DNA of 64,000 nucleotides from Paraburkholderia flava (lineage in GTDB: Bacteria; Pseudomonadota; Gammaproteobacteria; Burkholderiales; Burkholderiaceae), in NCBI RefSeq assembly GCF_004359985.1, contig NZ_SMRO01000001.1, forward strand, positions 1,116,001-1,180,000. Reading direction: 5' to 3'. This document shows positions 1-64,000 of this stretch, one piece after another (within the stretch, counting starts at the first letter, position 1; the number at the start of each line of letters is the position of its first letter). The notes beneath the pieces were generated by a model. It ran no database searches. It was not told the DNA's origin and saw only the letters and a program-made list of their open reading frames with translations. The translations under genes and the position numbers were made by a program.

Positions 1-264
1 CTCGTCGCGCTACGCGACGAACTGGCCGCGTACCCCGCGCCGCCCGACGCGGAACCGTTCGATCCCGCCGATGCATCGGGCGTCGAACAGATCGTCGTGC
101 CGCTGCGGATCCGCACCGCGCTCGGCACGCTGTCGTTCTTCAGCACGACGACCGTGTTCGGTACGCCGGTCGACGTGACGCTGTCGGAACTTGCGATCGA
201 AGCGTTCTTTCCCGCCGATGCGCAAACGGCTCAGGCGTTGCAGGCGGTCGGCGCGAATCGCTGA
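1..264 (+). CDS. XRE-family regulator with MmyB-like C-terminal domain (3' part only)
   Basis: The first 87 codons of the window are open and end in TGA. They read as the C-terminal end of the MmyB-like ligand-binding domain found behind an XRE helix-turn-helix in many actinobacterial and proteobacterial regulators: a DELAAYP stretch, then LRIRTALGTLSFF, FGTPVDVTLSELAIE and FFPAD. The DNA-binding half lies upstream of the window, so the class is inferred from this tail alone. The product would be a cytoplasmic transcription factor. Its target is unknown; no partner gene is visible on this side because the next gene has its own ribosome binding site about 100 bases downstream. Confidence 0.75.
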   Translation, partial: LVALRDELAAYPAPPDAEPFDPADASGVEQIVVPLRIRTALGTLSFFSTTTVFGTPVDVTLSELAIEAFFPADAQTAQALQAVGANR

Positions 265-360
265 GCGGTTGCAGTGTTCACGGCGGTTGGCAACGTGTGA
301 ACGCGTGCGCCCGGATCGCCGCGCTACCATGCAAGCAACCGACCTGCGAGGAGCGCCCCC

Positions 361-909
361 GTGGCAAAAAGCGACATCATCGTCCGGCAACTCGGCATCG
401 CCGATCTCGACGCTTACTTCCAGTTGCGGCTGCGCGGTCTCGCCGAGCATCCCGAGGCATTCGGCAGGAGCCATGCGGAAACGGTCGCGAGCGGGCCGGA
501 GCAATATCGTGCGACGCTCGAAGGCACGATGGCGGATGAAGGCCGGTTCATTCTCGGAGCGGCGCTGACCGGGAGCGACGGCACGCCGAGCGAAGGCCCA
601 CTCGTCGGCACGCTCGCGCTGATCCGCTCGCAGAGCGAACGGGAGCGGCACAAGGCATCGGCGGTCGGGATGTATGTCGCGTCGGAAGCGGCGGGGCGCG
701 GCGTCGGACGCGCGCTGGTCGAAGCGTTGCTCGAGCGCGCCAGGCGCATCGACGGGCTGCGGCAGGTGCAACTGGTGGTCACGAGCACGAACGTCGCGGC
801 GCGCGGGCTGTACGAATCGCTGGGTTTTGTCGCGTATGGGCGCGAACGCGAAGGGCTGCGGGTCGGCGATACGTTCTACGACGCGGATCTGATGGCGTAC
901 TTTCTGTAG
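361..909 (+). CDS. GNAT family N-acetyltransferase
   Basis: A 182-residue single-domain acyl-CoA N-acyltransferase. The acetyl-CoA loop is visible as AGRGVGRAL around residues 111-119, following the VGMYV strand. The C-terminal motif N-x4-GLYESLGF is at about 144-157. These are the standard GNAT A and B motifs. The start is GTG at 361, chosen because GAGGAG lies just upstream and no ATG fits the conserved N-terminus. The acceptor substrate cannot be read from sequence. The gene stands alone between a regulator tail and an oxygenase gene on the same strand. Confidence 0.88.
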   Translation: MAKSDIIVRQLGIADLDAYFQLRLRGLAEHPEAFGRSHAETVASGPEQYRATLEGTMADEGRFILGAALTGSDGTPSEGPLVGTLALIRSQSERERHKASAVGMYVASEAAGRGVGRALVEALLERARRIDGLRQVQLVVTSTNVAARGLYESLGFVAYGREREGLRVGDTFYDADLMAYFL

Positions 910-1007
910 TCCGGCTGCCGCTCGGCGAATTAGATAGCAAGACTTGGGGCGTCGTGGCGTGCAGGGTTCCGTACACTGGGATCGTCAATGTACGGAGCCC
1001 ACCCGCG

Positions 1008-1829
1008 ATGCGTCATCACACTCTGCAGGACACACTGCCCGGCCTTGAGTCCGAGCCCGATGAACTCGACGCAGACGGACGCGGCAAGACATCGGTGGAG
1101 CGGCCGTCGATCGCACCGATGGAATCGATCAGCCGACGCGTCGACGCACTCGACTGGTCGCACATCGACGGCGATCTCGACCAGCACGGCTGCGCACAGC
1201 TCCCCGGATTGCTGACGCCGCGCGAATGCCGCGCACTCGCCGCGCTGTATCCGCAAGACGCGCTGTTTCGCAGCCGTGTCGTGATGGCGCGGCACGGCTT
1301 CGGACGCGGCGAATACCGGTACTTCGACTATCCGCTGCCCGACGCGATCGGCGCGTTGCGCGAGACGTTTTATCCGCATCTCGCGCCGGTCGCGAATCGC
1401 TGGAACGACACGATGGGAATCGATGTGCGCTACCCCGCTACGCACGCCGCGTTTCTGCGACGCTGCCACGCAGCGGGCCAGCGCCGCGCGACGCCGCTGA
1501 TCCTGCAATACGGCACCGACGACTACAACTGCCTGCATCAGGATCTCTACGGCGAGCACGTGTTTCCGCTGCAGGTCGCGATCCTGCTGTCGGCGCCCGG
1601 CGACGATTTCACCGGCGGCGAATTCGCGATTACGGAGCAGCGTCCGCGCATGCAGTCGCGCGTGGAAGTCGTGCCGCTGAATCAGGGCGATGCGGTGATT
1701 TTCGCGGTGCATCATCGGCCGGTGCAGGGTACGCGCGGGTCGTATCGCGTGAATTTGCGGCACGGCGTGAGCCGGCTGCGCTCGGGGCAGCGGCATACGC
1801 TCGGGGTGATTTTTCACGACGCGCAGTAG
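1008..1829 (+). CDS. 2-oxoglutarate/Fe(II)-dependent oxygenase
   Basis: A 273-residue protein with the jelly-roll oxygenase facial triad. H177-Q-D179 is the HxD pair in the segment NCLHQDLYGEHVF, a distal histidine lies at 235 or 236, and an arginine follows at 243-247 in GTRGSYRVNL as the likely 2-oxoglutarate anchor. GGEFAI before the distal His matches the prolyl-hydroxylase-like group. The in-frame start at 954 lacks a ribosome binding site. ATG 1008 has CGGAG upstream and is preferred. The first 45 residues look disordered. Related proteins are usually annotated simply as 2OG-Fe(II) oxygenase, and the substrate is unknown. Confidence 0.82.
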   Translation: MRHHTLQDTLPGLESEPDELDADGRGKTSVERPSIAPMESISRRVDALDWSHIDGDLDQHGCAQLPGLLTPRECRALAALYPQDALFRSRVVMARHGFGRGEYRYFDYPLPDAIGALRETFYPHLAPVANRWNDTMGIDVRYPATHAAFLRRCHAAGQRRATPLILQYGTDDYNCLHQDLYGEHVFPLQVAILLSAPGDDFTGGEFAITEQRPRMQSRVEVVPLNQGDAVIFAVHHRPVQGTRGSYRVNLRHGVSRLRSGQRHTLGVIFHDAQ

Positions 1830-1869
1830 CGGGTTTTATCCACGGCGTAGCGGGACGTCGCCGCTTCAT

Positions 1870-2232
1870 TTACGTGCGGCGCACGGGCACGACATCGGGC
1901 GCCGTGATCGCCAGTACCTCAGTGGCTTCGTTCAATGCCGCGCGTTCCTCGGCGGTGAGCGTGTCTGTCGTATGCGGCCACGCCGCCATCAGTTGCTCGA
2001 GCGCGGCTCGCATCCGCAGATGAACCGCATGCGCCGAATCGACGTCGTTGCCGAGTTCGCACAGCCGGTACAGCGCCTTGTTTTTCCCGGACTGTGTTCC
2101 GTGCTCGATCGTCGAGATCAGTATCGGCATCAACGTGCTCCAGCGCGGAGTGAGGTCGACGACCTCGGCCATCGCCGCGCATTCCATCTTCTGGGCGTTG
2201 CGTGACCTGCTGCCTCTGTCGTGCGTCGTCAT
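1870..2232 (-). CDS. small conserved-looking hypothetical protein
   Basis: An unrecognised protein of about 120 residues. From about residue 21 it becomes compositionally protein-like: MAEVVDLTPRW, then IEHGTQSGKNKALYRLCELG and a helical acidic C-terminal half. There is no signal peptide or membrane segment. Start candidates are TTG 2250, ATG 2232 and ATG 2172; 2172 begins exactly where the well-formed sequence starts and may be the true one. The stop codon of the upstream small membrane protein overlaps the TTG candidate at 2247-2250, so the two genes may be cotranscribed. No function is proposed. Confidence 0.5.
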   Translation of the reverse strand: MTTHDRGSRSRNAQKMECAAMAEVVDLTPRWSTLMPILISTIEHGTQSGKNKALYRLCELGNDVDSAHAVHLRMRAALEQLMAAWPHTTDTLTAEERAALNEATEVLAITAPDVVPVRRT

Positions 2233-2246
2233 CGCGAGGCCATCGT

Positions 2247-2531
2247 TCAAATGCCGTCGACGCGGTTGTTGGCGCGCCCCGGCGTCTGCGTCGTGGGCGG
2301 TCCGCCGGGACTGTGCGCGATACTTTCATAGAGGACGTAGAACAGCAGGCAGCCGCACGCAAAGATCGACGCGAACAGAATGGCCCACGCAATGCCGTCC
2401 GCGCGTTGCCACCACGGGAATCGGCGGTCGTGGTCGGATCGATTGGCGAGTGGAGATTGCGGTGCGCGAGAAGCCGGATGTTCCGCGATGACGTCATGCC
2501 GCGTCGCGCGCTGGCGCATATGGTCCGACAT
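2247..2531 (-). CDS. small single-pass membrane protein, hypothetical
   Basis: A 94-residue product with a hydrophilic, histidine-rich N-terminal part, then RRFPWWQRADG followed by one strong transmembrane helix (IAWAILFASIFACGCLLFYV, about residues 48-67) and a short proline-rich tail. A longer reading frame starts at 2792, but its first 87 residues look non-coding. ATG 2531 is therefore preferred although its ribosome binding site is weak. The stop sits directly against the next gene on the same strand. I do not recognise a family. Confidence 0.45.
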   Translation of the reverse strand: MSDHMRQRATRHDVIAEHPASRAPQSPLANRSDHDRRFPWWQRADGIAWAILFASIFACGCLLFYVLYESIAHSPGGPPTTQTPGRANNRVDGI

Positions 2532-3263
2532 GCGATCGCTCGACCACGCGGAATCCAGACGATGAAGTGCGGACGTAGAAAACCGATGGGTATCGCGCCG
2601 CACAAGATGAACGGCGACGGTTCGCTGCGCGTGGGTGCCTTGACCGGGTATGGGACTACTCGCGAAAACCACTCGCGAGGAATCCGCTACGGGCGCAACG
2701 CGAACGCCATGAGCGCCCTCTTCGACGGGCAACGCTCCTGCGTCGGGGGGGTGGGTTCTCGTTGATGGCTGATGCTTTAAGCAGGCAGCCATAGATGGCC
2801 TCTCTCAAGATCTACCTCAGTCAAGACCGTGCGGATGTCGGCGCATCCGTCGCGATCGCTTCAGTCTCCTCGCCCCTGTACTTCTTGCCGCCCGGATTTT
2901 CCGCTAGCATTGCCTGCCGCAAAACGGTGACTACGCGTTTTTGTCACTAGCCGATCGTGCGTGCGTAGTGTCAAATGTGATCGTATGAAAGACGTCCATC
3001 GCCCTCGGTTCTACTTGCCCAATCTGCCCTGTCCAGCCTTCGACGAGACAGCGCGGCGAATCTCGCTGCCACTGCACCTCAAATGGATCGCAAGGCCGAG
3101 GTCGATGTTTTCTCCCGCGTTTATCGAACAGAACGTTCTGTCGGGCCATCGGTGCGATGACACAACTGCGCACGACTACGGATATCACGCGGGCCTATCG
3201 AACCACACCATTCGAATTACTCGCCGGTACGAAATGCATGACCGGCCAGCATCGCAATGGCCA
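2532..3263. other. intergenic stretch without recognisable gene
   Basis: About 730 bases separate the small membrane gene from the operator region of the repressor gene. Open frames on both strands here are short and compositionally unlike proteins. Base composition is slightly lower in GC than the flanks, which could reflect decayed accessory DNA, but no recognisable pseudogene or insertion sequence was seen. Confidence 0.5.
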
Positions 3264-3333
3264 TTGAAAGTATTCAACGGTGATTGAATATTTGCAAGAG
3301 AATTTTGGCAAACTATCTCGACAGGATGTCGAG
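3264..3333 (+). promoter_or_regulatory. palindromic operator cluster before the repressor gene
   Basis: Three inverted half-sites are stacked: TTGAA (3264-3268), TATTCAA (3271-3277) and TTGAATA (3284-3290). They form a perfect 7+6+7 palindrome at 3271-3290 that overlaps a second dyad. A separate 7+3+7 dyad, CTCGACA/TGTCGAG, lies at 3317-3333, 30 bases before ATG 3364. A possible -35 TTGCAA is at 3292-3297. This is the layout expected of an autoregulated cI-like repressor. Binding is inferred. Confidence 0.45.
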
Positions 3334-3363
3334 GACCGTGACGGAAATGGGATCAGGCAAACA

Positions 3364-3978
3364 ATGACAAATAAAGAGCGCGCCGGGCTCATGGTTCAAC
3401 GCATCAGGAAGCTGATGCAGTCGAGAAACATCATCGATGCCGAACTTGCGCGCACGACCGGCATGTCGCCGGGCACGCTCAGCCGGATTCTGTCCGGAGA
3501 AACAGCCGACCCGCGTCTCAGCTCGCTGTCGGCGATTGCGGGCGCACTGGATTCGACCGTTGGCTACATCACCGGTAGCGAACGTGCGTATCCGATTCCT
3601 ATCCTCGACTGGGAGCAGATCGTGCCGTTCGCGGACGGCGCACTGAAGACGGACCGCCCGTTGCATTCGTTGACCGTCGACACCGCGCCGGCAGCCGGCA
3701 CGTTTGCGGTACGAACCACGCCGTCGATGGAGCCGCGCTTCCGCGCCGGTTCATTGATCATCGTCGAACCTGCATCGCAGTATCGCGACGGCCAGGTCGG
3801 CGTCGTGTCGTTCAACGCACGCGATGCGGTGGTCCGCCGGTTCACGAAGGACGGCAGTGCGATCTATCTCAAGCGTATCGATCATGCCAGCGACCCGGCT
3901 GCCGTATCGCTCGACGACGCCGTGCGGGTGCTCGGCGTCGTCACGGAATCGCGGATGCAGGAAGGCGTCAGTCCTTGA
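3364..3978 (+). CDS. cI/LexA-like repressor (XRE helix-turn-helix plus S24 domain)
   Basis: A 204-residue protein. An N-terminal XRE helix-turn-helix (about residues 8-66, with AELARTTGMSPGTLSRILSG) is joined to a C-terminal S24 peptidase-like fold (about 80-200). The nucleophile region TPSMEPRFRAGS places Ser at 121, as in LexA and UmuD. The lysine normally found in the V-K-R/K segment is replaced: the sequence reads AVVRRFTKDG near 156-164. Self-cleavage may therefore be lost. ATG 3364 is preferred over the GTG at 3280 because the longer form would run through the operator palindromes. The gene converges on and overlaps the yhhQ-like gene by 11 bases. Confidence 0.82.
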   Translation: MTNKERAGLMVQRIRKLMQSRNIIDAELARTTGMSPGTLSRILSGETADPRLSSLSAIAGALDSTVGYITGSERAYPIPILDWEQIVPFADGALKTDRPLHSLTVDTAPAAGTFAVRTTPSMEPRFRAGSLIIVEPASQYRDGQVGVVSFNARDAVVRRFTKDGSAIYLKRIDHASDPAAVSLDDAVRVLGVVTESRMQEGVSP

Positions 3979-4924
3979 ACGCGAACGGATTGAAGTTGGT
4001 GTTGAAGTCGTAGTAGTCGATCTTGTCGATCTTCTTCAACCAGCTGGAGACGTGGGTCGTCACGGGCAGCAGCGCGAGTTCGTAGATGGCCTTCACCGTG
4101 ATCTGGAAAAGAATCATCGGCACGATCGCATGCATCGGCAGCACGCCGTAGAACAGTAGCGTGCAGAAGATCGCGCTATCCACGGTGATCGCAAAGCCCG
4201 TGCTGAACAGCACACGTCCCCACAGATACTTCCCTGCGCTCGCGATCTTCAGTTTGGCGAGCAGCGTCGTGTTGATAAATTCGCCGCAGAAGTACGCGAC
4301 CGTCGACGCCAGGAAGGTCCGCGAAAAATTGCCCACGAGGATGTCGTAGCCGGCAATCGCCGCCTGGTTCTGCGCGCCCCATTCGGGCGCGACCGGAAGC
4401 AGCGAGACCGCCCACATCCCGATCACCAGCGCGAAGTTGACCGTCATGCCTCCCCAGATCACGAGACGGCTGGTGCGATATCCGTAGACCTCGGTGACGA
4501 GCGTGCTGAAGATGTACGTCATCGGGAACACGACCAACGCGGCCGGGAACGTGACGGCGTCGCCGAGACCACCGGGCAGCCAGCCCAGATGGAGCTGGAT
4601 GACGCGGAATCCCGTCACGTTGGAGATGACGATGAACGCGACGAACAGCATCGCAAGCATCAGCACGGAGCGCGTGAGCTGCTGTTTCTTCTTCGGAAAA
4701 TATTCGATCGGCACGAGGCCGTCGGTGTACATCGCCGCGTTCAGGAACGCGATGTGCGCGATGTCCTCAGGCGAGAATTTCTCGAGCCAGTGCCGGTGAT
4801 AGAGATCATCCGCGGGCATCTTGAACGTGACGCCCGACTCGCTGACCTTGACCCGCACGATCACCTTCTTCTGAGCCTCGGTGGGCTCGATGACGGCCTC
4901 GATCTGATGCGTCGGTTTCTGCAT
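3968..4924 (-). CDS. yhhQ: YhhQ/VUT-family queuosine precursor transporter
   Basis: A 318-residue inner-membrane protein of the ECF-like VUT/YhhQ family that imports queuosine precursors (preQ0/preQ1). After a hydrophilic N-terminal part of about 90 residues, roughly six hydrophobic helices follow. Family hallmarks include ISNVTGFRVI, FPMTYIFSTLVTEVYGY and FCGEFINTTLLAKLK. The N-terminal extension is longer than in the E. coli protein (about 220 residues). ATG 4924 has GGAGAAC just upstream. It sits 23 bases behind queF on the same strand, so uptake and synthesis of the same intermediate are probably cotranscribed. Confidence 0.88.
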   Translation of the reverse strand: MQKPTHQIEAVIEPTEAQKKVIVRVKVSESGVTFKMPADDLYHRHWLEKFSPEDIAHIAFLNAAMYTDGLVPIEYFPKKKQQLTRSVLMLAMLFVAFIVISNVTGFRVIQLHLGWLPGGLGDAVTFPAALVVFPMTYIFSTLVTEVYGYRTSRLVIWGGMTVNFALVIGMWAVSLLPVAPEWGAQNQAAIAGYDILVGNFSRTFLASTVAYFCGEFINTTLLAKLKIASAGKYLWGRVLFSTGFAITVDSAIFCTLLFYGVLPMHAIVPMILFQITVKAIYELALLPVTTHVSSWLKKIDKIDYYDFNTNFNPFAFKD

Positions 4925-4947
4925 GTTCGGTTCTCCGGCCGGCGGCA

Positions 4948-5751
4948 TCATTGTCTGACGAGGCGATCGTTCGTCGCTGCCTCGATGCGCTCCGAGGTTC
5001 GGATGGGATTGATGTCGATGCCCCCGCGCCGCGTGTACCGCGCGCAGACCGACAGTTTTTCCGGCGCGCATTGTCGCGAGATGTCGAGGAAGATGCGCTC
5101 CACGCACTGCTCGTGAAACTCCTCGTGGTTGCGGAACGAAACGATGTACCGGAGCAAGCCTTCCCGGTCGATTCTGTCTCCTTCATACGAGATCGAAACG
5201 GTGCCCCAATCCGGCTGGCCGGTGACGAGACAGTTCGATTTCAGCAGGTTCGAGTAGACCGTTTCCGAGACCCGCCCACCGACTGTCTTGAGCACGTCGG
5301 GCTTGACCTCGAAGTCTTCGATTGCGATGTCCTGGTGGTCGAGCGACTCGCCGTCGAGCGCCTTCATTCCTGCAACGGCCGCGCCGTCCACGATCTGCAG
5401 GCTCGCAACGACGGGCGCACCCGCGCACTTCGACAGATCCGCCGTCACGGTTTCGCGCACCGCGTCCACGCTGTCGAAGCGCGTGTTGTTCAGCGTGTTG
5501 AAGTACAGCTTCATCGACTTCGATTCGATCAGGTTCGGCGATTCGCACGGGATGTGCAATACGGCGATCGCGACCTGCGGCAAGCCGCGCCGGTTCAGCC
5601 AGGACACCTCGTAGTGGTTCCAGACGTCGACGCCGAAGAACGGCAATGCGTCGGTGATTCCAAGCTCGTTTCTCTTGATCTCGCGCGGAATCGCGAACAG
5701 TCGATCCGGGTTATACAGCGATTCATACGTCGACTTCTTGCCCAACTCCAT
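4948..5751 (-). CDS. queF: NADPH-dependent 7-cyano-7-deazaguanine (preQ0) reductase
   Basis: A 267-residue long-form (two-domain) QueF. It reduces the nitrile of preQ0 to the aminomethyl group of preQ1 in the cytoplasm, using two NADPH, on the way to queuosine in tRNA. Visible family signatures are the NADPH-binding ESKSMKLY at 76-83 and the catalytic Cys174 in SNCLVTGQPDWGT, which forms the thioimide. FRNHEEFHEQCVERI lies in the C-terminal half. Length fits the gammaproteobacterial and betaproteobacterial type. yhhQ follows in the same direction. Confidence 0.96.
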   Translation of the reverse strand: MELGKKSTYESLYNPDRLFAIPREIKRNELGITDALPFFGVDVWNHYEVSWLNRRGLPQVAIAVLHIPCESPNLIESKSMKLYFNTLNNTRFDSVDAVRETVTADLSKCAGAPVVASLQIVDGAAVAGMKALDGESLDHQDIAIEDFEVKPDVLKTVGGRVSETVYSNLLKSNCLVTGQPDWGTVSISYEGDRIDREGLLRYIVSFRNHEEFHEQCVERIFLDISRQCAPEKLSVCARYTRRGGIDINPIRTSERIEAATNDRLVRQ

Positions 5752-6119
5752 TCGTCATCCCCATATAAGGTACCTGTCGATATGCACTGCTTCTGCGCGC
5801 CGCGTCGGCGTTGCCCGATAAACGGCCCGCAGCCTTGCGACCGCAGCCAGAAGCGCTCCCGGGATGATAAGAGCATTGGCGACTTGAGGTGGCAGGCAAC
5901 CACGCCATTCGCACCTATCCACCCGGATAGGTGACGGCGCCGCCCGCAATGGTTTCCGGTATCGAAGACAGGTGCCGACGACGCGGGGAGCGCCCGGCTC
6001 ATCCCGTGGATTCGTGCTAAGGTTTTCGATCGCCATTCATCATCGATTGCCGGACCCGTGGGCCGCCACGCCAGCCATGGCGCGCGCTATCGCCGGTCCG
6101 CCAGCACCCACCTCAAATC
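5752..6119. other. divergent intergenic region between queF and yeeE-like gene
   Basis: This 368-base region holds no convincing gene. A perfect hairpin with 9-base arms (CACCTATCC / GGATAGGTG, loop ACCC) is at 5912-5933 and could be an operator or an RNA hairpin. I saw no preQ1 riboswitch in front of queF. Promoters for both flanking genes should lie here, but none is clear. Confidence 0.5.
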
Positions 6120-7343
6120 ATGTCCGATCTCGCATCCTCCCTGCCCCGTGCGCCCCGCCGCTTCGACATCAACCCCACGCCGCTCGCCGTCGCGCTCGCG
6201 CTGATTGCGCTCGGCGCGTTCTATCTCGCACAGACGGTCAGCGGCCGGCAGGCCGCGCTATATGTGGTCGGCGCGCTGCTCGGCATGTCGCTGTATCACG
6301 CGGCGTTCGGCTTCACGTCCGCGTGGCGCGTGTTCATCGCGGACGGTCGCGGCGCCGGCCTGCGCGCGCAGATGCTGATGCTCGCGAGCGGCGTGCTGCT
6401 GTTCTTTCCTGCGCTATCCGCCGGCTCGCTGTTTGGGCGGCCCGTCGTTGGGCTGGTCGCGCCGGCGGGTACGTCGGTGATCGTCGGCGCGTTCATGTTC
6501 GGCATCGGCATGCAGCTCGGCGGCGGCTGCGCGTCGGGCACGCTCTATACAGTGGGCGGAGGCAGCACGCGGATGATCGTGACGCTCGTCGCGTTCGTCG
6601 TCGGCTCGGTGGTCGCGACCGCGCAGATGCCGTTCTGGACCGCTCTGCCCGCGCTCAAACCGCTGTCGCTCGTGAAGACACTCGGCGCCGGTCCCGCGAT
6701 CGCATTGAATCTCGTCGTGTTCGCGGCGATCGCCGCGCTGACCGTCGCGATCGAACGGCGCCGTCACGGCCGGCTCGTCGACGAACCGCTGCGGCCGCGT
6801 CACGCGTCGCCGTGGCTGCACGGTCCGTGGCCGCTGTTCGTTGGTGCGATCGCGCTCGTGCTGCTCAACTTCGCGACGCTCGCGTTGTCCGGCCGACCAT
6901 GGGGCATCACGTCGGCGTTCGCGCTGTGGGGAGCGAAGGCGCTGTCGACACTCGGCGTCGGCGTCGCGGACTGGCCGTACTGGGCAACGCAGGCGAATGC
7001 CGGCTCGCTCGCCGCCCCGGTCTCGCACGACGTGACGACCGTGATGGACATCGGCATCGTGATCGGCGCGATGACAGCGGCGGCGCTCGCCGGCCGCTAT
7101 GCACCGGTATGGCGGGTGCCGTTGCGTTCGCTCGTCGCGGCTGTCGTCGGCGGGCTGCTGCTCGGCTATGGCGCGCGACTCGCGTACGGCTGCAACATCG
7201 GTGCGTATTTCAGCGGCATCGTGTCGGGCAGTCTGCACGGCTGGCTGTGGCTCGTCGCCGCGTTCGCGGGCAACGTGGTCGGCACACGTTTGCGTCCGGC
7301 GTTCGGTCTCGAGGTCGAACGCGTCCAGCGGACCGGCTGCTAG
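6120..7343 (+). CDS. YeeE/YedE family inner-membrane sulfur transporter
   Basis: A 407-residue polytopic membrane protein made of two homologous halves, each with the DUF395/YeeE-YedE cysteine motif. The first is GGGCASGTLYTVGGGSTRM at about 138-156. The second is YGCNIGAYFSGIVSGSLHGW near 358-377. In characterised relatives (YeeE/TsuA) such cysteines carry thiosulfate through the membrane. About ten transmembrane segments can be counted. Substrate could be thiosulfate or another sulfur species; this is by family only. It is monocistronic and followed by two hairpins. Confidence 0.88.
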   Translation: MSDLASSLPRAPRRFDINPTPLAVALALIALGAFYLAQTVSGRQAALYVVGALLGMSLYHAAFGFTSAWRVFIADGRGAGLRAQMLMLASGVLLFFPALSAGSLFGRPVVGLVAPAGTSVIVGAFMFGIGMQLGGGCASGTLYTVGGGSTRMIVTLVAFVVGSVVATAQMPFWTALPALKPLSLVKTLGAGPAIALNLVVFAAIAALTVAIERRRHGRLVDEPLRPRHASPWLHGPWPLFVGAIALVLLNFATLALSGRPWGITSAFALWGAKALSTLGVGVADWPYWATQANAGSLAAPVSHDVTTVMDIGIVIGAMTAAALAGRYAPVWRVPLRSLVAAVVGGLLLGYGARLAYGCNIGAYFSGIVSGSLHGWLWLVAAFAGNVVGTRLRPAFGLEVERVQRTGC

Positions 7344-7865
7344 TCGTTACAAACTCCCGCTGTTTGTAACAGGGGGCCGCACCATTGTGCGGCATCCCGG
7401 GTGACCCCAATAAGCGCCCGGCATTACGAAGTTTTTACCGCGCCGTTTGAATTCTTCTTTTCAAATTCCCGACAGACTGGCCCATTACGGCTAATACGGG
7501 AAATCTCTCCCCTGGCGCCGCCCCCTCTCCGTCAAGGCGCGTACAGCAAGGGTTTAGCCTGATTTGCGCCGCTTCGCCAACAGCCACGGAGGCTTGGCGA
7601 ATTATCGTTACGCGCATATGAAAGTCTTACCGAAATTCAGTGTGGTTTTTGCGGATATTTTTTTGAGAAGGGATTGATTTCTTGAAATCCCCTTCATACA
7701 ATTCGCTCCAAGGTGTTACGATTTGTAACGTCTTGTATCAAGTGGTCACTTCTTGTATCAAAGAGAAGGGCCGAACGTCAGACGGCAAGGTCGTCGGCGG
7801 GGGGTTAAAAAGTGATAACGGCAGGAAATGCCGACTGGTAATTCGGGGCTTCGGAAACAGCAAAA
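7344..7865 (+). promoter_or_regulatory. flhDC upstream region with dyads, promoter and tandem repeats
   Basis: This 522-base leader region contains several signals. GTTACAAA/TTTGTAAC form an inverted repeat at 7346-7370. A perfect hairpin GCCGCAC/GTGCGGC is at 7376-7393. A sigma-70-like promoter has TTGATT at 7674-7679, a 17-base spacer and TACAAT at 7697-7702. A second GTTAC/GTAAC dyad is at 7715-7729. Two copies of TCTTGTATCAA lie at 7731-7741 and 7751-7761, exactly 20 bases apart. A transcript from this promoter would carry a leader of about 155 bases. The repeats look like sites for regulators of the flagellar master operon, but the proteins are unknown. Confidence 0.45.
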
Positions 7866-8186
7866 ATGGACCGTAGCAGCGAGACGCTGGAGTCAATCCG
7901 CGAAATCAATTTGTCGTACATCATGCTCGCGCAGCGCATGTTGCGCGAGGACAAGCCTGTCGGGATGTTCCGGCTGGGACTGTCGTCGGAGCTGGCTGAT
8001 TTGCTTGCCGGTCTGTCGCTCGCACAGATCGTCAAACTGGCCGCCTCCGACCAGCTTTTATGTTTTTTCCGCTTCAGCGACCACGCGATGTTGTCGGCGC
8101 TGACGCAGACCACGAAGCATGCGGAAGTATCGCCTACTCACGCGGCTATCCTGCTAGCAGGCCAGCCTGCTGAGCAGTTCGCCTGA
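7866..8186 (+). CDS. flhD: flagellar transcriptional activator FlhD
   Basis: A 106-residue FlhD subunit of the FlhD4C2 master activator of class II flagellar genes. It begins MDRSSETLESIREINLSYI and contains LAQRMLREDKPVGMFRLG, the most conserved stretch of the family. Length is typical. flhC follows 15 bases downstream, so the two are one operon with a strong terminator behind it. Confidence 0.95.
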   Translation: MDRSSETLESIREINLSYIMLAQRMLREDKPVGMFRLGLSSELADLLAGLSLAQIVKLAASDQLLCFFRFSDHAMLSALTQTTKHAEVSPTHAAILLAGQPAEQFA

Positions 8187-8201
8187 CGAGGAGCTGCAAC
8201 G

Positions 8202-8774
8202 ATGACTGCGACGCTCAAGCGCAGCTTGACCGAAGACGCTCAGGAAGTGTTCCGCGCGATTGCGCTGATCGAACTGGGCGCGCGCATGCAGGTGCTGGAA
8301 AGCGAACTCACGCTGTCGCGCGACCGCATGATCCGCCTGTATCGCGAGGTCAAGGGCGTATCGCCGCCGAAGGGCATGTTGCCGTTCTCCGCGGACTGGT
8401 ACATGACGTGGCTCGCGAACATTCATGCTTCGCTGTTCTACAACACTTACCTGTTCCTGAAAAACGAAGCGCGTTGCTCGCATCTGGACGCACTGACCAA
8501 GGGCTACAGGCTGTATCTCGAACACTGCCGGCACAGCGAGACCGAGCCGGTGCTGGATTTGACCCGGGCATGGACGCTCGTGCGTTTCTTCGACGCCGAC
8601 ATCCTGCAGCTGACGCCTTGCTGCCGTTGCAGCGGCAAGTTCGTCGCGCACCGGCATGATTTGCAGCAGAACGTCGTGTGCGGCGCATGTCAGCCGCCGT
8701 CACGCGCGGGGAAGACGAAGAAGGCGGCCGCCGCCGCGAAACAGGAAGTGCCGACGATTGCAGAAGCGGCCTGA
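8202..8774 (+). CDS. flhC: flagellar transcriptional activator FlhC
   Basis: A 190-residue FlhC, the DNA- and zinc-binding partner of FlhD. The zinc site is visible as the cysteine pairs in TPCCRCSGKF and VCGACQ near the C-terminus. Upstream lie the helical segment IALIELGARMQVLESELTLSR and the conserved SADWYMTWLANIHAS. An alanine/lysine-rich tail of about 30 residues follows the zinc site. Unlike many beta-proteobacterial loci, no motA or motB gene follows; a terminator and mntH do. Confidence 0.95.
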   Translation: MTATLKRSLTEDAQEVFRAIALIELGARMQVLESELTLSRDRMIRLYREVKGVSPPKGMLPFSADWYMTWLANIHASLFYNTYLFLKNEARCSHLDALTKGYRLYLEHCRHSETEPVLDLTRAWTLVRFFDADILQLTPCCRCSGKFVAHRHDLQQNVVCGACQPPSRAGKTKKAAAAAKQEVPTIAEAA

Positions 8775-8841
8775 ACAGGGGGTGAAGTAGAGCGGCTCGC
8801 AAGAAGCCGTTTTCGCTCAGCGGCGGGTAACAAGCCTCATG

Positions 8842-8880
8842 AAGCCGTGTCACGGGCCATGTGACACGGCTTGTTTTTTT
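8842..8880 (+). terminator. rho-independent terminator of flhDC
   Basis: A 12-base perfect stem (AAGCCGTGTCAC 8842-8853 with its complement 8861-8872), a 7-base loop, then G and seven T residues at 8874-8880. Also close to the end of the convergent mntH gene. Confidence 0.93.
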
Positions 8881-8936
8881 GTGGTTTCGCTTTTGTTGTT
8901 CTTCAATCGCAGGTGCGCCGCCCGACGCATCCGCGC

Positions 8937-10265
8937 TCAGCCGATCCAGCCGAACGTCTGCACTGCGAGCCACACATTCGCCGCCGTGATCGCCGCGAAC
9001 AGCAGCCACGCGAGAATCCGTGTCGGCAGGCGGTTCGCGAACGGTCCCATCAGCGTGCGGTCGTCGGTCATCCGGATCAGCGGATACAACGCGAACGGCA
9101 GTTGCAGACTCAGCACCACCTGGCTCGCGACGAGCAGCTTGCCGACCGCACCGTTGCCGAGCATCGACACGCCGATCAGCGCGGGGATCAGCGCCAGCGC
9201 GCGCGTGATGAAGCGCCGCTGCCAGCACGGAATCTTCATTTTCAGAAAGCCTTCCATGATCACCTGCCCGGCGACCGTGCCGGTGAACGTCGAGCTTTGC
9301 CCCGACGCGAGCAGCGTGATCGCGAACAGCACCGCGGCGAAACCGGTGCCGACGATCGGCGCGAGCAGCTTGTACGCGTCTTCGATCTCGGTGACCTGGT
9401 TGTGGCCGGTCGCATGAAACGCGGCGCCGGCGAGGATCAGGATCGCTGCGTTGATCAGCAGCGCGAGCACGAGAGACGCGATCGTATCGATGCGCGACAA
9501 CCCGATCGCCGACGCGATGCCCGGCCGGTCGCGCTTCACCGCGCGAGTCTGCACGATCGACGAATGCAGATACAGGTTGTGCGGCATCACGGTCGCGCCG
9601 AGGATGCCGATCGCCAGATACAGCGGCTCGCGTCCGCTGACCGCCTGCCACGACGGCACCAGCCCCTGCATCACCGACGGCCAGTGCGGCTGCACCAGCG
9701 CGAGTTCGATGATGTAGCCGACGCCGATCGTCACGATCAGCCCCAGCATGATCGCTTCGAGGTCCCGAAAATTCTTGCCCTTCAGGCCGAGCACGATCAG
9801 CGTGTCGAATGCGGTCAACAGCACGCCGACCGTCAGCGAACACTTGAACAGCAGATGAAATGCGAGCGCCCCGCCGAGCACTTCGGCGAGATCGCACGCG
9901 ATGATCGATATCTCCGCGAGCAGCCACTGCCCGCGCGCAACCATCGGCGAATAGCGGGCGCGCGATAGCTGCGCGAGGTCTTGTCCGGTGACGATGCCGA
10001 GACGCATGCTCAGGCACTGCAGCACCATCGCCGCGAGGCTCGACAGCACGACGACGAACAGCAGGCTATAGCCGTAGCGCGAGCCGGCTTCGATATCGGT
10101 CGCCCAGTTGCCCGGGTCCATATAGCCGATGGAGACCAGCAGACCAGGCCCCGCAAACTGGAGGATTTTTTTCCAGAACGGTGCGCTCGTTGAGACGGCG
10201 ACCGAGCCTTGAACTTCGGATGGACAAAACGGTGCGGTGGCGGTGGTCGGAAGTTTGAACAGCAA
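8937..10265 (-). CDS. mntH: Nramp-type Mn(2+)/H(+) symporter MntH
   Basis: A 442-residue Nramp transporter with about eleven transmembrane helices. Metal-coordinating motifs are intact: DPGNWATD in helix 1 (about residue 50) and MPHNLYLHSS in helix 6. It imports Mn(2+), and less well Fe(2+), across the inner membrane. No ATG or GTG is available before the conserved FWKKILQFAGPG core, so initiation must use TTG 10265 or another weak codon nearby. A GC-rich hairpin covers the apparent Shine-Dalgarno sequence. The gene is monocistronic and convergent with flhDC. Confidence 0.93.
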   Translation of the reverse strand: MLFKLPTTATAPFCPSEVQGSVAVSTSAPFWKKILQFAGPGLLVSIGYMDPGNWATDIEAGSRYGYSLLFVVVLSSLAAMVLQCLSMRLGIVTGQDLAQLSRARYSPMVARGQWLLAEISIIACDLAEVLGGALAFHLLFKCSLTVGVLLTAFDTLIVLGLKGKNFRDLEAIMLGLIVTIGVGYIIELALVQPHWPSVMQGLVPSWQAVSGREPLYLAIGILGATVMPHNLYLHSSIVQTRAVKRDRPGIASAIGLSRIDTIASLVLALLINAAILILAGAAFHATGHNQVTEIEDAYKLLAPIVGTGFAAVLFAITLLASGQSSTFTGTVAGQVIMEGFLKMKIPCWQRRFITRALALIPALIGVSMLGNGAVGKLLVASQVVLSLQLPFALYPLIRMTDDRTLMGPFANRLPTRILAWLLFAAITAANVWLAVQTFGWIG

Positions 10266-10273
10266 GCCGGGTT

Positions 10274-10298
10274 CCTCGCGGTGACAGGCGCCGCGAGG
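10274..10298 (-). promoter_or_regulatory. hairpin masking the mntH ribosome binding site
   Basis: CCTCGCGG (10274-10281) and CCGCGAGG (10291-10298) form a perfect 8-base stem with a 9-base loop. In the mntH transcript the 3' arm contains the GAGG that is the only Shine-Dalgarno candidate, 8-9 bases before the TTG start at 10265. This would restrain translation unless opened. It does not obviously match the manganese riboswitch class. Confidence 0.4.
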
Positions 10299-10334
10299 CC
10301 GCGTCGACAGTAGCAGCGGGGGCGGCGAACGGGC

Positions 10335-11513
10335 TCAAGTGTACAGAGAAACTTCCGGCAATGTCCCGTTGAGCGCGTAGCGTCCGAGGTCGCGGAGCCG
10401 ATAGTCGAGCGGGTCGTGCAGCGTGTGCACGCGCGCGTTGCGCCAGAATCGGTCGAGCGCGAGCGACGCGCCGGTCGCGCGTGCGCCGCATGCGTCGAAC
10501 AGGTTTTCGCTGACCTCGAGCGCCGCGCGATGCGCGACGATCTTCGCTTCCGATACGGCGAGCGCGACGTGCGCGCGTGCATCGGCGGTCAGATTTGTTC
10601 CTTCGTTCCACGCATCGTCGAGTGCTTGCGCTGCGCGGTCGGCGAGCGCTTCGGCGCTGACAGCGCGCAAGCGCATTTCGCCGAAGCGTTGAAGCATGTA
10701 TGGATCGTCGGTGGCCTTCTCGACACCCGATGCGATCCACGGACGCCCATGCTGCGTCACGTAGCGACGCGCTTCGTCGAGCGCGCCCTGCGCGATTCCG
10801 GTGAACAGATTGGTCAGCACCAGTTGCGACACGAGCGTGCGCAACGTCGCGCGCGGCGTCGGCGTCACTTCCGAGCGATGCAGCACCTCATGCGCGTCGA
10901 TCCGCACGTTCTCGAATGACACGCTGCCACTGTCGGTTTGCCGCTGACCGATCGGGTCCCAGTCGTCGTGCACGGTGATGCCTTCGCGCGTGGTCGGCAC
11001 GACTGCGACGGCCGGTTTGCGGGTCGCGGGATCGTGTGCGGACACGGTCATCATCGACGAGCCGCGTGTACCGGAGCAGAAGCCCTTCACGCCGGTCACG
11101 CTATAGCCGCCGTCCGCCGTTGCCGTTGCGACGAGTCGTGAGTCGAGCGGATTGACTGCGTTGCCCCACCACCAGCGCGCGTCCACCGTGCCGCGCAGAT
11201 AACGTTCGCGCTGCACGTCGTTGCCCCACACGTCGACGCTCACTATCTGCAGACACTGGAACCCGACCAGATGCGCAAGCGCGCTATCGACCGTAGCGAG
11301 CGCGCGAATCGTCCGATAGATGTCGGTCCAGCGTGCGCCCGCGCCGCCGAATTCGCGCGGCACGGCGAGTGTCAGCAGACCGGCGTCGGCGATCCATTGT
11401 TTTTCCTGCGCGGCGTGGCCGCCGTCGCGATCGCGCTGCGCAGCGGTTTCGCGCAACGCGGCGAGCAGGCCGGCGAGATCCGGACTCAACGCGGGACTGC
11501 GTGGATCGTTCAT
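10335..11513 (-). CDS. acyl-CoA dehydrogenase-fold flavin monooxygenase (DszC/SfnB-like)
   Basis: A 392-residue protein of the acyl-CoA dehydrogenase superfamily. The N-terminal helical domain carries LAVPREFGGAGARWTDIYR, and the beta domain has WWWGNAVNPLD and GVKGFCSGTRGS. The C-terminal four-helix part has SENLFDACGARATGA. The ACAD catalytic base is not clearly present. This fits the flavin-dependent monooxygenase subgroup (DszC, SfnB and relatives) used on organosulfur and other xenobiotic substrates. ATG 11513 has GGAGG just upstream and is preferred over GTG 11534. It lies 164 bases behind an NtaA/DszA-type monooxygenase gene on the same strand, so the two may form one pathway. Confidence 0.82.
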   Translation of the reverse strand: MNDPRSPALSPDLAGLLAALRETAAQRDRDGGHAAQEKQWIADAGLLTLAVPREFGGAGARWTDIYRTIRALATVDSALAHLVGFQCLQIVSVDVWGNDVQRERYLRGTVDARWWWGNAVNPLDSRLVATATADGGYSVTGVKGFCSGTRGSSMMTVSAHDPATRKPAVAVVPTTREGITVHDDWDPIGQRQTDSGSVSFENVRIDAHEVLHRSEVTPTPRATLRTLVSQLVLTNLFTGIAQGALDEARRYVTQHGRPWIASGVEKATDDPYMLQRFGEMRLRAVSAEALADRAAQALDDAWNEGTNLTADARAHVALAVSEAKIVAHRAALEVSENLFDACGARATGASLALDRFWRNARVHTLHDPLDYRLRDLGRYALNGTLPEVSLYT

Positions 11514-11677
11514 GCGGCCTCCGTGCGCTGCCACGTCTGTGCGGATCGCAAGTCGGCGAATGCCTGCTTCATGTCGATGTCTCTTCCGGAAAATTTCTGT
11601 GTCGATGTGTCGTGCACATCGTGTGGAATGGCTCGCGGATCGCCGTCACCAGTATAAGCGCGAGCCTCGTCACGCCC

Positions 11678-13081
11678 TTACGCTTCGGCCGGCGCCTGCA
11701 CGCGCCGCCGATGCTGCGCACCCGCATGCACTTCAGGCAGTCGTGCACGCCCCGCACCGAACAGCTTTTCACGCAGCGTCGGCGCCTCGGCGTAATTAGC
11801 ATAATCGGTCTTGTAGACGCCGCGATTCTGCAACTCGGGCACAACAAGATCGACGAAATCGACGAACGATTCCGGCATCACGGTACGCGTCAGATTGAAT
11901 CCGTCGATACCCGTCTCGTCGATCCACGACACCAGTTCGTCGGCGATCTGCTGCGGCGAGCCGACCACCGGTTTCGCGCGACCGCCGAGCGTCATCTGTT
12001 CGAGCACCTTGCGCTTGGTCCACACGCCGGTCGTGCTCTTCTTCGAAATCGCCTCGACCGCCGATTGCATCGACTCGGTCTTCACATACGAAATCGGTTC
12101 GTCGAGCTCGTACTGCGAGAAATCGATGCCCGTCGAACTGGAGAAATGCGCGATGCCGCCTTCCGCACTCGCGTAACGTCGATACTCGTCGAACTTTTCC
12201 TGCGCGGCCCGTTCCGTCTCGCCGACCACCACCGTGATACCGGCAAAGATCTTGATGTCATCCGGCGCGCGGCCGAAGCGCACCGCGCGCGCCCGGATAT
12301 CGTCGACGATCGAGCGCGTCAGCGGCTTGTTCTGCCCGCCGACGAACACGCATTCCGCGTGACGCGCGGCGAAATCCATCCCGCGCTGCGACGACCCGGC
12401 CTGGTACAGCACCGGCGTGCGCTGCGGCGACGGCTCGCTCAGATGAATCGCGTCGACCGAGTAGTACGGACCATCGTGCTGCACGCGATGCACTTTCGCC
12501 GGGTCCGCGAACACCCGCGACGCGCGATCGCGCAGCACGGCATCGTCTTCCCAGCTCTGCTCCCACAGCTTGTAGACCACGTCCATGTAATCGTCAGCGC
12601 GGTCGTAGCGGTCGTCGTGAGCGATCTGCTGCGTGAGCCCCATGCCGCGCGCGGCGCTGTCCAGATAGCCGGTCACGATATTCCAGCCGACACGTCCTCT
12701 GGTCAGATGATCGAGCGTCGACATGCGTCGTGCGAACAGATACGGCGGCTCGTAGGTCAGATTCGCGGTCACGCCGAAGCCGAGATGCTTCGTCACCGCA
12801 GCCATCGCGGGCACGATCAGCGACGGATCGTTGATCGGAATCTGCACCGATTCGCGCAGCGGCGTGTCGGGACCGCCCTGATACACGTCGTACACGCCGA
12901 CGATATCCGCCAGAAAAATCCCGTCGAACAAACCACGTTCGAGCGTGCGCGCGAGATCGGTCCAGTAGTCGAGATCCGTGTAATGCGCGGAGCGGTCGCG
13001 CGGATGCGTCCACAGGCCGTGATTGATGTGGCCGACGGCGTTCATGTTGAACGCGTTCAGCAGGATCTGCTTCTTCGTCAT
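11678..13081 (-). CDS. FMN-dependent monooxygenase of the NtaA/SnaA/DszA family
   Basis: A 467-residue bacterial luciferase-like (F420/FMN) monooxygenase. Family signatures include LNAFNMNAVGHINHGLW near the N-terminus, LARTLERGLFDGIFLADIVG, RRMSTLDHLTRGRVGWNIVTGYLDS and VLYQAGSSQRG. Such enzymes use FMNH2 from a separate reductase to oxidise chelators, sulfones or similar compounds; no reductase gene is nearby. The last 20 residues are arginine- and alanine-rich and unlike the family core. Together with the DszC-like gene downstream this resembles a sulfur-scavenging pair, but the substrate is not readable. Confidence 0.87.
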   Translation of the reverse strand: MTKKQILLNAFNMNAVGHINHGLWTHPRDRSAHYTDLDYWTDLARTLERGLFDGIFLADIVGVYDVYQGGPDTPLRESVQIPINDPSLIVPAMAAVTKHLGFGVTANLTYEPPYLFARRMSTLDHLTRGRVGWNIVTGYLDSAARGMGLTQQIAHDDRYDRADDYMDVVYKLWEQSWEDDAVLRDRASRVFADPAKVHRVQHDGPYYSVDAIHLSEPSPQRTPVLYQAGSSQRGMDFAARHAECVFVGGQNKPLTRSIVDDIRARAVRFGRAPDDIKIFAGITVVVGETERAAQEKFDEYRRYASAEGGIAHFSSSTGIDFSQYELDEPISYVKTESMQSAVEAISKKSTTGVWTKRKVLEQMTLGGRAKPVVGSPQQIADELVSWIDETGIDGFNLTRTVMPESFVDFVDLVVPELQNRGVYKTDYANYAEAPTLREKLFGAGRARLPEVHAGAQHRRRVQAPAEA

Positions 13082-13247
13082 CGCGGGGCTCCGTCGCGTG
13101 GAAAATGCCGCACGCGCGGTCGAGCGCCGCGCGCACCGCCGGGGAATAATAGAGCCGTGCCGAAACCCGGTCTACGAACGGATTGGCGAAAGGAAATCGC
13201 GAAACACGATATGGGTTGCAGACGAAACCGCGAGCAAAATCGCGGGC

Positions 13248-13286
13248 AAAAAAAAGTGGCGTAACCGGAAACCCGGTTACGCCACT
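13248..13286 (-). terminator. rho-independent terminator of the RND efflux operon
   Basis: A 14-base perfect stem (13255-13268 with 13273-13286) and a 4-base loop are followed, in minus-strand sense, by a run of seven U (the A run 13248-13254). It lies 54 bases after the stop of the outer-membrane factor gene. Confidence 0.93.
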
Positions 13287-13339
13287 GTCAACATCGGGAA
13301 CCTATACGGAACCCGCGTGGAGCCTTCGTTAAGACCGCA

Positions 13340-14872
13340 TCACTGCTTCGCGACCTGCTGCGTCGCGTTGCCGTTGGTACCTTGCGCGACGTCGGCGACA
13401 GGCTGCATACCGTCCCAGCCACCGCCGAGCGCGCGAATCAGGTTAACCGTCGACACCGCCTGCGTCCCAGCCAGATGGCTAGCCTGCAACTGCGTGACCA
13501 GCACCGAGCGTTCGCTGTCGATCACATTCAGATAGCTGACCTGTCCTTCCTGATACTGCGTGCCCGACAGATGCGCGGCGCGCTGCGACGCACTCACGGC
13601 AGCGTTCTGCTCGCGAATCTGATCGTCGAGCAGGCGAAGATCAGCAAGGTTATCCTCGACTTCGCGGAACGCAACGAGCACCTGCTGACGATACTGCGCG
13701 ACGTCTTCGTCATACTTCGCGCGGGCATTGTCGAGCCCTGCACGACGACGTCCGCCGTCGAAAATCGGCAGCGTCAGCGCGGTACCGGCGAGCGGCCCGA
13801 GCAGGAACGTGCGGCTCGACCACATGAACAGATCGCCGAGCGTCGCCGACTCGTAGCCAAACGCACCGGTGATGTCGAGCTTCGGGAAGAACGCCGACTT
13901 CGCGAGACCGACGCGCGCATTCGCCGCAGCCATCGCACGTTCGGCAGCCGAGATGTCCGGACGACGTTCGAGCAGCGCGGACGGCAGACCGGCCGGCACG
14001 CGCGCGATCACCGGTACGAGCGGCGTCTCGGGGAACGAGAAGTCCGCCGGTGCCTTGCCGAGCAGGATCGCGAGGCTGTGTTCGGACGCAGCGCGTTGAC
14101 GTGCAACACCGACCGCATCGGCGCGTGCCGACGCGAGTTCGTTGCGTGCCTGCGCGACGTCGAGTTCGCTGATGTCGCCTTCCTTGAAACGTCGTTCGAT
14201 CAGTTTCAGCGAGTCTTCACGCAGCGACACGGTACGACGATACAGGTCTTGATCCGTGTCGAACTCGCGCAACTGGAAGTAGTTCTGCGCGACGTCCGCC
14301 TGCAGCGCGAGCTGCACCGAACGGAACAGCGCTTCGCTCTGCTGCGCGTCGGCACGCGCCGCATTCACGTTCGAACTCACGCGACCGAACAGATCCGCTT
14401 CGTACGACACGGTGCCCTGTGCGCGCCACAGCGTCGTGGTCGACGAACCGGCGCTCTGCGGCAGGAACTGCGATGCCGACGACGCCGTTTCGCGCGTCGG
14501 GCCGAAGCCCGCATCGAGCGACGGGAACCACGACGACCGCGCAGCCTGCGTCAACGCACGCGCCTGTTGCACACGCGCAGCGGCAGCCTTCAGATCCTGA
14601 TTCGCAGACGCAGCCTGCTTTTCCAGATCGTTCAGCACCGGATCGTTGAACACGGCCCACCATTCGCCGCGATGTTCTGCGTCGGCCGGTTGTGCGGGCT
14701 TCCATGTGCCTGCGTCCTTCGCGTCAATGACCGGCGCTTCCTTGAACGCCGTCGGCGTCGGCGCATCGGGGCGCTTGTAGGTCGGCTCGACCGAGCACGC
14801 GACGAGCAGCATCAGCAACAGTCCGCTGGCCGCCGCCCGGCCCCAGCCGCGCAAAGATTGATATCGATTCAT
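13340..14872 (-). CDS. opcM: RND efflux outer-membrane factor, NodT/OprM family lipoprotein
   Basis: A 510-residue TolC-like outer-membrane channel. It has a lipoprotein signal with lipobox LLVAC and acylated Cys26, followed by PTYKRPDAP. The two internally repeated OEP domains follow, with LPSALLERRPDISAAERAMAAANARVG-type sequence typical of OprM/OpcM. It completes the tripartite pump with the periplasmic adaptor and inner-membrane transporter encoded just upstream on the same strand. ATG 14872 is preferred over the TTG at 14893, which overlaps the previous stop. It is the last gene of the operon. The symbol follows the Burkholderia CeoAB-OpcM system by gene order and is an inference. Confidence 0.9.
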   Translation of the reverse strand: MNRYQSLRGWGRAAASGLLLMLLVACSVEPTYKRPDAPTPTAFKEAPVIDAKDAGTWKPAQPADAEHRGEWWAVFNDPVLNDLEKQAASANQDLKAAAARVQQARALTQAARSSWFPSLDAGFGPTRETASSASQFLPQSAGSSTTTLWRAQGTVSYEADLFGRVSSNVNAARADAQQSEALFRSVQLALQADVAQNYFQLREFDTDQDLYRRTVSLREDSLKLIERRFKEGDISELDVAQARNELASARADAVGVARQRAASEHSLAILLGKAPADFSFPETPLVPVIARVPAGLPSALLERRPDISAAERAMAAANARVGLAKSAFFPKLDITGAFGYESATLGDLFMWSSRTFLLGPLAGTALTLPIFDGGRRRAGLDNARAKYDEDVAQYRQQVLVAFREVEDNLADLRLLDDQIREQNAAVSASQRAAHLSGTQYQEGQVSYLNVIDSERSVLVTQLQASHLAGTQAVSTVNLIRALGGGWDGMQPVADVAQGTNGNATQQVAKQ

Positions 14873-14889
14873 TTTTTTATCCACTCCAC

Positions 14890-17800
14890 TCAAGCGTTCG
14901 ACGTCGGCAGTGCCTGATGCGGCGAATCCTTCTGCGCCACATGGATCTTGCCGCCGGCAAGCGTCCGCAGTACCACATAGAACACCGGTGTCAGCATCAG
15001 GCCGAACAGCGTCACGCCGAGCATGCCGAAGAACACCGCGATACCCATCGCGTGACGCATTTCCGAACCCGCACCGCTCGACAGCACGAGCGGAACGACA
15101 CCCATGATGAAAGCGATCGACGTCATCAGGATCGGGCGCAGCCGCATACGGCTCGCTTCGATCGCCGCCGACAGCGGCGAGTGTCCGTCATGCTCCAGTT
15201 CGCGAGCGAACTCGACGATCAGGATCGCGTTCTTCGATGCAAGCCCCACCAGCACCATCAAGCCGATCTGCGTGAAGATGTTGTTGTCGCCCTGCGTCAA
15301 CCACACACCGGTCAGCGCGGACAGCAGACTCATCGGCACGATCAGGATCACCGCGAGCGGCAACGTCAGGCTTTCGTACAGCGCGGCCAGCACGAGGAAC
15401 ACGAGCAGCACGCTGATCGGGAACACCCACATGCCCGCGTTACCCGCCAGCATCTGCTGGTACGTCAGGTCGGTCCATTCGAGCTTCACACCACGCGGCA
15501 GGACTTCGGCCGCGACACGTTCCGCCGCTGCCTGCGCCTGGTTCGTCGAGAAGCCGGGCGCGGGACCGCTGTTGATGTCGGCTGCGGTGTAGCCGTTGTA
15601 GCGCACCACCATTTCCGGCCCGTAGGTCGGCGTCACGGTGACGAGCGACGACAGCGGCACCATATCGCCGGCGGCGTTACGCGTCTTCAGTTGCAGGATG
15701 TCGTCCGCGCGTTGACGGAACGGCGCGTCGGCCTGCACCCGCACCTGATACACACGACCAAAGCGGTTGAAGTCATTCACGTACAGCGAGCCGAGGTAGA
15801 TCTGCATCGTGTTGAACACGTCGGTCACCGGCACGCCAAGCTGCTTCGCCTTCACGCGGTCGAGATCGACGTTCAGCTGCGGCACGTTGATCTGATAGCT
15901 CGAGAACGTCGGCCCGAGTTCAGGCGTGGTCGAGGCCTTCTTGATGAACGCCTGGGTCGCGTCGGCCAGTTGCGCATAGCCGACCGCGCCGTGATCCTCC
16001 AGCTGCAGCTTGAACCCGCCGAGCGTACCGAGGCCCAGCACCGGCGGCGGCGGGAACACCGCGACGAACGAGTCCTTGATCGAGCCGTACTTCTGGTTCA
16101 GCGCACCGGCGATTGCACCCGCCGACAATGCCTTGCCATGACGCTGATCGAACGGCTTGAGCGTCACGAACACGATGCCCGCGCTGGAACTGTTCGTGAA
16201 GCCGTTCACCGACAGCCCCGGGAACGCGACCGCGCTTTCGACGCCCGGCTGCTTCAACGCAATCGAGCTCATGTCGCGGATCACCTTCTCCGTGCGATCG
16301 AGCGACGCACCGTTCGGCAACTGCGCGAACGCGATCAGGTATTCCTTGTCCTGCGCCGGCACGAAGCCGCCGGGCACGATGTGCGTGATCAGCACGGTCG
16401 CGCCGAGCAGCACCGCATAGACGGCCAGCATCGCGCCCTTGCGCTTCAACACACCGTTCACGCCGCGGCCGTACGCAGTCGAGCCGCGCTTGAACACCTT
16501 GTTGAAGCGTGCGAAGAAGCCGCCCAGCAGACGGTTCATCACGCGCGTCAGCACGTCCGGTTTCGCATCGTGACCACGCAGCAGGATCGACGCGAGCGCC
16601 GGCGACAGCGTCAACGAGTTGAACGCCGAGATCACCGTCGAGATCGCGATGGTCATCGCGAACTGCTTGTAGAACTGACCGGTCAGGCCCGTCATGAATG
16701 CGAGCGGCACGAACACGGCGACCAGCGTCAGCGCGATCGCGATGATCGGCCCACTCACTTCCTGCATCGCCTTATACGTCGCATCGCGCGCACTGAGCCC
16801 GCTTTCGATGTTCCGCTCGACGTTCTCGACGACCACGATCGCATCGTCGACGACGATCCCGATTGCCAGCACCATCCCGAACAGCGACAACGCATTGATC
16901 GAGAAACCGAACGCGAGCAGCAGCGAGAACGTCCCGATGATCGACACCGGCACCGCGATCAACGGAATGATAGACGCGCGCCAGGTTTGCAGGAACACGA
17001 TCACCACGATCACGACCAGCGCGATCGCTTCGAGCAGCGTATGCACGACCGCCTCGATACTCGAACGCACGAACTGCGTCGGGTCATAGACGATCTTGTA
17101 TTCGACGCCCGCCGGGAAATCCTGCGCGAGTTCCTTCATCTGCGAACGGACTTCGTCGGAAATCTGCAGCGAATTCGCACCTGGCGACTGGTTGATCGCG
17201 AGCGCGACCGCCGACTTGTTGTCGAGCAGCGAACGCAGCCCGTATTCCGACGCGGCAAGCTCAACGCGTCCGAGATCGCGCAGATACGTGACGGCGCCAT
17301 CGGGTGCGGTCTTCACGATGATGTCGCCGAATTCGCCGGTAGTCTGCAGACGGCCGCGCGCATTCACCGACAGCTGCAACGGCGTGCCCGGCACCGACGG
17401 CGACGAACCGATCGTGCCCGCAGCCACCTGAATGTTTTGCTCGCGAATCGCGTTCACGACATCGGTCGCGGTGAGGTTACGCTGCGCGACCTTCTGCGGA
17501 TCGAGCCACACGCGCATCGAGTAATCGCCCGAACCCCACAGCTGCACTTCGCCGACACCCTTGATCCGTTCGAGCCGGTCCTTGACGTTCAGCAGCGCAT
17601 AGTTGCGCAGGTACGTCATGTCGTAACGGTTGTTCGGCGAGATCAGGTGGACCACCATCGTCAGCGTCGGCGAGCTTTTGATCGTCGTCACGCCGAGCCG
17701 CTGCACGTCTTCAGGCAGACGCGGCAACGCCTGATTCACGCGGTTCTGTACGAGCTGCGTCGCGAGATCGGGGTTGGTGCCGAGCTTGAACGTCACGGTG

Positions 17801-18075
17801 AGCGTGAGATTGCCGTCGCTGTTCGCCTGCGACTGCATGTACAGCATGTTCTCGACACCGTTGATCTGCTCTTCGAGCGGCGACGCGACCGCTTCCGCGA
17901 TCACCTTCGGATTCGCGCCCGGATACTGCGCGTGCACCACCACCGACGGCGGCACGACTTCCGGGTACTCGGAAATCGGCAGCTGGAACAGCGAGATCAC
18001 GCCGCCCAGCAGGATCAGCACCGACATCACGCCCGCAAAGATGGGCCGGTCGATAAAAAATTTCGATATGTTCAT
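14890..18075 (-). CDS. ceoB: RND multidrug efflux transporter, MexF/CeoB/BpeF type
   Basis: A 1061-residue HAE1-family proton/drug antiporter of the inner membrane with the standard twelve-helix, two-porter-domain plan. It starts MNISKFFIDRPIFAGVMSV. The relay aspartates of helix 4 are in GIVVDDAIVVVENVERN. Sequence through VVPPSVVVHAQYPGANPKVIAE and GVENMLYMQSQANSDG is close to MexF-type pumps, which export chloramphenicol, trimethoprim and quinolones. That substrate range is family knowledge, not shown here. It lies between the adaptor and channel genes; the stop overlaps the TTG candidate of the next gene. Confidence 0.94.
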   Translation of the reverse strand: MNISKFFIDRPIFAGVMSVLILLGGVISLFQLPISEYPEVVPPSVVVHAQYPGANPKVIAEAVASPLEEQINGVENMLYMQSQANSDGNLTLTVTFKLGTNPDLATQLVQNRVNQALPRLPEDVQRLGVTTIKSSPTLTMVVHLISPNNRYDMTYLRNYALLNVKDRLERIKGVGEVQLWGSGDYSMRVWLDPQKVAQRNLTATDVVNAIREQNIQVAAGTIGSSPSVPGTPLQLSVNARGRLQTTGEFGDIIVKTAPDGAVTYLRDLGRVELAASEYGLRSLLDNKSAVALAINQSPGANSLQISDEVRSQMKELAQDFPAGVEYKIVYDPTQFVRSSIEAVVHTLLEAIALVVIVVIVFLQTWRASIIPLIAVPVSIIGTFSLLLAFGFSINALSLFGMVLAIGIVVDDAIVVVENVERNIESGLSARDATYKAMQEVSGPIIAIALTLVAVFVPLAFMTGLTGQFYKQFAMTIAISTVISAFNSLTLSPALASILLRGHDAKPDVLTRVMNRLLGGFFARFNKVFKRGSTAYGRGVNGVLKRKGAMLAVYAVLLGATVLITHIVPGGFVPAQDKEYLIAFAQLPNGASLDRTEKVIRDMSSIALKQPGVESAVAFPGLSVNGFTNSSSAGIVFVTLKPFDQRHGKALSAGAIAGALNQKYGSIKDSFVAVFPPPPVLGLGTLGGFKLQLEDHGAVGYAQLADATQAFIKKASTTPELGPTFSSYQINVPQLNVDLDRVKAKQLGVPVTDVFNTMQIYLGSLYVNDFNRFGRVYQVRVQADAPFRQRADDILQLKTRNAAGDMVPLSSLVTVTPTYGPEMVVRYNGYTAADINSGPAPGFSTNQAQAAAERVAAEVLPRGVKLEWTDLTYQQMLAGNAGMWVFPISVLLVFLVLAALYESLTLPLAVILIVPMSLLSALTGVWLTQGDNNIFTQIGLMVLVGLASKNAILIVEFARELEHDGHSPLSAAIEASRMRLRPILMTSIAFIMGVVPLVLSSGAGSEMRHAMGIAVFFGMLGVTLFGLMLTPVFYVVLRTLAGGKIHVAQKDSPHQALPTSNA

Positions 18076-18161
18076 TTGAGGCTCTGGATGTTGGAGCGCT
18101 TACGCGTATCGATCGAACGCTGCGGACTCGTGGCCCGCACGGTTCAGACGACGGTCGCGAT

Positions 18162-19391
18162 TCACGAATTCTTCTCCGGCTTCGCGGGGGTGGTGGGCGA
18201 CGCGGGTTGCGACTGCGCAACCGGTGTTGCGTTCGGGTCCACGTCGGCGGTCATCGGCACCATGTGCGCGCGGACCTGATCGCCGGGACGCACACGCTGT
18301 GTGCCGTTCACGACGATGCGATCGCCCGGCTGCAAACCGCTCTTGATGACCCGCAGGCCATCCTGCTGCGCGCCCAGTTGCACCTCGCGGTACGACACGT
18401 GATCGCTCTTGTCGACGGCCAGCACGAACTTCTTGTCCTGGTCCGTACCGACTGCCGCGTCGTCGATCATCAGCGCCGGATGCGGCGCACTGCCGCCGAC
18501 CTTCACGCGGGCATACAGACCCGGCACCAGCACGCCGTCCGCGTTGTCGAAACGCGCGCGGATGCGGATCGTGCCCGACGTCGTGTCGAGACGGTTGTCG
18601 ACCGAATCGATCGTGCCGCTGCGCGAATAGCCGGTTTCGTCCGCGAGACCGAGATCGACCGGTACCTTGCCGTTCTTCACCTGGCTGATGTACCGGAGGT
18701 ACGTCTGCTCGTCGGCATCGAACGATGCGTAGATCGGCGACACGGACACAAGCGTGGTCAACGGCGCAGCGCTCGCGCCTGCCGACACGACGTTGCCCAG
18801 CGTGATTTCCGCACGCGACACACGACCGGCGACCGGCGCGACGATCCGCGTATAGCCGAGATTGATGCGCGCGGTTTCGAGCGCGGCCTCGGCGGCCTTC
18901 AGATTCGCATTCGCTTCACGCGACGCGTTCTGCTTCTCGTCGTAATCGCGCTTCGCGATCGCGTTGTCGGTCAGCAGACGCTGCGCGCGTTCCCAGTCGG
19001 TTTGCGCGTAGCCGCTGCGGGCCTGCGCGGCGGCTACCTGCGCCGCCGTGCGATCGACTTCCGCCTGATACGGACGCGGATCGATGACGAACAGCGTGTC
19101 GCCCTTCTTCACGAGCGCGCCGTCCTTGAAATTCACCGACACGATCGTGCCCGACACCAGCGGACGCACATCGACGCGGTCGATGGCTTCGAGACGGCCG
19201 GAATAGCTCTGCCAGTCGGTGATCGTCTTCTGCACGACGGTTGCTACGTCGACCTCGGGCGCCATCGGCGCGGCTTGCGCAGGCGCGCGCGCATCGACGC
19301 GGATCGCACCCAGCGTGCCGAGCCCGGCGACGACGAGTACGGCAACCGCGGCGATCGCGATGCGGGAGCGGGTGAACGGAAGAATGGACAT
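18162..19391 (-). CDS. ceoA: RND efflux periplasmic adaptor, MexE/CeoA/BpeE type
   Basis: A 409-residue membrane-fusion protein. An N-terminal signal or anchor helix (about 9-30) is followed by the lipoyl-like segment RPLVSGTIVSVNFKDGALVKKGD. Then come a coiled-coil hairpin with KAAEAALETARINLGYTRI, the barrel domain and a low-complexity Q/P/T-rich tail. It bridges the inner-membrane pump and the outer-membrane channel. ATG 19391 with GGAG upstream is chosen; the open frame extends 40 codons further but without coding character. It lies 49 bases behind llpE. Confidence 0.93.
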   Translation of the reverse strand: MSILPFTRSRIAIAAVAVLVVAGLGTLGAIRVDARAPAQAAPMAPEVDVATVVQKTITDWQSYSGRLEAIDRVDVRPLVSGTIVSVNFKDGALVKKGDTLFVIDPRPYQAEVDRTAAQVAAAQARSGYAQTDWERAQRLLTDNAIAKRDYDEKQNASREANANLKAAEAALETARINLGYTRIVAPVAGRVSRAEITLGNVVSAGASAAPLTTLVSVSPIYASFDADEQTYLRYISQVKNGKVPVDLGLADETGYSRSGTIDSVDNRLDTTSGTIRIRARFDNADGVLVPGLYARVKVGGSAPHPALMIDDAAVGTDQDKKFVLAVDKSDHVSYREVQLGAQQDGLRVIKSGLQPGDRIVVNGTQRVRPGDQVRAHMVPMTADVDPNATPVAQSQPASPTTPAKPEKNS

Positions 19392-19440
19392 GGTGGCTCC
19401 AGGTTTCTGTGTGGATAACGAAATGGCTTGTTTTGATGGG

Positions 19441-20340
19441 TTATTTGGCAGACGCGTTGGCAATCGCGCTCGCCGCAGCGTTACCGACAGCGCCCGCAGC
19501 GCGAGCGGCAAAGCGGCACTGGAAGAAGCGCACGGCTTCCTGCAGCGCGCCCGGGTGGCTGCCGATCTCGGCGTGCGACACGCTCGGGCAGCGGACCACC
19601 TGGGTCAGCACGCCTGCGTCGATCAGGTTGCTTGCGTACTTCTCCGCTTCGACGTGCAGCACGTCGTTCTGCGCGGTGACGATCAGCGTCGCGGGCAGAC
19701 CGGCGAGACGCACCGATTCGAGTGGCGCAGCATACGGATGCATCCGATGCGACGCCTGCGGCAAATACGCGCGATAGCACGCCGCGCATTCGCTTGCGGT
19801 GATGTCGGATGAAATGCGGCGCTCGTCGCCGAGACGCGTGAGGCTCGGGTCGAGCATCGGACCGAACAGCGCCTGCGCGTCGATGCGCACGTCGCCGCGG
19901 TCGCGGGCAATGAACGCGAGACAGTTCGCGAGCTGACCGCCCGCATCGTGACCCGCGACGGCCATGTGCTTCGTGTTGCCGCCGAACGCGCGGGCGTGGG
20001 TCTGGATCCACAGCGCGGCGCGGTGCGCGTCTTCGGGCGCGGCGGGAAACGGGAAACGCGGCGCGAGCGAATAGCCTACCGACACTACGAGAGTGGGTAA
20101 GTGTTCTGCTAAATAACGGGCGGCGGCGTCGGCGTCGTCGAGCGAACCGCGCACGAAGCCGCCGCCGTGAAAGTACAGCAGCACCGGCAGACCGGACTTG
20201 CCGGCCGGCCGATAGAGCCGCAGTTTGATCTGCTGGGCGTAGCCTTCGATCTGCACGTCGCTCAGCTCCAGCGACGACGTGGCTTCCGAGACCCAGGAGG
20301 CCGGCGGAACAAAGGCAGACAGTGATTTGGTTGCATCCAT
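19441..20340 (-). CDS. llpE: LlpE-like alpha/beta hydrolase, first gene of the efflux operon
   Basis: A 299-residue protein of the hormone-sensitive-lipase-like alpha/beta hydrolase group. The oxyanion-hole motif FHGGGF (57-62) is present. The acid region NDVLHVEAEKYA and a C-terminal histidine (SVSHAEIG) are also kept. The nucleophile elbow, normally GDSAGG, reads GHDAGG at 130-135, so the catalytic Ser is Asp132 (codon GAT). The protein may be non-hydrolytic or use another mechanism. An llpE gene heads the salicylate-inducible ceo/bpeEF efflux operons of Burkholderia, and the same order is seen here. Its role in efflux is unknown. Confidence 0.88.
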   Translation of the reverse strand: MDATKSLSAFVPPASWVSEATSSLELSDVQIEGYAQQIKLRLYRPAGKSGLPVLLYFHGGGFVRGSLDDADAAARYLAEHLPTLVVSVGYSLAPRFPFPAAPEDAHRAALWIQTHARAFGGNTKHMAVAGHDAGGQLANCLAFIARDRGDVRIDAQALFGPMLDPSLTRLGDERRISSDITASECAACYRAYLPQASHRMHPYAAPLESVRLAGLPATLIVTAQNDVLHVEAEKYASNLIDAGVLTQVVRCPSVSHAEIGSHPGALQEAVRFFQCRFAARAAGAVGNAAASAIANASAK

Positions 20341-20375
20341 GTCGAACGGCGCAATGCGCACAAAAAGGCGATGGT

Positions 20376-20435
20376 GCGAATTGTGGGTCCGGCAGACTCC
20401 CAAATAAATGCCTATAATCCGGCAACACAATTCGG
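20376..20435. promoter_or_regulatory. divergent control region of ceoR and llpE-ceoAB-opcM
   Basis: GCGAATTGTG at 20376-20385 is repeated in inverted form as CACAATTCGG at 20426-20435 (9 of 10 bases). The arms are about 50 bases apart and flank a TATAAT at 20413-20418 that suits rightward transcription of the LysR gene. LysR regulators commonly bind paired sites of this kind between divergent genes. Assignment is by position and symmetry only. Confidence 0.45.
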
Positions 20436-20511
20436 TGCGCCTGAACAATCAATCGGCTTGTCGGTTCAACCGATTCCTCTGCAGATGCACCCGCCCTTTT
20501 GGAGGTTTGCA

Positions 20512-21516
20512 ATGGACCGGCTTCAGGCCATGCAAGTGTTCACCCGGGTCGTCGACACCAACAGCTTCACGCGTGCAGCGGAAACGCTCGACATGCCGCG
20601 GGCTTCCGTCACGACCATCATTCAGAATCTCGAGGCGTTTCTCGGCGTGCGGCTGATGCATCGCACGACGCGGCGTCTGTCGTTGACGCCCGACGGCGCT
20701 GCGTACTATGAACGCTGCGTGCGGATTCTCGCGGACGTCGAGGAAACCGAAGCAAGTTTCCAGAGCGGCAACAAGAAGCCGCACGGCAAGTTGCGCATCG
20801 ACATGCCGGGCTCGATCGGCAAGCTGATCGTGATTCCGTCGTTGTGCGAATTCCATACGCGCTACCCGGATATCGATCTGCAGCTTGGGTTGACCGATCG
20901 TCCTGTGGATCTATTGCAGGAAGGGGTCGACTGCGTGGTGCGGGTCGGCGCGTTGCAGGATTCGTCGCTGGTCGCGCGGCGCATTGGTTTGTTCGAAGGC
21001 GTGACGTGCGCGGCACCGGAATACCTCGAACGCTTTGGCATGCCGCAGACGCTCGAGGATCTGGATCAGCACAAGGCCGTCAATTATTTTTCGAGTCGGA
21101 CCGGTCGCGTGCTCGACTGGGCGTTCCTTGTCGACGGCAAGGAAATCGAGGTGAAGATGAAGGGGATCGTGTCGGTGAACGACGCGGATGCCTACGTCAC
21201 GTGTGGAATCGAGGCTTTTGGGTTGATTCAGCCGGCGCGGTTCATGGTGTTGCCGCAGTTGCAGTCGGGGAAGCTGGTTGAGGTGCTGCCGCACTTGAAG
21301 CCGTTGCCGATGCCTATTTCGGCGGTTTATCCGCATAGCAAGCATCTGTCGTCGAAGGTGCGGGTGTTTGTGGACTGGATTGCTGAGCTGTTTGATCGGT
21401 GTCCGTTGTTGAGTGGGCGGGCTAGTCTTGAGAAGATGTGTACGATGAAGACGTTTGAGGAGCGGGAGTCTGCGCCTTCGCTTGATACGCCGGTTATGAC
21501 GGAGTGGGTAGCGTAG
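20512..21516 (+). CDS. ceoR: LysR-type regulator of the efflux operon (CeoR/BpeT-like)
   Basis: A 334-residue LysR-family protein. The N-terminal winged helix-turn-helix (about 1-60, MDRLQAMQVFTRVVDTNSF) is followed by a PBP2-like effector domain. It is transcribed away from llpE-ceoA-ceoB-opcM, as BpeT and CeoR are. Those regulators activate the pump in response to substrates or salicylate; mutations in them cause resistance. ATG 20512 has a strong GGAGG eight bases upstream. The C-terminal 30 residues (after SSKVRVFVDWIAELFDRCP) are a variable tail. Confidence 0.9.
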   Translation: MDRLQAMQVFTRVVDTNSFTRAAETLDMPRASVTTIIQNLEAFLGVRLMHRTTRRLSLTPDGAAYYERCVRILADVEETEASFQSGNKKPHGKLRIDMPGSIGKLIVIPSLCEFHTRYPDIDLQLGLTDRPVDLLQEGVDCVVRVGALQDSSLVARRIGLFEGVTCAAPEYLERFGMPQTLEDLDQHKAVNYFSSRTGRVLDWAFLVDGKEIEVKMKGIVSVNDADAYVTCGIEAFGLIQPARFMVLPQLQSGKLVEVLPHLKPLPMPISAVYPHSKHLSSKVRVFVDWIAELFDRCPLLSGRASLEKMCTMKTFEERESAPSLDTPVMTEWVA

Positions 21517-21541
21517 GTTTTTTTCTGTTTGTTTTTTGTTT

Positions 21542-22159
21542 TTGCCTTGCTGGCGGCTGCGATTTGGCGCCTCGCGGCGCAGGCGTTGCCCCTGTGCGGG
21601 GCAGCACCTACTTTTCTTTGCCGCGGCAAAGAAAAGTAGGCAAAAGAAAGCCGCCGACACGAAGCTTCTCCTTTCCGTGTGTGGCCCCAGTGGCACTCGC
21701 CTAACTGGACACCACGTTCACACCGTCTGGTGGTCCGAGACGAGACCATCCCCCTCGCCGCAAACCGAAGTGACAAAGCACCCGCACATCCCGCGGCGCA
21801 CTGGTGTGCGCGCGGATCGGTTTGCTTGGGAAACCATCCGGAAGAGAAGCGCAGAAACAAGACCGTACTAACCGATGGGTTATGCCCATCGGCGGCGAAG
21901 CCCGCCGGAACGAATGACTGCCTTGTCACGAAGGCGAACGCCGCGAAGACGGATCTCGTCTCGGACCACTACGCAGTGTGAACGTGGTGCCCACTTAGGC
22001 GAGTGCCACCGAGGCAGCACGCGGAAAAGACAAGGTAACGTGTCGAGCGGCTTTCTTTGCCTACTTTCTTTGCCGCGGCAAAGAAAGTAGGTGCCGCCCC
22101 GCACAGGGGCAACGCCTGCGCCGCGAGGCGCAAAATCGCAGCCGCCGGCCAAGGCAAAA
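21542..22159. repeat. large imperfect inverted repeat element with palindromic cores
   Basis: Arms of about 206 bases (21542-21747 and 21952-22159) are near-complementary and separated by about 204 bases. Each arm contains a long perfect palindrome centred on GCCGCGGC: 34 bases at 21607-21640 and 32 bases at 22060-22091. A further partial copy of the arm end lies at about 22171-22206. No transposase or convincing open frame is inside. It resembles the dispersed palindromic repeats of Paraburkholderia genomes and may be a non-autonomous mobile element or a transcription barrier. Confidence 0.85.
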
Positions 22160-22428
22160 GATAAGTGGTAACGCCCGCGCCGCGAGGCGCAAATCAGCAC
22201 CGCCCAGCGGAAAAATAGAAAATCACACGCAAAAAAACCAACGCCTGCGGCGAACAAAAAAACCTAAAAACCCCATAAAGAACAGGGGAAAATCAAAATC
22301 GATTGTTCCATCTCCCCAACAATTCATTTCGCGATTCAGCGATTTATCAAAAGCGCTACAACCTCTAAATTTCACCCTGTCGCTACGCCGATCCCCTCGG
22401 CACTGCAATCGAATAACAGGAGTGAATC
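22160..22428. other. intergenic stretch after the repeat element
   Basis: A-rich, low-GC DNA with a partial duplicate of the repeat-arm end and no coding potential. It presumably contains the promoter of the DUF4148 gene. Confidence 0.4.
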
Positions 22429-22770
22429 ATGAAACGCCCTCTCATCGCCGGTCTGCTTCTCTCGATGCTCGCGAGCACCGGTGCCTTCGCACAAGGCGGT
22501 GGCGGCATCGGTCGCGCAGGCACCTACAACGATTATTCGTGGGCCCACACGCCCGCCACCAACACGCAGCCCGGTAAAACGCGCGCCGAAGTCCGCGCTG
22601 AACTCGTGCAAGCCTATCGCGACGGCTCACTGCCCACGCTCAGCCGCAACAGCTATCCGGACAAGAGTCTCATCGCTCGCACGCAGGCCGAACGTCTAGC
22701 GACCCAGTCGAACGACGAAGAAACGACCCGCATCGCACGCGACCAGAAGCAACCGGTCAACGATCAATAA
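22429..22770 (+). CDS. DUF4148 domain protein, secreted
   Basis: A 113-residue small exported protein. A signal peptide (about 1-22, ending GAFAQ) is followed by a glycine patch and the DUF4148 core KTRAEVRAELVQAYRDGSLP. This family is very common in Burkholderiaceae as periplasmic proteins of unknown function, often present in many copies per genome. AGGAG lies ahead of the ATG. A 10-base hairpin follows the stop. Confidence 0.85.
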   Translation: MKRPLIAGLLLSMLASTGAFAQGGGGIGRAGTYNDYSWAHTPATNTQPGKTRAEVRAELVQAYRDGSLPTLSRNSYPDKSLIARTQAERLATQSNDEETTRIARDQKQPVNDQ

Positions 22771-22789
22771 GCAACCCGGAAACAAACCC

Positions 22790-22823
22790 GCGTGTCCGGC
22801 CTCCATCCGATAACCGGACACGC
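22790..22823 (+). terminator. hairpin after the DUF4148 gene
   Basis: GCGTGTCCGG (22790-22799) pairs perfectly with CCGGACACGC (22814-22823) across a 14-base loop. There is no T run, so termination is uncertain; it could instead attenuate or stabilise the mRNA before the small frame at 22845. Confidence 0.35.
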
Positions 22824-22844
22824 ATCTCTCACAAGGAGCCTGTC

Positions 22845-22913
22845 ATGAATCCGTCCGAACTCGACGATTGGTCCACCGATGCACCCGTGTGGAAGCCGTA
22901 TAGAGCCCACTAA
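22845..22913 (+). CDS. possible 22-residue small protein
   Basis: A tiny frame beginning MNPSELDDWSTDAPVW and ending PYRAH. It has a clear AAGGAG ribosome binding site seven bases upstream and follows the hairpin behind the DUF4148 gene. The composition (acidic, two Trp) is protein-like, but the length makes chance possible. It is too short for normal gene callers. Confidence 0.3.
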   Translation: MNPSELDDWSTDAPVWKPYRAH

Positions 22914-22951
22914 AGCGCGTCGCTAAAGAAAGCATCGGTGGCATAGCAAGA

Positions 22952-24022
22952 TCAACGGCGCGGCACGCCGTCGCGCCATTCACTCCAGTGCGTCACGATG
23001 TCCTGCACGAGCGGATTGCCCGCACGGAACAGGTTGTCCACCGCGATCGAGAAGCCACCCTGCGCCGCGTAGTTCAGCAGATTGTCCGCACTCGTCTGGC
23101 CGTCGTACGGCCGGTCGAAGTCGGACCCCGAACGCAACACCGCAACGCGGTTCAGGTCGACACGATTGATGCTTGCCGCGCGTTTCAGCGCTTCATACGT
23201 CGCGTTGTCTTCCTGCTGCGTCGTGCAATACACACCCTGGCCGTCGGTCAGGAGCTTGGTCCAGTCGCGTGCGCGCTGGCCGATATCCGTACCCGACCAC
23301 CATGTATCGCCAGCCAGCGTGTCGCACTGAATCACCTTCGGCGACTGGTTCGCGGGCGCATACGAAAACTTCGCGCGCGCGGCCTGCGCCTGCGCGTTGT
23401 CTTCGAGCGTCACGCTACGCGACAGCGCAAATGCCGCATCGGCGAGCTTCGTGTTCAGCTGGAATACTTCGGTGCGATAGTCGAGCGGCGGTTTCTGCGT
23501 CGGGCTCGTCGTGTTGATGCCGAGGTAGCCGGTGGTCCAGCCCGGCGGAATCTCGCGACCATCGAGTTCCCACTGAATGCCGAAATCGACGAGCCACTTC
23601 GCCCACGCGGCCGAACCGATCGTGCCTTGCTGCGGATCGATACCCGCAATGCCGGCCACCATGAAGTACGTATGCCGCAGATCGAAACGTGGCGAGAACG
23701 CGAGCGCCATCGTCGACGTCGCTGCATTGGCGTGACCCATGCCGGTCGTCATCACGCAGACGTCCTGCTTGTTGCAGCTGATCGTCGGGTAATCAGGCGA
23801 CAGTCCCGCGACGCTAATCTTCTCCCACGGTCCGAGATGGTCGAGCCACACCTGCCCTTCCGGGGCGAACATCGAAATGATCATCACCTTGACATGACGA
23901 CCGTGCGACTGGCCGTCCTGAGCAAACGCATCGCCATCGCCGGCATTCGCGGCGAGCGGCGAACTGGCCGCGCAAGCGGCCAGCAGCAACGCAGGAACAA
24001 CACTGAAAGTACGAGTCAGCAT
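22952..24022 (-). CDS. purine nucleoside permease (NUP family), exported
   Basis: A 356-residue protein matching the NUP family, related to yeast and Candida purine nucleoside permeases and to nucleoside phosphorylase folds. After a lipoprotein-like signal (LLLAACAAS) come VKVMIISMFAPEGQVWLDHLGPW, CVMTTGMGHANAATSTMALAFSP and VAGIAGIDPQQGTIGSAAWAKW. In bacteria the role is uncertain: binding, uptake or periplasmic cleavage of purine nucleosides. GGAAGG lies upstream of ATG 24022. The gene is monocistronic and divergent from the aldo/keto reductase. Confidence 0.87.
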   Translation of the reverse strand: MLTRTFSVVPALLLAACAASSPLAANAGDGDAFAQDGQSHGRHVKVMIISMFAPEGQVWLDHLGPWEKISVAGLSPDYPTISCNKQDVCVMTTGMGHANAATSTMALAFSPRFDLRHTYFMVAGIAGIDPQQGTIGSAAWAKWLVDFGIQWELDGREIPPGWTTGYLGINTTSPTQKPPLDYRTEVFQLNTKLADAAFALSRSVTLEDNAQAQAARAKFSYAPANQSPKVIQCDTLAGDTWWSGTDIGQRARDWTKLLTDGQGVYCTTQQEDNATYEALKRAASINRVDLNRVAVLRSGSDFDRPYDGQTSADNLLNYAAQGGFSIAVDNLFRAGNPLVQDIVTHWSEWRDGVPRR

Positions 24023-24358
24023 AATGGGCCTTCCTTTGTTTTATGTCGCGTTGGAGGAACTGACTGGCTGTGTTGCGGGTGCAGCAGGACGCCGGCACGC
24101 GCCTCGACACTGCTGACCGCAGACGAGAAGTGAAGCGGTACAAGTATAGGTGTAGTCGCTCCATTTTCCACGTGGCAATCGGGCCACTACGAATCGCCGT
24201 GACCCCTTGCGCACAATCTCACGCGGGAACGCATTCTGCGTCATCATCGAATCTGCGTCGGCGGTCTATGCAGATCGGCTCGTCGATTCCCGCACAGAGG
24301 CTGCTGCAAACGAATTCATCGCTTTGTCCCCAGAACGCTTTAGACAGGAGCAGTACCC
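24023..24358. other. divergent intergenic region
   Basis: This 336-base region lies between the nucleoside permease and aldo/keto reductase genes. It should contain both promoters. No clear boxes, repeats or RNA were recognised. Confidence 0.4.
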
Positions 24359-25339
24359 ATGGACTACGTCAAACTCGGCCGCACGGGCCTCGATGTTTCG
24401 CGCCTGTGTCTCGGCTGCATGAGCTACGGTGCGCCCGATCGCGGCACGCATGCGTGGTCGCTCGACGAACAGCAGGCGCGCCCGTTCATCAGGCAGGCAC
24501 TCGATCACGGCATCAACTTCTTCGACACCGCCAACACTTACTCGGCCGGCACGAGCGAGGAAATCGTCGGGCGTGCGCTGAAAGACATGGCACGTCGCGA
24601 CGAAATCGTGCTCGCCACCAAAGTCTTCAACCGGATGTCGCCGGGCCCGAATGGTGCCGGTCTGTCGCGCAAGGCGATCTTCGCGGAAATCGACAACAGC
24701 TTGCGACGCCTCGGCACTGACTACGTCGACCTCTATCAGATTCATCGCTGGGACTACAGCACGCCGATCGAAGAAACGATGGAAGCGCTGCACGACGTCG
24801 TGAAGGCGGGTAAGGCACGTTACATCGGCGCATCGTCGATGTTTGCGTGGCAGTTCTCGAAAGCGCTGCACGTCGCTGAGCGAAACGGCTGGACCCGCTT
24901 CGTCACGATGCAGAACTACGTGAACCTGCTCTATCGCGAGGAAGAACGCGAAATGCTGCCGCTGTGCGAAAGCGAAGGCATCGGTGTGATTCCGTGGAGC
25001 CCGCTCGCGCGTGGTCGCCTGACGCGCGACTGGGACACGACGAGCGCGCGCTCGGACACCGACGAATTCGGTCGCACGCTGTACAAGCAGACGGCGGATG
25101 CGGATCGTCGTGTCGTCGAGCGGGTCGGTGAGGTTGCGGCTGCGCGCGGTGTGCCGCGCGCGCAGGTCGCGCTCGCGTGGGTGCTGCAGAAAAAGCCGGT
25201 CAGCGCGCCGATCGTCGGGGCGACGAAGCCGCAGCATCTGGACGATGCGGTGGGTGCGTTATCCCTTGCACTGACCGCCGATGAAATCGCGAAGCTCGAA
25301 GAGTTGTATGTGCCGCATGCGGTGACGGGGTTCAAGTAA
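24359..25339 (+). CDS. aldo/keto reductase
   Basis: A 326-residue NADPH-dependent oxidoreductase with the (beta/alpha)8 fold. The catalytic tetrad is intact: D56 in FFDTANTYSAG, Y61, K88 in LATKVF and H129 in YQIHRWD. The C-terminal cofactor-binding part carries PIVGATKPQHLDDAV. It resembles the YajO/Tas-like AKR group, and the substrate is unknown. GGAG precedes the ATG. Its last codons are duplicated 1.9 kb downstream, at 27171-27286. Confidence 0.93.
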   Translation: MDYVKLGRTGLDVSRLCLGCMSYGAPDRGTHAWSLDEQQARPFIRQALDHGINFFDTANTYSAGTSEEIVGRALKDMARRDEIVLATKVFNRMSPGPNGAGLSRKAIFAEIDNSLRRLGTDYVDLYQIHRWDYSTPIEETMEALHDVVKAGKARYIGASSMFAWQFSKALHVAERNGWTRFVTMQNYVNLLYREEEREMLPLCESEGIGVIPWSPLARGRLTRDWDTTSARSDTDEFGRTLYKQTADADRRVVERVGEVAAARGVPRAQVALAWVLQKKPVSAPIVGATKPQHLDDAVGALSLALTADEIAKLEELYVPHAVTGFK

Positions 25340-25366
25340 GCGTCACTTGATCGGGAGCGCTGTTGC
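25250..25366 (+). repeat. direct repeat copy 1 (3' end of the aldo/keto reductase gene)
   Basis: The last 90 bases of the aldo/keto reductase gene plus about 27 bases beyond recur at 27171-27286 with roughly 12 substitutions. The two copies bracket the PAAR-Tae4 cassette. Confidence 0.85.
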
Positions 25367-25403
25367 ATTGAGCACGGATCGCGCTCCTGAATTGCACCAC
25401 ACG

Positions 25404-25431
25404 CAGCGTCAATCTCAGCCGAGGCTGACGC
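25404..25431. terminator. hairpin between convergent genes
   Basis: AGCGTCA (25404-25410) with TGACGCT (25425-25431), and CAGCC/GGCTG further in, form a dyad between the convergent aldo/keto reductase and the immunity-like gene. There is no T run; it is a possible bidirectional terminator. Confidence 0.35.
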
Positions 25432-25502
25432 TACGTCTCTGCCACTCGTTCAGCCGCTCGCGTTGTCGAGTCATCCGGTTCGAAGCAGCCGACCGTTAGG
25501 TC

Positions 25503-25838
25503 TCACGGCCAGACCGCGGCATAAAATCCCAAATAGAAAACAGTGGTAGCGGCCATTAGCGCCACCACTGACATCGCCACCCGCCGGAGCGAGTATTTGC
25601 GCGCCTGTACGAAACCGACGATCGCCCATGACACCGCCGGGCCGACAAGAAAAACCACGATGGCGGCATAGCCCACCCAGGATACTGCACAGTGTTCCGT
25701 GTCCCAGCACCCGTGCCAGCGAGTCGAAACGAGAGGCCACGAAAGCCGGTCCTTCAGGCGACTTCCCATGACGAGAAACTCCAGGGAAATCAGGACGCCC
25801 GCGATCAGGAAGAGAAGCGATACTGCGGTGCGTTTCAT
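25503..25838 (-). CDS. small polytopic membrane protein, candidate immunity protein to Tae4
   Basis: A 111-residue protein with three hydrophobic helices (about residues 5-22, 50-72 and 85-108). A short loop after helix 1 carries two cysteines and several tryptophans (RWHGCWDTEHCAVSW). Its ATG overlaps the stop of the Tae4-like gene as ATGA, so the two are translationally coupled. Position directly after an amidase effector is where the immunity gene normally sits. However, known Tai4 proteins are soluble periplasmic proteins, so this would be a different, membrane-embedded type. The function is inferred from context only. Confidence 0.65.
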   Translation of the reverse strand: MKRTAVSLLFLIAGVLISLEFLVMGSRLKDRLSWPLVSTRWHGCWDTEHCAVSWVGYAAIVVFLVGPAVSWAIVGFVQARKYSLRRVAMSVVALMAATTVFYLGFYAAVWP

Positions 25839-26428
25839 TTGATTTCCCAGAAGAGGATCTGGCTGGATTTGCCGAGATCGGAGTACCAGAGGGACAATGC
25901 TCCGATGCGAAAACGCGCGAACGAAGTCAGCCAACCTTCGACTCCTGGTGACGTCAGCGTGTCCTTGTTCCAGAGGTCGATGTGATCGCCGGTCGTCGTG
26001 CCTTTCGAGTCCGTATCGCGTGCCCAGTAACCCGAGAAGAATATGATCCCCGTTCGCCCTTTGACCTTCTCTTGCCAGTCTGCACCGGTGACGTCAATGG
26101 GTGTCGTCAGTCCCGCTAGCGGGTGAAGCCCGAGCCAGCCCGCCATCTCGCGGGCGCGAAGTGCGGTTCTTTTCCCGTCAATGCGTATCTGGCCTGCACC
26201 GCGATATGACTGCATTTCAACACCGACGTTATGTAGCGTGAGACTCAATCGAATCGCGCATTGATTGTCAGCATACGGAGGCACCTTGCCAGTATGAGGA
26301 TCAACAAAAGGATCCTCCTTGTCAGGATACGCAGCCCAAAGCTCAGCAAACGAAACGGCTCGGAGATGCACTTCCTTGATCGAGCCAGGGGTGAGGTTCG
26401 TTCTGACGACCGTTTTCCTGTTCGGCAT
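25835..26428 (-). CDS. tae4: type VI secretion amidase effector, Tae4 family
   Basis: A 197-residue NlpC/P60-like peptidoglycan amidase of the Tae4 family, which cleaves the DAP-containing peptide stem in the periplasm of rival cells. Catalytic residues are in place: Cys57 in DNQCAIRLSLTL and His149 with Asp151 in GDHIDLWNK. The flanking SFAELWAAYP, GRTGIIFFSGYW and ending SSQILFWEIK match the family. It has no signal peptide, as expected of a secreted effector. It starts 2 bases after the PAAR gene stop, with GGGAAG as ribosome binding site. No structural tss genes are in the window. Confidence 0.9.
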   Translation of the reverse strand: MPNRKTVVRTNLTPGSIKEVHLRAVSFAELWAAYPDKEDPFVDPHTGKVPPYADNQCAIRLSLTLHNVGVEMQSYRGAGQIRIDGKRTALRAREMAGWLGLHPLAGLTTPIDVTGADWQEKVKGRTGIIFFSGYWARDTDSKGTTTGDHIDLWNKDTLTSPGVEGWLTSFARFRIGALSLWYSDLGKSSQILFWEIK

Positions 26429-26430
26429 CG

Positions 26431-26979
26431 TCACTTCCCACCGCGCATCGCAAGGGCTTCGTCGCCCCAGTACACATGATAATCGGCGGCGCACTCCGTG
26501 AAGATACGCGGCAAGGCTCCGGCCTCGTCCAGGTGCCCGCCAGTGGTTCGTCCGTCCGCCATCTGGATGAAGTACGGATAGCCCACCGATACACCTGCTC
26601 CGACTACCTTGACGCGCTCATCGAACAGCGGTGGCAGGCCCATTGCGCTGACCATGACTGCGTCGCCGCATTTCCCTTGCCTCGTGCCCATGTCCTCAAA
26701 CCATGCCGTCGCGATTGATCCAGCAATCATGCGCGGTGGCCTTGGACATGCGCAGAGCAGGATATCGCCGTCGAGCGCGAGTTCAGTGTTGACATGGATA
26801 TGTCGTCGCGGTCCTCCAGCTTTCGCGATCACACCGGTCATCTCGCAGGCGTTGCAATAACAACGCGCGCCGATCTTCACTGGCGAGCGTCCGCTAAAAC
26901 TGATTGGTGCTCCGGAATACGGCTCAATGACGCCTCCAGTTTCAGGCTGATCGTCCACACTGAGATAACGCCGCATCAT
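26431..26979 (-). CDS. PAAR-like type VI secretion tip protein
   Basis: A 182-residue protein with a PAAR-like core at about residues 25-80. It contains SFSGRSPVKIGARCYCNAC, then VNTELALDGDILLCACPRPPRM. This would cap the VgrG spike and carry the effector encoded next to it. The remaining about 100 residues may form the adaptor surface for Tae4. The double ATG at 26976-26979 follows GGAGAGG. A longer open frame to 27096 exists but lacks a better site. It is the first gene of the cassette; GC content here is below that of the neighbouring chromosome. Confidence 0.72.
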   Translation of the reverse strand: MMRRYLSVDDQPETGGVIEPYSGAPISFSGRSPVKIGARCYCNACEMTGVIAKAGGPRRHIHVNTELALDGDILLCACPRPPRMIAGSIATAWFEDMGTRQGKCGDAVMVSAMGLPPLFDERVKVVGAGVSVGYPYFIQMADGRTTGGHLDEAGALPRIFTECAADYHVYWGDEALAMRGGK

Positions 26980-27096
26980 CGCTAGCCTCTCCGTTGTGAA
27001 AACGACATCGTAGGGTCTTAAGCCATTCACCTCGTCAATTGTTTGCAAAGATTCACAAGTGATTGCAAACCACTCGATAATAGACATTCCACACAC

Positions 27097-27126
27097 GCAA
27101 ACGGCCCGCTAAAGCGAGCCGTTTGC
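27097..27126. terminator. hairpin upstream of the PAAR gene
   Basis: GCAAACGGC (27097-27105) and GCCGTTTGC (27118-27126) flank an inner CGCT/AGCG. A very similar hairpin with a similar downstream flank recurs at 28104-28133, suggesting segmental duplication. Confidence 0.4.
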
Positions 27127-27170
27127 ACAAAGTCACTACTCCGCACACCTCAACCCATCCACCCGATTCT

Positions 27171-27286
27171 GTGAGCGCGCTATCGCTTGCACTTACCGCC
27201 GATGAAATCGCGAAGCTTGAGAAATTGTATGTGCCGCATGCGGTGACGGGGTTTAAATAAGCGTCACGTAATCGGGGCGCTGTTGC
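27171..27286 (+). pseudogene. remnant of an aldo/keto reductase 3' end (direct repeat copy 2)
   Basis: These 116 bases match the end of the aldo/keto reductase gene, including the final codons (ALTADEIAKLE-like, then VPHAVTGFK and TAA), with about 10% divergence. Only some 30 codons remain and there is no start, so it is a fragment. It marks the far border of the inserted PAAR-Tae4 cassette. Confidence 0.85.
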
Positions 27287-27498
27287 GTCCTGTTTCCTGG
27301 CCTCGGCACGGACGTGCTACGGGGTCTCGTCTGTTTTTCAGAGGAAGCTTTTTCGGCATGCCGTTCAAAATACTTCCCCTCCGGTGCACAAATTGCCTCG
27401 TAACCAGCCGAAAATGGTGGATATCACGATCAAGTATCATGCACGATAAACAGCATCAATCGATGCTATAATTTGTGTCAACCAGAAAGGGGGTTTCC
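27287..27498 (+). promoter_or_regulatory. vapBC upstream region
   Basis: No gene is visible in the first 130 bases. Near the end lies TATAAT at 27467-27472, with two small dyads over and ahead of it: TATC/GATA at 27435-27448 and GCATC/GATGC at 27453-27466. This arrangement is expected for an antitoxin-autoregulated promoter. AAAGGGGG before GTG 27499 is the ribosome binding site. Confidence 0.45.
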
Positions 27499-27696
27499 GT
27501 GCGCACTACCATTGCACTCGATGATGATTTGATCGCCAAGGCTCAAGCCTATACGGGCGTGGAAGAAAAATCGGCACTCGTGCGTGAAGCACTGAAGGCC
27601 CTGATCCAGCGTGAGGCTGCAAAGCGACTCGCCAGCCTTGGGGGAAGCCAGCCGGGCATCAAGGGAGCACCGCGTCGCCGGCAGGGCGTTAAATGA
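27499..27696 (+). CDS. vapB: VapB-type antitoxin
   Basis: A 65-residue ribbon-helix-helix antitoxin. It starts VRTTIALDDDLIAKA, typical of the VapB/DUF2191 group, followed by EKSALVREALKALIQREA and a basic C-terminal tail that would block the toxin. The GTG start at 27499 is chosen because AAAGGGGG lies 6 bases ahead; the GTG at 27475 has no such site. The stop overlaps the vapC start as ATGA. Confidence 0.87.
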   Translation: MRTTIALDDDLIAKAQAYTGVEEKSALVREALKALIQREAAKRLASLGGSQPGIKGAPRRRQGVK

Positions 27697-28064
27697 TCCT
27701 CGTTGACACGTCGGTCTGGATCGATCACATCAATGCTTCTGATCACATACTGGTTGGCCTGCTTGCCGAGGAACGTGTGCTGACCCACCCGTACGTAATC
27801 GGAGAGATTTCACTCGGGAGTTTGCGCAAACGTGCGCTCGTGCTTGGTGCGCTACTGGATCTACCGAGCGCGCCAGTGGCGACACCGGAAGAGACGTTTT
27901 ATCTGATCGAACGACAGCGCTTGTTCAATCGGGGGATCGGATATGTGGACACCTCACTATTAGCCTCTGCGTTTCTGCAACCTGGGGTCACCATCTGGAC
28001 GCGTGACAAACGCTTAAAGAGCGTGGCTGACGAACTTGGCCTCAGTGCGGTGCTTGGCCACTAG
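27693..28064 (+). CDS. vapC: VapC-type PIN-domain ribonuclease toxin
   Basis: A 123-residue PIN-domain endoribonuclease. The four acidic Mg(2+)-binding residues are visible: D5 (LVDTSVWIDH), E38 (IGEISLG), D86 (GYVDTSLLA) and D105 (TRDKRLK). Such toxins cleave tRNA or rRNA when the antitoxin is lost. It is translationally coupled to vapB. Lower GC than its surroundings fits acquisition together with the adjacent T6SS cassette. Confidence 0.9.
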   Translation: MILVDTSVWIDHINASDHILVGLLAEERVLTHPYVIGEISLGSLRKRALVLGALLDLPSAPVATPEETFYLIERQRLFNRGIGYVDTSLLASAFLQPGVTIWTRDKRLKSVADELGLSAVLGH

Positions 28065-28103
28065 ACGGCACAAATCATCCGGCAATCAACGCCATCCCCC
28101 AAC

Positions 28104-28133
28104 GCAAACGACCCGCCAAAGCGGGTCGTTTGC
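28104..28133. terminator. bidirectional hairpin between vapC and the CDF gene
   Basis: GCAAACGACCCGC (28104-28116), loop CAAA-like, and its complement to 28133 give a perfect 13-base stem between convergent genes. There is no long T run. It is a homologue of the hairpin at 27097-27126. Confidence 0.6.
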
Positions 28134-28169
28134 ATAAAGAGCGCCATCACTCCGCGACAACTCAGTCCA

Positions 28170-29096
28170 TCAATCTCCTACATTAGCCGCACCCACACGC
28201 GGCACATCCGGCTCAAAAAACACCCACTTAACCTGCGGAAACGCCGCCTGCAAATCCGCCTCGACGATATTGATCGCATCGACCATCGCGCGTCCGCTTG
28301 CGTAGTCGATCATCTCGGCCTGCACCGCGACCACCACGTGCTTGCCCCATTGCAGCGTGATCAGATTCATGATGCTGCGAATTTCGCTACGTGCACGCAG
28401 ATGCGCTTCGATCGCGCGTCGCACTTCCGGGCTCGCCGATTCGCCGATCAGCATCGACTTCACCTCGCGCGCGACGAGCCACGCGATCACCATCAGCAGC
28501 ACGCCAACGCCGACCGAACCGAGAGCGTCGTACATCGGATTGCCGGTCACCATCGTCGCGAGCACAGCGACGAACGCGATCGCGAGGCCAAAAAGCGCGG
28601 CAATATCCTCGCCTGCGACGACGAGCAGATCGGACTCGCGCGTTTCGCGAAACCATCGCCACATCGACTTGTCCGGGTGCACCTTGCGGATCTCGCGGAC
28701 CGCGCCCATCAGCGAGAACGTTTCAAGCACGACCGACACACCCAGCACGATCAGCGCGACGAACGCATGCGACAGCGGCTCGTGTGCGACGAGGCGATGC
28801 ACGCCCTCGTACACCGAGAACGCACCGCCGACAAAGAACAGCAGCAGCGCGACGAGCAGCGAGTAGAAATAGATCGCGCGGCCCGCGCCGAGCGGATGCA
28901 GCACGGTCGCGGGACGGCGCGCCTGCCGCAGACCGAATAGCAACAGCAACTGGTTGCCGCAATCGGCGGTGGAGTGGATCGCTTCGGCGAACATCGAGCC
29001 GGAACCGGTGAACGCTGCGGCTGCGAACTTGCAGACCGCAATGCCGAAGTTGGCGGCGAGCGCGTAGAAAATGGCTTTCGGCGATTCTTCTGTCAT
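28170..29096 (-). CDS. cation diffusion facilitator family transporter
   Basis: A 308-residue CDF metal/proton antiporter with about six transmembrane helices and a C-terminal cytoplasmic domain. Helix 2 has the metal-site motif HSTAD (IHSTADCGN). Helix 5 has GEDIAALFG, with the Asp but not the His of the classical HxxxD pair, as in the SLC30A9-like branch of CDF proteins. Likely exports or moves a divalent cation (Zn, Mn or Fe) across the inner membrane; specificity is not readable. It is monocistronic. Confidence 0.88.
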   Translation of the reverse strand: MTEESPKAIFYALAANFGIAVCKFAAAAFTGSGSMFAEAIHSTADCGNQLLLLFGLRQARRPATVLHPLGAGRAIYFYSLLVALLLFFVGGAFSVYEGVHRLVAHEPLSHAFVALIVLGVSVVLETFSLMGAVREIRKVHPDKSMWRWFRETRESDLLVVAGEDIAALFGLAIAFVAVLATMVTGNPMYDALGSVGVGVLLMVIAWLVAREVKSMLIGESASPEVRRAIEAHLRARSEIRSIMNLITLQWGKHVVVAVQAEMIDYASGRAMVDAINIVEADLQAAFPQVKWVFFEPDVPRVGAANVGD

Positions 29097-29168
29097 CGTC
29101 GGGCGGTGCGGGCGGTCGTAGAGAGAAATGCCTTTGTATCACAACCGCCCGTACGTCCATCTACGTTG

Positions 29169-32100
29169 TTAAGTCCGCTCCAGTACCGCCATGTCGCGCA
29201 CGACGACCAGCAGCATCGACAGGCTCGCGCCACCCGACGCGCGAAGATCCGCGAGCAGCCGCTCGTAGCGTTCGAGGGCGGTTGTGCGATGAACACACCA
29301 TCCGTCGACGAGCGCGTCCGGTGTGGTCGCATGTTCGTCCTGCGCGAGCGCGCTTGCAGTCAATGCGCGTTTGAGCCGCGCGAGCTCCGACAACGCCGTC
29401 GCGCGCGCGAGCAAGTCCCAATGCGTAGGCGTAGGCAGCGCGGCAGCACGTTCACTGATCCAGCCATAGTTCAACCGCGTACCGAGCGCGAAGTACACGC
29501 CCGCGACGAGTTCGAGATCGCGTCCGCTCGAGGCCGCCACTTCGGCGATATCGAGCAGCGCCGCCGAGTTCTCCCCACTCGCAACCCGCACCGCAAGTTC
29601 GCTGTCCACACCCGCATCGACGAGCTCGCATTGCCGCGCGGACAGCGCATCGAGATCGTCATGTGGCAACAGCGCAGGCCATTGGGGCGCGAGCCGTTGC
29701 GCCGCATCGCGACACCGTTCGAGCAGATCCGTCACGCCGCCGTCGCGCACCGCGCCCGACATCAACTGACGCAGGAACCACAGCGCCGAACGTTCGAGCA
29801 GGCGCGCAACTTCGACAAACATCCGTGCCTGCACGTCGTCGGGGACGCGGTTATCGAGCGCATCGATGTCGGTCCACACGCGGTCGAGATCGAACACGTC
29901 GCGCGCCATCAGACACGCGCGCACGATATCGCCCGGCTGTGCATCGGTCTCTTCCATCAACCGATGCACGAACGCGCAGCCCACTCGATTGACGAGCCCG
30001 TTCGTCAGAAACGTCGCGAGAATCTCGCGACGCAGCGGATGACGTCGCATCGGCTCCGCGAAACGCTGCCGCAACGGCTGCGGAAAATAATCGACCACCA
30101 TGCCATCGACAAGCGGATCTTCCGGCAAATCCGTTTCGAGCAGCGCGTCGTACAGCCACATCTTGCTGTACGCGAGCAGCACCGCGCGCTCCGGCGTCGT
30201 CAGGCCGACCTTCGCAGCCTGACGTTCGGCGAGTTCGTCGTCGGCGGGCAGAAATTCGATCGCGCGATTCAGCCGCCCCGCACGTTCGAGCATGCGCATC
30301 AACCGCGCTTCCGAATCGAGCAGTTCGACGCTGTAACGCCCGGCAATCGACAGCGCCTGGGTCTGGTAGTAGTTGTCCTGCAGCACGAGCAGGCCCACTT
30401 CGTCGGTCATTTCGGCGAGCAGTGCATTGCGTTGCTTCGACGTCATCTCGCCGTCGGCCACGACGAGGCCGAGCAGGATCTTGATGTTGACCTCGTGATC
30501 CGAACAGTCGACGCCCGCGGAATTATCGATCGCATCGGTGTTGAGACGGCCCCCGTGCTGCGCGTACTCGATGCGCCCCAGTTGCGTCAGACCGAGATTG
30601 CCGCCCTCCGCGACCACCTTGCAGCGCAGTTCCGCGCCGTTCACACGTACCGCGTCGCTGCTACGGTCGCCGACCTGCGCATGCGTCTCGCGCGTCGCCT
30701 TCACGTAGGTGCCGATGCCGCCGTTGTACAACAGATCCACCGGCGCGAGCAGCAACGCGCGGATCAGATCGCTCGGCGCGAGCGCGGCTGCGCCGATGCC
30801 GAGCACTGCCTGCATCGCAGGAGACACGGGGATCGTCTTCGCGCTGCGCGGAAATACGCCGCCGCCCGCTGAAATCAGCGCGGGGTCGTAGTCGGCCCAG
30901 CTCGAACGCTCGAGTGCAAACAAACGGCTGCGTTCGGCGAAGCTCGCGGCCGCATCGGGATTTGGGTCGAGGAAAATGTGGCGATGATCGAATGCCGCGA
31001 CCAGTCGAATGTGCGGCGACAGCAGCATGCCGTTGCCGAACACATCGCCCGACATATCGCCGATGCCGACCACCGTGAAGTCGGTGGTCTGCGTATCGAC
31101 GCCCATCTCGCGGAAGTGCCGCTTCACCGATTCCCACGCACCGCGCGCGGTGATCGCCATCTTCTTGTGGTCGTAGCCGACCGAACCGCCCGACGCGAAT
31201 GCATCGTCGAGCCAGAAGCCGTAGTGCTGCGAGATCGCGTTCGCGTAGTCGGAGAACGTCGCGGTGCCCTTGTCGGCGGCAACGACGAGGTACGGGTCGT
31301 CAGGATCGAGACGCACGACGTCCGTGGGCGGCACGATCGCGCCGGCCACGCGATTGTCAGTCAGATCGAGCAGGCCGCGCAGGAACGTCTGATAGCACGC
31401 TATCCCTTCGCGCATCCACGCTTCGCGATCGCCGGGCGGCGGCGGGTTCTTCACGACGAAACCGCCCTTCGATCCGACCGGCACGATCACGACATTCTTC
31501 ACCATCTGCGCTTTCATCAGCCCGAGCACTTCCGTGCGGAAATCCTCGCGCCGGTCCGACCATCTCAGGCCACCGCGCGCAACGCGTCCGCCGCGCAGAT
31601 GCACGCCCTCGACACGCGGCGAATACACCCAGATCTCGAACATCGGTTTCGGCTCGGGTAAACCGGGCACTTTCGACGGATCGAACTTGAACGACAGATA
31701 CGGTTTCGGCTTTCCTTCGCTGTCGCGCTGGTAGTAATTCGTGCGCTGCGTCGCGCCAATGACGCCGAGGAATTGCCGCAGGATGCGGTCTTCGTCGAGA
31801 TTCGGCACCTTGTCGAGCGCGCTTTCGATGCCCTTCTGCAGCTGCGCAGTGTGGGCGTCGCGCTTGTCGGGCGCATCCGCATTAGCCGGATCGAAGCGTG
31901 CGACGAACAGATCGACGAAGCCACGCGCAATCGCAGGATTGCCGGTCAGCGCGCGCTCGATGTACGCGTCGCTGAACGTCGAGCCCACTTGCCGCAGGTA
32001 CTTCGCATACGCGCGCAGAATCGTCACTTCGCGTGCGCCGAGATGCGCGCGCAGCACCAGCCGGTTGAAGTCGTCGTTCTCGATCTCGCCGGTCCACACC

Positions 32101-34019
32101 TGCTCGAATGCATTCTCGAACAGATCTTTCACGCGCTCGATGTCGAACTCCGCATCGTCGGCGAGTTCGAGTCCAAAGTCGTGAATCCATGCGGGCTTCG
32201 CACCAGGCGCTTCGATCAGATACGGCCGCTCTTCATCGACGCGCACGCCGAGATGCTCGAGCATCGGCAGGCTGCGCGACAACGCAATGGGTTGCCCCGT
32301 GCGATACACCTTGAAGCGAAACGCACGCGGTCCCGATTCGATCGGCCGGTATAGATTCATCGCGAGCCGTTCGCTGTCCTGCACGCGTTCGATCAGTTCG
32401 ATGTCGCGCACCGCCGTGCGCGCCGGATAATCGTCGCGATAGCCGGCAGGAAACGAATCGGCGTAGCGTTGCAGCAGCCGGTTGCCCTGCTCTTCGCCGG
32501 ACGCATCGAGCAGCGCATCGGCAAGATCGTCCTGCCAGCGGCGGGTGACCTGCACGAGCCGTGTTTCGAGTTCGCGCGTGTCGACCTCGGGCATCGTGCC
32601 CGACTGCGCATGCACGACGAAATGAATCCGCGCGAGCGTCGACTCGGAAAGCAGCGGCGTGAACTCGACGGTTGCGCCGTTGAACGTGTCGGTAAGCAGC
32701 GTGGCGATGCGTCGACGGAGATCGGTGTTGTACTTGTCGCGCGCGACAAACACGAGGCACGACACGTAACGGTCGAAGCGATCGCGTCGCACGAAGATGC
32801 GCGTGCGCTGATGCTCCTGCAACCGCAGCACGCCGAGCGCGACGTCGTAGAGTTCGTCTTCGTCGGCCTGGAACAGCTCGTCGCGCGGCCAGGTTTCGAG
32901 CACCGTCACGAGCGATTTGCCGAGATGCCCCTTCGGCAGAAAACCCGCACGCTTCACGATGTTCGCGCACTTGCGCCGCACGATCGGAATCTCCGCGCTC
33001 GACACCATGTACACCGTCGACGTGTACAGGCCGATAAAACGCCGCTCGCCGCGCACGTTGCCGTCCTTATCCGTGAGCTTCACGCCGACGTAATCGAGGT
33101 AGCCCGGACGGTGCACGGTCGCGCGCGAGTTCGCCTTGGTCAGGAAGATCGGCGATGCGCCGCGAATGATTTCGGCGGCGGCCGGCGGCAGCGGTGTGAT
33201 TTCGGCGGCGCCGGGCTCGCGCAGCGCTTCGCGCAGGATGCCCAGGCCCGAGCCCGGCACACCGCGTAGACCGAGTCCGTCGCCGTGCGCGACGAGTTCG
33301 TAGTCGCGCTGACCGAGGAACGTGAAGTGATCGGCGACCATCCATTCGACGAACGCGCGCGCTTCGGCACCTTCTGCACCGGTTTCGCGGGCCTTCATCT
33401 CCTTGATCGTCGCGCGCGCGATATCGACGATTTTCGGCCAGTCCTCGACGCCCGCGCGAACGTCGCCGAGCACGCGCGCGATGCCGTCGGTCAACGCCTT
33501 CAGGCGTGCCGCGTCGCCGCAGCGATCCACTTCGAAATGTATGAACGACGTCAGATGCGACTGCGTGTCGCCGGCTTCCTCGCCGCCCTGCGCAGCCCGC
33601 GCAATCGTGCCGTCGGCGTTGCGCCAGATCCGGAACACCGGATGCACGACCGAATGCAGCGCGAGCCCAAGACCGTTCACCGCCATCGAGACCGAGTCGA
33701 CGAGAAACGGCATGTCGTCGTTGACGATCTCGATCACCGTGTGATCGGAATGCCAACCGTGCTGTTCGAGAATCGGGTTGTACACGCGCAGGCGCTCGGC
33801 GCCGGGCGTGAAACGCTGCGCGGTCTGCCAGTGCGCCATCGCGGCGCCGTACAGATCGGCGATCGCGCGACTGTGCAGATCGTCGGCATCGACGAAATCG
33901 TAGTAATGCCGCAGGAAAGGCTCGACGACTTCGAACGCGGGCTCGGGCAAGCGGCCGCGCGCGAACTCGACGATGTCGTTGAACAGATGAGCGACGGCCT
34001 CTTCGTTTTTCGCTTGCAT
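29169..34019 (-). CDS. gdhB: NAD-specific glutamate dehydrogenase, large (180 kDa-type)
   Basis: A 1616-residue single-chain NAD-glutamate dehydrogenase, which deaminates glutamate to 2-oxoglutarate and ammonia in catabolism. The long N-terminal ACT-like regulatory region (SVSMAVNGLGLALHSVVHPV) precedes the catalytic core. The core has GGLRWSDRREDFRTEVLGLMKAQ, VPVGSKGGFVV and the NAD fold GIGDMSGDVFGNGMLLS. A long C-terminal helical region follows. ATG 34019 has GGAGG ahead and is preferred over GTG 34031. Length fits the family (about 1600). It is monocistronic. Confidence 0.95.
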   Translation of the reverse strand: MQAKNEEAVAHLFNDIVEFARGRLPEPAFEVVEPFLRHYYDFVDADDLHSRAIADLYGAAMAHWQTAQRFTPGAERLRVYNPILEQHGWHSDHTVIEIVNDDMPFLVDSVSMAVNGLGLALHSVVHPVFRIWRNADGTIARAAQGGEEAGDTQSHLTSFIHFEVDRCGDAARLKALTDGIARVLGDVRAGVEDWPKIVDIARATIKEMKARETGAEGAEARAFVEWMVADHFTFLGQRDYELVAHGDGLGLRGVPGSGLGILREALREPGAAEITPLPPAAAEIIRGASPIFLTKANSRATVHRPGYLDYVGVKLTDKDGNVRGERRFIGLYTSTVYMVSSAEIPIVRRKCANIVKRAGFLPKGHLGKSLVTVLETWPRDELFQADEDELYDVALGVLRLQEHQRTRIFVRRDRFDRYVSCLVFVARDKYNTDLRRRIATLLTDTFNGATVEFTPLLSESTLARIHFVVHAQSGTMPEVDTRELETRLVQVTRRWQDDLADALLDASGEEQGNRLLQRYADSFPAGYRDDYPARTAVRDIELIERVQDSERLAMNLYRPIESGPRAFRFKVYRTGQPIALSRSLPMLEHLGVRVDEERPYLIEAPGAKPAWIHDFGLELADDAEFDIERVKDLFENAFEQVWTGEIENDDFNRLVLRAHLGAREVTILRAYAKYLRQVGSTFSDAYIERALTGNPAIARGFVDLFVARFDPANADAPDKRDAHTAQLQKGIESALDKVPNLDEDRILRQFLGVIGATQRTNYYQRDSEGKPKPYLSFKFDPSKVPGLPEPKPMFEIWVYSPRVEGVHLRGGRVARGGLRWSDRREDFRTEVLGLMKAQMVKNVVIVPVGSKGGFVVKNPPPPGDREAWMREGIACYQTFLRGLLDLTDNRVAGAIVPPTDVVRLDPDDPYLVVAADKGTATFSDYANAISQHYGFWLDDAFASGGSVGYDHKKMAITARGAWESVKRHFREMGVDTQTTDFTVVGIGDMSGDVFGNGMLLSPHIRLVAAFDHRHIFLDPNPDAAASFAERSRLFALERSSWADYDPALISAGGGVFPRSAKTIPVSPAMQAVLGIGAAALAPSDLIRALLLAPVDLLYNGGIGTYVKATRETHAQVGDRSSDAVRVNGAELRCKVVAEGGNLGLTQLGRIEYAQHGGRLNTDAIDNSAGVDCSDHEVNIKILLGLVVADGEMTSKQRNALLAEMTDEVGLLVLQDNYYQTQALSIAGRYSVELLDSEARLMRMLERAGRLNRAIEFLPADDELAERQAAKVGLTTPERAVLLAYSKMWLYDALLETDLPEDPLVDGMVVDYFPQPLRQRFAEPMRRHPLRREILATFLTNGLVNRVGCAFVHRLMEETDAQPGDIVRACLMARDVFDLDRVWTDIDALDNRVPDDVQARMFVEVARLLERSALWFLRQLMSGAVRDGGVTDLLERCRDAAQRLAPQWPALLPHDDLDALSARQCELVDAGVDSELAVRVASGENSAALLDIAEVAASSGRDLELVAGVYFALGTRLNYGWISERAAALPTPTHWDLLARATALSELARLKRALTASALAQDEHATTPDALVDGWCVHRTTALERYERLLADLRASGGASLSMLLVVVRDMAVLERT

Positions 34020-34541
34020 GACGTCCTCCACAGCGGGCGACTATCGATTGCATCGGATTGCATCGTCTGGATGGGCATTATGCGCCCGGCTCGCGGAAAA
34101 GCGATGTGCGGATGCACATAGCGGACCCGTTGCGCACCGTGCGACATGCCGAAGCGTCGCGCGGCGAAAGATGCCTGAAAACATGCTGTGTTCTGTTATG
34201 CAGCGATCACAGCCGACCGTTCGCCTGCTTGGCGGCCCTTATATGCCGCGATAGTCTTTGAACGTCGCTTCGAGACTGTTTTGCACACCTCGACGCGACG
34301 TTCGACATTCCGATCTTCGTAGCGACACATCCAGCGAAACACGACCGCGCGATGCGGGCATTCGATGCCGTCAATGCCACTCCGCGACGATGGTTCGCAA
34401 CGCCAGGCCAGGCACCCATCGATCCCGCCGGTACACGGCACGTCTCACGATCAACCGCTCAGGCCAGGCATCCGTGTCCGCGTATTGTCGCGGGCATTTT
34501 CGTACCGGGGTGGACCTGCAGGCCTCGTCATGGAGAACCCC
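34020..34541. other. divergent intergenic region before the barrel gene
   Basis: These 522 bases contain no convincing gene. GAACGTCGC (34260-34268) and GCGACGTTC (34295-34303) form a long-range dyad with 26 bases between. No sigma-54 box comparable to the one before the glycine-rich gene was found. Confidence 0.4.
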
Positions 34542-35894
34542 ATGAAGCGCGTGCCATTTCGCTGCGTTCGAACATTGGGCTATACCGCGGTGCTGCTGCT
34601 CAACGCGGAAGCGTTCGCGCAGTCGCTCGAAGATCAGACTCCGCAGGAAAACGTCGCGACGTTGCGTCAGGAACTCGACCGGCGTGTGCAGGAACTCGAC
34701 GCGCTGAAACGCAGGCTCGCCGATCAGGAAGCGGGCCTTGCGCGCTTGAGTCGTGTGCTGGACAGCGGCACGCTCGCGACGATGCGGGGTGCCGGTGAAG
34801 GCGAGCCGTCAGGCAACGCCCCTGCTGCTGCGAATGGCAGTACACAGACGCAAGCCCCAGCGCCTGCCGTCGCGCAGAATGCGCAGCAGTCCGCGCAACC
34901 ATCGCAGCCCGTCGGCCAGGCGCCGGTACCCGACACGGCTCCGCCTCAGGTCGCGCCGATCTTCGATCAGCCCGGCGTGCTCACGCCGCGCAACAAGTTC
35001 GTGCTGGAGCCGTCGTTCCAGTTCAGCTATTCGTCGACGGATCGTGTTGCGCTGGTCGGCTATACCGTGATCCCTGCATTGTTGATCGGGCTCGTCGACG
35101 TGCGCGAGGTCAAGACGACGACGCTCACCGGCGGCGTCGCGCTGCGTTACGGGATCACGAACCGGATGGAAGTGGAAGTGCGCGTGCCGTACGTCTATTC
35201 GACCAACGATACCGTGAGCCGCGAAATTTTCACAGGCACGGCGCAGGACAATGTGTTCAGCAGCAACGGCCGCGGCATCGGCGACGTCGAGATGACGCTG
35301 CGTTATCAACTGAACGAAGGCGGCCCCGACAAGTTCTATTACATCGGCTGGTTGCGTTTCAAAACGGCGACCGGCAAGAGTCCGTTCGATGTCGTCACCG
35401 ATTGCGTAACGCGCTGCATCGGCAATACGACGGGCACCGGTCTGCCGCTCGAACAACCGACCGGCTCCGGTTTCTATGCGGTGCAGCCGGGTCTCACATG
35501 GCTGTTTCCGAGCGACCCGGTCGTGTTCTTCGGTAATGTCAGCTATCTGCACAGCTTCGCGCGCAGCAATCTGAGCCTGACGATTCTCGATGGAGAAAAG
35601 GACTTCGTCGGCCGCGTGCAGCCTGGCGACATCTGGGGGTTCAATGTCGGCATGGGACTCGCGCTCAACGAGAAAGCATCGGTCAGTCTCGGTTACGACC
35701 AGAGCATCGTGCTGCCGACCAAACAGAACGGCGAGACCGTACCCGGCTCGGTGCGCGTGATTCTCGGGACGCTGCTGCTCGGTTACTCGTACCGGCTGTC
35801 GCCCAAGACCACGCTCAACTTCACGATCGGCGCGGGGCTTACACGCGATACGCCGGATCTGACGTTGACGGTGCGGGTGCCGATTTCGTTCTGA
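34542..35894 (+). CDS. outer-membrane beta-barrel with N-terminal coiled coil (FapF-like exporter)
   Basis: A 450-residue protein. A signal peptide ends near AEAFAQ (about 27). A heptad-patterned helix follows (ENVATLRQELDRRVQELDALKRR, about 36-75), then a Pro/Ala/Gln-rich linker. A C-terminal barrel of about 300 residues with alternating hydrophobic strands starts at LTPRNKFVLEPSFQFSYSS and ends in VRVPISF with a terminal Phe. The coiled coil plus about 12 strands is the plan of FapF, the trimeric amyloid-secretion pore of Pseudomonas. The neighbouring C39 peptidase and small secreted proteins support an export role. Alternatively it is a generic 'phenol degradation meta-pathway' type porin. 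ATG 34542 follows GGAGAACC. Confidence 0.7.
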   Translation: MKRVPFRCVRTLGYTAVLLLNAEAFAQSLEDQTPQENVATLRQELDRRVQELDALKRRLADQEAGLARLSRVLDSGTLATMRGAGEGEPSGNAPAAANGSTQTQAPAPAVAQNAQQSAQPSQPVGQAPVPDTAPPQVAPIFDQPGVLTPRNKFVLEPSFQFSYSSTDRVALVGYTVIPALLIGLVDVREVKTTTLTGGVALRYGITNRMEVEVRVPYVYSTNDTVSREIFTGTAQDNVFSSNGRGIGDVEMTLRYQLNEGGPDKFYYIGWLRFKTATGKSPFDVVTDCVTRCIGNTTGTGLPLEQPTGSGFYAVQPGLTWLFPSDPVVFFGNVSYLHSFARSNLSLTILDGEKDFVGRVQPGDIWGFNVGMGLALNEKASVSLGYDQSIVLPTKQNGETVPGSVRVILGTLLLGYSYRLSPKTTLNFTIGAGLTRDTPDLTLTVRVPISF

Positions 35895-35951
35895 TGTTCT
35901 TCCGACGCTGCGACGTGCGTGGCTACGTCGCAGCTAGTTCGGCCTGCGCAG

Positions 35952-36668
35952 CTAATGCGGATGCACCGCGCTCGCAAGCGCGCCCGTCAGCGTCGACATC
36001 ACGTTCATCCCCTTGAACAGCGACAGCGAATTCACCGACGTGTCGATCGTCGTCATCGCCTGGATCTGCTGGTTGCTCAGCGAGTTCTGCAACACCGAGC
36101 CTGTCAGTGCGGGTAACGCACCCGCCTGCACGACGTTGCCGTGTCCGACCTGAACCAGTGCGCCCGCGTTCGCAGCGATCAATGCCTGTGCCTGCTGTGC
36201 GGTGATCGCGCTGACGTCGGGGATGTTCACGCTGGTCGTCGTGACGAGGTTGCCGTTCACATACGCGACACGCGAAATGCCGAACGACACCTTGAGTCCC
36301 GACGGCATGTCGAAACCGCCGCGCATCGCATCGAGACGGTCTTCGCTGAGCGCGATGGTGGTGGTGCGGGAGGGCCAGCGGGGGTCGTCGGGAGTGTGTG
36401 CGACTTGTGGCTGCTCGACGCGTGACTCCGCCTCGCTGGGTACTGCCGTCATCGCCGGCGGCAGCTCTCTCGCCGAACGCTCGACGTTGCGAGCATCACC
36501 GCTCGCAGCGGTCGCCAAGTCCTGCGCGCCCGGTACATCATGCATCGCGACAACCTCACCCGTCGCCACATCCGGCGCATCATTCCCAGCCGCGCCCGTG
36601 ACGAGCGACACCGTCGCGCCGCACATCGCGGCAGCAACACAGGCCAGCGTTCGCATTGCGGTTTTCAT
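35952..36668 (-). CDS. secreted protein with RGG double-glycine-like motif (a)
   Basis: A 238-residue exported protein of unknown function; the signal region is about 1-27. A variable Pro/Ala/Glu-rich segment leads to LSEDRLDAMRGG at 107-118, which looks like the double-glycine leader cut by C39 peptidases. It is followed by FDMPSGLKVSFGISRVAYVNG. The C-terminal 100 residues are rich in N, Q, S, T and A (VQVGHGNVVQAG, TGSVLQNSLSNQQIQ), like amyloid-forming or FapB/C-like sequences. It is the last gene of the minus-strand cluster, 35 bases behind the C39 peptidase, and converges on the barrel gene. Confidence 0.72.
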   Translation of the reverse strand: MKTAMRTLACVAAAMCGATVSLVTGAAGNDAPDVATGEVVAMHDVPGAQDLATAASGDARNVERSARELPPAMTAVPSEAESRVEQPQVAHTPDDPRWPSRTTTIALSEDRLDAMRGGFDMPSGLKVSFGISRVAYVNGNLVTTTSVNIPDVSAITAQQAQALIAANAGALVQVGHGNVVQAGALPALTGSVLQNSLSNQQIQAMTTIDTSVNSLSLFKGMNVMSTLTGALASAVHPH

Positions 36669-36703
36669 GGCCGTTCCCGAAACTTCCAGAAATCAAAACT
36701 CGA

Positions 36704-37399
36704 TCAAAAATCGCCCGGACCGAGCTTCGGTATCGTGACGTTATAAAGACTGTCGCGACTGATGCCCGTGTACAGCGGCGCGGCGGGCGCAACGCGCCAG
36801 TCGCGTGGATCGTTGAACAGCGCCTGCCCGGGTTTGTTGTGAATCACGAAGAAGACGTGGTCCTCCCACTTCTCCTCGAAACTCGATAGCGGAATCGGCC
36901 GCGTGCCGGTCGCCGGATCGCCGATGAGCACACGCCCGTTGCGCAGTCCCTTGACGACGACGAAGTGGTGATAACCATGCTCGGTGATCAGCACGATCGC
37001 GGGCGTGTTCGTCTCCGCGAGTTTTTGCAGCGGCAGCTCGTAACCGTCCGCGACGAAACCGTGTTCGTCGAGAAAGCGCCGGATGTCAAGCAGCGAGAAA
37101 CCCTGCTGACGGATCTTCGCCTGATCGCCGTGCTCGTACATCTGCGCGAACGCGGTCTGCTCGCTGACCGGATAGTTGTACTGGTAAGTCAGCAACGTCG
37201 CCAGCGCCGCCGACCCGCAACTGAAATCGTATTGCTGCTTGATGGTCCGCTTGAAGCGCGCTTCCTTCAGACTCGTCACGTGCATCGTGTAGCCCGCGCC
37301 CGCCGCATCGACGACGTCGATCTGATCGGCGCGCACGACGCCTGCGAGCAGCCCGCACGTAAGCGCTGAAAACACCAGCAGTACCGCACGCGGATTCAT
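36704..37399 (-). CDS. stand-alone periplasmic C39 cysteine peptidase (FapD-like)
   Basis: A 231-residue papain-fold C39 peptidase with a signal peptide (about 1-24, ending VRADQ) and no ABC-transporter domains. Catalytic residues are visible: the oxyanion Gln at 55/56 and Cys61 in QQYDFSCGSAALATLL, His145 in GYHHFVVVKG and Asp161 in IGDPATG. This is the architecture of FapD of the functional-amyloid operon rather than of bacteriocin exporters. Both flanking genes encode secreted proteins with RGG motifs, its probable substrates. It starts 3 bases after the upstream stop. Confidence 0.88.
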   Translation of the reverse strand: MNPRAVLLVFSALTCGLLAGVVRADQIDVVDAAGAGYTMHVTSLKEARFKRTIKQQYDFSCGSAALATLLTYQYNYPVSEQTAFAQMYEHGDQAKIRQQGFSLLDIRRFLDEHGFVADGYELPLQKLAETNTPAIVLITEHGYHHFVVVKGLRNGRVLIGDPATGTRPIPLSSFEEKWEDHVFFVIHNKPGQALFNDPRDWRVAPAAPLYTGISRDSLYNVTIPKLGPGDF

Positions 37400-37402
37400 C
37401 GC

Positions 37403-37912
37403 TCAGTTCCCGAAGCGGACGTTGAGGATCGTCGCGTTCTGGATCAGCACGTTCGCGCCGGAGTTCTGGATCACCGTCGGCAGGCCGCTCGAATTCGCGA
37501 ACGAGCCCTGCGTGATCGCGTTCGAACCCGTCGATACGTTCTTCGCGCTGTTGTCCGACACGGCGCCGGTGAGCGTCATGTTGCTGATCGTCTGATCGCC
37601 GCCGCGATGCTGGTCCAGTTGCTCGGCGGTCATCGCGACGCCGAAGCTGGAGTCGGATGATGTTGGTGGTGCGCTCTGCTGCTGTGTAATCGACCCGGCC
37701 GGCGCGCGTGCGTCGGGCGTCGTAGCCGCTGCGTCGGTGACAGGCGGCGTCGAAGGCACGACGTCCGCAACCGGTGCAGGAGACGCCGACGATGGCGACG
37801 CAGACACCTCGGTCGCACAGACGTCGACCGTAAGCGCGACCCATCCTATCGCGACCGGAACCACGCAACCCAGCCACCCCGGCCACCGCACTGCACGCGT
37901 GAACGCTTGCAT
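37403..37912 (-). CDS. secreted protein with RGG double-glycine-like motif (b)
   Basis: A 169-residue exported protein. An N-terminal hydrophobic signal (about 8-33) is followed by a Pro/Ser/Thr-rich spacer, then MTAEQLDQHRGG at 94-105, aligned with the LSEDRLDAMRGG of the sister gene. After the double glycine come 64 residues rich in N, S, T and Q with short hydrophobic strands (TGSNAITQGSF, TVIQNSGANVLIQNATIL). This resembles curlin- or Fap-type beta-strand-forming sequence. AAGGAG precedes the ATG. I cannot assign it to a named family. It may be a minor fibre subunit or nucleator. Confidence 0.72.
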   Translation of the reverse strand: MQAFTRAVRWPGWLGCVVPVAIGWVALTVDVCATEVSASPSSASPAPVADVVPSTPPVTDAAATTPDARAPAGSITQQQSAPPTSSDSSFGVAMTAEQLDQHRGGDQTISNMTLTGAVSDNSAKNVSTGSNAITQGSFANSSGLPTVIQNSGANVLIQNATILNVRFGN

Positions 37913-38084
37913 GATTGTCTCCTTGCCCGCCCGAGCCGATGGCTCGCAACGGGTGCTACCCTGCGATTCGTCTCGCCTCGTGCGAGAGCGGGTCTGCTAT
38001 CCGGTGGTGGGCAGTGCATCGCAGGCACACAGCCTCGCGACGCACCGCCTTCTGCCGATACCGCTGATGGTTTGGCCGAACGGT

Positions 38085-39338
38085 TTAATGTCCCACGGTC
38101 AGATTCGCCTGCACGGTGACCGCCTGCTGCACCATCGACGCAAGACCGCTGTTCTGGTTCGCGACCATGATGCCCGCCGCCGATTGCCCGACGCTCGCCA
38201 TGCTGTTGGACATGTTGAACGTGCCGGCATCGACCGCATTGGCTCCGCCTGCGCCACCCGCACCGCCCGTTGCGCCGTTGCCGACGCCGCCGGTACCTAC
38301 GCCACCCGTGCCGCCGGCCGCACCCGCCGCACCGACTGCTCCGTTGCCTGCGGTCGCGCTGCCGTTGCTCGCCATCGTCGACGAGCTGCCGTTGGTCGCC
38401 TGACCGCCGGTGCCGGTGCCGCCTGCGCCGCCCGCACCGCCTGCGCCGGCCATGCTGGTTGCCGCACCGCCTGCACCGCCCGTGCCGGAACCCGCGCCGC
38501 CCGTTCCCGAGCCTGCGCCGCCCGACGCCGTCGCCGTGCCTGCCGAGCCTGCGCCACCGGTGCCGGTCGCGGTGCCTGAGCCGGTTCCGGTGCCGGTGCC
38601 TGCGCCCGTGCTCGCCGTGGCCGTGCCGCCGCCACCGCCGGTACGCGATCTGCCGTCACCCGACGTGCCGCTGCCGCCGCCGAGGCCCGCTGCCAGACCG
38701 CCGCCGCTGCCCCCAGCTGCGCCGCTGCCGGCGAGCGCACTGCCGCCCGTGCCGCCTCCGGTGCCGCCACTGCCGTGGCCCGTGCCGCCCTGCGTGCCGC
38801 CCGCGTGCGCGGTGCCGCCAGCTGCGCCGCGTCCGCCTGCGCCGCCGGTGCCGTCGCCGGCCGTCGCACCACCGTTACTCGCGTAGCCCGCCGACGCGCT
38901 GCCGTTGGTCGCGTCGCCACCGCTGCCGCCCGCACCGCCGTTGCCGCCTTTGCCACCATTGCCGCCGGAACCTGCGCCGCCATAACCCGCGCCGCCCTTA
39001 CCACCCTTGCCGCCGTTCGCATTGCCCCAGTTGCCCGCCTGGTTGCCGATGCCATAGACGCTGACGTTGCTCACGTAGCCATCCAGCTTGCTGAGCGCAA
39101 CGACCTTGGTGTTGTTGAAGGAGTCTTGATAGACCTGTGCACCGGAAGTGATTTCATTGGCGTTGGCGCCGGTGGTGCTGGTCTGGGTGGATGTCGCTGC
39201 ATTGCTGAGGGTGTTCGCGCCGGTGGTGGACTTCTGGGTACAGGACGCGTCCGAGTTATCGCTGCATGGATTTGCCATCGCGTAGCCGCTGAGGCCGAGG
39301 GCAACGGCCGCAGCGGACGCCATTAAAGTCTTTCGCAT
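38085..39338 (-). CDS. glycine-rich secreted low-complexity protein
   Basis: A 417-residue exported protein: signal peptide 1-22 (GYAMA/NPC) and a 75-residue N-domain with two STTGAN repeats and three Cys in all. A Gly/Ala/Thr/Ser-rich region of about 265 residues (100-365) follows, built of short GGAG-, GTGG- and GGKG-type units. The 47-residue C-terminal domain contains FNMSNSMASVGQ and MVANQNSGLASMVQQA. The ends look like strand-forming Fap or curli-like sequence; the middle resembles PGRS-type or silk-like repeats. A very strong AGGAGG precedes ATG 39338. It is most likely the main exported polymer of the locus. Confidence 0.82.
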   Translation of the reverse strand: MRKTLMASAAAVALGLSGYAMANPCSDNSDASCTQKSTTGANTLSNAATSTQTSTTGANANEITSGAQVYQDSFNNTKVVALSKLDGYVSNVSVYGIGNQAGNWGNANGGKGGKGGAGYGGAGSGGNGGKGGNGGAGGSGGDATNGSASAGYASNGGATAGDGTGGAGGRGAAGGTAHAGGTQGGTGHGSGGTGGGTGGSALAGSGAAGGSGGGLAAGLGGGSGTSGDGRSRTGGGGGTATASTGAGTGTGTGSGTATGTGGAGSAGTATASGGAGSGTGGAGSGTGGAGGAATSMAGAGGAGGAGGTGTGGQATNGSSSTMASNGSATAGNGAVGAAGAAGGTGGVGTGGVGNGATGGAGGAGGANAVDAGTFNMSNSMASVGQSAAGIMVANQNSGLASMVQQAVTVQANLTVGH

Positions 39339-40002
39339 GGTTTCCTCCTGATGTGGTGGGACGGCTTGGCCGACTGCGCCAATCCGCGGCACCACGACGC
39401 ATAGAAGGTGCCATGCGTGTAATCCACTGAAAGGGAAAGGGTCTGCGGAATGTGGGCGGGAGGCTTTCCCATTTAATGCATCTGAATACGCATTTATGTT
39501 TCTTGTTTGAAACGCACTAAATACGCGTTATGCGAATTTCAGACGATTATTTCAGATATACAATTATTTTAATTCATGGATTTACGTTCTATTTTTCTAG
39601 TAAATTCGCATGAATATAAAGTGTTTCTGTTTTGCTTCATTCCGGCATCGCTTCTGGCCCGCTTAATGTCATTGCTGGGTGCCGCGCACCTGCTGCTTCT
39701 TTCAAAACCTTACCGGCGCGGGCCTATGGCATAGGGCTGCCAGCTTTCACCATGTTTTATGGAGTGTTGAAAAACGTATCTTTTACGATCTATCTACCCA
39801 CAAGGTCAAAATTTCCTCAATCCCGACTTCACGAATTGCGTAATTCATATCATTGATTATTGTCGGAGCATTTAAAACGATTTCATCAAATTCGCATTCC
39901 GCCAATTACCCTAAACCAGGAATCAGACGAAACAATTTAATACAAATATAGCAGACTCAAGTCAATGCAATTGTTAATTCGCGCACGATAATTGCGTTGT
40001 TT
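39339..40002. other. AT-rich regulatory intergenic region
   Basis: These 664 bases are clearly AT-rich from about 39480 to 40000, in strong contrast to the GC-rich chromosome. No gene is supported; a 74-residue frame at 39632-39856 has no ribosome binding site or family resemblance. This kind of DNA is a typical target for H-NS-like silencers or IHF, and it lies upstream of the candidate sigma-54 promoter of the glycine-rich gene. Confidence 0.5.
39399..39413 (-). promoter_or_regulatory. possible sigma-54 promoter of the glycine-rich gene
   Basis: Read on the minus strand: TGGCAC, five bases, ATGC, matching TGGCAC-N5-TTGC with correct -24 GG / -12 GC spacing and one mismatch. The implied start is about 50 bases before ATG 39338. 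Confidence 0.42.
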
Positions 40003-40785
40003 TTATTCGAGCCTGTTCACCGGCAATGCGCCGGCAGATTGCTTCAGCCACGACGTCACCGCGCGCACAACCCATTCGGCGTCGTCGTGCGGCAGATCGT
40101 GTCCCGCCCAGGGATGACGAATGTGCGGTGCGTCCCACGCCGTTGCGAGCTTCGCGGAACACACGGGGTTCACGAGCTGATCCGCATCCGACGACAACAC
40201 CAGCGTCGGACAGCCCGGCGGCGTTGCCGATGCACTGAAGCGCGCGGCTGCCCACAGCTGACTCAACGCATTGATCCGCGAAACGGGTGCGTGTTCGCGG
40301 ATCGCGATCCACTCGGCGAGATCGCGTGCCCACGTATCGTGGCGATTGCATGTCAGCCGATGAATCGCTTCTTCCGCTGCAGGCGCATTGCGCCACTGCA
40401 GCGCGACGTGCAGCAATGTCGGCCACGCACGCGGACGCAGACGCTCTGTGACACGACTGAACGGCCGCATGCTCGTATTGATCAACACGAGCCGTTCGAT
40501 CTCGCGCGGATACTGCTGCGCCCATGCAGTCGCGACCATCCCGCCGAGCGACATCGCGAACAGCCGGTACGGTCCGGGCGCACCGCTTTGCAACGCGGCG
40601 AGACGCACGAAGCCGACAGTCCTCGCGACATCCGCAGGCGAGCGCAGTTGCGCGAACACGCCGTTGCCGGGCAGATCGATACGCAGTACCTCACCGACGC
40701 CCGCGGTGTCGCGCAGTAACGCGGGCAGCGGCCCCCAGTGCCGCACTTCACGAGTAAGACCGCGCAGCAGAATCCACGTGCTCAT
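40003..40785 (-). CDS. alpha/beta hydrolase
   Basis: A 260-residue alpha/beta-hydrolase-fold protein. The nucleophile elbow is FAMSLGGMVATAWAQ, and the oxyanion segment RGLTREVRHWG follows the first strand. The acid region SSDADQLVNPVCS and the histidine in WAGHDLPHDD complete the triad. The open frame runs further upstream, but ATG 40785 overlaps the stop of the M14 peptidase as ATGA, showing the true start and coupling. It is possibly an esterase or lactonase acting with the peptidase; the substrate is unknown. Confidence 0.85.
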   Translation of the reverse strand: MSTWILLRGLTREVRHWGPLPALLRDTAGVGEVLRIDLPGNGVFAQLRSPADVARTVGFVRLAALQSGAPGPYRLFAMSLGGMVATAWAQQYPREIERLVLINTSMRPFSRVTERLRPRAWPTLLHVALQWRNAPAAEEAIHRLTCNRHDTWARDLAEWIAIREHAPVSRINALSQLWAAARFSASATPPGCPTLVLSSDADQLVNPVCSAKLATAWDAPHIRHPWAGHDLPHDDAEWVVRAVTSWLKQSAGALPVNRLE

Positions 40786-41816
40786 GTACCGGCCTTGCGA
40801 TACCAATGCTCGATCGCGCGCTGCTGCAATTGCTGCCGGCGCGGCCCTTCCGGCAACCAGCGTTGCCACGCGAACGCGGCGCGCGTCAGGAAGTCGAGCA
40901 GGTTCGCGTGACGCCGCAGCACGCGCGCGGTGCGATGCGCCTTCAACGGATTGAACATGCCCTGACGCGAAAAAAGCTGCCGGGGGTTCTTCTTGATCCA
41001 CACCCACGAACCGAGCTCGAGCGTCATCGGCAGGAATACGTTTTGTGCGGGCGCGCGATCGTACGCACAGTCCCATAGATCGCCATGCAGCAGGTATTGA
41101 TGGCTTTGCGGCTCGAACATATAGCCGTGATGTGGATGCGCGCGCTCGAACATCGTCTTCAGCGCGAACATTTCCGGCAGATGTGACATCGCGCGGCGCG
41201 TGCGCGCATACGGAAACCAGATACTGTCGCTCCAGCCGTAACCCGAATGGCAATCGATCGCGAGACTCAGCGGCCGCGACGCGAGATCGTGTTTGACCAC
41301 GTCGAGCAGCGCGGCGGCTTCGCATTCCATCGGCGCACCGCGCGGCCCGCGATACCACGGCAACCACGCACCGAGCCGTTGACCGCCCGCGAGCAGCGGC
41401 ACACGCGCATCGGCATCCTGCGGCGCATTGCGCATCAGGTCGACGCCGTTCGGATTCGCGCGGGTCGCGGCCCACATGCCGCCCGGATTGACGATCGGCA
41501 TGAAGATCAGACGAACGGATTGCAGCTGGCGTACCAGCAGTTCGTCCCATTCGAGTCGCGCGAGCAGCGCACGCATGTAATCGAGCACGAGTTGCGAGCC
41601 GATCCGTTCCAGCCCGTGAATGCCGCCGAAAAAACCGATCGCGGGCGCCTGCGGATCGGTCGAACCGATGCTCGCCGTGTGCACTGCGAAGGTCCGTCCA
41701 TGCACCTTCGTTTCGCACGCCGTTTCGATTTCGAAGATCGCGCTGCCGTCGTCGAGTATCGACTTCAGATCTTCGTACTCCGCAAAACTGTCGGGAAGAA
41801 AACTGAGCGCCTGCAT
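40782..41816 (-). CDS. M14-family zinc carboxypeptidase-like protein
   Basis: A 344-residue cytoplasmic metallopeptidase of the M14 carboxypeptidase fold. Zinc ligands H67 and E70 are in GGIHGLERIGS, the third His is in AIDCHSGYGW, and the catalytic Glu is in MTLELGSW. NPGGMWAATRANPNGVDLMRN is the substrate-binding loop typical of M14 proteins such as succinylglutamate desuccinylase-like and murein-peptide amidase-like enzymes. There is no signal peptide. It is the first gene of a two-gene operon with the hydrolase. The substrate is unknown, possibly a peptide or amide. Confidence 0.87.
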   Translation of the reverse strand: MQALSFLPDSFAEYEDLKSILDDGSAIFEIETACETKVHGRTFAVHTASIGSTDPQAPAIGFFGGIHGLERIGSQLVLDYMRALLARLEWDELLVRQLQSVRLIFMPIVNPGGMWAATRANPNGVDLMRNAPQDADARVPLLAGGQRLGAWLPWYRGPRGAPMECEAAALLDVVKHDLASRPLSLAIDCHSGYGWSDSIWFPYARTRRAMSHLPEMFALKTMFERAHPHHGYMFEPQSHQYLLHGDLWDCAYDRAPAQNVFLPMTLELGSWVWIKKNPRQLFSRQGMFNPLKAHRTARVLRRHANLLDFLTRAAFAWQRWLPEGPRRQQLQQRAIEHWYRKAGT

Positions 41817-41920
41817 GCCTGTGTCGTATGCGAAGTACGAGGTTTTTGGGGACGGCTCATGCTGATATGCGCAATATAGCCCCTACGCGACGAACAATAC
41901 ATGACATGTCATGGGAGACG

Positions 41921-41938
41921 CTGTCACGCGAGCGTCAC
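41921..41938 (+). promoter_or_regulatory. Pho box upstream of phnC
   Basis: CTGTCAC, four bases, GCGTCAC: two 7-base half-sites at 11-base phase, matching the PhoB consensus (CTGTCAT-N4-CTGTCAT) in most positions. AAGATATAG further down (about 41963-41971) can serve as -10. The phnC start is at 42072. This predicts induction under phosphate limitation. Confidence 0.62.
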
Positions 41939-42071
41939 AGTGACATTCGCATGACGCGTTTAAAGATATAGTCGTCTAGACGTCGCGATGCCTTCACTCA
42001 ACGGTCATAGTCGCTTCCTAGAATGTGCCGCAACGCCAACGGATCGTCCTGGCGCGATGGAGAGGTACGTC

Positions 42072-42965
42072 ATGGAAGCAATCCGCATCGAGCGTCTGTC
42101 GAAGACGTTCAACAACGGCCGCAAAGCACTCGACGAAATCGATCTGCGCGTCGAGCCCGGCGAAATGGTCGCGCTGATCGGCGCATCGGGTTCCGGAAAA
42201 TCGACGCTGCTGCGGCATATCGCCGGCTTCACCGTCGCGGACCCGCAGCCGTCGCGCATCGAGATTCTCGGTCGGCCTATTCAACAGGATGGCCGTCTCG
42301 TGCGCGAGGTGCGTAGCATTCGCCGCGATATCAGCTTCGTGTTCCAGCAGTTCAATCTCGTGAACCGGCTGACGGTGCAGACCAACGTGCTGATCGGCGC
42401 GCTCGCGCGGCTGCCGTTCTGGCGTCGTATCACCGGGATTTTTCCGCGCGGCGAACGCGAACTCGCGATGACCGCGCTCGCCGAAGTCGGCATCGATGGA
42501 CACGCGGCCGAACGCGCGGCGAACCTGTCGGGCGGTCAGCAACAGCGTGCGGCGCTGGCACGCGCACTCGTGCAGCGCGCACGCATCATCCTCGCCGACG
42601 AACCGATTGCATCGCTCGATCCCGAGTCGTCGCGCCGCGTGATGGACATGCTGCGCGCGCTCAATACGAACCATCAATTGACCGTACTGGTTTCGCTGCA
42701 TCAGGTGGACATCGCGATGCAGTACTGCGCGCGCACCGTTGCGCTGCGGCAGGGCAAGGTCGTGTACGACGGACCGTCCGCCGCGCTGACGCCTGCGCTG
42801 CTGCGCGAGCTGTACGGCAGTGCCGCTCGTGAACTGCTCGAAGGAAGCACGGCCACCACGGGCGAAGCGAGCGACGTCGTCGGCAGCATTCCGGCAACGC
42901 CTCCCTCTCAAGACGCACCGTCGCACACCACACCCTCACCGTATGCGTTCGCGCATTCGGTCTGA
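42072..42965 (+). CDS. phnC: phosphonate ABC transporter ATP-binding protein
   Basis: A 297-residue ABC ATPase of the PhnC family. Walker A is GASGSGKST, the signature NLSGGQQQR and Walker B IILADEP. The D- and H-loop regions are intact ([17 protein letters not shown]). A C-terminal extension of about 30 residues is low-complexity. It energises uptake of phosphonates or related phosphorus compounds with PhnD and PhnE. GGAGAGG precedes ATG 42072. The two upstream ATGs in frame are less likely starts. It is the first gene of a Pho-box-preceded operon. Confidence 0.93.
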
Positions 42966-43016
42966 ACGCTCACCGCTCACGCTTTCTTATCCGCATCACC
43001 ACAGGACTTCCGCTCG

Positions 43017-43979
43017 ATGAAATTCCTCCGCACCCTGATCGCAGGCGTCGTCGCATTCGCGTGCGTCGCCGCTCACGCCGAAGATCTGAACTTCGGCATC
43101 ATCTCGACCGATTCGTCGGCAGTGCTCAAGCAACGCTGGCAGCCGCTGATCGACGACATGAACAAGCAGACCGGCCTGAACGTGAAGGCATTCTTCGCCA
43201 CCGACTATTCGGGGATCATCGAAGGCATGCGCTTCAACAAGGTTCAGATCGGTTACTTCGGCAATGCGTCGGCGATGGAAGCCGTCGATCGTTCGAACGG
43301 CGAAGTGTTCGCGAAGATGCAGTATGCGAACGGCGATGCCGGCTACTACTCGCTGCTGATCACGAACGTGAACAGCCGCTTCAAGACACTCGACGACGTG
43401 TTCCGCAACACGAAGGACGTGACGCTCGGTTTCGGCGATCCGAACTCGACGTCGGGCACGCTGATTCCCGGCTACTACCTGTTCGCGCAACACCATACGC
43501 CGGTGAACACGTCGTTCAAGACGGTGCTGCCGTCGAGCCACGAAGCGAATCTGCTGGCCGTCGTAAACAACAAGATCGACATCGCGACGAACAACACCGA
43601 AATGCTCGCGACGCTGCAAAAGCTGCATCCGGACAAGTTCGCGCAGGTGCGCGTGCTGTGGAAGTCGCCGCTGATCCCGTCCGATCCGCTCGTGTGGCGC
43701 AAGGATTTGCCGCAAGCGACGAAGGACAAGCTGCGTACGTTCTTCCTGAACTACGCAAAGACCGATCCGCGTGAAAAGCAGATCATGGCGAACATCACCG
43801 GCTACAGCGGCTTCGCGGCATCGAGCGATGCGCAGTTGCTGCCGATCCGCCAGGTCGCGCTGTTCCAGCAGAAGCAGAAGATCGAAGCCGACACGCATCT
43901 GTCGGATGACGAGCGCAAGACGCAGACGGCCGCACTCGACGCGAAGCTTGCCGCACTCGACACCGCCGCAAAGCAATGA
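43017..43979 (+). CDS. phnD: phosphonate ABC transporter substrate-binding protein
   Basis: A 320-residue periplasmic binding protein with signal peptide (about 1-21, ending AAHAE). The PhnD-type core has [45 protein letters not shown] and the family motif [18 protein letters not shown], whose Ser/Thr bind the phosphonate. It may bind phosphonates, phosphite or phosphate esters. It lies 51 bases behind phnC and overlaps phnE by four bases (ATGA). Confidence 0.94.
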
Positions 43980-44809
43980 ACGCCGCCGATCTCGACGCGT
44001 CCCGCGTAACGGGCAACGCCGCTTCATCTGCCACGAACGGTGCAGCAGCAACCGGCAAGCGCAGTTGGTTGTCGCTCGTGGGCTGGATCGTCGCGATCGC
44101 GCTGCTGGGTCTGTCGTGGCGCGGCGCAGATATGCGCCCGCTCGATCTGCTGTCCGACTCCGGCAACATGGGGCAGTTCGCGAAGGACTTCTTCCCGCCC
44201 GACTTCGCCGAGTGGCGTGTCTATGTGCACGAACTGCTGATCACGCTGGCCGTTGCGTTGTGGGGCACCGTGCTCGCAGTCGTCTGCGCGATTCCGTGCG
44301 GTCTGCTGTCGGCGCGCAACATGGCGCCGCAGTGGGTCGTGCAGCCGGTGCGTCGCATGATGGACGCATGCCGCGCGATCAACGAGATGGTGTTCGCGAT
44401 GCTGTTCATCGTCGCGGTCGGACTCGGCCCGTTCGCCGGCGTGCTCGCGTTGTGGGTGCACACCACCGGCGTCCTCGCGAAACTGTTTGCCGAAGCCGTC
44501 GAAGCAATCGATCCGCGTCCCGCCGAGGGTGTGCGTGCGACCGGCGCGACCGGACTCGACGAGATCGTCTACGGCGTCTTGCCGCAAGTGCTGCCGCTGT
44601 GGATTTCGTACGTGCTGTACCGCTTCGAATCGAACGTGCGCTCGGCGATGGTGGTCGGCATGGTCGGCGCGGGCGGGATCGGCGTCGTGCTGTACGAAGC
44701 GATCCGCTCGTTCAACTACGCGCAGACGGCGGCAGTGATGATCATGGTGATCGTCGTTGTGACGGCGATCGATCTGATATCTGCGCGGATGCGGGAGCGG
44801 GTGATCTGA
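43976..44809 (+). CDS. phnE: phosphonate ABC transporter permease
   Basis: A 277-residue inner-membrane permease with about six helices after a 30-residue Ala/Thr-rich N-terminus. The EAA-type cytoplasmic loop reads [20 protein letters not shown]. It forms the channel for PhnCDE uptake. No C-P lyase or phosphonatase genes follow; degradation must be encoded elsewhere, or the system serves another phosphorus compound. Confidence 0.93.
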
Positions 44810-44839
44810 ACGGAGTCCGCGGCCGACGATGCAGGCGGT

Positions 44840-45496
44840 TCAGTGCGGCGTCGGCGTGTCGGCACCGCTATCGCTCGCCGGTGCCGCGCTGTCCGCGAGA
44901 TGTTCGCCGGCGAGTGCCCGGCTCACCAGTTTGAAGAAGTCTTCGTAAGCGGACGGCGCGACGATCGTCTTCGACTGCGAGTCGCCGTTGCTGTCCCACA
45001 CCGTGTTGTCGAACCGCGCGCGCACCGTCGCGCCGCCTCGTCCATCGACGCGTACGCTGACGAGTGCCGTCGTGTACTGATGATCGGGCTTCGCAGGCAA
45101 CATGCCGACCTTCGATTTCAGCACGCCGCGCAGCACTTCCCGCCACTTCGCGATCAACACCTCGCTGCGACCGCCTTCGACGATGGCCGCGGACGTGTCG
45201 GTCGTCACTGGCGCGTAGCCGCTCGCCTTCAACGCGGCTGCCACCGCCTGCAGCGCACTCGCAGGCGTCGCACCGGCGAAGCCGCGCTCGCGCACCTGCT
45301 CCAGCACGCTGCGCTCGGCCGGCGTGAGATCGACGGTGACCTGCCGCGAGCTGTAGCGGACCATCTTGCCGCCGGATCCGGTGACCCGCTCGTTCGAGTC
45401 CTGATCGTTCGCGCACCCTGCGACGCAGGCCAATGCGCCTGCTGTCGCCAGCGCCACCGCGCCCCGTAAAAACCCAGCCGAAAAACCCGCGCGCAT
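44840..45496 (-). CDS. hypothetical lipoprotein
   Basis: A 218-residue probable lipoprotein. The signal peptide ends in lipobox CVAGC (Cys about 28), followed by a short linker. One globular domain of alternating strands and helices follows (VTVDLTPAERSVLEQVRERGF, ASALQAVAAALKASGYAPV), ending in an Ala/Ser/Asp-rich tail. The pattern resembles small periplasmic DUF4410- or CsgG-like domains, but no family is assigned. It converges with phnE. Confidence 0.72.
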   Translation of the reverse strand: MRAGFSAGFLRGAVALATAGALACVAGCANDQDSNERVTGSGGKMVRYSSRQVTVDLTPAERSVLEQVRERGFAGATPASALQAVAAALKASGYAPVTTDTSAAIVEGGRSEVLIAKWREVLRGVLKSKVGMLPAKPDHQYTTALVSVRVDGRGGATVRARFDNTVWDSNGDSQSKTIVAPSAYEDFFKLVSRALAGEHLADSAAPASDSGADTPTPH

Positions 45497-45634
45497 CACA
45501 TCGAACCTCGCAGTAAATCTCGCATGAAATCGCCGGTATCCGGAAGAGAGCCTTATCGTACGGGGCGTCCACGCTTTCTAAAATTGAAAGTTTCTGCTAG
45601 AAGTACAAGCAATTCTTGGAAATGAGAGCCGTCG

Positions 45635-46519
45635 ATGCGCCGCCTGCCGCCCCTGAATGCCCTGCGCAGTTTCGAAGCCGCCGGACGGTTGCAAAGTCTG
45701 TCGAAAGCCGCCGACGAACTGTGCGTCACGCACAGCGCGATCACGCAGCAGATCCGCGTGCTCGAGGATTACCTCGGACAGAAACTGTTCGAGCGCAACG
45801 GCCGCTCGCTGCAGATGACCCCACGCGCGCGGCACTATCTCGTCGACGTCGCGAGCTGTCTCGGACGGCTGACCGAAGCCACGATGCAGATGACGGACGA
45901 AACATCGACCCGCGTGATCCGCATCAACACGTCGGCATCGTTCGCGCACGGCTGGCTGATTCCGCGGCTCGCGTCGTTTCAGGCGCTGCATGCGGATATC
46001 GACGTGCAGGTCGTCGTGTCGGCGGAACTGGGCATCGATCACATCGATGAATCGAACGATGCAGTCGTGCGCCGCTACGAACCGAATTTACGTCGTTATG
46101 GTTACATGTCGCGCCCGCTGATTCCAAACCGCGCGATCGCAGTGTGCTCGCCACGGCTGCCCGATCTCGCGCGACTACGCGAGCCCGCCGATCTGCGCAG
46201 CGCAAAACTGCTGCACTACACGGGCATTGTCGAAGCGTGGCAGTACTGGTTTCTGTGCGCAGGCGTGCCGACCGGCGAAACGCTCGGCGGCCGCTACTTC
46301 GACCAGTTTTTTCTGCTCGTGCAGGCCGCGATCAGCGGACTCGGCATCGGGCTCGCACCGCAGGCGATCGTCGCCGACGATATCGAACAGAAGCGTCTCG
46401 TTCAGCTGTTTCCCGACGTGCAGCTTGAAGGGCCGCCGTTTCATTGTCTGTATCGCGATGCGCCGCAGGATCGGGAGTTGAAGGTGTTTCTGGACTGGTT
46501 GTTTGCGAGTGCGGAGTGA
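45635..46519 (+). CDS. LysR-family regulator, GcvA-like
   Basis: A 294-residue LysR protein. The N-terminus RRLPPLNALRSFEAAGRLQSLSKAADELCVTHSAITQQIR is the GcvA/AmpR-like helix-turn-helix. The effector domain carries RINTSASFAHGWLIPRLASF and ISGLGIGLAPQAIV. GcvA-type regulators control glycine cleavage or beta-lactamase genes. Here a beta-lactamase-family hydrolase gene begins 8 bases after the stop on the same strand, an unusual same-direction pairing. Its target is not known. Confidence 0.9.
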   Translation: MRRLPPLNALRSFEAAGRLQSLSKAADELCVTHSAITQQIRVLEDYLGQKLFERNGRSLQMTPRARHYLVDVASCLGRLTEATMQMTDETSTRVIRINTSASFAHGWLIPRLASFQALHADIDVQVVVSAELGIDHIDESNDAVVRRYEPNLRRYGYMSRPLIPNRAIAVCSPRLPDLARLREPADLRSAKLLHYTGIVEAWQYWFLCAGVPTGETLGGRYFDQFFLLVQAAISGLGIGLAPQAIVADDIEQKRLVQLFPDVQLEGPPFHCLYRDAPQDRELKVFLDWLFASAE

Positions 46520-46526
46520 CTTGCCG

Positions 46527-47531
46527 ATGACCGACCTGGAAGCGTTACTCGACAACCTGACCGCTACGGGCGCAATCCCCGGCATTTCGCTGGCGACGCT
46601 TCGAGCCGGCGAACCGGCAACGGAACATTACTTCGGTATTCGCGGCACTCACGATCGCTCGCCGGTCGACGCACAGACCGTATTCGAAGCAGCATCGCTC
46701 ACGAAGCCGCTGGTGTCGTTCATCGCATTGCAACTCGTCGATGAAGGACTGCTCGACCTGGATCAACCGCTCGTCGACATTTGCGGCGAGTACGTTCCCG
46801 ACGACGTCAGAGCGCGCGAGATCACCGCACTGCACGTCCTGACGCACACAAGCGGATTGCCCAACATCGTCCGGCAAGACGCGCCGTTGAAAACTTACTT
46901 CGCGCCAGGCGAGCGCTTCAGTTATGGCAGCAGCGCGTTCGGCTGGTTGCAGCGTGCGATGCAGACGGTCACCGGTTGTTCCCTCGAAGCGTTGGCCCGC
47001 AAACGCGTTTTCGAACCGCTGGGCATGCGGCATTCGAGCCTCAAATGGCAGGAACGCTTCGCGGCGAATCATGCCCAGGGCCATGAATGGGAGGGTGAGC
47101 CGGTGCCGAAGCGTCGCGTCGAAACAGCGCAGGCATCGTGGTCGCTACTGACGACCGCGTCGGACTATCTGCGCTTCGTTCAGTCCGTGCTGAATGCGCA
47201 AGGACTCACGAACCGGATGCATACGCGATGCTTCGCGCCAGCGGTACATGTGCGTGAAGGCGACCCGGAAGACCTGACCGGAACGAACGCGCCCGACCTC
47301 GACGTGGCATGGGGATTGGGCTGGGGGTTGGAGCCCGCGCAGGAATGTTTCTTTCACTGGGGAAACATTCCGGGGTTTCGCGCGTACGTCGTCGGCAATC
47401 GCATAACGCGCGATGCCGCTGTATGGTTTGCCAATTCGGCGCGCGGGCTGAGACTCGCGCATCCGGTTCTTCCGGAGGCGGTTCCCGGCGATCATCCGTC
47501 GGTACGATGGTTGCAGATCGGCAGGCTATGA
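46527..47531 (+). CDS. serine hydrolase of the class C beta-lactamase/PBP-like family
   Basis: A 334-residue serine hydrolase. The nucleophile motif SxxK is in FEAASLTKPLVSF (Ser about 59), the tyrosine motif is in FSYGSSAFGWLQ and the third motif HxG is in FFHWGNIPGF. There is no signal peptide, so it is probably cytoplasmic and more likely an esterase or peptidase than a resistance enzyme. GGAG ahead of ATG 46527 fixes the start. It follows the GcvA-like regulator directly and could be cotranscribed with it. Confidence 0.88.
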   Translation: MTDLEALLDNLTATGAIPGISLATLRAGEPATEHYFGIRGTHDRSPVDAQTVFEAASLTKPLVSFIALQLVDEGLLDLDQPLVDICGEYVPDDVRAREITALHVLTHTSGLPNIVRQDAPLKTYFAPGERFSYGSSAFGWLQRAMQTVTGCSLEALARKRVFEPLGMRHSSLKWQERFAANHAQGHEWEGEPVPKRRVETAQASWSLLTTASDYLRFVQSVLNAQGLTNRMHTRCFAPAVHVREGDPEDLTGTNAPDLDVAWGLGWGLEPAQECFFHWGNIPGFRAYVVGNRITRDAAVWFANSARGLRLAHPVLPEAVPGDHPSVRWLQIGRL

Positions 47532-47550
47532 ACGCGCCCCTTGCGCAACG

Positions 47551-49074
47551 TCACACCGACAGTGCAATTTTCTCCAGCGGCCCAACGGTTGCATCGAGCG
47601 CATCCGCAAGCGTATTGAACGCCGGCGCGATCTCATCATCAGGCACGCACGCATAGCCGAGCAGCAACCCCAACGGCGCACTCGCCGGCTGCGCGTAATA
47701 CCCGGACAACGCCCGCACGACAATATTGCGTTCGAGTGCCGCCGCAGCCGCCGCGCGATCGTCGGTGCCGTCGGGCAAACGCATCACCAGATGCAGTCCC
47801 GCATCGCCGCCCACCGCCGCGAACGCATCGCCGTAACGTTGCGCGGCGGCATCGAGCAACGTCTGCCGACGCTGCCCGTACAGCGTGCGCATCCTGCGAA
47901 TATGCGACGTGAAATGCCCCTCCGCGATGAACTCGGCGAGCACCGCCTGCTGCAACAACTGCCCCTCGCGATACAGCTCCGCGCTCGCGGTCGCGAAGCT
48001 CTCGGCGAGCGCTTCGGGCACGACCAGATAACCGACCCGCAACCCCGGAAACAGCGTCTTCCCAAAGCTGCCGACGTAGATCACCTGTCCCGCTGTGTCG
48101 AGCCCCTGCAGCGACGCGAGCGGCCGGCTACCGTAGCGAAACTCGCTGTCGTAGTCGTCCTCGATGATCCAGCATTGATTCTGCCGCGCGTACTCGAGCA
48201 GCATCCGCCGCCGCGCGAGGCTCATCACCATCCCGAGCGGATATTGATGCGACGGCGTGACGAGCATCAGCTTCGGCGGCTGCGCGAGATCGGCGGGCGA
48301 TGGCGCGATGCCTTCGTCGTCGACGGGGATCGGCCGCGACTGTAGCCCCGACACGTGCAGCACGCTGCGCACGCCCCAGTAGCACGGATCCTCGGTCCAG
48401 ATCACGTCGCCGGGATCGGACAGCAGCCGCACCGCAAGATCGATCGATTGATGAATGCCCGTCGTGATCACGATCTGCTCCGGCGTGCAGCGCACCGAGC
48501 GCGACGTATGCAGGTAATCGGCGAGCACGTGACGCAGCAGCGACAGCCCGCCGCCAGGCGCGTAGGTCAGCAGATCGGGACGCGGCGTGCGCCAGTACTT
48601 CGCATTCAGCCGGCTCCACACACGCGCCGGAAACCGCGACACGTCCGGTACGCCCGGCATGAACGCGCCGCCCTGGCGTCTCGACACACCCGCTCCCGCG
48701 ATCAGCCGGGCGCCGCGTTCGGACAGCGTGCGCGGCGCGTCGGCTTCCGAAGGCGCGGCCGTCTGCTCCGGCGAAGGGGCGACGTCCAGGCCGATCACAT
48801 CGTCCGGTGCGCTTTCGGCGACGAACGTACCGCGCCCCGTCGCCGACGTCACATAGCCTTCGAGCACCAGTTGCTCGAACACCTGCGTCACCGTATTGCG
48901 CGCGATGCCGAGTTCGGCCGCGAGCAGCCGCGACGACGGCACGCGGCTGCCGGCCGGCAGTTCGCGCGACAGAATCGCCTGCTGCAGCAGTCGGTGCAGT
49001 TGCCGGTAGACCGGCTGGCCGCTGCCCCGGTCGAGGCGCTGCGCCAGCCAGTCGGACAGAACGCTCGCACGCAT
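47551..49074 (-). CDS. gabR: MocR/GabR-family PLP-dependent transcription regulator
   Basis: A 507-residue fusion of an N-terminal GntR winged helix (LPAGSRVPSSRLLAAELGIARNTV) and a C-terminal aminotransferase-like domain. The PLP lysine is in VGSFGKTLFPGLRVGYL, and the PLP-ring Asp is in IIEDDYDSEFRYG. GabR-type proteins sense GABA through PLP and activate gabTD. It is transcribed away from gabT-gabD, so the same role is inferred here. The symbol is by context. Confidence 0.87.
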   Translation of the reverse strand: MRASVLSDWLAQRLDRGSGQPVYRQLHRLLQQAILSRELPAGSRVPSSRLLAAELGIARNTVTQVFEQLVLEGYVTSATGRGTFVAESAPDDVIGLDVAPSPEQTAAPSEADAPRTLSERGARLIAGAGVSRRQGGAFMPGVPDVSRFPARVWSRLNAKYWRTPRPDLLTYAPGGGLSLLRHVLADYLHTSRSVRCTPEQIVITTGIHQSIDLAVRLLSDPGDVIWTEDPCYWGVRSVLHVSGLQSRPIPVDDEGIAPSPADLAQPPKLMLVTPSHQYPLGMVMSLARRRMLLEYARQNQCWIIEDDYDSEFRYGSRPLASLQGLDTAGQVIYVGSFGKTLFPGLRVGYLVVPEALAESFATASAELYREGQLLQQAVLAEFIAEGHFTSHIRRMRTLYGQRRQTLLDAAAQRYGDAFAAVGGDAGLHLVMRLPDGTDDRAAAAAALERNIVVRALSGYYAQPASAPLGLLLGYACVPDDEIAPAFNTLADALDATVGPLEKIALSV

Positions 49075-49077
49075 GAA

Positions 49078-49136
49078 TTGGCTCCTACGTTTTTATTGAA
49101 ATGGCTCTAAAGATAAGAGCCAAATTTGATTATAGT
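49078..49136 (+). promoter_or_regulatory. gabR-gabT intergenic operator and promoter
   Basis: TGGCTCT (49102-49108) and AGAGCCA (49116-49122) form a 7+7+7 dyad. A further TTGGCTCC lies at 49078-49085, in direct orientation and 23 bases from the dyad's first arm. TATAGT at 49131-49136 fits a -10 for gabT. Direct GGCTCC/T repeats suit the two-site binding known for MocR regulators. Confidence 0.45.
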
Positions 49137-49229
49137 CGCGGCATACGGTCTCGCGGCACTTCGCTGCCCGGCCGCGCCATCCGACCGGATGCGACTACCT
49201 GAGACCCACCGAAAACGAAGGAGATCGAC

Positions 49230-50513
49230 GTGAAGAATGCCGAACTGAAGAGCCGCAAGGACGCCGCCACCCCGCGCGGCGTCGGCGTGATGTGCGATTT
49301 TTACGCGGAGCGCGCCGAGAACTCGGAGCTGTGGGACGTCGAGGGCCGCCGTTATATCGACTTCGCCGCCGGCATCGCGGTGAACAACACGGGCCATCGT
49401 CATCCGAAGATCGTCGCCGCGATCCGCGAGCAGCTCGATCACTTCACGCACACCGCGTATCAGATCGTGCCGTACGCGTCGTACGTCGAACTCGCGGAGA
49501 AGATCAACCGTCGCGCGCCCGGTGATCATCCGAAGAAAACCGCGTTCTTCACGACCGGCGCCGAAGCGGTCGAGAACGCGATCAAGATCGCGCGCGCGGC
49601 CACCGGCCGTCCGGGCGTGATCGCGTTCACCGGCGGCTTCCACGGCCGCACGATGATGGGCATGGCGCTGACCGGCAAGGTCGCGCCGTACAAGCTCGGC
49701 TTCGGTCCGTTCCCGTCGGACGTGTTCCATGCACCGTTCCCGAATGCGCTGCACGGCGTGTCCGTCGAAGACTCGCTGAAGGCGATCGAATTCATGTTCA
49801 AGGCCGACATCGATCCGAAGCGTGTCGCCGCGATCATCTTCGAACCGGTGCAAGGCGAAGGCGGTTTCTATCAGGCGCCGGTCGAATTCGTCCGCGCGCT
49901 GCGCAAGCTGTGCAACGAGCACGGCATCCTGCTGATCGCCGATGAAGTGCAGACCGGCTTCGCACGCACCGGCAAGCTGTTCGCGATGCATCACTACGAC
50001 GTCGTGCCCGATCTGATGACGATCGCGAAGAGCCTCGCGGGCGGCATGCCGCTGTCCGGCGTGGTCGGCCGCGCGGAGATCATGGATGCGGCCGCGCCCG
50101 GCGGCCTCGGCGGCACGTATGCGGGCAACCCGCTCGCAGTGGCGGCCGCGCACGCGGTGCTCGACATCATCGACGAAGAGCAGCTGTGCGAACGCGCTGT
50201 CAAACTCGGCGACCGCGTGAAGGCGAAGCTCACCGCGTTGCAGCGCGACGTTCCGCAGATCGCCGAAGTGCGCGGTCCGGGCGCGATGGTCGCAGTCGAG
50301 TTCTGCAAGCCGGGCTCGCACGAGCCGGACGCGGAATTCACGAAGCGTGTGCAGACGCGCGCGCTCGAACGCGGACTGCTGCTGCTCGTGTGCGGTGTCT
50401 ATTCGAATGTGGTGCGCTTCCTGTTCCCGCTGACGATCCAGGACGCCGTGTTCGACGAAGCGCTGTCGATCCTCGACGAAGTGCTGAAGGAAAGCATCGC
50501 GGCAGCTGCGTAA
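49230..50513 (+). CDS. gabT: 4-aminobutyrate-2-oxoglutarate aminotransferase
   Basis: A 427-residue class III PLP aminotransferase that converts GABA and 2-oxoglutarate to succinate semialdehyde and glutamate. Motifs include the PLP-binding TTGAEAVENAIKIARAATGR and FTGGFHGRTMMG. The cofactor Asp is in LIADEVQTGFARTGK, and the Schiff-base Lys is in TIAKSLAGGMPLSG. GTG start with GAAGGAG ahead. It forms an operon with gabD 102 bases downstream. Confidence 0.95.
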   Translation: MKNAELKSRKDAATPRGVGVMCDFYAERAENSELWDVEGRRYIDFAAGIAVNNTGHRHPKIVAAIREQLDHFTHTAYQIVPYASYVELAEKINRRAPGDHPKKTAFFTTGAEAVENAIKIARAATGRPGVIAFTGGFHGRTMMGMALTGKVAPYKLGFGPFPSDVFHAPFPNALHGVSVEDSLKAIEFMFKADIDPKRVAAIIFEPVQGEGGFYQAPVEFVRALRKLCNEHGILLIADEVQTGFARTGKLFAMHHYDVVPDLMTIAKSLAGGMPLSGVVGRAEIMDAAAPGGLGGTYAGNPLAVAAAHAVLDIIDEEQLCERAVKLGDRVKAKLTALQRDVPQIAEVRGPGAMVAVEFCKPGSHEPDAEFTKRVQTRALERGLLLLVCGVYSNVVRFLFPLTIQDAVFDEALSILDEVLKESIAAAA

Positions 50514-50615
50514 CGCTCTGCGCTTTCCAGCGCTTCTTCAACGCTTCGCTAGCGGCGGCGCGGCTTCGCGCCGCCGCCTCTATCCTTTCTCTTGCACCGA
50601 ATCCGCGAGACGACC

Positions 50616-52076
50616 ATGACCGCACCGACACTCAACGACGCCTCCCTCTTCAGACAGAAGGCCTACGTGGCCGGCCAGTGGGTTGCGTCCGACGACGAAA
50701 AAACCTTCGACGTGAACAACCCCGCGACCGGCGAGATCGTCGGCAGCGTGCCGAAGATGGGCCAGCAGGAAACCCGTCGCGCGATCGAAGCGGCGAACGC
50801 CGCATGGCCCGCGTGGCGCGCGAAGACCGCGAAGGAACGCGGCAAGATTCTGCGCACGTGGTCCGATCTGATGCTGCAGCACGCAGACGATCTCGCGCTG
50901 CTGCTGACGATCGAACAAGGCAAGCCGCTCGCCGAAGCGAAGGGCGAGATTCAGTACGCGGCATCGTTCTTCGAATGGTTCGGCGAGGAAGCGAAGCGCG
51001 TGAACGGCGACACGATTCCGACGCCCGCGAACGATCGTCGCATCGTCGTGACGAAAGAGCCGATCGGCGTATGCGCGGCGATCACGCCGTGGAATTTTCC
51101 GGCGGCGATGATCACGCGCAAGGTCGGACCCGCGCTCGCGGCTGGTTGCCCGATCGTCGTGAAGCCCGCTGAAGCGACGCCGTTCTCGGCGCTCGCGCTC
51201 GCGGTGCTCGCCGAGCGCGCGGGCGTGCCGCCCGGCGTGTTCAGCGTGGTGACCGGCGATCCGCGCGCAATCGGCGCGGAAATGACCGGCAACCCGACCG
51301 TGCGCAAGCTGTCGTTCACCGGCTCGACGCCGGTGGGTCGTCTGTTGATGGAGCAATGCGCGCCGACCGTGAAGAAGGTCTCGCTCGAACTCGGCGGCAA
51401 CGCACCGTTCATCGTGTTCGACGATGCCGATCTCGATGCGGCGGTAGCAGGCGCAATCGCGTCGAAGTATCGCAACAGCGGACAGACCTGCGTGTGCACG
51501 AACCGCTTCTACGTACACGACAAGGTGTACGACGCGTTTGCGGAGAAACTGAGCGCGGCCGTCGGACAGTTGAAGGTCGGACGCGGCACGGACGCAGGCG
51601 TCACGCAGGGGCCGCTGATCAACGAAGCCGCCGTGCTGAAGGTCGAAGCGCACATCGAAGACGCGCTCGCGAAAGGCGCGCGCGTCGTGTCGGGCGGTCA
51701 TCGTCATGCGCTCGGCCACGGCTTCTTTGAACCGACGATCCTCGCCGACGTCACGCCCGCGATGAAAGTCTCGCGCGACGAAACCTTCGGGCCGCTCGCA
51801 CCGCTGTTCCGCTTCTCGTCCGACGACGAAGTGGTCAAGCTCGCGAACGACACCGAATTCGGACTCGCCGCGTACTTCTACAGTCGCGATATCGGCCGCG
51901 TGTGGCGCGTCGCTGAAGCGCTCGAGTACGGGATGGTCGGCATCAACACCGGACTGATCTCGAACGAGGTCGCGCCGTTCGGCGGCGTCAAGCAGTCGGG
52001 GCTCGGGCGCGAAGGGTCGCAGTATGGGATCGACGATTACGTCGTGATCAAGTATCTGTGCATGGGCGGGATTTAA
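50616..52076 (+). CDS. gabD: succinate-semialdehyde dehydrogenase (NADP+)
   Basis: A 486-residue aldehyde dehydrogenase that oxidises succinate semialdehyde to succinate, the second step of GABA use. Catalytic Cys is in NSGQTCVCTNRFYV, and the general-base Glu is in SLELGGNAPFIVF. The cofactor loop is GSTPVGRLL and ITPWNFPAAMITRK is also present. ATG 50616 starts at the conserved MTAPTLNDASLFRQ. It follows gabT. Length is typical (about 485). Confidence 0.95.
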   Translation: MTAPTLNDASLFRQKAYVAGQWVASDDEKTFDVNNPATGEIVGSVPKMGQQETRRAIEAANAAWPAWRAKTAKERGKILRTWSDLMLQHADDLALLLTIEQGKPLAEAKGEIQYAASFFEWFGEEAKRVNGDTIPTPANDRRIVVTKEPIGVCAAITPWNFPAAMITRKVGPALAAGCPIVVKPAEATPFSALALAVLAERAGVPPGVFSVVTGDPRAIGAEMTGNPTVRKLSFTGSTPVGRLLMEQCAPTVKKVSLELGGNAPFIVFDDADLDAAVAGAIASKYRNSGQTCVCTNRFYVHDKVYDAFAEKLSAAVGQLKVGRGTDAGVTQGPLINEAAVLKVEAHIEDALAKGARVVSGGHRHALGHGFFEPTILADVTPAMKVSRDETFGPLAPLFRFSSDDEVVKLANDTEFGLAAYFYSRDIGRVWRVAEALEYGMVGINTGLISNEVAPFGGVKQSGLGREGSQYGIDDYVVIKYLCMGGI

Positions 52077-52180
52077 GCGGACAGCACCCCGTGATGCAAA
52101 GCGGGTAATTGCATCGCGCACACTCAAGGCGCACCGGTCATTGCCGATAAACCGTGTTGATCTTTACACGGAATAGCGCA

Positions 52181-52846
52181 ATGACCGGCAACGAAAAAAT
52201 CACCGCGATAATCGCGGGACTCAATCTCATCATCACCGCCGCAATCGCAGTCACCGGATACAACATGGTGACCCGCGTGCAACAAGGCATCGATCAGGCC
52301 CGTCTGCAGATGGACCAGACGAAAGCCAACATCGACATCTCGAAGTTCCTCAACGATCTGCGTCCGGTCGCGGTCGTCGACTGCACCGCGAACGAACTGA
52401 CGCCAAACTCGGTACGCGTCGCGTGCAACCAGAAGAACATCGGCAGCCAGCGGATTCTCATGGACCCGCCGGAGGTGCGTCTACGGCAACGCGGCGGCGA
52501 CACGTTCTACGCGACCAAGGGCTATGTCGTGAAGCAGCAATCCGGCAACGTGCTGCCGATCGGCACGTCGGGAGGCATCGCCTATCTGGTCCAGGTGCCC
52601 GGCATGTCGGCCGTCGACTGGGCGAAAGTCGAGGTCGTGACCGATCTCACGGCGAAGACCGACCCGACGATTCTCGACATCGCGCGGCAAACGCTGCACG
52701 ATCGCGTCGCGCCGGAAAAACTCGACGCACTCGCGATGCAGACCTACGAGTTCACGAGTACCGTCGTGCCGCTTCAACCGGTAGCCGCGCCCGCTTCTCC
52801 GGCTACCGCTCCGCTGCCGACCGTCTCCGCGCCCGCCGCTAATTAA
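52181..52846 (+). CDS. hypothetical membrane-anchored protein
   Basis: A 221-residue protein with one N-terminal transmembrane helix (IIAGLNLIITAAIAVTGYNMV, about 7-27). A coiled-coil-like stretch (RVQQGIDQARLQMDQTKANID) and a beta-rich domain with two Cys (VVDCTANE, VACNQKN) follow. It ends in an Ala/Pro-rich tail. The plan suggests a periplasmic domain tethered to the inner membrane. I do not recognise a family. It lies 104 bases after gabD on the same strand; a functional link is not evident. Confidence 0.7.
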   Translation: MTGNEKITAIIAGLNLIITAAIAVTGYNMVTRVQQGIDQARLQMDQTKANIDISKFLNDLRPVAVVDCTANELTPNSVRVACNQKNIGSQRILMDPPEVRLRQRGGDTFYATKGYVVKQQSGNVLPIGTSGGIAYLVQVPGMSAVDWAKVEVVTDLTAKTDPTILDIARQTLHDRVAPEKLDALAMQTYEFTSTVVPLQPVAAPASPATAPLPTVSAPAAN

Positions 52847-52867
52847 CTCGATGCGAGCGCCGCAGGT

Positions 52868-54520
52868 TTAATCCACCGACACCCCATCGAACCGATGACT
52901 GCCGAGCGGCGACAGCAGCATGTCATTCACGCGCTTCGATACCGGCAGCGACGTGATCGAGTGCGCGATCGGCGTGTACGGCACCTTCTGCTTGAACACG
53001 ACCTGCGCCTGTTCGTATAGCGCAGTGCGCGCGGCCGTGTCCGGCTCGGAGCGAGCCTTGACGATCAGTGCATCGAACGTCGGATCGCACCACTTCGACA
53101 TGTTGCTGCCGTGCACCGCATCGCAGCCGAGCAGCGTGCCGAGCCAGTTGTCCGGGTCGCCGTTGTCGCCGGACCAGCCGTACAGGATCGCGTCGTGCTC
53201 GCCGTTCGCTTTTGCGCGGCGGTTGTATTCGCCCCACTCGTAGCTGACGATCTTCGCGCGCACGCCGATCTTCGCCCAGTCCTGCTGGATCAATTGAGCC
53301 ATCAGCTGCGCGTTCGGGTTGTACGGACGCTGCACGGGCATCGCCCACAGCGTAAGGTCGAAGCCGTTCGGAAAACCTGCCTGCGCGAGCAGCGCTTTTG
53401 CCTTCGCGGGATCGTACGGCGCGTCCTTCAGCTTCGCGTTGTACGACCATTGCATCGGCGGCATCGGGTTGGTCGCGATCGTCGCCTTGCCTGCGTAGAC
53501 CGCGCGGATGATCGCGGGTTTGTCGATCGCCATGTCGAGCGCGCGCCGCACGTCGACGTGATCGAGCGGCGCATGCTGCGTGTTGTATGCGACAAAGCCC
53601 ACGTTGAAACCGACGCCCGACACGAGCTTCAGCGACGGATTGTGCTCGACGGTCACGACGTCGGCCGGTCGCGGAAACGCCGACACCTGGCATTCGCCGT
53701 TCGCGAGCTTCTGGATCCGCGCGGCCGGATCGGGCGTGATCGCGAAGACCAGATGCGCGAGCTTCACGTCGGCGGGACGCCAGTAGTTGGGATTCCCGTC
53801 GAAGCGGATCAGCGCGTCCTTCTGATACGAGCGGAACACGAACGGCCCGGTGCCGACCGGCAACTGGTTGATGTCCGCCTCGCGATGCGCGGCACTCAGC
53901 TGCGCCGCGTATTCGGCCGACAGGATCGACGCGAAGCTCATCGCGAGGTTGCGCACGAACACCACGTCGGGCGACTTCAGATGGAAGCGCACCGTGTAAT
54001 CGTCGACCTTCTCGATCCGCTCGATGTTGCGATCGAAGCCCAGATCGCTGAAGTACGGAAAGCTGACCGGGTACGCCTTGCGGAACGGCATCTCGGGATC
54101 GAGCATCCGGTTGAACGTGAACAGCACGTCGTCGGCGTCGAAATCGCGCGTCGGATGGAACCACGCGGTGGTCTGGAATTTCACGCCGTGCCGCAGATGG
54201 AACGTGTAGGTTCGCTGATCGGCGGATGTGTCCCAACTCGTGGCGAGCATCGGTTCGAGATCGAGCGTGCCGCGATGGAACTGCACGAGTTCGTTATAGA
54301 CGGTGTAGGTGCTTGCGTCGAAATCGGTGCTGGTCGTGTGCTGGCCCGGATCGAAACCGGCGGGGCTGCCTTCGCTGCAGAACACGAGCGTCTTGCCGGG
54401 TGCGGCGCTCGCCGGCGCTGAGGTCGCGACGAAGGCGCCTATCGAGCACGCGGCGAACAGACCGGTCAGCGCGAGGCGGCGCGCAGTGCGTGTGCAAACG
54501 CTAAAAGAAAATGGCTTCAT
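52868..54520 (-). CDS. dppA: dipeptide/oligopeptide ABC transporter substrate-binding protein
   Basis: A 550-residue SBP family 5 protein with signal peptide (about 1-40, ending SAPASAAPG). It begins KTLVFCSEGSPAGFDPG as DppA does. The family signature AYPVSFPYFSDLGFDRNIERIEKVDDYTVRFHL-type region and the peptide-binding loop GWSGDNGDPDNWLGTLLGCDAV, with its cysteine, are present. It delivers di- or oligopeptides, or haem-like ligands, to an ABC permease. No permease or ATPase genes adjoin, so it is an orphan here. Confidence 0.9.
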   Translation of the reverse strand: MKPFSFSVCTRTARRLALTGLFAACSIGAFVATSAPASAAPGKTLVFCSEGSPAGFDPGQHTTSTDFDASTYTVYNELVQFHRGTLDLEPMLATSWDTSADQRTYTFHLRHGVKFQTTAWFHPTRDFDADDVLFTFNRMLDPEMPFRKAYPVSFPYFSDLGFDRNIERIEKVDDYTVRFHLKSPDVVFVRNLAMSFASILSAEYAAQLSAAHREADINQLPVGTGPFVFRSYQKDALIRFDGNPNYWRPADVKLAHLVFAITPDPAARIQKLANGECQVSAFPRPADVVTVEHNPSLKLVSGVGFNVGFVAYNTQHAPLDHVDVRRALDMAIDKPAIIRAVYAGKATIATNPMPPMQWSYNAKLKDAPYDPAKAKALLAQAGFPNGFDLTLWAMPVQRPYNPNAQLMAQLIQQDWAKIGVRAKIVSYEWGEYNRRAKANGEHDAILYGWSGDNGDPDNWLGTLLGCDAVHGSNMSKWCDPTFDALIVKARSEPDTAARTALYEQAQVVFKQKVPYTPIAHSITSLPVSKRVNDMLLSPLGSHRFDGVSVD

Positions 54521-54965
54521 GGGGGCGATCCGGACAGGGAGAACCGGTGATGGGACGCGCTGACGTCACGCGTTCGTGTCGTTTGAGCATAGCCTGACGA
54601 TTTTCCGCATGCACGTGTGCGGTCGCCAACAATAAATCGGCACAAGAATATGCGCGGGGGTGCTAAGGGTTGTGTGTCGCAGCGACTGTGTCCGCGATGA
54701 CCGCCGCTCGTCATCTGCTGCGCACCGACCTTGCTGGCGCGTTGACCGGTACCGCTACCGCCGAAGCAGACGCATCGTGCGTCATGTCGCAAGGCCACGC
54801 GCCCTACGCGACGACGCTTATTCCCGGAGAAAAAACCATGTAATCTTTCGTATTTTTTCCGGTATCACAAAAATGATTCGACCGTCGGCGCACGCGGCCA
54901 TGCAGGTCTCGACAGGGGTGTCGCTCGATCGCGCGACGGGGATGGGCTTGACTTCGCTTGCCGTT
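54521..54965. other. divergent intergenic region with start-stop codon pair
   Basis: About 445 bases without a supported gene. CGGAGAAAAAACC is followed by ATG directly joined to TAA at 54838-54843. This is a well-placed ribosome binding site with an immediate stop, about 30 bases before the first in-frame ATG of the patatin gene. Confidence 0.4.
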
Positions 54966-57377
54966 ATGCGCGCGCGGCGGGCTTTCCAGTTGACCGTTGT
55001 CGCGATGTTTCTCGCGGCCGGCAATGGCTTCTTTTCGGCTGACGCGGCAGCGGCCACGCCCGCCGCCAGCAACGCTGCGACAACCAACACCACTGCTGCG
55101 ACCGCCCCTGCCCCGGGCAACGCCACCGCAGCCACAACCAGCCCCACCCCCGACCACGCCTGCGGCACCACCGGCGGCGACCCGCGCCGCCCTTCGGTCG
55201 GCCTTGTGCTGTCCGGCGGCGGCGCGCGCGGCTACGCGCATCTCGGCGTGCTCAAAGTCCTTGAGGAAAACCGCATTCCGGTCGACTGCATCGCGGCGAC
55301 CAGCATGGGCGCGGTCGTCGGCGGGCTGTACGCGAGCGGCATGACCGCGAAGGAAATGCAGGACCGCCTGGCGTCGGTCAATCTCGCCGACATCGCGTTC
55401 GACGTCACCGCCCGCTCGGACCTGCCGCAGTCGCGCCGCGAAGACGAGCGGCTGTATGTGAACAGCCTGTCGTTCGGCTTCGGCAAGAACGGCTTCCGGC
55501 TGCCCGCCGGCCTGGTGCAGGGCAACCGGCTGCAGGCGCTGCTGCAGGACTGGACCGCAGCGGTCCCCACGAACCAGTCGTTCGACCAGTTGCCGATCCC
55601 GTATCGCGCGATCGCAACCGATCTGCGTACGGGCCAGCAGGTCACCCTCGAGCAGGGTTCGCTGCCGCTCGCGATCCGCGCGAGCATGGCGCTGCCCGGT
55701 CTGTTCGCACCGGCCGACGTGAACGGCCGCACGCTCGTCGACGGCGGTCTCGTCAGCAATCTGCCGATCGAAACCGCGCACGACATGGGCGCGAACGTCG
55801 TGATCGCGGTGGACATCGGTTCGCCGCTGCGTCCGCTCGACGCGCTCGCGTCGCCCGCCGACGTCGCGCAGCAGATGATCGGCATCCTGATCCACCAGAA
55901 CGTCGCGCTGCAGCGCAAGCAGCTCGGACCGCAGGACGTGTTGATCGAGCCGCAGCTCGGCGCGCTCAGCTTCACCGATTTCGCGAACGCGAAGCAGGCG
56001 ATCGCCGCCGGCGAGGCCGCCGCGCGCGCCGCGCTGCCGGCGTTGAAACATCTGGCGTTGTCGCCGGAACAGTACGCCGCGTATCGCGTGGCCCACTCGG
56101 CACACGAGTCCGCGCCGATCCGCATCACCAGCATCGATATCTCGGCACCGGGGCGCGTACCGGAGAAGCGCATTCGCGACACGCTGCATACGCATCCCGG
56201 CGACGTCTACGATCCGAAGGCGCTGAACAAGGATCTGCTGTCGCTGACCACGGCCGGCGACTTCGAGAGCGTCACGCAGCAGTTGATCAACGACGGCGAC
56301 TCGCACACGCTCGTCATCGACGCGAAAGAGAAATCGTGGGGACCGAATTTCCTGCTGTTCGGCCTCGGGCTGTCGAGCAGTTCCACTGATGAAGGCGGCT
56401 TCCGGATGCACATCGGCTACCGGCGGCCATGGCTCACCGGTTCGGGGCTCGAGGCGCGCTTCGACTCGACACTTGGCAGCGATCTGATCAATATGCACGG
56501 GGAGTTGCGGCAACCGCTGTCGGACCAGTTCGGGTACTACATCGCGCCTTATGTGGGCCTGGAACGTCGGTACGTCAATATCTACGACCCCGACACCAAC
56601 TTCAAATTCACCCAGTATCACCAGCAGATAGAGCGTGCCGGCCTCGACCTGGGCCTCCCGCTGTCGACGCTCGGCGACTTCCGGATCGGCGTCGAATACG
56701 CGCACGGTTCCGGGTCGGCCGTCTACAACTTTCCCAACACCGACGATCAGGGCAACATCATCCCGGGGACGGCGTTCTCGCCGTACTACGGACGGCAGGT
56801 TAATGCGCATGCGCAGCTCGTCATCGATCAGCTCGACGATCCACTCTTTCCCCGGAAGGGGTACTTTGCCGACCTTCGCGTCGAACGGGCGCTGTCCGGC
56901 GGAAACAATGACGGGCTGGCGGACGGCAACTCGCGCTATACGGAGGTCTACGGCAAAGCGCTGGTTGCGGCGAGCTTCGGCCGGCACAGCGTCAACGCAA
57001 GCGTCGAGGCAGGCAACGATTTCGGCGGCGCGAACCCGGTCAACCCGTTCGACTTCACGCTGGGCGGCTTCCAGCATCTGTCCGCGTACGGCGCAGACCA
57101 GCTCGCCGGCAACACGATGATCTACGGGCAGATGACCTATATGAATCAGCTCACCGCCTTCAATGCGTCGATCTTTCACGCACTGTTCGCGGGTGTCAGC
57201 GTCGAAGCGGGGAACGTCTGGAACAACAGCGTGTTCGATAACGGCAAGGGCCCGCTCAAGCGCAGCGTGACGTTCTTCACCAGCCTGACGAGTTCGTTCG
57301 GGCCACTCTATCTCGGTATCGCACTCGCGCCGGGCGGCCGCTATAACTTCTACTTCCAGCTGGGCCACACCTACTGA
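54966..57377 (+). CDS. patatin-like phospholipase with POTRA and outer-membrane barrel (type Vd secretion, PlpD-like)
   Basis: An about 803-residue protein. A signal peptide (FQLTVVAMFLAAGNGFFSADAAAA) and an Ala/Thr-rich linker of about 60 residues precede the patatin domain. The patatin domain has oxyanion hole SGGGARGYAHLG, nucleophile Ser in ATSMGAVVGGLY and Asp in VDGGLVSNLPIE. A single POTRA-like domain (ISAPGRVPEKRIRDTLHTHPGD) and a 16-strand-type BamA-like barrel ending in YNFYFQLGHTY follow. This is the layout of PlpD, which exposes or releases a phospholipase. The start is uncertain: ATG at 54873, 54900, 54942 or 54966 are all in frame without a good ribosome binding site. Confidence 0.9.
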   Translation: MRARRAFQLTVVAMFLAAGNGFFSADAAAATPAASNAATTNTTAATAPAPGNATAATTSPTPDHACGTTGGDPRRPSVGLVLSGGGARGYAHLGVLKVLEENRIPVDCIAATSMGAVVGGLYASGMTAKEMQDRLASVNLADIAFDVTARSDLPQSRREDERLYVNSLSFGFGKNGFRLPAGLVQGNRLQALLQDWTAAVPTNQSFDQLPIPYRAIATDLRTGQQVTLEQGSLPLAIRASMALPGLFAPADVNGRTLVDGGLVSNLPIETAHDMGANVVIAVDIGSPLRPLDALASPADVAQQMIGILIHQNVALQRKQLGPQDVLIEPQLGALSFTDFANAKQAIAAGEAAARAALPALKHLALSPEQYAAYRVAHSAHESAPIRITSIDISAPGRVPEKRIRDTLHTHPGDVYDPKALNKDLLSLTTAGDFESVTQQLINDGDSHTLVIDAKEKSWGPNFLLFGLGLSSSSTDEGGFRMHIGYRRPWLTGSGLEARFDSTLGSDLINMHGELRQPLSDQFGYYIAPYVGLERRYVNIYDPDTNFKFTQYHQQIERAGLDLGLPLSTLGDFRIGVEYAHGSGSAVYNFPNTDDQGNIIPGTAFSPYYGRQVNAHAQLVIDQLDDPLFPRKGYFADLRVERALSGGNNDGLADGNSRYTEVYGKALVAASFGRHSVNASVEAGNDFGGANPVNPFDFTLGGFQHLSAYGADQLAGNTMIYGQMTYMNQLTAFNASIFHALFAGVSVEAGNVWNNSVFDNGKGPLKRSVTFFTSLTSSFGPLYLGIALAPGGRYNFYFQLGHTY

Positions 57378-58579
57378 GCGTCGCCGTTGCCCTGCGCCGC
57401 GCGCGCCAGCCCGGCGGGCCAACTCATTTCGAAGCGCGCGCCGCCGAGCATCTGCGGGTCAGTCACTGCGATGCGCCCCTTGTGGGCATGCAGCACCTGA
57501 CGCGTGATCGCGAGACCGAGGCCGTAGCCGCCGGTATGCCGGTCGAGCCGCACGAATGCATCGAAGATGCGCTCGCGCTCGTCGGGCGGGATGCCGGCGC
57601 CGTCGTCCTCGACGAAGATCTCGACGTTGCCGTGCCGCAGCGCCAGGCCGACGACGATCCGTTCGCGTGCGTACTTGCTCGCGTTGCGCAGCAGGTTGCG
57701 CATCGCGTACGACATCAGCCGCTTGTCCATCGTCACGCGGAGTTCGTGGTCGACATCGACTGTCGGCACGATTTCGCGGCTCGTATAGAGCAGCGTCGCA
57801 TCGTTGACCTGACCGTCGAACCATGCGGCCAGCACGGTCGGTTCGAGATTCGATTGCAGCGAGCTGTATTCGAGCCGCGCGTACGTGAGGCTCATGTCGA
57901 TCAGCTCGTCGAGTTCGGTCACGTCCTGATCGATGCTGGCAAGTGCACTGTGATATTCGGCGGCCGATGCCGGTTCGCGCAGGATTTCCAGCGCGAAGCG
58001 CACGCGGGCGAGCGGCGTGCGCAGTTCGTGCGAGATGCCGTTGGTCAGTTCGCGCTGCGCGGCGATCAACCGTTCCATCCGCATCGCGAGTGCGTTGAGC
58101 GTCCGAGCGAGCGGCCCGATGATCACGCTGTGCGACTCTTTCGCACGCGTGTTGAAGCGGCCGCCGGTGAAGTCGATTGCGCGTTCGCGGATGATCACGA
58201 GATCGAGCCAGACCGGCCGCATCCAGCCGTACCCAGCGAGCGCCGGTGCGCCGAGCGTCACCAGCGCGACGAGCGGCAGTCCGCCCGGCAGCGTGCGCAA
58301 CGCCTGCCACACGGTGTGCGGACCCAGTGCGACGGCAAGACCCAGCAATGGAATCGCGGCGACCAGCAGCGCGAGCGTCAGCAGACGCACGTAGACCCGC
58401 ACGTAAAGCCGCGACCAGCTCGGCACGCGATCCGCGCGCGTGTCGGTCCACGAGCGCCTGAAGCGCAGCAGACGCCATTTGCAATAACGGTAGACGGAGA
58501 GCTTGCGCGCGGCAGCGGTGTTCATGGTCACGGACGAAGGATCGGCGAGCGACGCGGCTTGCAGCGTGTGCTGATCCAT
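57371..58579 (-). CDS. sensor histidine kinase, RstB/OmpR-partner type
   Basis: An about 402-residue membrane kinase. Two transmembrane helices (about 62-83 and 98-120) have only a short periplasmic loop, unlike kinases with large sensor domains. HAMP-like sequence, the H-box LTNGISHELRTPLARVRFAL and the N and G boxes (RNLLRNASKYA, DDGAGIPPDERE, GGYGLGLAI) follow. It probably phosphorylates the response regulator encoded upstream. ATG 58579 and ATG 58525 are both possible starts. It is separated from the regulator gene by an esterase gene and overlaps the patatin stop region convergently by 7 bases. Confidence 0.87.
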   Translation of the reverse strand: MDQHTLQAASLADPSSVTMNTAAARKLSVYRYCKWRLLRFRRSWTDTRADRVPSWSRLYVRVYVRLLTLALLVAAIPLLGLAVALGPHTVWQALRTLPGGLPLVALVTLGAPALAGYGWMRPVWLDLVIIRERAIDFTGGRFNTRAKESHSVIIGPLARTLNALAMRMERLIAAQRELTNGISHELRTPLARVRFALEILREPASAAEYHSALASIDQDVTELDELIDMSLTYARLEYSSLQSNLEPTVLAAWFDGQVNDATLLYTSREIVPTVDVDHELRVTMDKRLMSYAMRNLLRNASKYARERIVVGLALRHGNVEIFVEDDGAGIPPDERERIFDAFVRLDRHTGGYGLGLAITRQVLHAHKGRIAVTDPQMLGGARFEMSWPAGLARAAQGNGDAQ

Positions 58580-58599
58580 GTCGCGGCCGCTCGCGCGGC

Positions 58600-59397
58600 T
58601 CACGTTAGCACATCGCCGCGTGCAACGAAATCGAGCGTGCGGGCGGCCACGGTGTCGCGTTCGTTGTCGAGCGTGATCATGTGATAGCTGTCGGTGAGGC
58701 GTACGAAGGTCACGTCGCGCGAGCCGAGGTGTTTGCAGAGAAACTCGGCCGAGCGGATGCTCGTCACTTCGTCCTCCTCCGAATGCACGACCAGCGTGCG
58801 GCACGCGATCCGATGCAGCGCGCGCTTCACGGCGAAGCGCATCCGGTCGACCTCGGCGATCGCCGCGAGCGGCACGTACGGATAGTGCACGCCGCTGCCC
58901 TTCTGCAGATGCCGACGGATCAGATTGCGGATGCGCGCGTTCTTGATGCCGAACGGTTCACCTTCCGGCACGCGGATCAGATGACGCAGGCCCGGCACGC
59001 AGTACAGCAGATAACGCAGCGGCTGCAGCCTGGAACCGTTCCAGCCGTCGAGGAACAGCGGCGGCGACAGCAGGATCAGCCGGCCGCGCGTCACGCGTTC
59101 GCGCGCACACAGCATCAGCGCGAGCAACGCGCCCATCGAGATCCCGGCGACGTCGACCCGCGCATAACGCTCCGACAGTTCGCGATAGGTCTTGCTCAAC
59201 AGCTGCATGTAGTCGGCGAGGCTCACGTCGTTCAGCTTGTCCGGCGACGAGCCGTGCCCAGGCAGCGACGGAAGATAGACATCGCAGCCGCTCTCCTCGA
59301 GCTTCTTGTCGAGCGAACCGAAGTCGTGACGTGTCCCGCCGAGCCCATGAATCATCAGGACGGCGTGACGGGCAGCAGGAAGAGAACAGACGGACAT
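58600..59397 (-). CDS. alpha/beta hydrolase (carboxylesterase/monoacylglycerol lipase-like)
   Basis: A 265-residue esterase of the Est30/monoacylglycerol lipase group. The oxyanion loop LMIHGLGGTRHDFG, nucleophile Ser in VAGISMGALLALML, Asp in VVHSEEDEVTSI and His in LTDSYHMITLDNERD form a full triad. It lies between the response regulator (241 bases upstream) and the histidine kinase (20 bases downstream), all on one strand. It may therefore act on a lipid signal or be a target of the same system; this is inference from position. ATG 59397 is the preferred start, although the frame is open further upstream. Confidence 0.85.
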   Translation of the reverse strand: MSVCSLPAARHAVLMIHGLGGTRHDFGSLDKKLEESGCDVYLPSLPGHGSSPDKLNDVSLADYMQLLSKTYRELSERYARVDVAGISMGALLALMLCARERVTRGRLILLSPPLFLDGWNGSRLQPLRYLLYCVPGLRHLIRVPEGEPFGIKNARIRNLIRRHLQKGSGVHYPYVPLAAIAEVDRMRFAVKRALHRIACRTLVVHSEEDEVTSIRSAEFLCKHLGSRDVTFVRLTDSYHMITLDNERDTVAARTLDFVARGDVLT

Positions 59398-59638
59398 GAC
59401 GCGGGCACATGTAGCAGTGAAGCCCGGATGGTAGAGAAGACGTGCGCGCGCGACTGTCGATTTGCGGCGCCGTCTGTAGAGTTTTGTCGAGCGCGCGTTA
59501 CGGTGGATTTCAGCTGGAAAGGAAACCGAGGGGGCTGCGGGGGAGCGCACGAGGCTCTCAGGAGAACACTAATGGTGCTTCGGGAAACGCGCGAGGCGCT
59601 TCGCGAAGACCGTTCCCGTTACTTCCGCTTACTTCCCG

Positions 59639-60346
59639 TCACTCCCACGCGATCTTGCTGAACTGATAACCCTTGCCGCGGATCGTCTTGATGCGCTGCG
59701 GGTTGCTCGCGTCGTCGTGCAGTTTGCGGCGCAGCTTCGAAACGCCGCCGTCGATCGTGCGGTCGAGACCGTCGAACTCGACCCCGCGCAGCGCGCGCAT
59801 CAGGTCGTCGCGGCTCACCACTTCGCCGGCGTTGCGCACGAGCACCCATAACAGATCGAATTCCGCCGACGTCAGATCAGGCGCGCTGCCGTCCGGCAAC
59901 GTCACCGACCGGCTCGCGCGATTGATCACGAACTTGCCGAACGTGAGGCTGTCCGGCTGGTTGCCCGGCTCGGTCCCGCGCGCGGCCACGCGACGCAGCT
60001 GCGCCTTGATCCGCGCGAGCAGGATGCGCGGCTCGACGGGCTTGTGCACGTAATCGTCGGCGCCGAATTCGAGGCCCAGCAGTTCGTCGAACTGCTCGTC
60101 GCGCGCGGTCACCATGATGATCACGCCGTCGTACTGCTCGCGCGCTTCGCGGCAGATCTGGAAGCCGTCCTTGCCCGGCAGGTTCACATCGAGAATCACG
60201 AGATCGGGGCGGCGCTTCAGGATCGCCGGCACCGCGTCGTTGCCGTGCAGCACGACGTCGACCTCATAGCCGTGCTTGCCGAGATAGCCGGCCACGAGCG
60301 CGGAGAGGCGGTTGTCGTCTTCGACGAGCAGGATCCGGAAGGACAT
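59639..60346 (-). CDS. OmpR-family response regulator (RstA-like)
   Basis: A 235-residue response regulator. The receiver domain has phospho-acceptor Asp in LVILDVNLPGKDGF, with acidic pair VEDDN, switch Thr in MVTARDEQ and Lys in YVHKPVEPRILL. The OmpR-type winged helix carries LTSAEFDLLWVLVRNAGEVVSRDDLMRALRG. KLRRKLHDDASNPQRIKTIRGKGYQF is the recognition and wing part. ATG 60346 begins MSFRILLVEDD. It is divergent from the VirK-like gene, which is a possible target. Confidence 0.92.
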   Translation of the reverse strand: MSFRILLVEDDNRLSALVAGYLGKHGYEVDVVLHGNDAVPAILKRRPDLVILDVNLPGKDGFQICREAREQYDGVIIMVTARDEQFDELLGLEFGADDYVHKPVEPRILLARIKAQLRRVAARGTEPGNQPDSLTFGKFVINRASRSVTLPDGSAPDLTSAEFDLLWVLVRNAGEVVSRDDLMRALRGVEFDGLDRTIDGGVSKLRRKLHDDASNPQRIKTIRGKGYQFSKIAWE

Positions 60347-60619
60347 GGATGAATCGTTCAAGGCTGGCTGGGTTCGTGGCATGCCGACAGGCGCGGCGCG
60401 GTTGCCATGATACCGGGTGGCAGGTCGGCGCGGATCGCCGACGGTTCGGGCTGCGATGGACATGCCCCGGGACAAGACGCCGCACAGCAGTTAGCCCGCA
60501 GTTAACCAACAGGCTCCCCCGCTCCACAAAACCCGACAATTCTGCGCTCAATTCGACAGCCTCGGATAACCCGCGTCGCTAGCATCCAGCCCATTGAAAC
60601 ACCGGGAGAACGACGCGTG

Positions 60620-61582
60620 ATGCCCCTTTTCGTCGACAAGCTTGCCGCGCGCCTGCCGTGGCTCGCCGCGTGGCTGACCGATTTCAGCCTGTCTTTTTCG
60701 ATGATCCGACGCGCCGGTCATATGGTGTATCCGGGAGACACGCTGTTTCACCGGCTGCGCCGCATGCGGCTGTGGTTCCGCTCGATCGTCTGGTGGCGCG
60801 CCACCACCATCTGGTTGCGCGGCTGTTCGCGCTCGCCGCTGCGCGAGATCGTGCGGCGTCATCCGGTGGCGATCGAACGGCCGCACCGTCCGTTTCTGCA
60901 CGGCGGCTTCAGTTCTCGCGAGCGGATCGCCGCAAGTCTCGATCACCAGATGCTCACGCTGCAGCGCGCGCCGCATCTTGCGCATCAGATCGCCCGCGAC
61001 GGCTATGCGCCGATCGCGCAGTTCGCGGTCGGCGCCGAACGCTGGCAGATCACGCTCGAATCGCTCGACCAGTTCCAGAAGGAAGGCGACTGGACGCTCT
61101 GCATCCGCGACGCGAGCGCACGACGCGTCGTGTCGTGCACGTTCAGCCTCGCGTATCTCGGCGGCAAGGTGCGGCGGCCGCGGTTGTGCGTCGGCTCGGT
61201 TCAGGGTCCGGACAAATCGATCAACGGCCGCGAACTGTTTCGCGCGCTGACGAAGCGCTGGTATGGGCTACGTCCGAAGGTCTTCGTCGTGTTCCTCGCG
61301 CAGTGCGTCGCGTCCGGCCTCGGGACGGGCGGCACGTTCATCGTGTCGAAGCGCGCGCATATCTATGGGAGCTGGCGCTACTGCCTGCGGCGTCGCAAGG
61401 TCGCCGCGAACTACGACGAGCTGTCGCGCGAGTGCGGCGCCGTCGCGCACTGGAACGGCTGGTTCGTGCTCGCGCCGGTCCGGCAGGCGAGCGACGCCGA
61501 CGGCGGCAACGCGCTGCGGCGCAAGCGCAATGCACTGCGCGAAGAACTCGCCGCGCAGATCCGCAACAGCATCGAGGGCTGA
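60620..61582 (+). CDS. VirK/YbjX family protein (DUF535)
   Basis: A 320-residue DUF535 protein. Relatives VirK and YbjX affect envelope properties and resistance to antimicrobial peptides in enteric bacteria. Characteristic segments are RPHRPFLHGGFSSRERIAASLDHQ, KEGDWTLCIRDASARRVVSCTFSL, GSVQGPDKSINGRELFRALTKRWYGLRPK and KVAANYDELSRECGAV. ATG 60620 directly follows GTG 60617; GGGAGAA lies ahead. It is divergent from the OmpR-type regulator gene, suggesting control by it. A hairpin follows the stop. Confidence 0.9.
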   Translation: MPLFVDKLAARLPWLAAWLTDFSLSFSMIRRAGHMVYPGDTLFHRLRRMRLWFRSIVWWRATTIWLRGCSRSPLREIVRRHPVAIERPHRPFLHGGFSSRERIAASLDHQMLTLQRAPHLAHQIARDGYAPIAQFAVGAERWQITLESLDQFQKEGDWTLCIRDASARRVVSCTFSLAYLGGKVRRPRLCVGSVQGPDKSINGRELFRALTKRWYGLRPKVFVVFLAQCVASGLGTGGTFIVSKRAHIYGSWRYCLRRRKVAANYDELSRECGAVAHWNGWFVLAPVRQASDADGGNALRRKRNALREELAAQIRNSIEG

Positions 61583-61598
61583 CCGCCCGGCTTTATTT

Positions 61599-61633
61599 GA
61601 CGGCGCTCCCAGCATGAAGCGTGGAGCGCCGTC
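61599..61633. terminator. hairpin after the VirK-like gene
   Basis: GACGGCGCTCC (61599-61609) pairs perfectly with GGAGCGCCGTC (61623-61633), 13-base loop. The downstream bases AATGCTTT form only a weak U tract. Confidence 0.5.
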
Positions 61634-61672
61634 AATGCTTTGCAGCCTTACGAAATTTTTTCATCGTTTACG

Positions 61673-61699
61673 TAAAGTTTCATGAAAGGCCGTCGTAAA
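61673..61699 (+). promoter_or_regulatory. candidate sigma-28 (FliA) promoter of fliD
   Basis: TAAA at 61673-61676, exactly 15 bases, then GTCGTAAA at 61692-61699, against the consensus TAAA-N15-GCCGATAA. The implied start point is about 70 bases before the fliD ATG at 61776. This fits fliD as a late flagellar gene. Confidence 0.55.
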
Positions 61700-61775
61700 C
61701 CTTAAAAGAGGGCCGGGTTGCTTCGCCCTCAACTCTCACTCGTCACCTCCTGTCCCGACACGAACGGAGCGCTGC

Positions 61776-63197
61776 ATGGCCACCACCCCGAGTACTACCG
61801 ACACCGCCAGCCTGCTCGCGCAGGCCGCGCAATCGATCATCAGCGGTTCGACCAACTCGTCGCTCGACGTCGACAAGCTGGTCCAGGCGCTCGTCACCTC
61901 GAAGACCGTGGGTCGCACCACGCAAATCACGAACAAGCAGAACCTCGACAACAGCCAGGTGTCCGCGATCGGCAAGCTGAAGTCCGCGCTGTCGGCGCTG
62001 CAGACCGCCGTCGCGGGCCTCGCCGACGGCACCGCGCTGGCGCACTTCGCCGCGACGGCGAGCGGTAAAGGCGTCACGGCCACCACGAGCAAAGGCGCCA
62101 CCACCGGCAACTACGAACTCGACATCACTACTGTCGCGACCGCGCACAAGCTGTCGTCGAACGGCTTCGCCGCCAACACGACGTTCGGCACCGGCACGCT
62201 GACGGTCGGTGTCGGCAGCAAGTCGTTCGCGGTCAACGTCGGGGCATCGAACAATTCGGTCACGGCGATCGCCGCCGCGATCAACAGCGCGTCGGACAAC
62301 CCCGGCGTGACGGCGAGCGTCGTCAATGGGGCCGACGGGCAGCATCTCGTCGTGACATCGAAGGAAACGGGCGAGGCGAACGTCGTCTCGCTGAAGGCAA
62401 GCGGCGGACTCGATACGCGGCTCGACTCGTCGGGCTTCCGCGAAGTAACCAGGGCGCAGGACGCGCAGTTCACGATCGACGGTAGTCCAGTGAAGAGCGC
62501 GAGCAACACGATTACGGATGCGCTGCCGGGCGTGACGATCAACCTCACCACGGCCGCCGCAAACACGAAGCAGACCTTGACGGTCGCCGTCGACGACACC
62601 GCGGGCAGCACCGCGATCGGCAACTTCGTGACCGCGTACAACGCGTACGTAACGACCGCCCACTCGCTGTCGTCCTACGATCCGAACGCGGCAGCGGGAT
62701 CGCAGGCCGCGCCGCTGCTCGGCGACGCGATGCTGCGCGACGTGACCAACGGTCTCGCGGACATCCTGAGCCGGGGCGTGTCGTCGGGCGGCAAGACGCA
62801 TAGCCTGACGTCGATCGGCATCGACCTGCAACACGACGGCACGCTGAAGCTCGACAGCACGAAGCTGCAGACGGCGATGTCGGCAACGCCCGGCGCGGTC
62901 GCCGCGCTGTTCAACACGAGCAACGGGATCGGCGCATCGCTGAATCGCTTCGCGACGACCTACGTGCAGAAGAGCGGTCTGATCGATACGCGTACCCAGG
63001 CACTCAACTCGGATCTGGCGTCGTTGAAGGAACAGTCGGCACAACTGCAGACATACTCGACCACGCTCACGAAGCAGTACAACGCGCAGTTCACGGCGCT
63101 GAACAACCTGATGACGACGATGAACAACAACAAGAACTACCTGACGCAGCTGTTCGGCGGCGACAACAACGCAGGCGCGTTGTCGCGCAACAAGTGA
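61776..63197 (+). CDS. fliD: flagellar filament capping protein FliD
   Basis: A 473-residue hook-associated protein 2. The N-terminal FliD_N part has SSLDVDKLVQALVTSKTVGRTTQI and the C-terminal FliD_C part has TLTVAVDDTAGSTAIGNFVTAYNAYV, GDAMLRDVTNGLADIL and QFTALNNLMTTMNNNKNYLTQLFGG. It caps the growing filament and helps flagellin fold; it is exported by the flagellar secretion system without a signal peptide. It is far from other structural flagellar genes in this window, and a sigma-28-like promoter stands before it. Confidence 0.94.
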   Translation: MATTPSTTDTASLLAQAAQSIISGSTNSSLDVDKLVQALVTSKTVGRTTQITNKQNLDNSQVSAIGKLKSALSALQTAVAGLADGTALAHFAATASGKGVTATTSKGATTGNYELDITTVATAHKLSSNGFAANTTFGTGTLTVGVGSKSFAVNVGASNNSVTAIAAAINSASDNPGVTASVVNGADGQHLVVTSKETGEANVVSLKASGGLDTRLDSSGFREVTRAQDAQFTIDGSPVKSASNTITDALPGVTINLTTAAANTKQTLTVAVDDTAGSTAIGNFVTAYNAYVTTAHSLSSYDPNAAAGSQAAPLLGDAMLRDVTNGLADILSRGVSSGGKTHSLTSIGIDLQHDGTLKLDSTKLQTAMSATPGAVAALFNTSNGIGASLNRFATTYVQKSGLIDTRTQALNSDLASLKEQSAQLQTYSTTLTKQYNAQFTALNNLMTTMNNNKNYLTQLFGGDNNAGALSRNK

Positions 63198-63369
63198 TGC
63201 GACGGGGCGGCGTTTTCGTATTGACAACGTAGCGTCATCCCGCCACACTCGCTTCCATGCTGACCTACCCATCCTCCTGCGCCCACGCGTTCAATCGAAC
63301 AATGCATGCCACCTGTGGCGGGCATTGGGGAATGCGTATGCGTTAGCAGTCAGCGTAAGAACAGATCCC

Positions 63370-63407
63370 AAAGGCCCCGCCGGAAACGGATGGGGCCTTT
63401 TGCTTTT
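63370..63407 (+). terminator. rho-independent terminator after fliD
   Basis: AAAGGCCCC (63370-63378) pairs with GGGGCCTTT (63392-63400). TTGC-type sequence and TTTTT to 63407 follow. Confidence 0.85.
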
Positions 63408-63464
63408 TACCAGTCGTGAAAATGGAAAAGGCGCCTCCGTCAGACGGCTTTATCGACGGAGAGC

Positions 63465-63845
63465 ATGATGGAAGAGGCGAGTCCACAGTACCCCGAGTAT
63501 GAATCGTATGACTGGCACCCCGAACGGTTGCCGGAGGTGGTCGTGCATTTCATGCTGTCGCCCGGTGCGACGCATTCGTGGCGTGTCGCGTGCGATGCAC
63601 GGATGCACGTGCACGATGCGCGCATCTGGCTGACGCGCGCGCAAAGCCCTTACGACCACTGGCTCACGCCCGGCGCGGAGTTGCAATTGACCCGCGGCGA
63701 GCGCGTCTGGATGAGCACGGACGGCGACGGTGCGACACGCGTTTCGGTGCGCAGCAAGCTGCGGATGTCGAGTCATCCGATAAGGCGCTGGCTTAGCCGG
63801 TTGTTGCGGATGAACACCGAGATCGCCGCGCCAGTTTCGCGCTAG
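63465..63845 (+). CDS. DUF2917 domain protein
   Basis: A 126-residue protein of the DUF2917 family, frequent in Burkholderiaceae and of unknown function. The core shows VVVHFMLSPGATHSWRVACD, HVHDARIWLTRAQSPYDHWLTPG and LTRGERVWM, a cupin-like small beta fold. It has no signal peptide and a basic C-terminal tail. Two adjacent ATGs (63465, 63468) follow CGGAGAG. Confidence 0.83.
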   Translation: MMEEASPQYPEYESYDWHPERLPEVVVHFMLSPGATHSWRVACDARMHVHDARIWLTRAQSPYDHWLTPGAELQLTRGERVWMSTDGDGATRVSVRSKLRMSSHPIRRWLSRLLRMNTEIAAPVSR

Positions 63846-63904
63846 TGGCTTGCGACCGGTGTGCGACGTCGGCGGCGAAAGCTGGATTCGATGTGCATTA
63901 CAAA

Positions 63905-63936
63905 GTCTCGCGCGGCTGGTTCACGCCGCGCGAGAC
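63905..63936 (-). terminator. hairpin after the thiolase gene
   Basis: GTCTCGCGCGGC (63905-63916) pairs perfectly with 63925-63936 across 8 bases. In minus-strand sense TTTGTAATG follows, a weak U tract suited to end the thiolase transcript. Confidence 0.45.
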
Positions 63937-63970
63937 GACTTCACGCACGCGTCTTCACGCGTGCTGAAAA

Positions 63971-64000
63971 TCACACCCGTTCGATCGCCAGCGCAATGCC
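63971..64000 (-). CDS. acetyl-CoA acetyltransferase (thiolase), C-terminal end only
   Basis: The last nine codons read GIALAIERV and stop, the standard C-terminus of biosynthetic thiolases (a C-x-G-GGQGIA-type ending). The rest lies beyond the window. The assignment rests on this short match and the hairpin behind it. Confidence 0.55.
   Translation of the reverse strand, partial: GIALAIERV

Follow-up and report, generated by a model that had tools for sequence, protein, structure and literature searches.

A widespread relative of the Pseudomonas amyloid-fibre export system with a glycine-rich subunit candidate

We describe a locus at positions 34542-39413 of the window (the whole stretch of 64,000 nucleotides that was analysed), which is a widespread and so far nameless relative of the system that exports amyloid fibres in Pseudomonas. 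It comprises a gene for a FapF-type barrel and a likely four-gene operon encoding, in this order, a glycine-rich protein, a small secreted protein, a C39 peptidase of the FapD type and a second secreted, FapE-like protein. Taken together, our results suggest that the locus is probably a branch of Fap-type fibre secretion in which a C39 peptidase cuts leaders, a barrel serves as the exit and a common repeat mediates assembly. Fap-type secretion is thereby extended to many Burkholderiales and Xanthomonadales, and comparison of this branch with canonical Fap points to the signal that its protease probably recognises.

Gene set and distribution

An earlier note on this DNA had reported a barrel, a C39 protein, secreted proteins and a glycine-rich gene lying together, and we found the five reading frames at the positions that it gave (Table 1). 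In order to follow their linkage we collected 115 rows, 12 of which were second copies of the same locus, leaving 103 distinct loci; the second copies are counted in the figures for glycine periodicity, sigma-54 sites, barrel upstream regions, heptads and repeat profiles. Of the 103 distinct close loci, 101 have relatives of the complete five-gene set clustered side by side, the two exceptions (L057 and L078) being loci at contig ends, and the grouping is therefore not due to chance. A relative of the glycine-rich protein precedes the small protein in all of the 103 loci whose contig extends far enough. The clustering was thus confirmed. The distinct branch that had been proposed for Burkholderiaceae was borne out as a separate branch of Fap-type secretion by the C39 tree described below, but not in its taxonomic limits, as members were also found in Comamonadaceae and Oxalobacteraceae (Burkholderiales) and in Xanthomonadales. 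A separate, smaller set of loci from a class survey (sister loci) was scored for the motif apart from the 103 close loci. Three of the five members of the gene set matched no Pfam or NCBIfam model.

Table 1. Features of the locus, in window positions
Feature	Position	Strand	Basis or remark
FapF-type outer-membrane barrel, 450 aa	34542..35894	+	signal peptide, coiled-coil helix, disordered linker, beta-barrel
Predicted periplasmic coiled-coil helix, residues 34-82	34641..34787	+	AlphaFold2; heptad periodicity
LDSGTLATMRGA motif, barrel residues 73-84, coiled-coil end; possible C39 cleavage site	34758..34793	+	degenerate in relatives
FapE-like secreted protein, 238 aa	35952..36668	-	hhalign to canonical FapE, motif region only
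LSEDRLDAMRGG motif, FapE-like protein residues 107-118; candidate C39 cleavage site	36315..36350	-	
FapD-type stand-alone C39 peptidase, 231 aa, signal peptide	36704..37399	-	profile matches; invariant catalytic residues
Small secreted protein, 169 aa	37403..37912	-	leader, then one FapB-type repeat
FapB-type repeat, small protein residues 129-164	37421..37528	-	alignment and repeat profiles
MTAEQLDQHRGG motif, small protein residues 94-105; candidate C39 cleavage site	37598..37633	-	
Glycine-rich fibre-subunit candidate, 417 aa	38085..39338	-	signal peptide; conserved N- and C-terminal segments
Conserved C-terminal segment, glycine-rich protein	38088..38219	-	probably related to small-protein repeat
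Glycine-rich spacer, about residues 105-366	38241..39026	-	GGX-like period 3
Sigma-54-type -24/-12 site TGGCACCTTCTATGCG	39398..39413	-	begins 75 nt before ATG of glycine-rich gene

A double-glycine-type motif beside a C39 peptidase

The C39 protein matched the FapD model with an E-value of 1.2e-39 (136 bits, cut-off 330) and the FilB model with 5e-34. Its signal-like start and its catalytic Cys, His and Asp fit a stand-alone periplasmic enzyme, so that the FapD plan suggested earlier was upheld. A pattern hydrophobic-x4-L-x3-R-G-[G/A] occurs in the small and FapE-like proteins and in the linker of the barrel, and is absent from the C39 peptidase and the glycine-rich protein of the window. When the window's own proteins were shuffled, it arose by chance in 5, 16 and 53 of 5000 shuffles for the three carriers. 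Judged by its sequence, the motif is like the double-glycine leaders cut by C39 peptidases, which are of the LSxxELxxIxGG type, and both the small and the FapE-like protein carry the C39-substrate leader pattern (hydrophobic-x4-L-x3-x-G-[G/A/S]) adjoining a C39 gene. Bacteriocin-type peptides with such leaders likewise have them beside a C39 peptidase, there a domain of an ABC transporter. Here, in contrast, the peptidase stands alone and has its own signal peptide, the leader comes after a Sec signal and an extended low-complexity region, and no ABC transporter is found among the five genes.

Sequence conservation shows a firm motif in the secreted pair and a degenerate one in the barrel. Among the 103 distinct loci, the FapE-like protein retains L and R in 103 and GG in 102, and the small protein L in 103 and GG in 102. 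In the barrel L is found in 100 of 103, the residue after R-G is G in 41, A in 31, T in 16 and R in 8, and the first G is replaced by A in 28. In the class-survey loci, all 12 FapE-like proteins have RGG, 8 of 13 small proteins have the motif (only 2 with GG), and just 1 of 14 barrels carries it. Canonical FapF of Burkholderiaceae has a variant longer by one residue. Given this variation at the R-G positions, the class-survey barrels and the FapF variant, a strict motif in every barrel was rejected. The number of independent carriers was also corrected from three to two, the secreted pair and the barrel, because a distant relationship links the small and FapE-like proteins across leader and repeat (hhalign 97.8%, E 8.9e-13). 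The barrel is related to neither, and its best profile match to each lands on the motif (48.2% and 59.7%), although in this setting hhalign values around 60% amount to noise (62.1% for peptidase versus FapB).

Since the motif is nearly canonical in this branch, the same motif can be read in canonical FapE, where it was present in 27 of 27 unique sequences with GK or GR in place of GG. A wider search for FapE proteins gave 11 matches, and the FapE inspected include none known from Pseudomonas. Alignment of FapE-like proteins with canonical FapE was confined to 35 columns at the motif (hhalign 93.7%), and the mature FapE-like part alone did not match FapE (0.2%). The motif in canonical FapE is, as far as sequence goes, a concrete candidate for the FapD site. 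What FapD acts on and which site it recognises were described as unclear in 2017 (PMC5557850) and as undetermined in 2018 (PMC6173800), and a 2025 paper words the enzyme as "thought to process" FapE and FapF (PMC12822426). A candidate site carried by the secreted pair and, in looser form, by the barrel bears on this question. In Pseudomonas, the first ~70 residues of FapE are reported to yield no peptides (PMC5557850), as would fit the removal of a leader.

Cutting at the motif has to be weighed against binding. All 13 aligned peptidase sequences share the residues Q55, C61, H145 and D161, both secreted proteins retain GG in 102 of 103 loci, and in Pseudomonas loss of the FapD cysteine is reported to abolish secretion (PMC5557850). 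All three points argue against the possibility, which we regard as unlikely, that the C39 protein uses the motif for docking and acts on these proteins as a chaperone or gate instead of a protease. It would accommodate the GR or GK of canonical FapE, the frequent loss of GG in barrels and in small proteins of sister loci, and the report that certain C39-like domains bind without cutting (PMC5557850).

Relation to canonical Fap, repeats and the glycine-rich spacer

The locus shares with Fap the FapF-type barrel with coiled coil and linker, the FapD-type C39 peptidase, a FapE-like protein and a FapB-type repeat. Such counterparts for the barrel, peptidase, FapE-like and FapB-like parts would be expected if this were a canonical Fap operon that has diverged and gained a glycine-rich FapC, with nothing to separate the locus from Fap. 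However, a complete canonical fapABCDEF set lies at another locus of this genome, and the C39 tree places the window-type group apart from 12 canonical-type rows with support of 97/92. On these two grounds ordinary canonical Fap was rejected, and we consider the diverged operon decidedly improbable. The tree had 57 rows, with 12 of 21 canonical-type loci admitted by the motif filter, and was rooted at its midpoint without an ABC-type outgroup; only its main split was used, since long branches come together and bootstrap support had not converged. The label canonical was applied to all 20 loci of one set, of which at least one (L200) lies outside the main canonical cluster. Furthermore, none of the NCBIfam models for FapA, FapB, FapC and FapE reports window proteins at E<=0.1, the gene order differs (here subunit, FapB-like, FapD, FapE-like, barrel), and the motif ends in GG, whereas canonical FapE has GR or GK. 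FapA is lacking here, with no match among the five proteins of the locus; it is described as frequently missing from Fap operons (PMC3792158). Models for Acinetobacter Fil also match, FilB (C39) and FilC (barrel) more weakly than FapD and FapF, and no other Fil model matches the remaining three proteins.

From profile comparisons, the small protein is one FapB-type repeat after a leader. A profile of the four-repeat subunits of sister loci matched 14 of 919 frames, all of them FapB (12 at E 3e-3 or better), and all 115 small proteins at E<=0.01, with 0 shuffled sequences. The reverse profile, built on the mature part of the small protein, gave 13 matches at E<=1 in the 919 frames, 12 of them FapB; as its shuffled control gave 7 matches at E<=1 with a best value of 0.0068, only the two best FapB matches (1.1e-7 and 1.2e-3) stand clear. 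FapB and FapC are reported to have three repeats nearly always (PMC12822426), whereas the FapB-like protein here has one repeat and a double-glycine leader. The two secreted proteins rich in N, Q, S and T that had been noted earlier are both present, and are now read as this one-repeat FapB-like protein and the FapE-like protein, each with a double-glycine motif.

The segment that ends the glycine-rich protein is probably a relative of the small protein's repeat (hhalign 93.1%, E 3.1e-7; the hhalign comparisons used 114 mature FapE-like parts and 104 glycine-rich C-termini). The same segment matched FapB only weakly (5.6%), and the two repeat profiles matched 18 and 23 of the 115 glycine-rich copies, with the window copy missed by both; we therefore set aside a clear FapB repeat at this place, the link being indirect through the small protein. 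A match of the glycine-rich protein to FapC (hhalign 82.9%) was discounted, for it covers only the start of both proteins. The several imperfect repeats per subunit of Fap were thus not found here: there is one in the small protein and one related terminal segment in the main subunit candidate, which differs from the Fap main subunit in this and in its glycine-rich spacer.

Since the small protein is one repeat and the end of the glycine-rich protein is probably related to it, the glycine-rich part looks like a variable spacer within a Fap-type subunit. In its stead, Asn/Ser/Asp spacers or four plain repeats occur in some sister loci, and in two of them the gene at the glycine-rich position encodes a four-repeat Fap-type subunit. 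The fibre protein is then not always glycine-rich, and the machine does not serve glycine polymers alone, contrary to the proposal of an export locus for such a polymer. Nor did the silk-like reading survive: glycine recurs at lag 3 (mean z 3.58) and not at lag 2 (mean z -0.01; 103 sequences of at least 290 aa), which argues against (GA)n, with glycine at every second residue, and for GGX. Certain glycine-rich GGX proteins form polyglycine-II bundles, as in the snow-flea antifreeze protein. The period of three, known here from sequence, is the same, and the spacer is distinguished by the conserved segments that flank it. Its switch from glycine-rich to Asn/Ser/Asp-rich is relevant to designed fibres.

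The glycine-rich protein carries no leader motif, and its C-terminal segment is tied to the Fap repeat indirectly, as might be the case for a cell-envelope or desiccation protein that is a mere operon companion and is not exported by the barrel. We hold this to be very unlikely in view of its constant place before the small protein, the relation of its end to the small-protein repeat and the four-repeat subunits at that place in two sister loci.

The barrel, a proposed route of secretion and the promoter

The FapF plan with an N-terminal coiled coil, as the earlier note had it, was supported. The barrel matched the NCBIfam FapF model over residues 39-450 (E 4.8e-42, 144 bits) and the solved FapF in the PDB over residues 131-449 (E 8.8e-28); FilC matched at 3.9e-16. 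The equivalog cut-off of 700 is not reached, but the canonical FapF of the same genome (353 bits) is likewise below it, so that this cut-off does not separate the two systems. In the single-chain AlphaFold2 prediction, made from 24 aligned sequences (mean pLDDT 72), residues 34-82 form a helix, residues 83-145 are of low confidence and lack secondary structure, and strands follow from 153 to 445; the heptad signal of the window barrel has a z of 7.4, in an analysis that took in 96 of 115 barrels. An uptake channel of the COG4313 or phenol-degradation type, unrelated to secretion, is scarcely credible in the face of the FapF match from residue 39 to the end, the modelled helix and linker and the constant linkage to C39 protein and subunits, even with a marginal Autotransporter Pfam match (26.4 bits, cut-off 26) and the reported similarity of FapF itself to COG4313 channels (PMC6173800).

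We propose that the Sec route would carry all five proteins into the periplasm, where the C39 peptidase would read hydrophobic-x4-L-x3-R-G-G in the small and FapE-like proteins and cut behind the leader, freeing a one-repeat FapB-like peptide of about 64 residues and a FapE-like protein of about 120. The barrel might also be cut where coiled coil meets linker, which would alter its gating. The freed subunits and the uncut glycine-rich protein would leave through the barrel and assemble outside via the repeat that they have in common, and the main subunit's GGX spacer would make up the bulk of the fibre; such fibres might have a role in biofilms. More speculatively, and with considerable doubt on our part, all Fap-family systems may share one code: in every one of them a FapD-type peptidase would recognise hydrophobic-x4-L-x3-R-G-(G/K/R) in FapE, and certain branches would have added substrates, here the FapB-like subunit and the barrel linker, the cut barrel being able to gate secretion. 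The fibre here would then be a composite of Fap amyloid repeats joined by polyglycine-II (GGX) spacers, exchangeable for Asn/Ser/Asp spacers with the machine unchanged.

Transcription of the four-gene operon would depend on sigma-54 RNA polymerase, the barrel gene being without such a site. Counts of the exact sigma-54 pattern over the whole genome were uninformative (forward/reverse 7/5 against 5/11 for the control). Upstream of the barrel, where 37 of 115 were omitted as the start was not placeable or the upstream DNA too short, a sigma-54-type site scoring >=12 was found in 0 of 28 inverted and 3 of 50 same-strand barrels, against 8.3% of shuffles. Before the operon, in contrast, it was found in 86 of the 93 loci scanned (of 115), against 8.9% of shuffles. 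The conserved sigma-54-type site, as a sequence feature, thus lies before the operon and not before the barrel. Fap has the same arrangement: in P. fluorescens, fapA-E is reported to have an RpoN -24/-12 promoter, and fapF is described as not upregulated alongside (PMC9207406).

Gene set and relation to canonical Fap

Examination of the reading frames in the sequence confirmed the five genes where the earlier note had placed them (table). Gaps of 172, 3 and 35 bases separate the successive Gly-rich, small, C39 peptidase and FapE-like genes, and this set and the barrel gene are convergent, with 57 bases between. From this spacing we infer that the four genes form an operon. Read by eye, all five proteins start with likely Sec signal peptides.

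Features of the window locus and of the canonical fap operon (L006) in the same genome (G000)
Feature	Location	Strand	Remark
Barrel	34542-35894	+
FapE-like	36668-35952	-
C39 peptidase	37399-36704	-
Small secreted	37912-37403	-
Gly-rich	39338-38085	-
-24/-12-type (sigma-54-type) site			starts 75 bases before Gly-rich ATG
AT-rich stretch	39400-40000
Phosphonate-type ABC transporter genes	41988-44809		recognised by eye only
Canonical fap operon (L006)	contig C2, 693000-708000
Sigma-54 activator-like frame	L006 3520-5112	-	by eye, GESGTGKE and GAFTGA motifs
Sigma-54 activator-like frame	L006 12047-13447	+	by eye, GESGTGKE and GAFTGA motifs
Extra small protein upstream of fapA	L006 11001-11681	-

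The barrel had been likened to FapF and the peptidase to FapD, and both comparisons held. The barrel was related to NCBIfam FapF (E 4.8e-42, under the curated cut-off), solved FapF was its sole PDB match (E up to 1), and its model predicted a helix, then a linker, then a beta-barrel. In the stretch preceding the barrel's copy of the shared motif (see below), the heptad signal had a mean z of 6.9 and exceeded 2 in 95% of 96 barrels. The peptidase was related to NCBIfam FapD (E 1.2e-39, under the curated cut-off), and Q55, C61, H145 and D161, which correspond to the catalytic residues of the C39 family, were kept in 13 aligned sequences. No NCBIfam match (E up to 0.1) and no Pfam match was found for the Gly-rich, small and FapE-like proteins.

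A second FapF and FapD pair lies on another contig of this genome, at a locus with NCBIfam matches, all under curated cut-offs, to FapA (3.5e-11), FapB (2.3e-22), FapC (5.4e-12), FapD (4.2e-63), FapE (4.1e-10) and FapF (1.7e-105). Since the FapA-FapF set sits there, the window locus was rejected as the organism's canonical fap operon. By its sequence it is a Fap-related export system outside canonical Fap as defined, because it has fewer repeats per subunit, none of its five proteins matches FapA, and the NCBIfam FapB and FapC models do not report its subunits. The system very probably works like Fap.

Distribution of the locus

A close relative of the C39 peptidase (at least 268 bits) was found in 35 of 150 Burkholderiaceae genomes, the window's own counted, and our reading of that table puts a second relative at 102-125 bits, the band of the canonical FapD of the window's genome, in 16 of them. 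In a named survey, genera in the top 80 of the 571 confirmed places included Burkholderia, Paraburkholderia, Ralstonia, Cupriavidus, Pandoraea, Pararobbsia and Janthinobacterium, and also Rhodoferax, Polaromonas, Lysobacter, Dyella, Rhodanobacter, Pseudoxanthomonas and Luteibacter. The two sets combined gave 115 rows, representing 103 distinct loci. All five families were together in 101 of the 103, the remaining two (L057, L078) being cut by a contig end. Of the 115 rows, 67 have the barrel gene next in line with the others; in 42 rows it is found downstream on the opposite strand, and in 6 upstream. Of 14 loci taken from a class survey (L225-L238, with L238 of the window's own type), 12 have the genes for the small and FapE-like proteins, the peptidase and the barrel grouped together.

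A C39 tree of 57 rows divided the window type and sister loci from 12 canonical-type rows and six relatives, with support of 97/92; only this main split is claimed, because branches were long and the root was set at the midpoint. Two Gly-rich genes stand in tandem in many Paraburkholderia-type loci (L075, L080-L087, L039, L041-L044), against one in the window. The locus or its small protein is also present (L072, L074; proteins P0022, P0097) in species of the Burkholderia cepacia complex, although a 2013 survey reported that complex to be without fap genes (PMC3792158).

FapB-type repeats and the variable spacer

Searching 919 open frames from 20 canonical-type loci with a profile of the small protein's part beyond GG gave 13 matches at E up to 1 (12 FapB and one FapE; best 1.1e-7), against 7 in a shuffled set (best 0.0068). 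In the sister loci L228 and L231 the fibre protein is made up of four plain repeats, and the same profile matched such proteins with a full-sequence E as low as 4.1e-25 when three sequences were searched and 1.3e-22 among all frames of 14 loci. A repeat profile made from these 12 repeats matched 14 of the 919 frames, every one FapB (best 2.3e-7), as well as 115/115 small proteins (window copy 3.4e-5) and 18/115 Gly-rich proteins, the window's copy not among them; shuffled sequences gave no match at E up to 0.01. The Gly-rich C-terminus aligned with the mature small protein in hhalign (93.1%, E 3.1e-7). Taken together, the repeat-profile and hhalign matches demonstrate, at the level of profiles, a FapB-type repeat in the small protein, and point indirectly to a probable one at the Gly-rich protein's end.

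Glycine content was counted in Gly-rich-family open frames that were 290 aa or longer and had not been cut back to their true start. It was 9-34% (median 28%) and at least 20% in 89 of 92. L144 (9%) has mostly Asn/Thr/Ser/Asp repeats, L151 (17%) mixes both repeat kinds, and for L123 (17%) an over-long frame accounts for the low value. Five sister loci (L226, L227, L233, L234, L235; four of the five sequences read) have Asn/Ser/Asp-rich spacers at 3-6% glycine. The fibre proteins of L226, L233 and L234 hold hundreds of residues of such repeats (e.g. DNSNNSDNS) between conserved ends. Across 103 sequences glycine tended to recur at lag 3 (mean autocorrelation z 3.58, with z over 2 in 94% and 2.4 in the window copy) and not at lag 2 (mean z -0.01); this lag-3 periodicity is compatible with GGX and polyglycine II.

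Candidate cleavage motif and putative promoter region

Substrates of C39 peptidases carry a double-glycine leader, LSxxELxxIxGG, which is resembled by a motif shared within the locus, hydrophobic-x4-L-x3-R-G-[G/A]. In the 103 distinct loci (all 115 rows were also aligned), the small protein had L in 103, R in 83 or S in 18, and G in 103 and 102; the FapE-like protein had L 103, R 103, G 102 and G 103; and in the barrel the L was present in 100 and the R in 99, followed by G (75) or A (28) and, at the last position, G (41), A (31), T (16) or R (8). Five positions before the L, nearly all had V, L, I, M or A. In the window barrel the motif spans residues 73-84, at the end of the predicted helix. 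Shuffles of the window's own sequences gave the motif by chance in 5, 16 and 53 per 5000.

The small and FapE-like proteins are not independent carriers, because they share distant homology across leader and repeat (97.8% in profile comparison). The barrel's best profile match to them was the motif alone (59.7% and 48.2%), percentages that are weak, as peptidase against FapB reached 62.1%; the peptidase, as a control against small, FapE-like and barrel proteins, gave 1.7-21.5%. In the class-survey loci, RGG was present in 12/12 FapE-like proteins, while the small protein had the motif in 8/13 and GG in 2, and the barrel had it in 1/14. By these counts and those of the 103 loci, the motif is constant in the FapE-like protein, firm in the small protein within the window's branch, and doubtful in the barrel.

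Canonical FapE was sampled from the 20 canonical-type loci and a family search of 339 genomes (14 positive), yielding 27 unique sequences (18 and 9, respectively). All 27 had the motif, which lay between residues 31 and 143 of the open frame. The R position held R in 17 and T in 10, and every copy had GK or GR where GG would be, e.g. LSDPELAQMRGRF, VSDPVLAQMRGKF and VDDDVLAQQTGKY; in contrast, the motif of the window's FapE-like protein ends in GG. A VSDxxLTxAHGS-like form occurred in 6/14 canonical-set FapA-like proteins. A further small protein, encoded ahead of canonical fapA (L006, L187-L189, L191-L193), carries the double-glycine-like LDDxxLxxQRG[G/T] in 7 of 10 and may be another FapD substrate; the L006 copy matched nothing in NCBIfam, nor any Pfam model above cut-off.

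Rouse et al. (2017) stated that canonical C39 sequences are absent from Fap proteins and regarded the target of FapD as unclear; they also wrote that the first ~70 residues of FapE yield no peptides and that cutting of the FapF linker is possible (PMC5557850). A 2018 review again called the FapD substrate undetermined, and reported adjoining fapD-fapF in five further phyla (PMC6173800); a 2025 review has FapE and FapF thought to be processed by FapD (PMC12822426). Our literature search, mostly confined to papers outside subscription, found none naming the shared motif or describing the Gly-rich locus. The candidate cleavage code is the most useful product of this analysis and is directly open to experiment.

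Upstream of the Gly-rich gene, the best sigma-54-type score was at least 12 of 15 in 86/93 loci and at least 13 in 60/93, and 82 of the 86 sites start 75-132 bases before the ATG. The same thresholds were reached by 8.9% and 1.6% of shuffles and, in the stretch preceding the small protein, by 26/93 and 1/93 loci. For the barrel gene, the upstream scan found no such site above control level. Published reports describe an RpoN-dependent fapA-E promoter in P. fluorescens, with fapF not upregulated (PMC9207406), sensing of c-di-GMP by the activator BrfA (PMC13101488), and a link of B. cenocepacia biofilm to RpoN and the c-di-GMP effector BerB (PMC5552954). Our guess would be that the window operon answers to c-di-GMP.

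Strikingly AT-rich DNA (36-48% GC) precedes the operon, next to a Gly-rich gene whose GC content reaches 83%; genes for a transporter ATPase, binding protein and permease adjoin the locus. The canonical fap operon of this genome has sigma-54 activator-like frames on both flanks.
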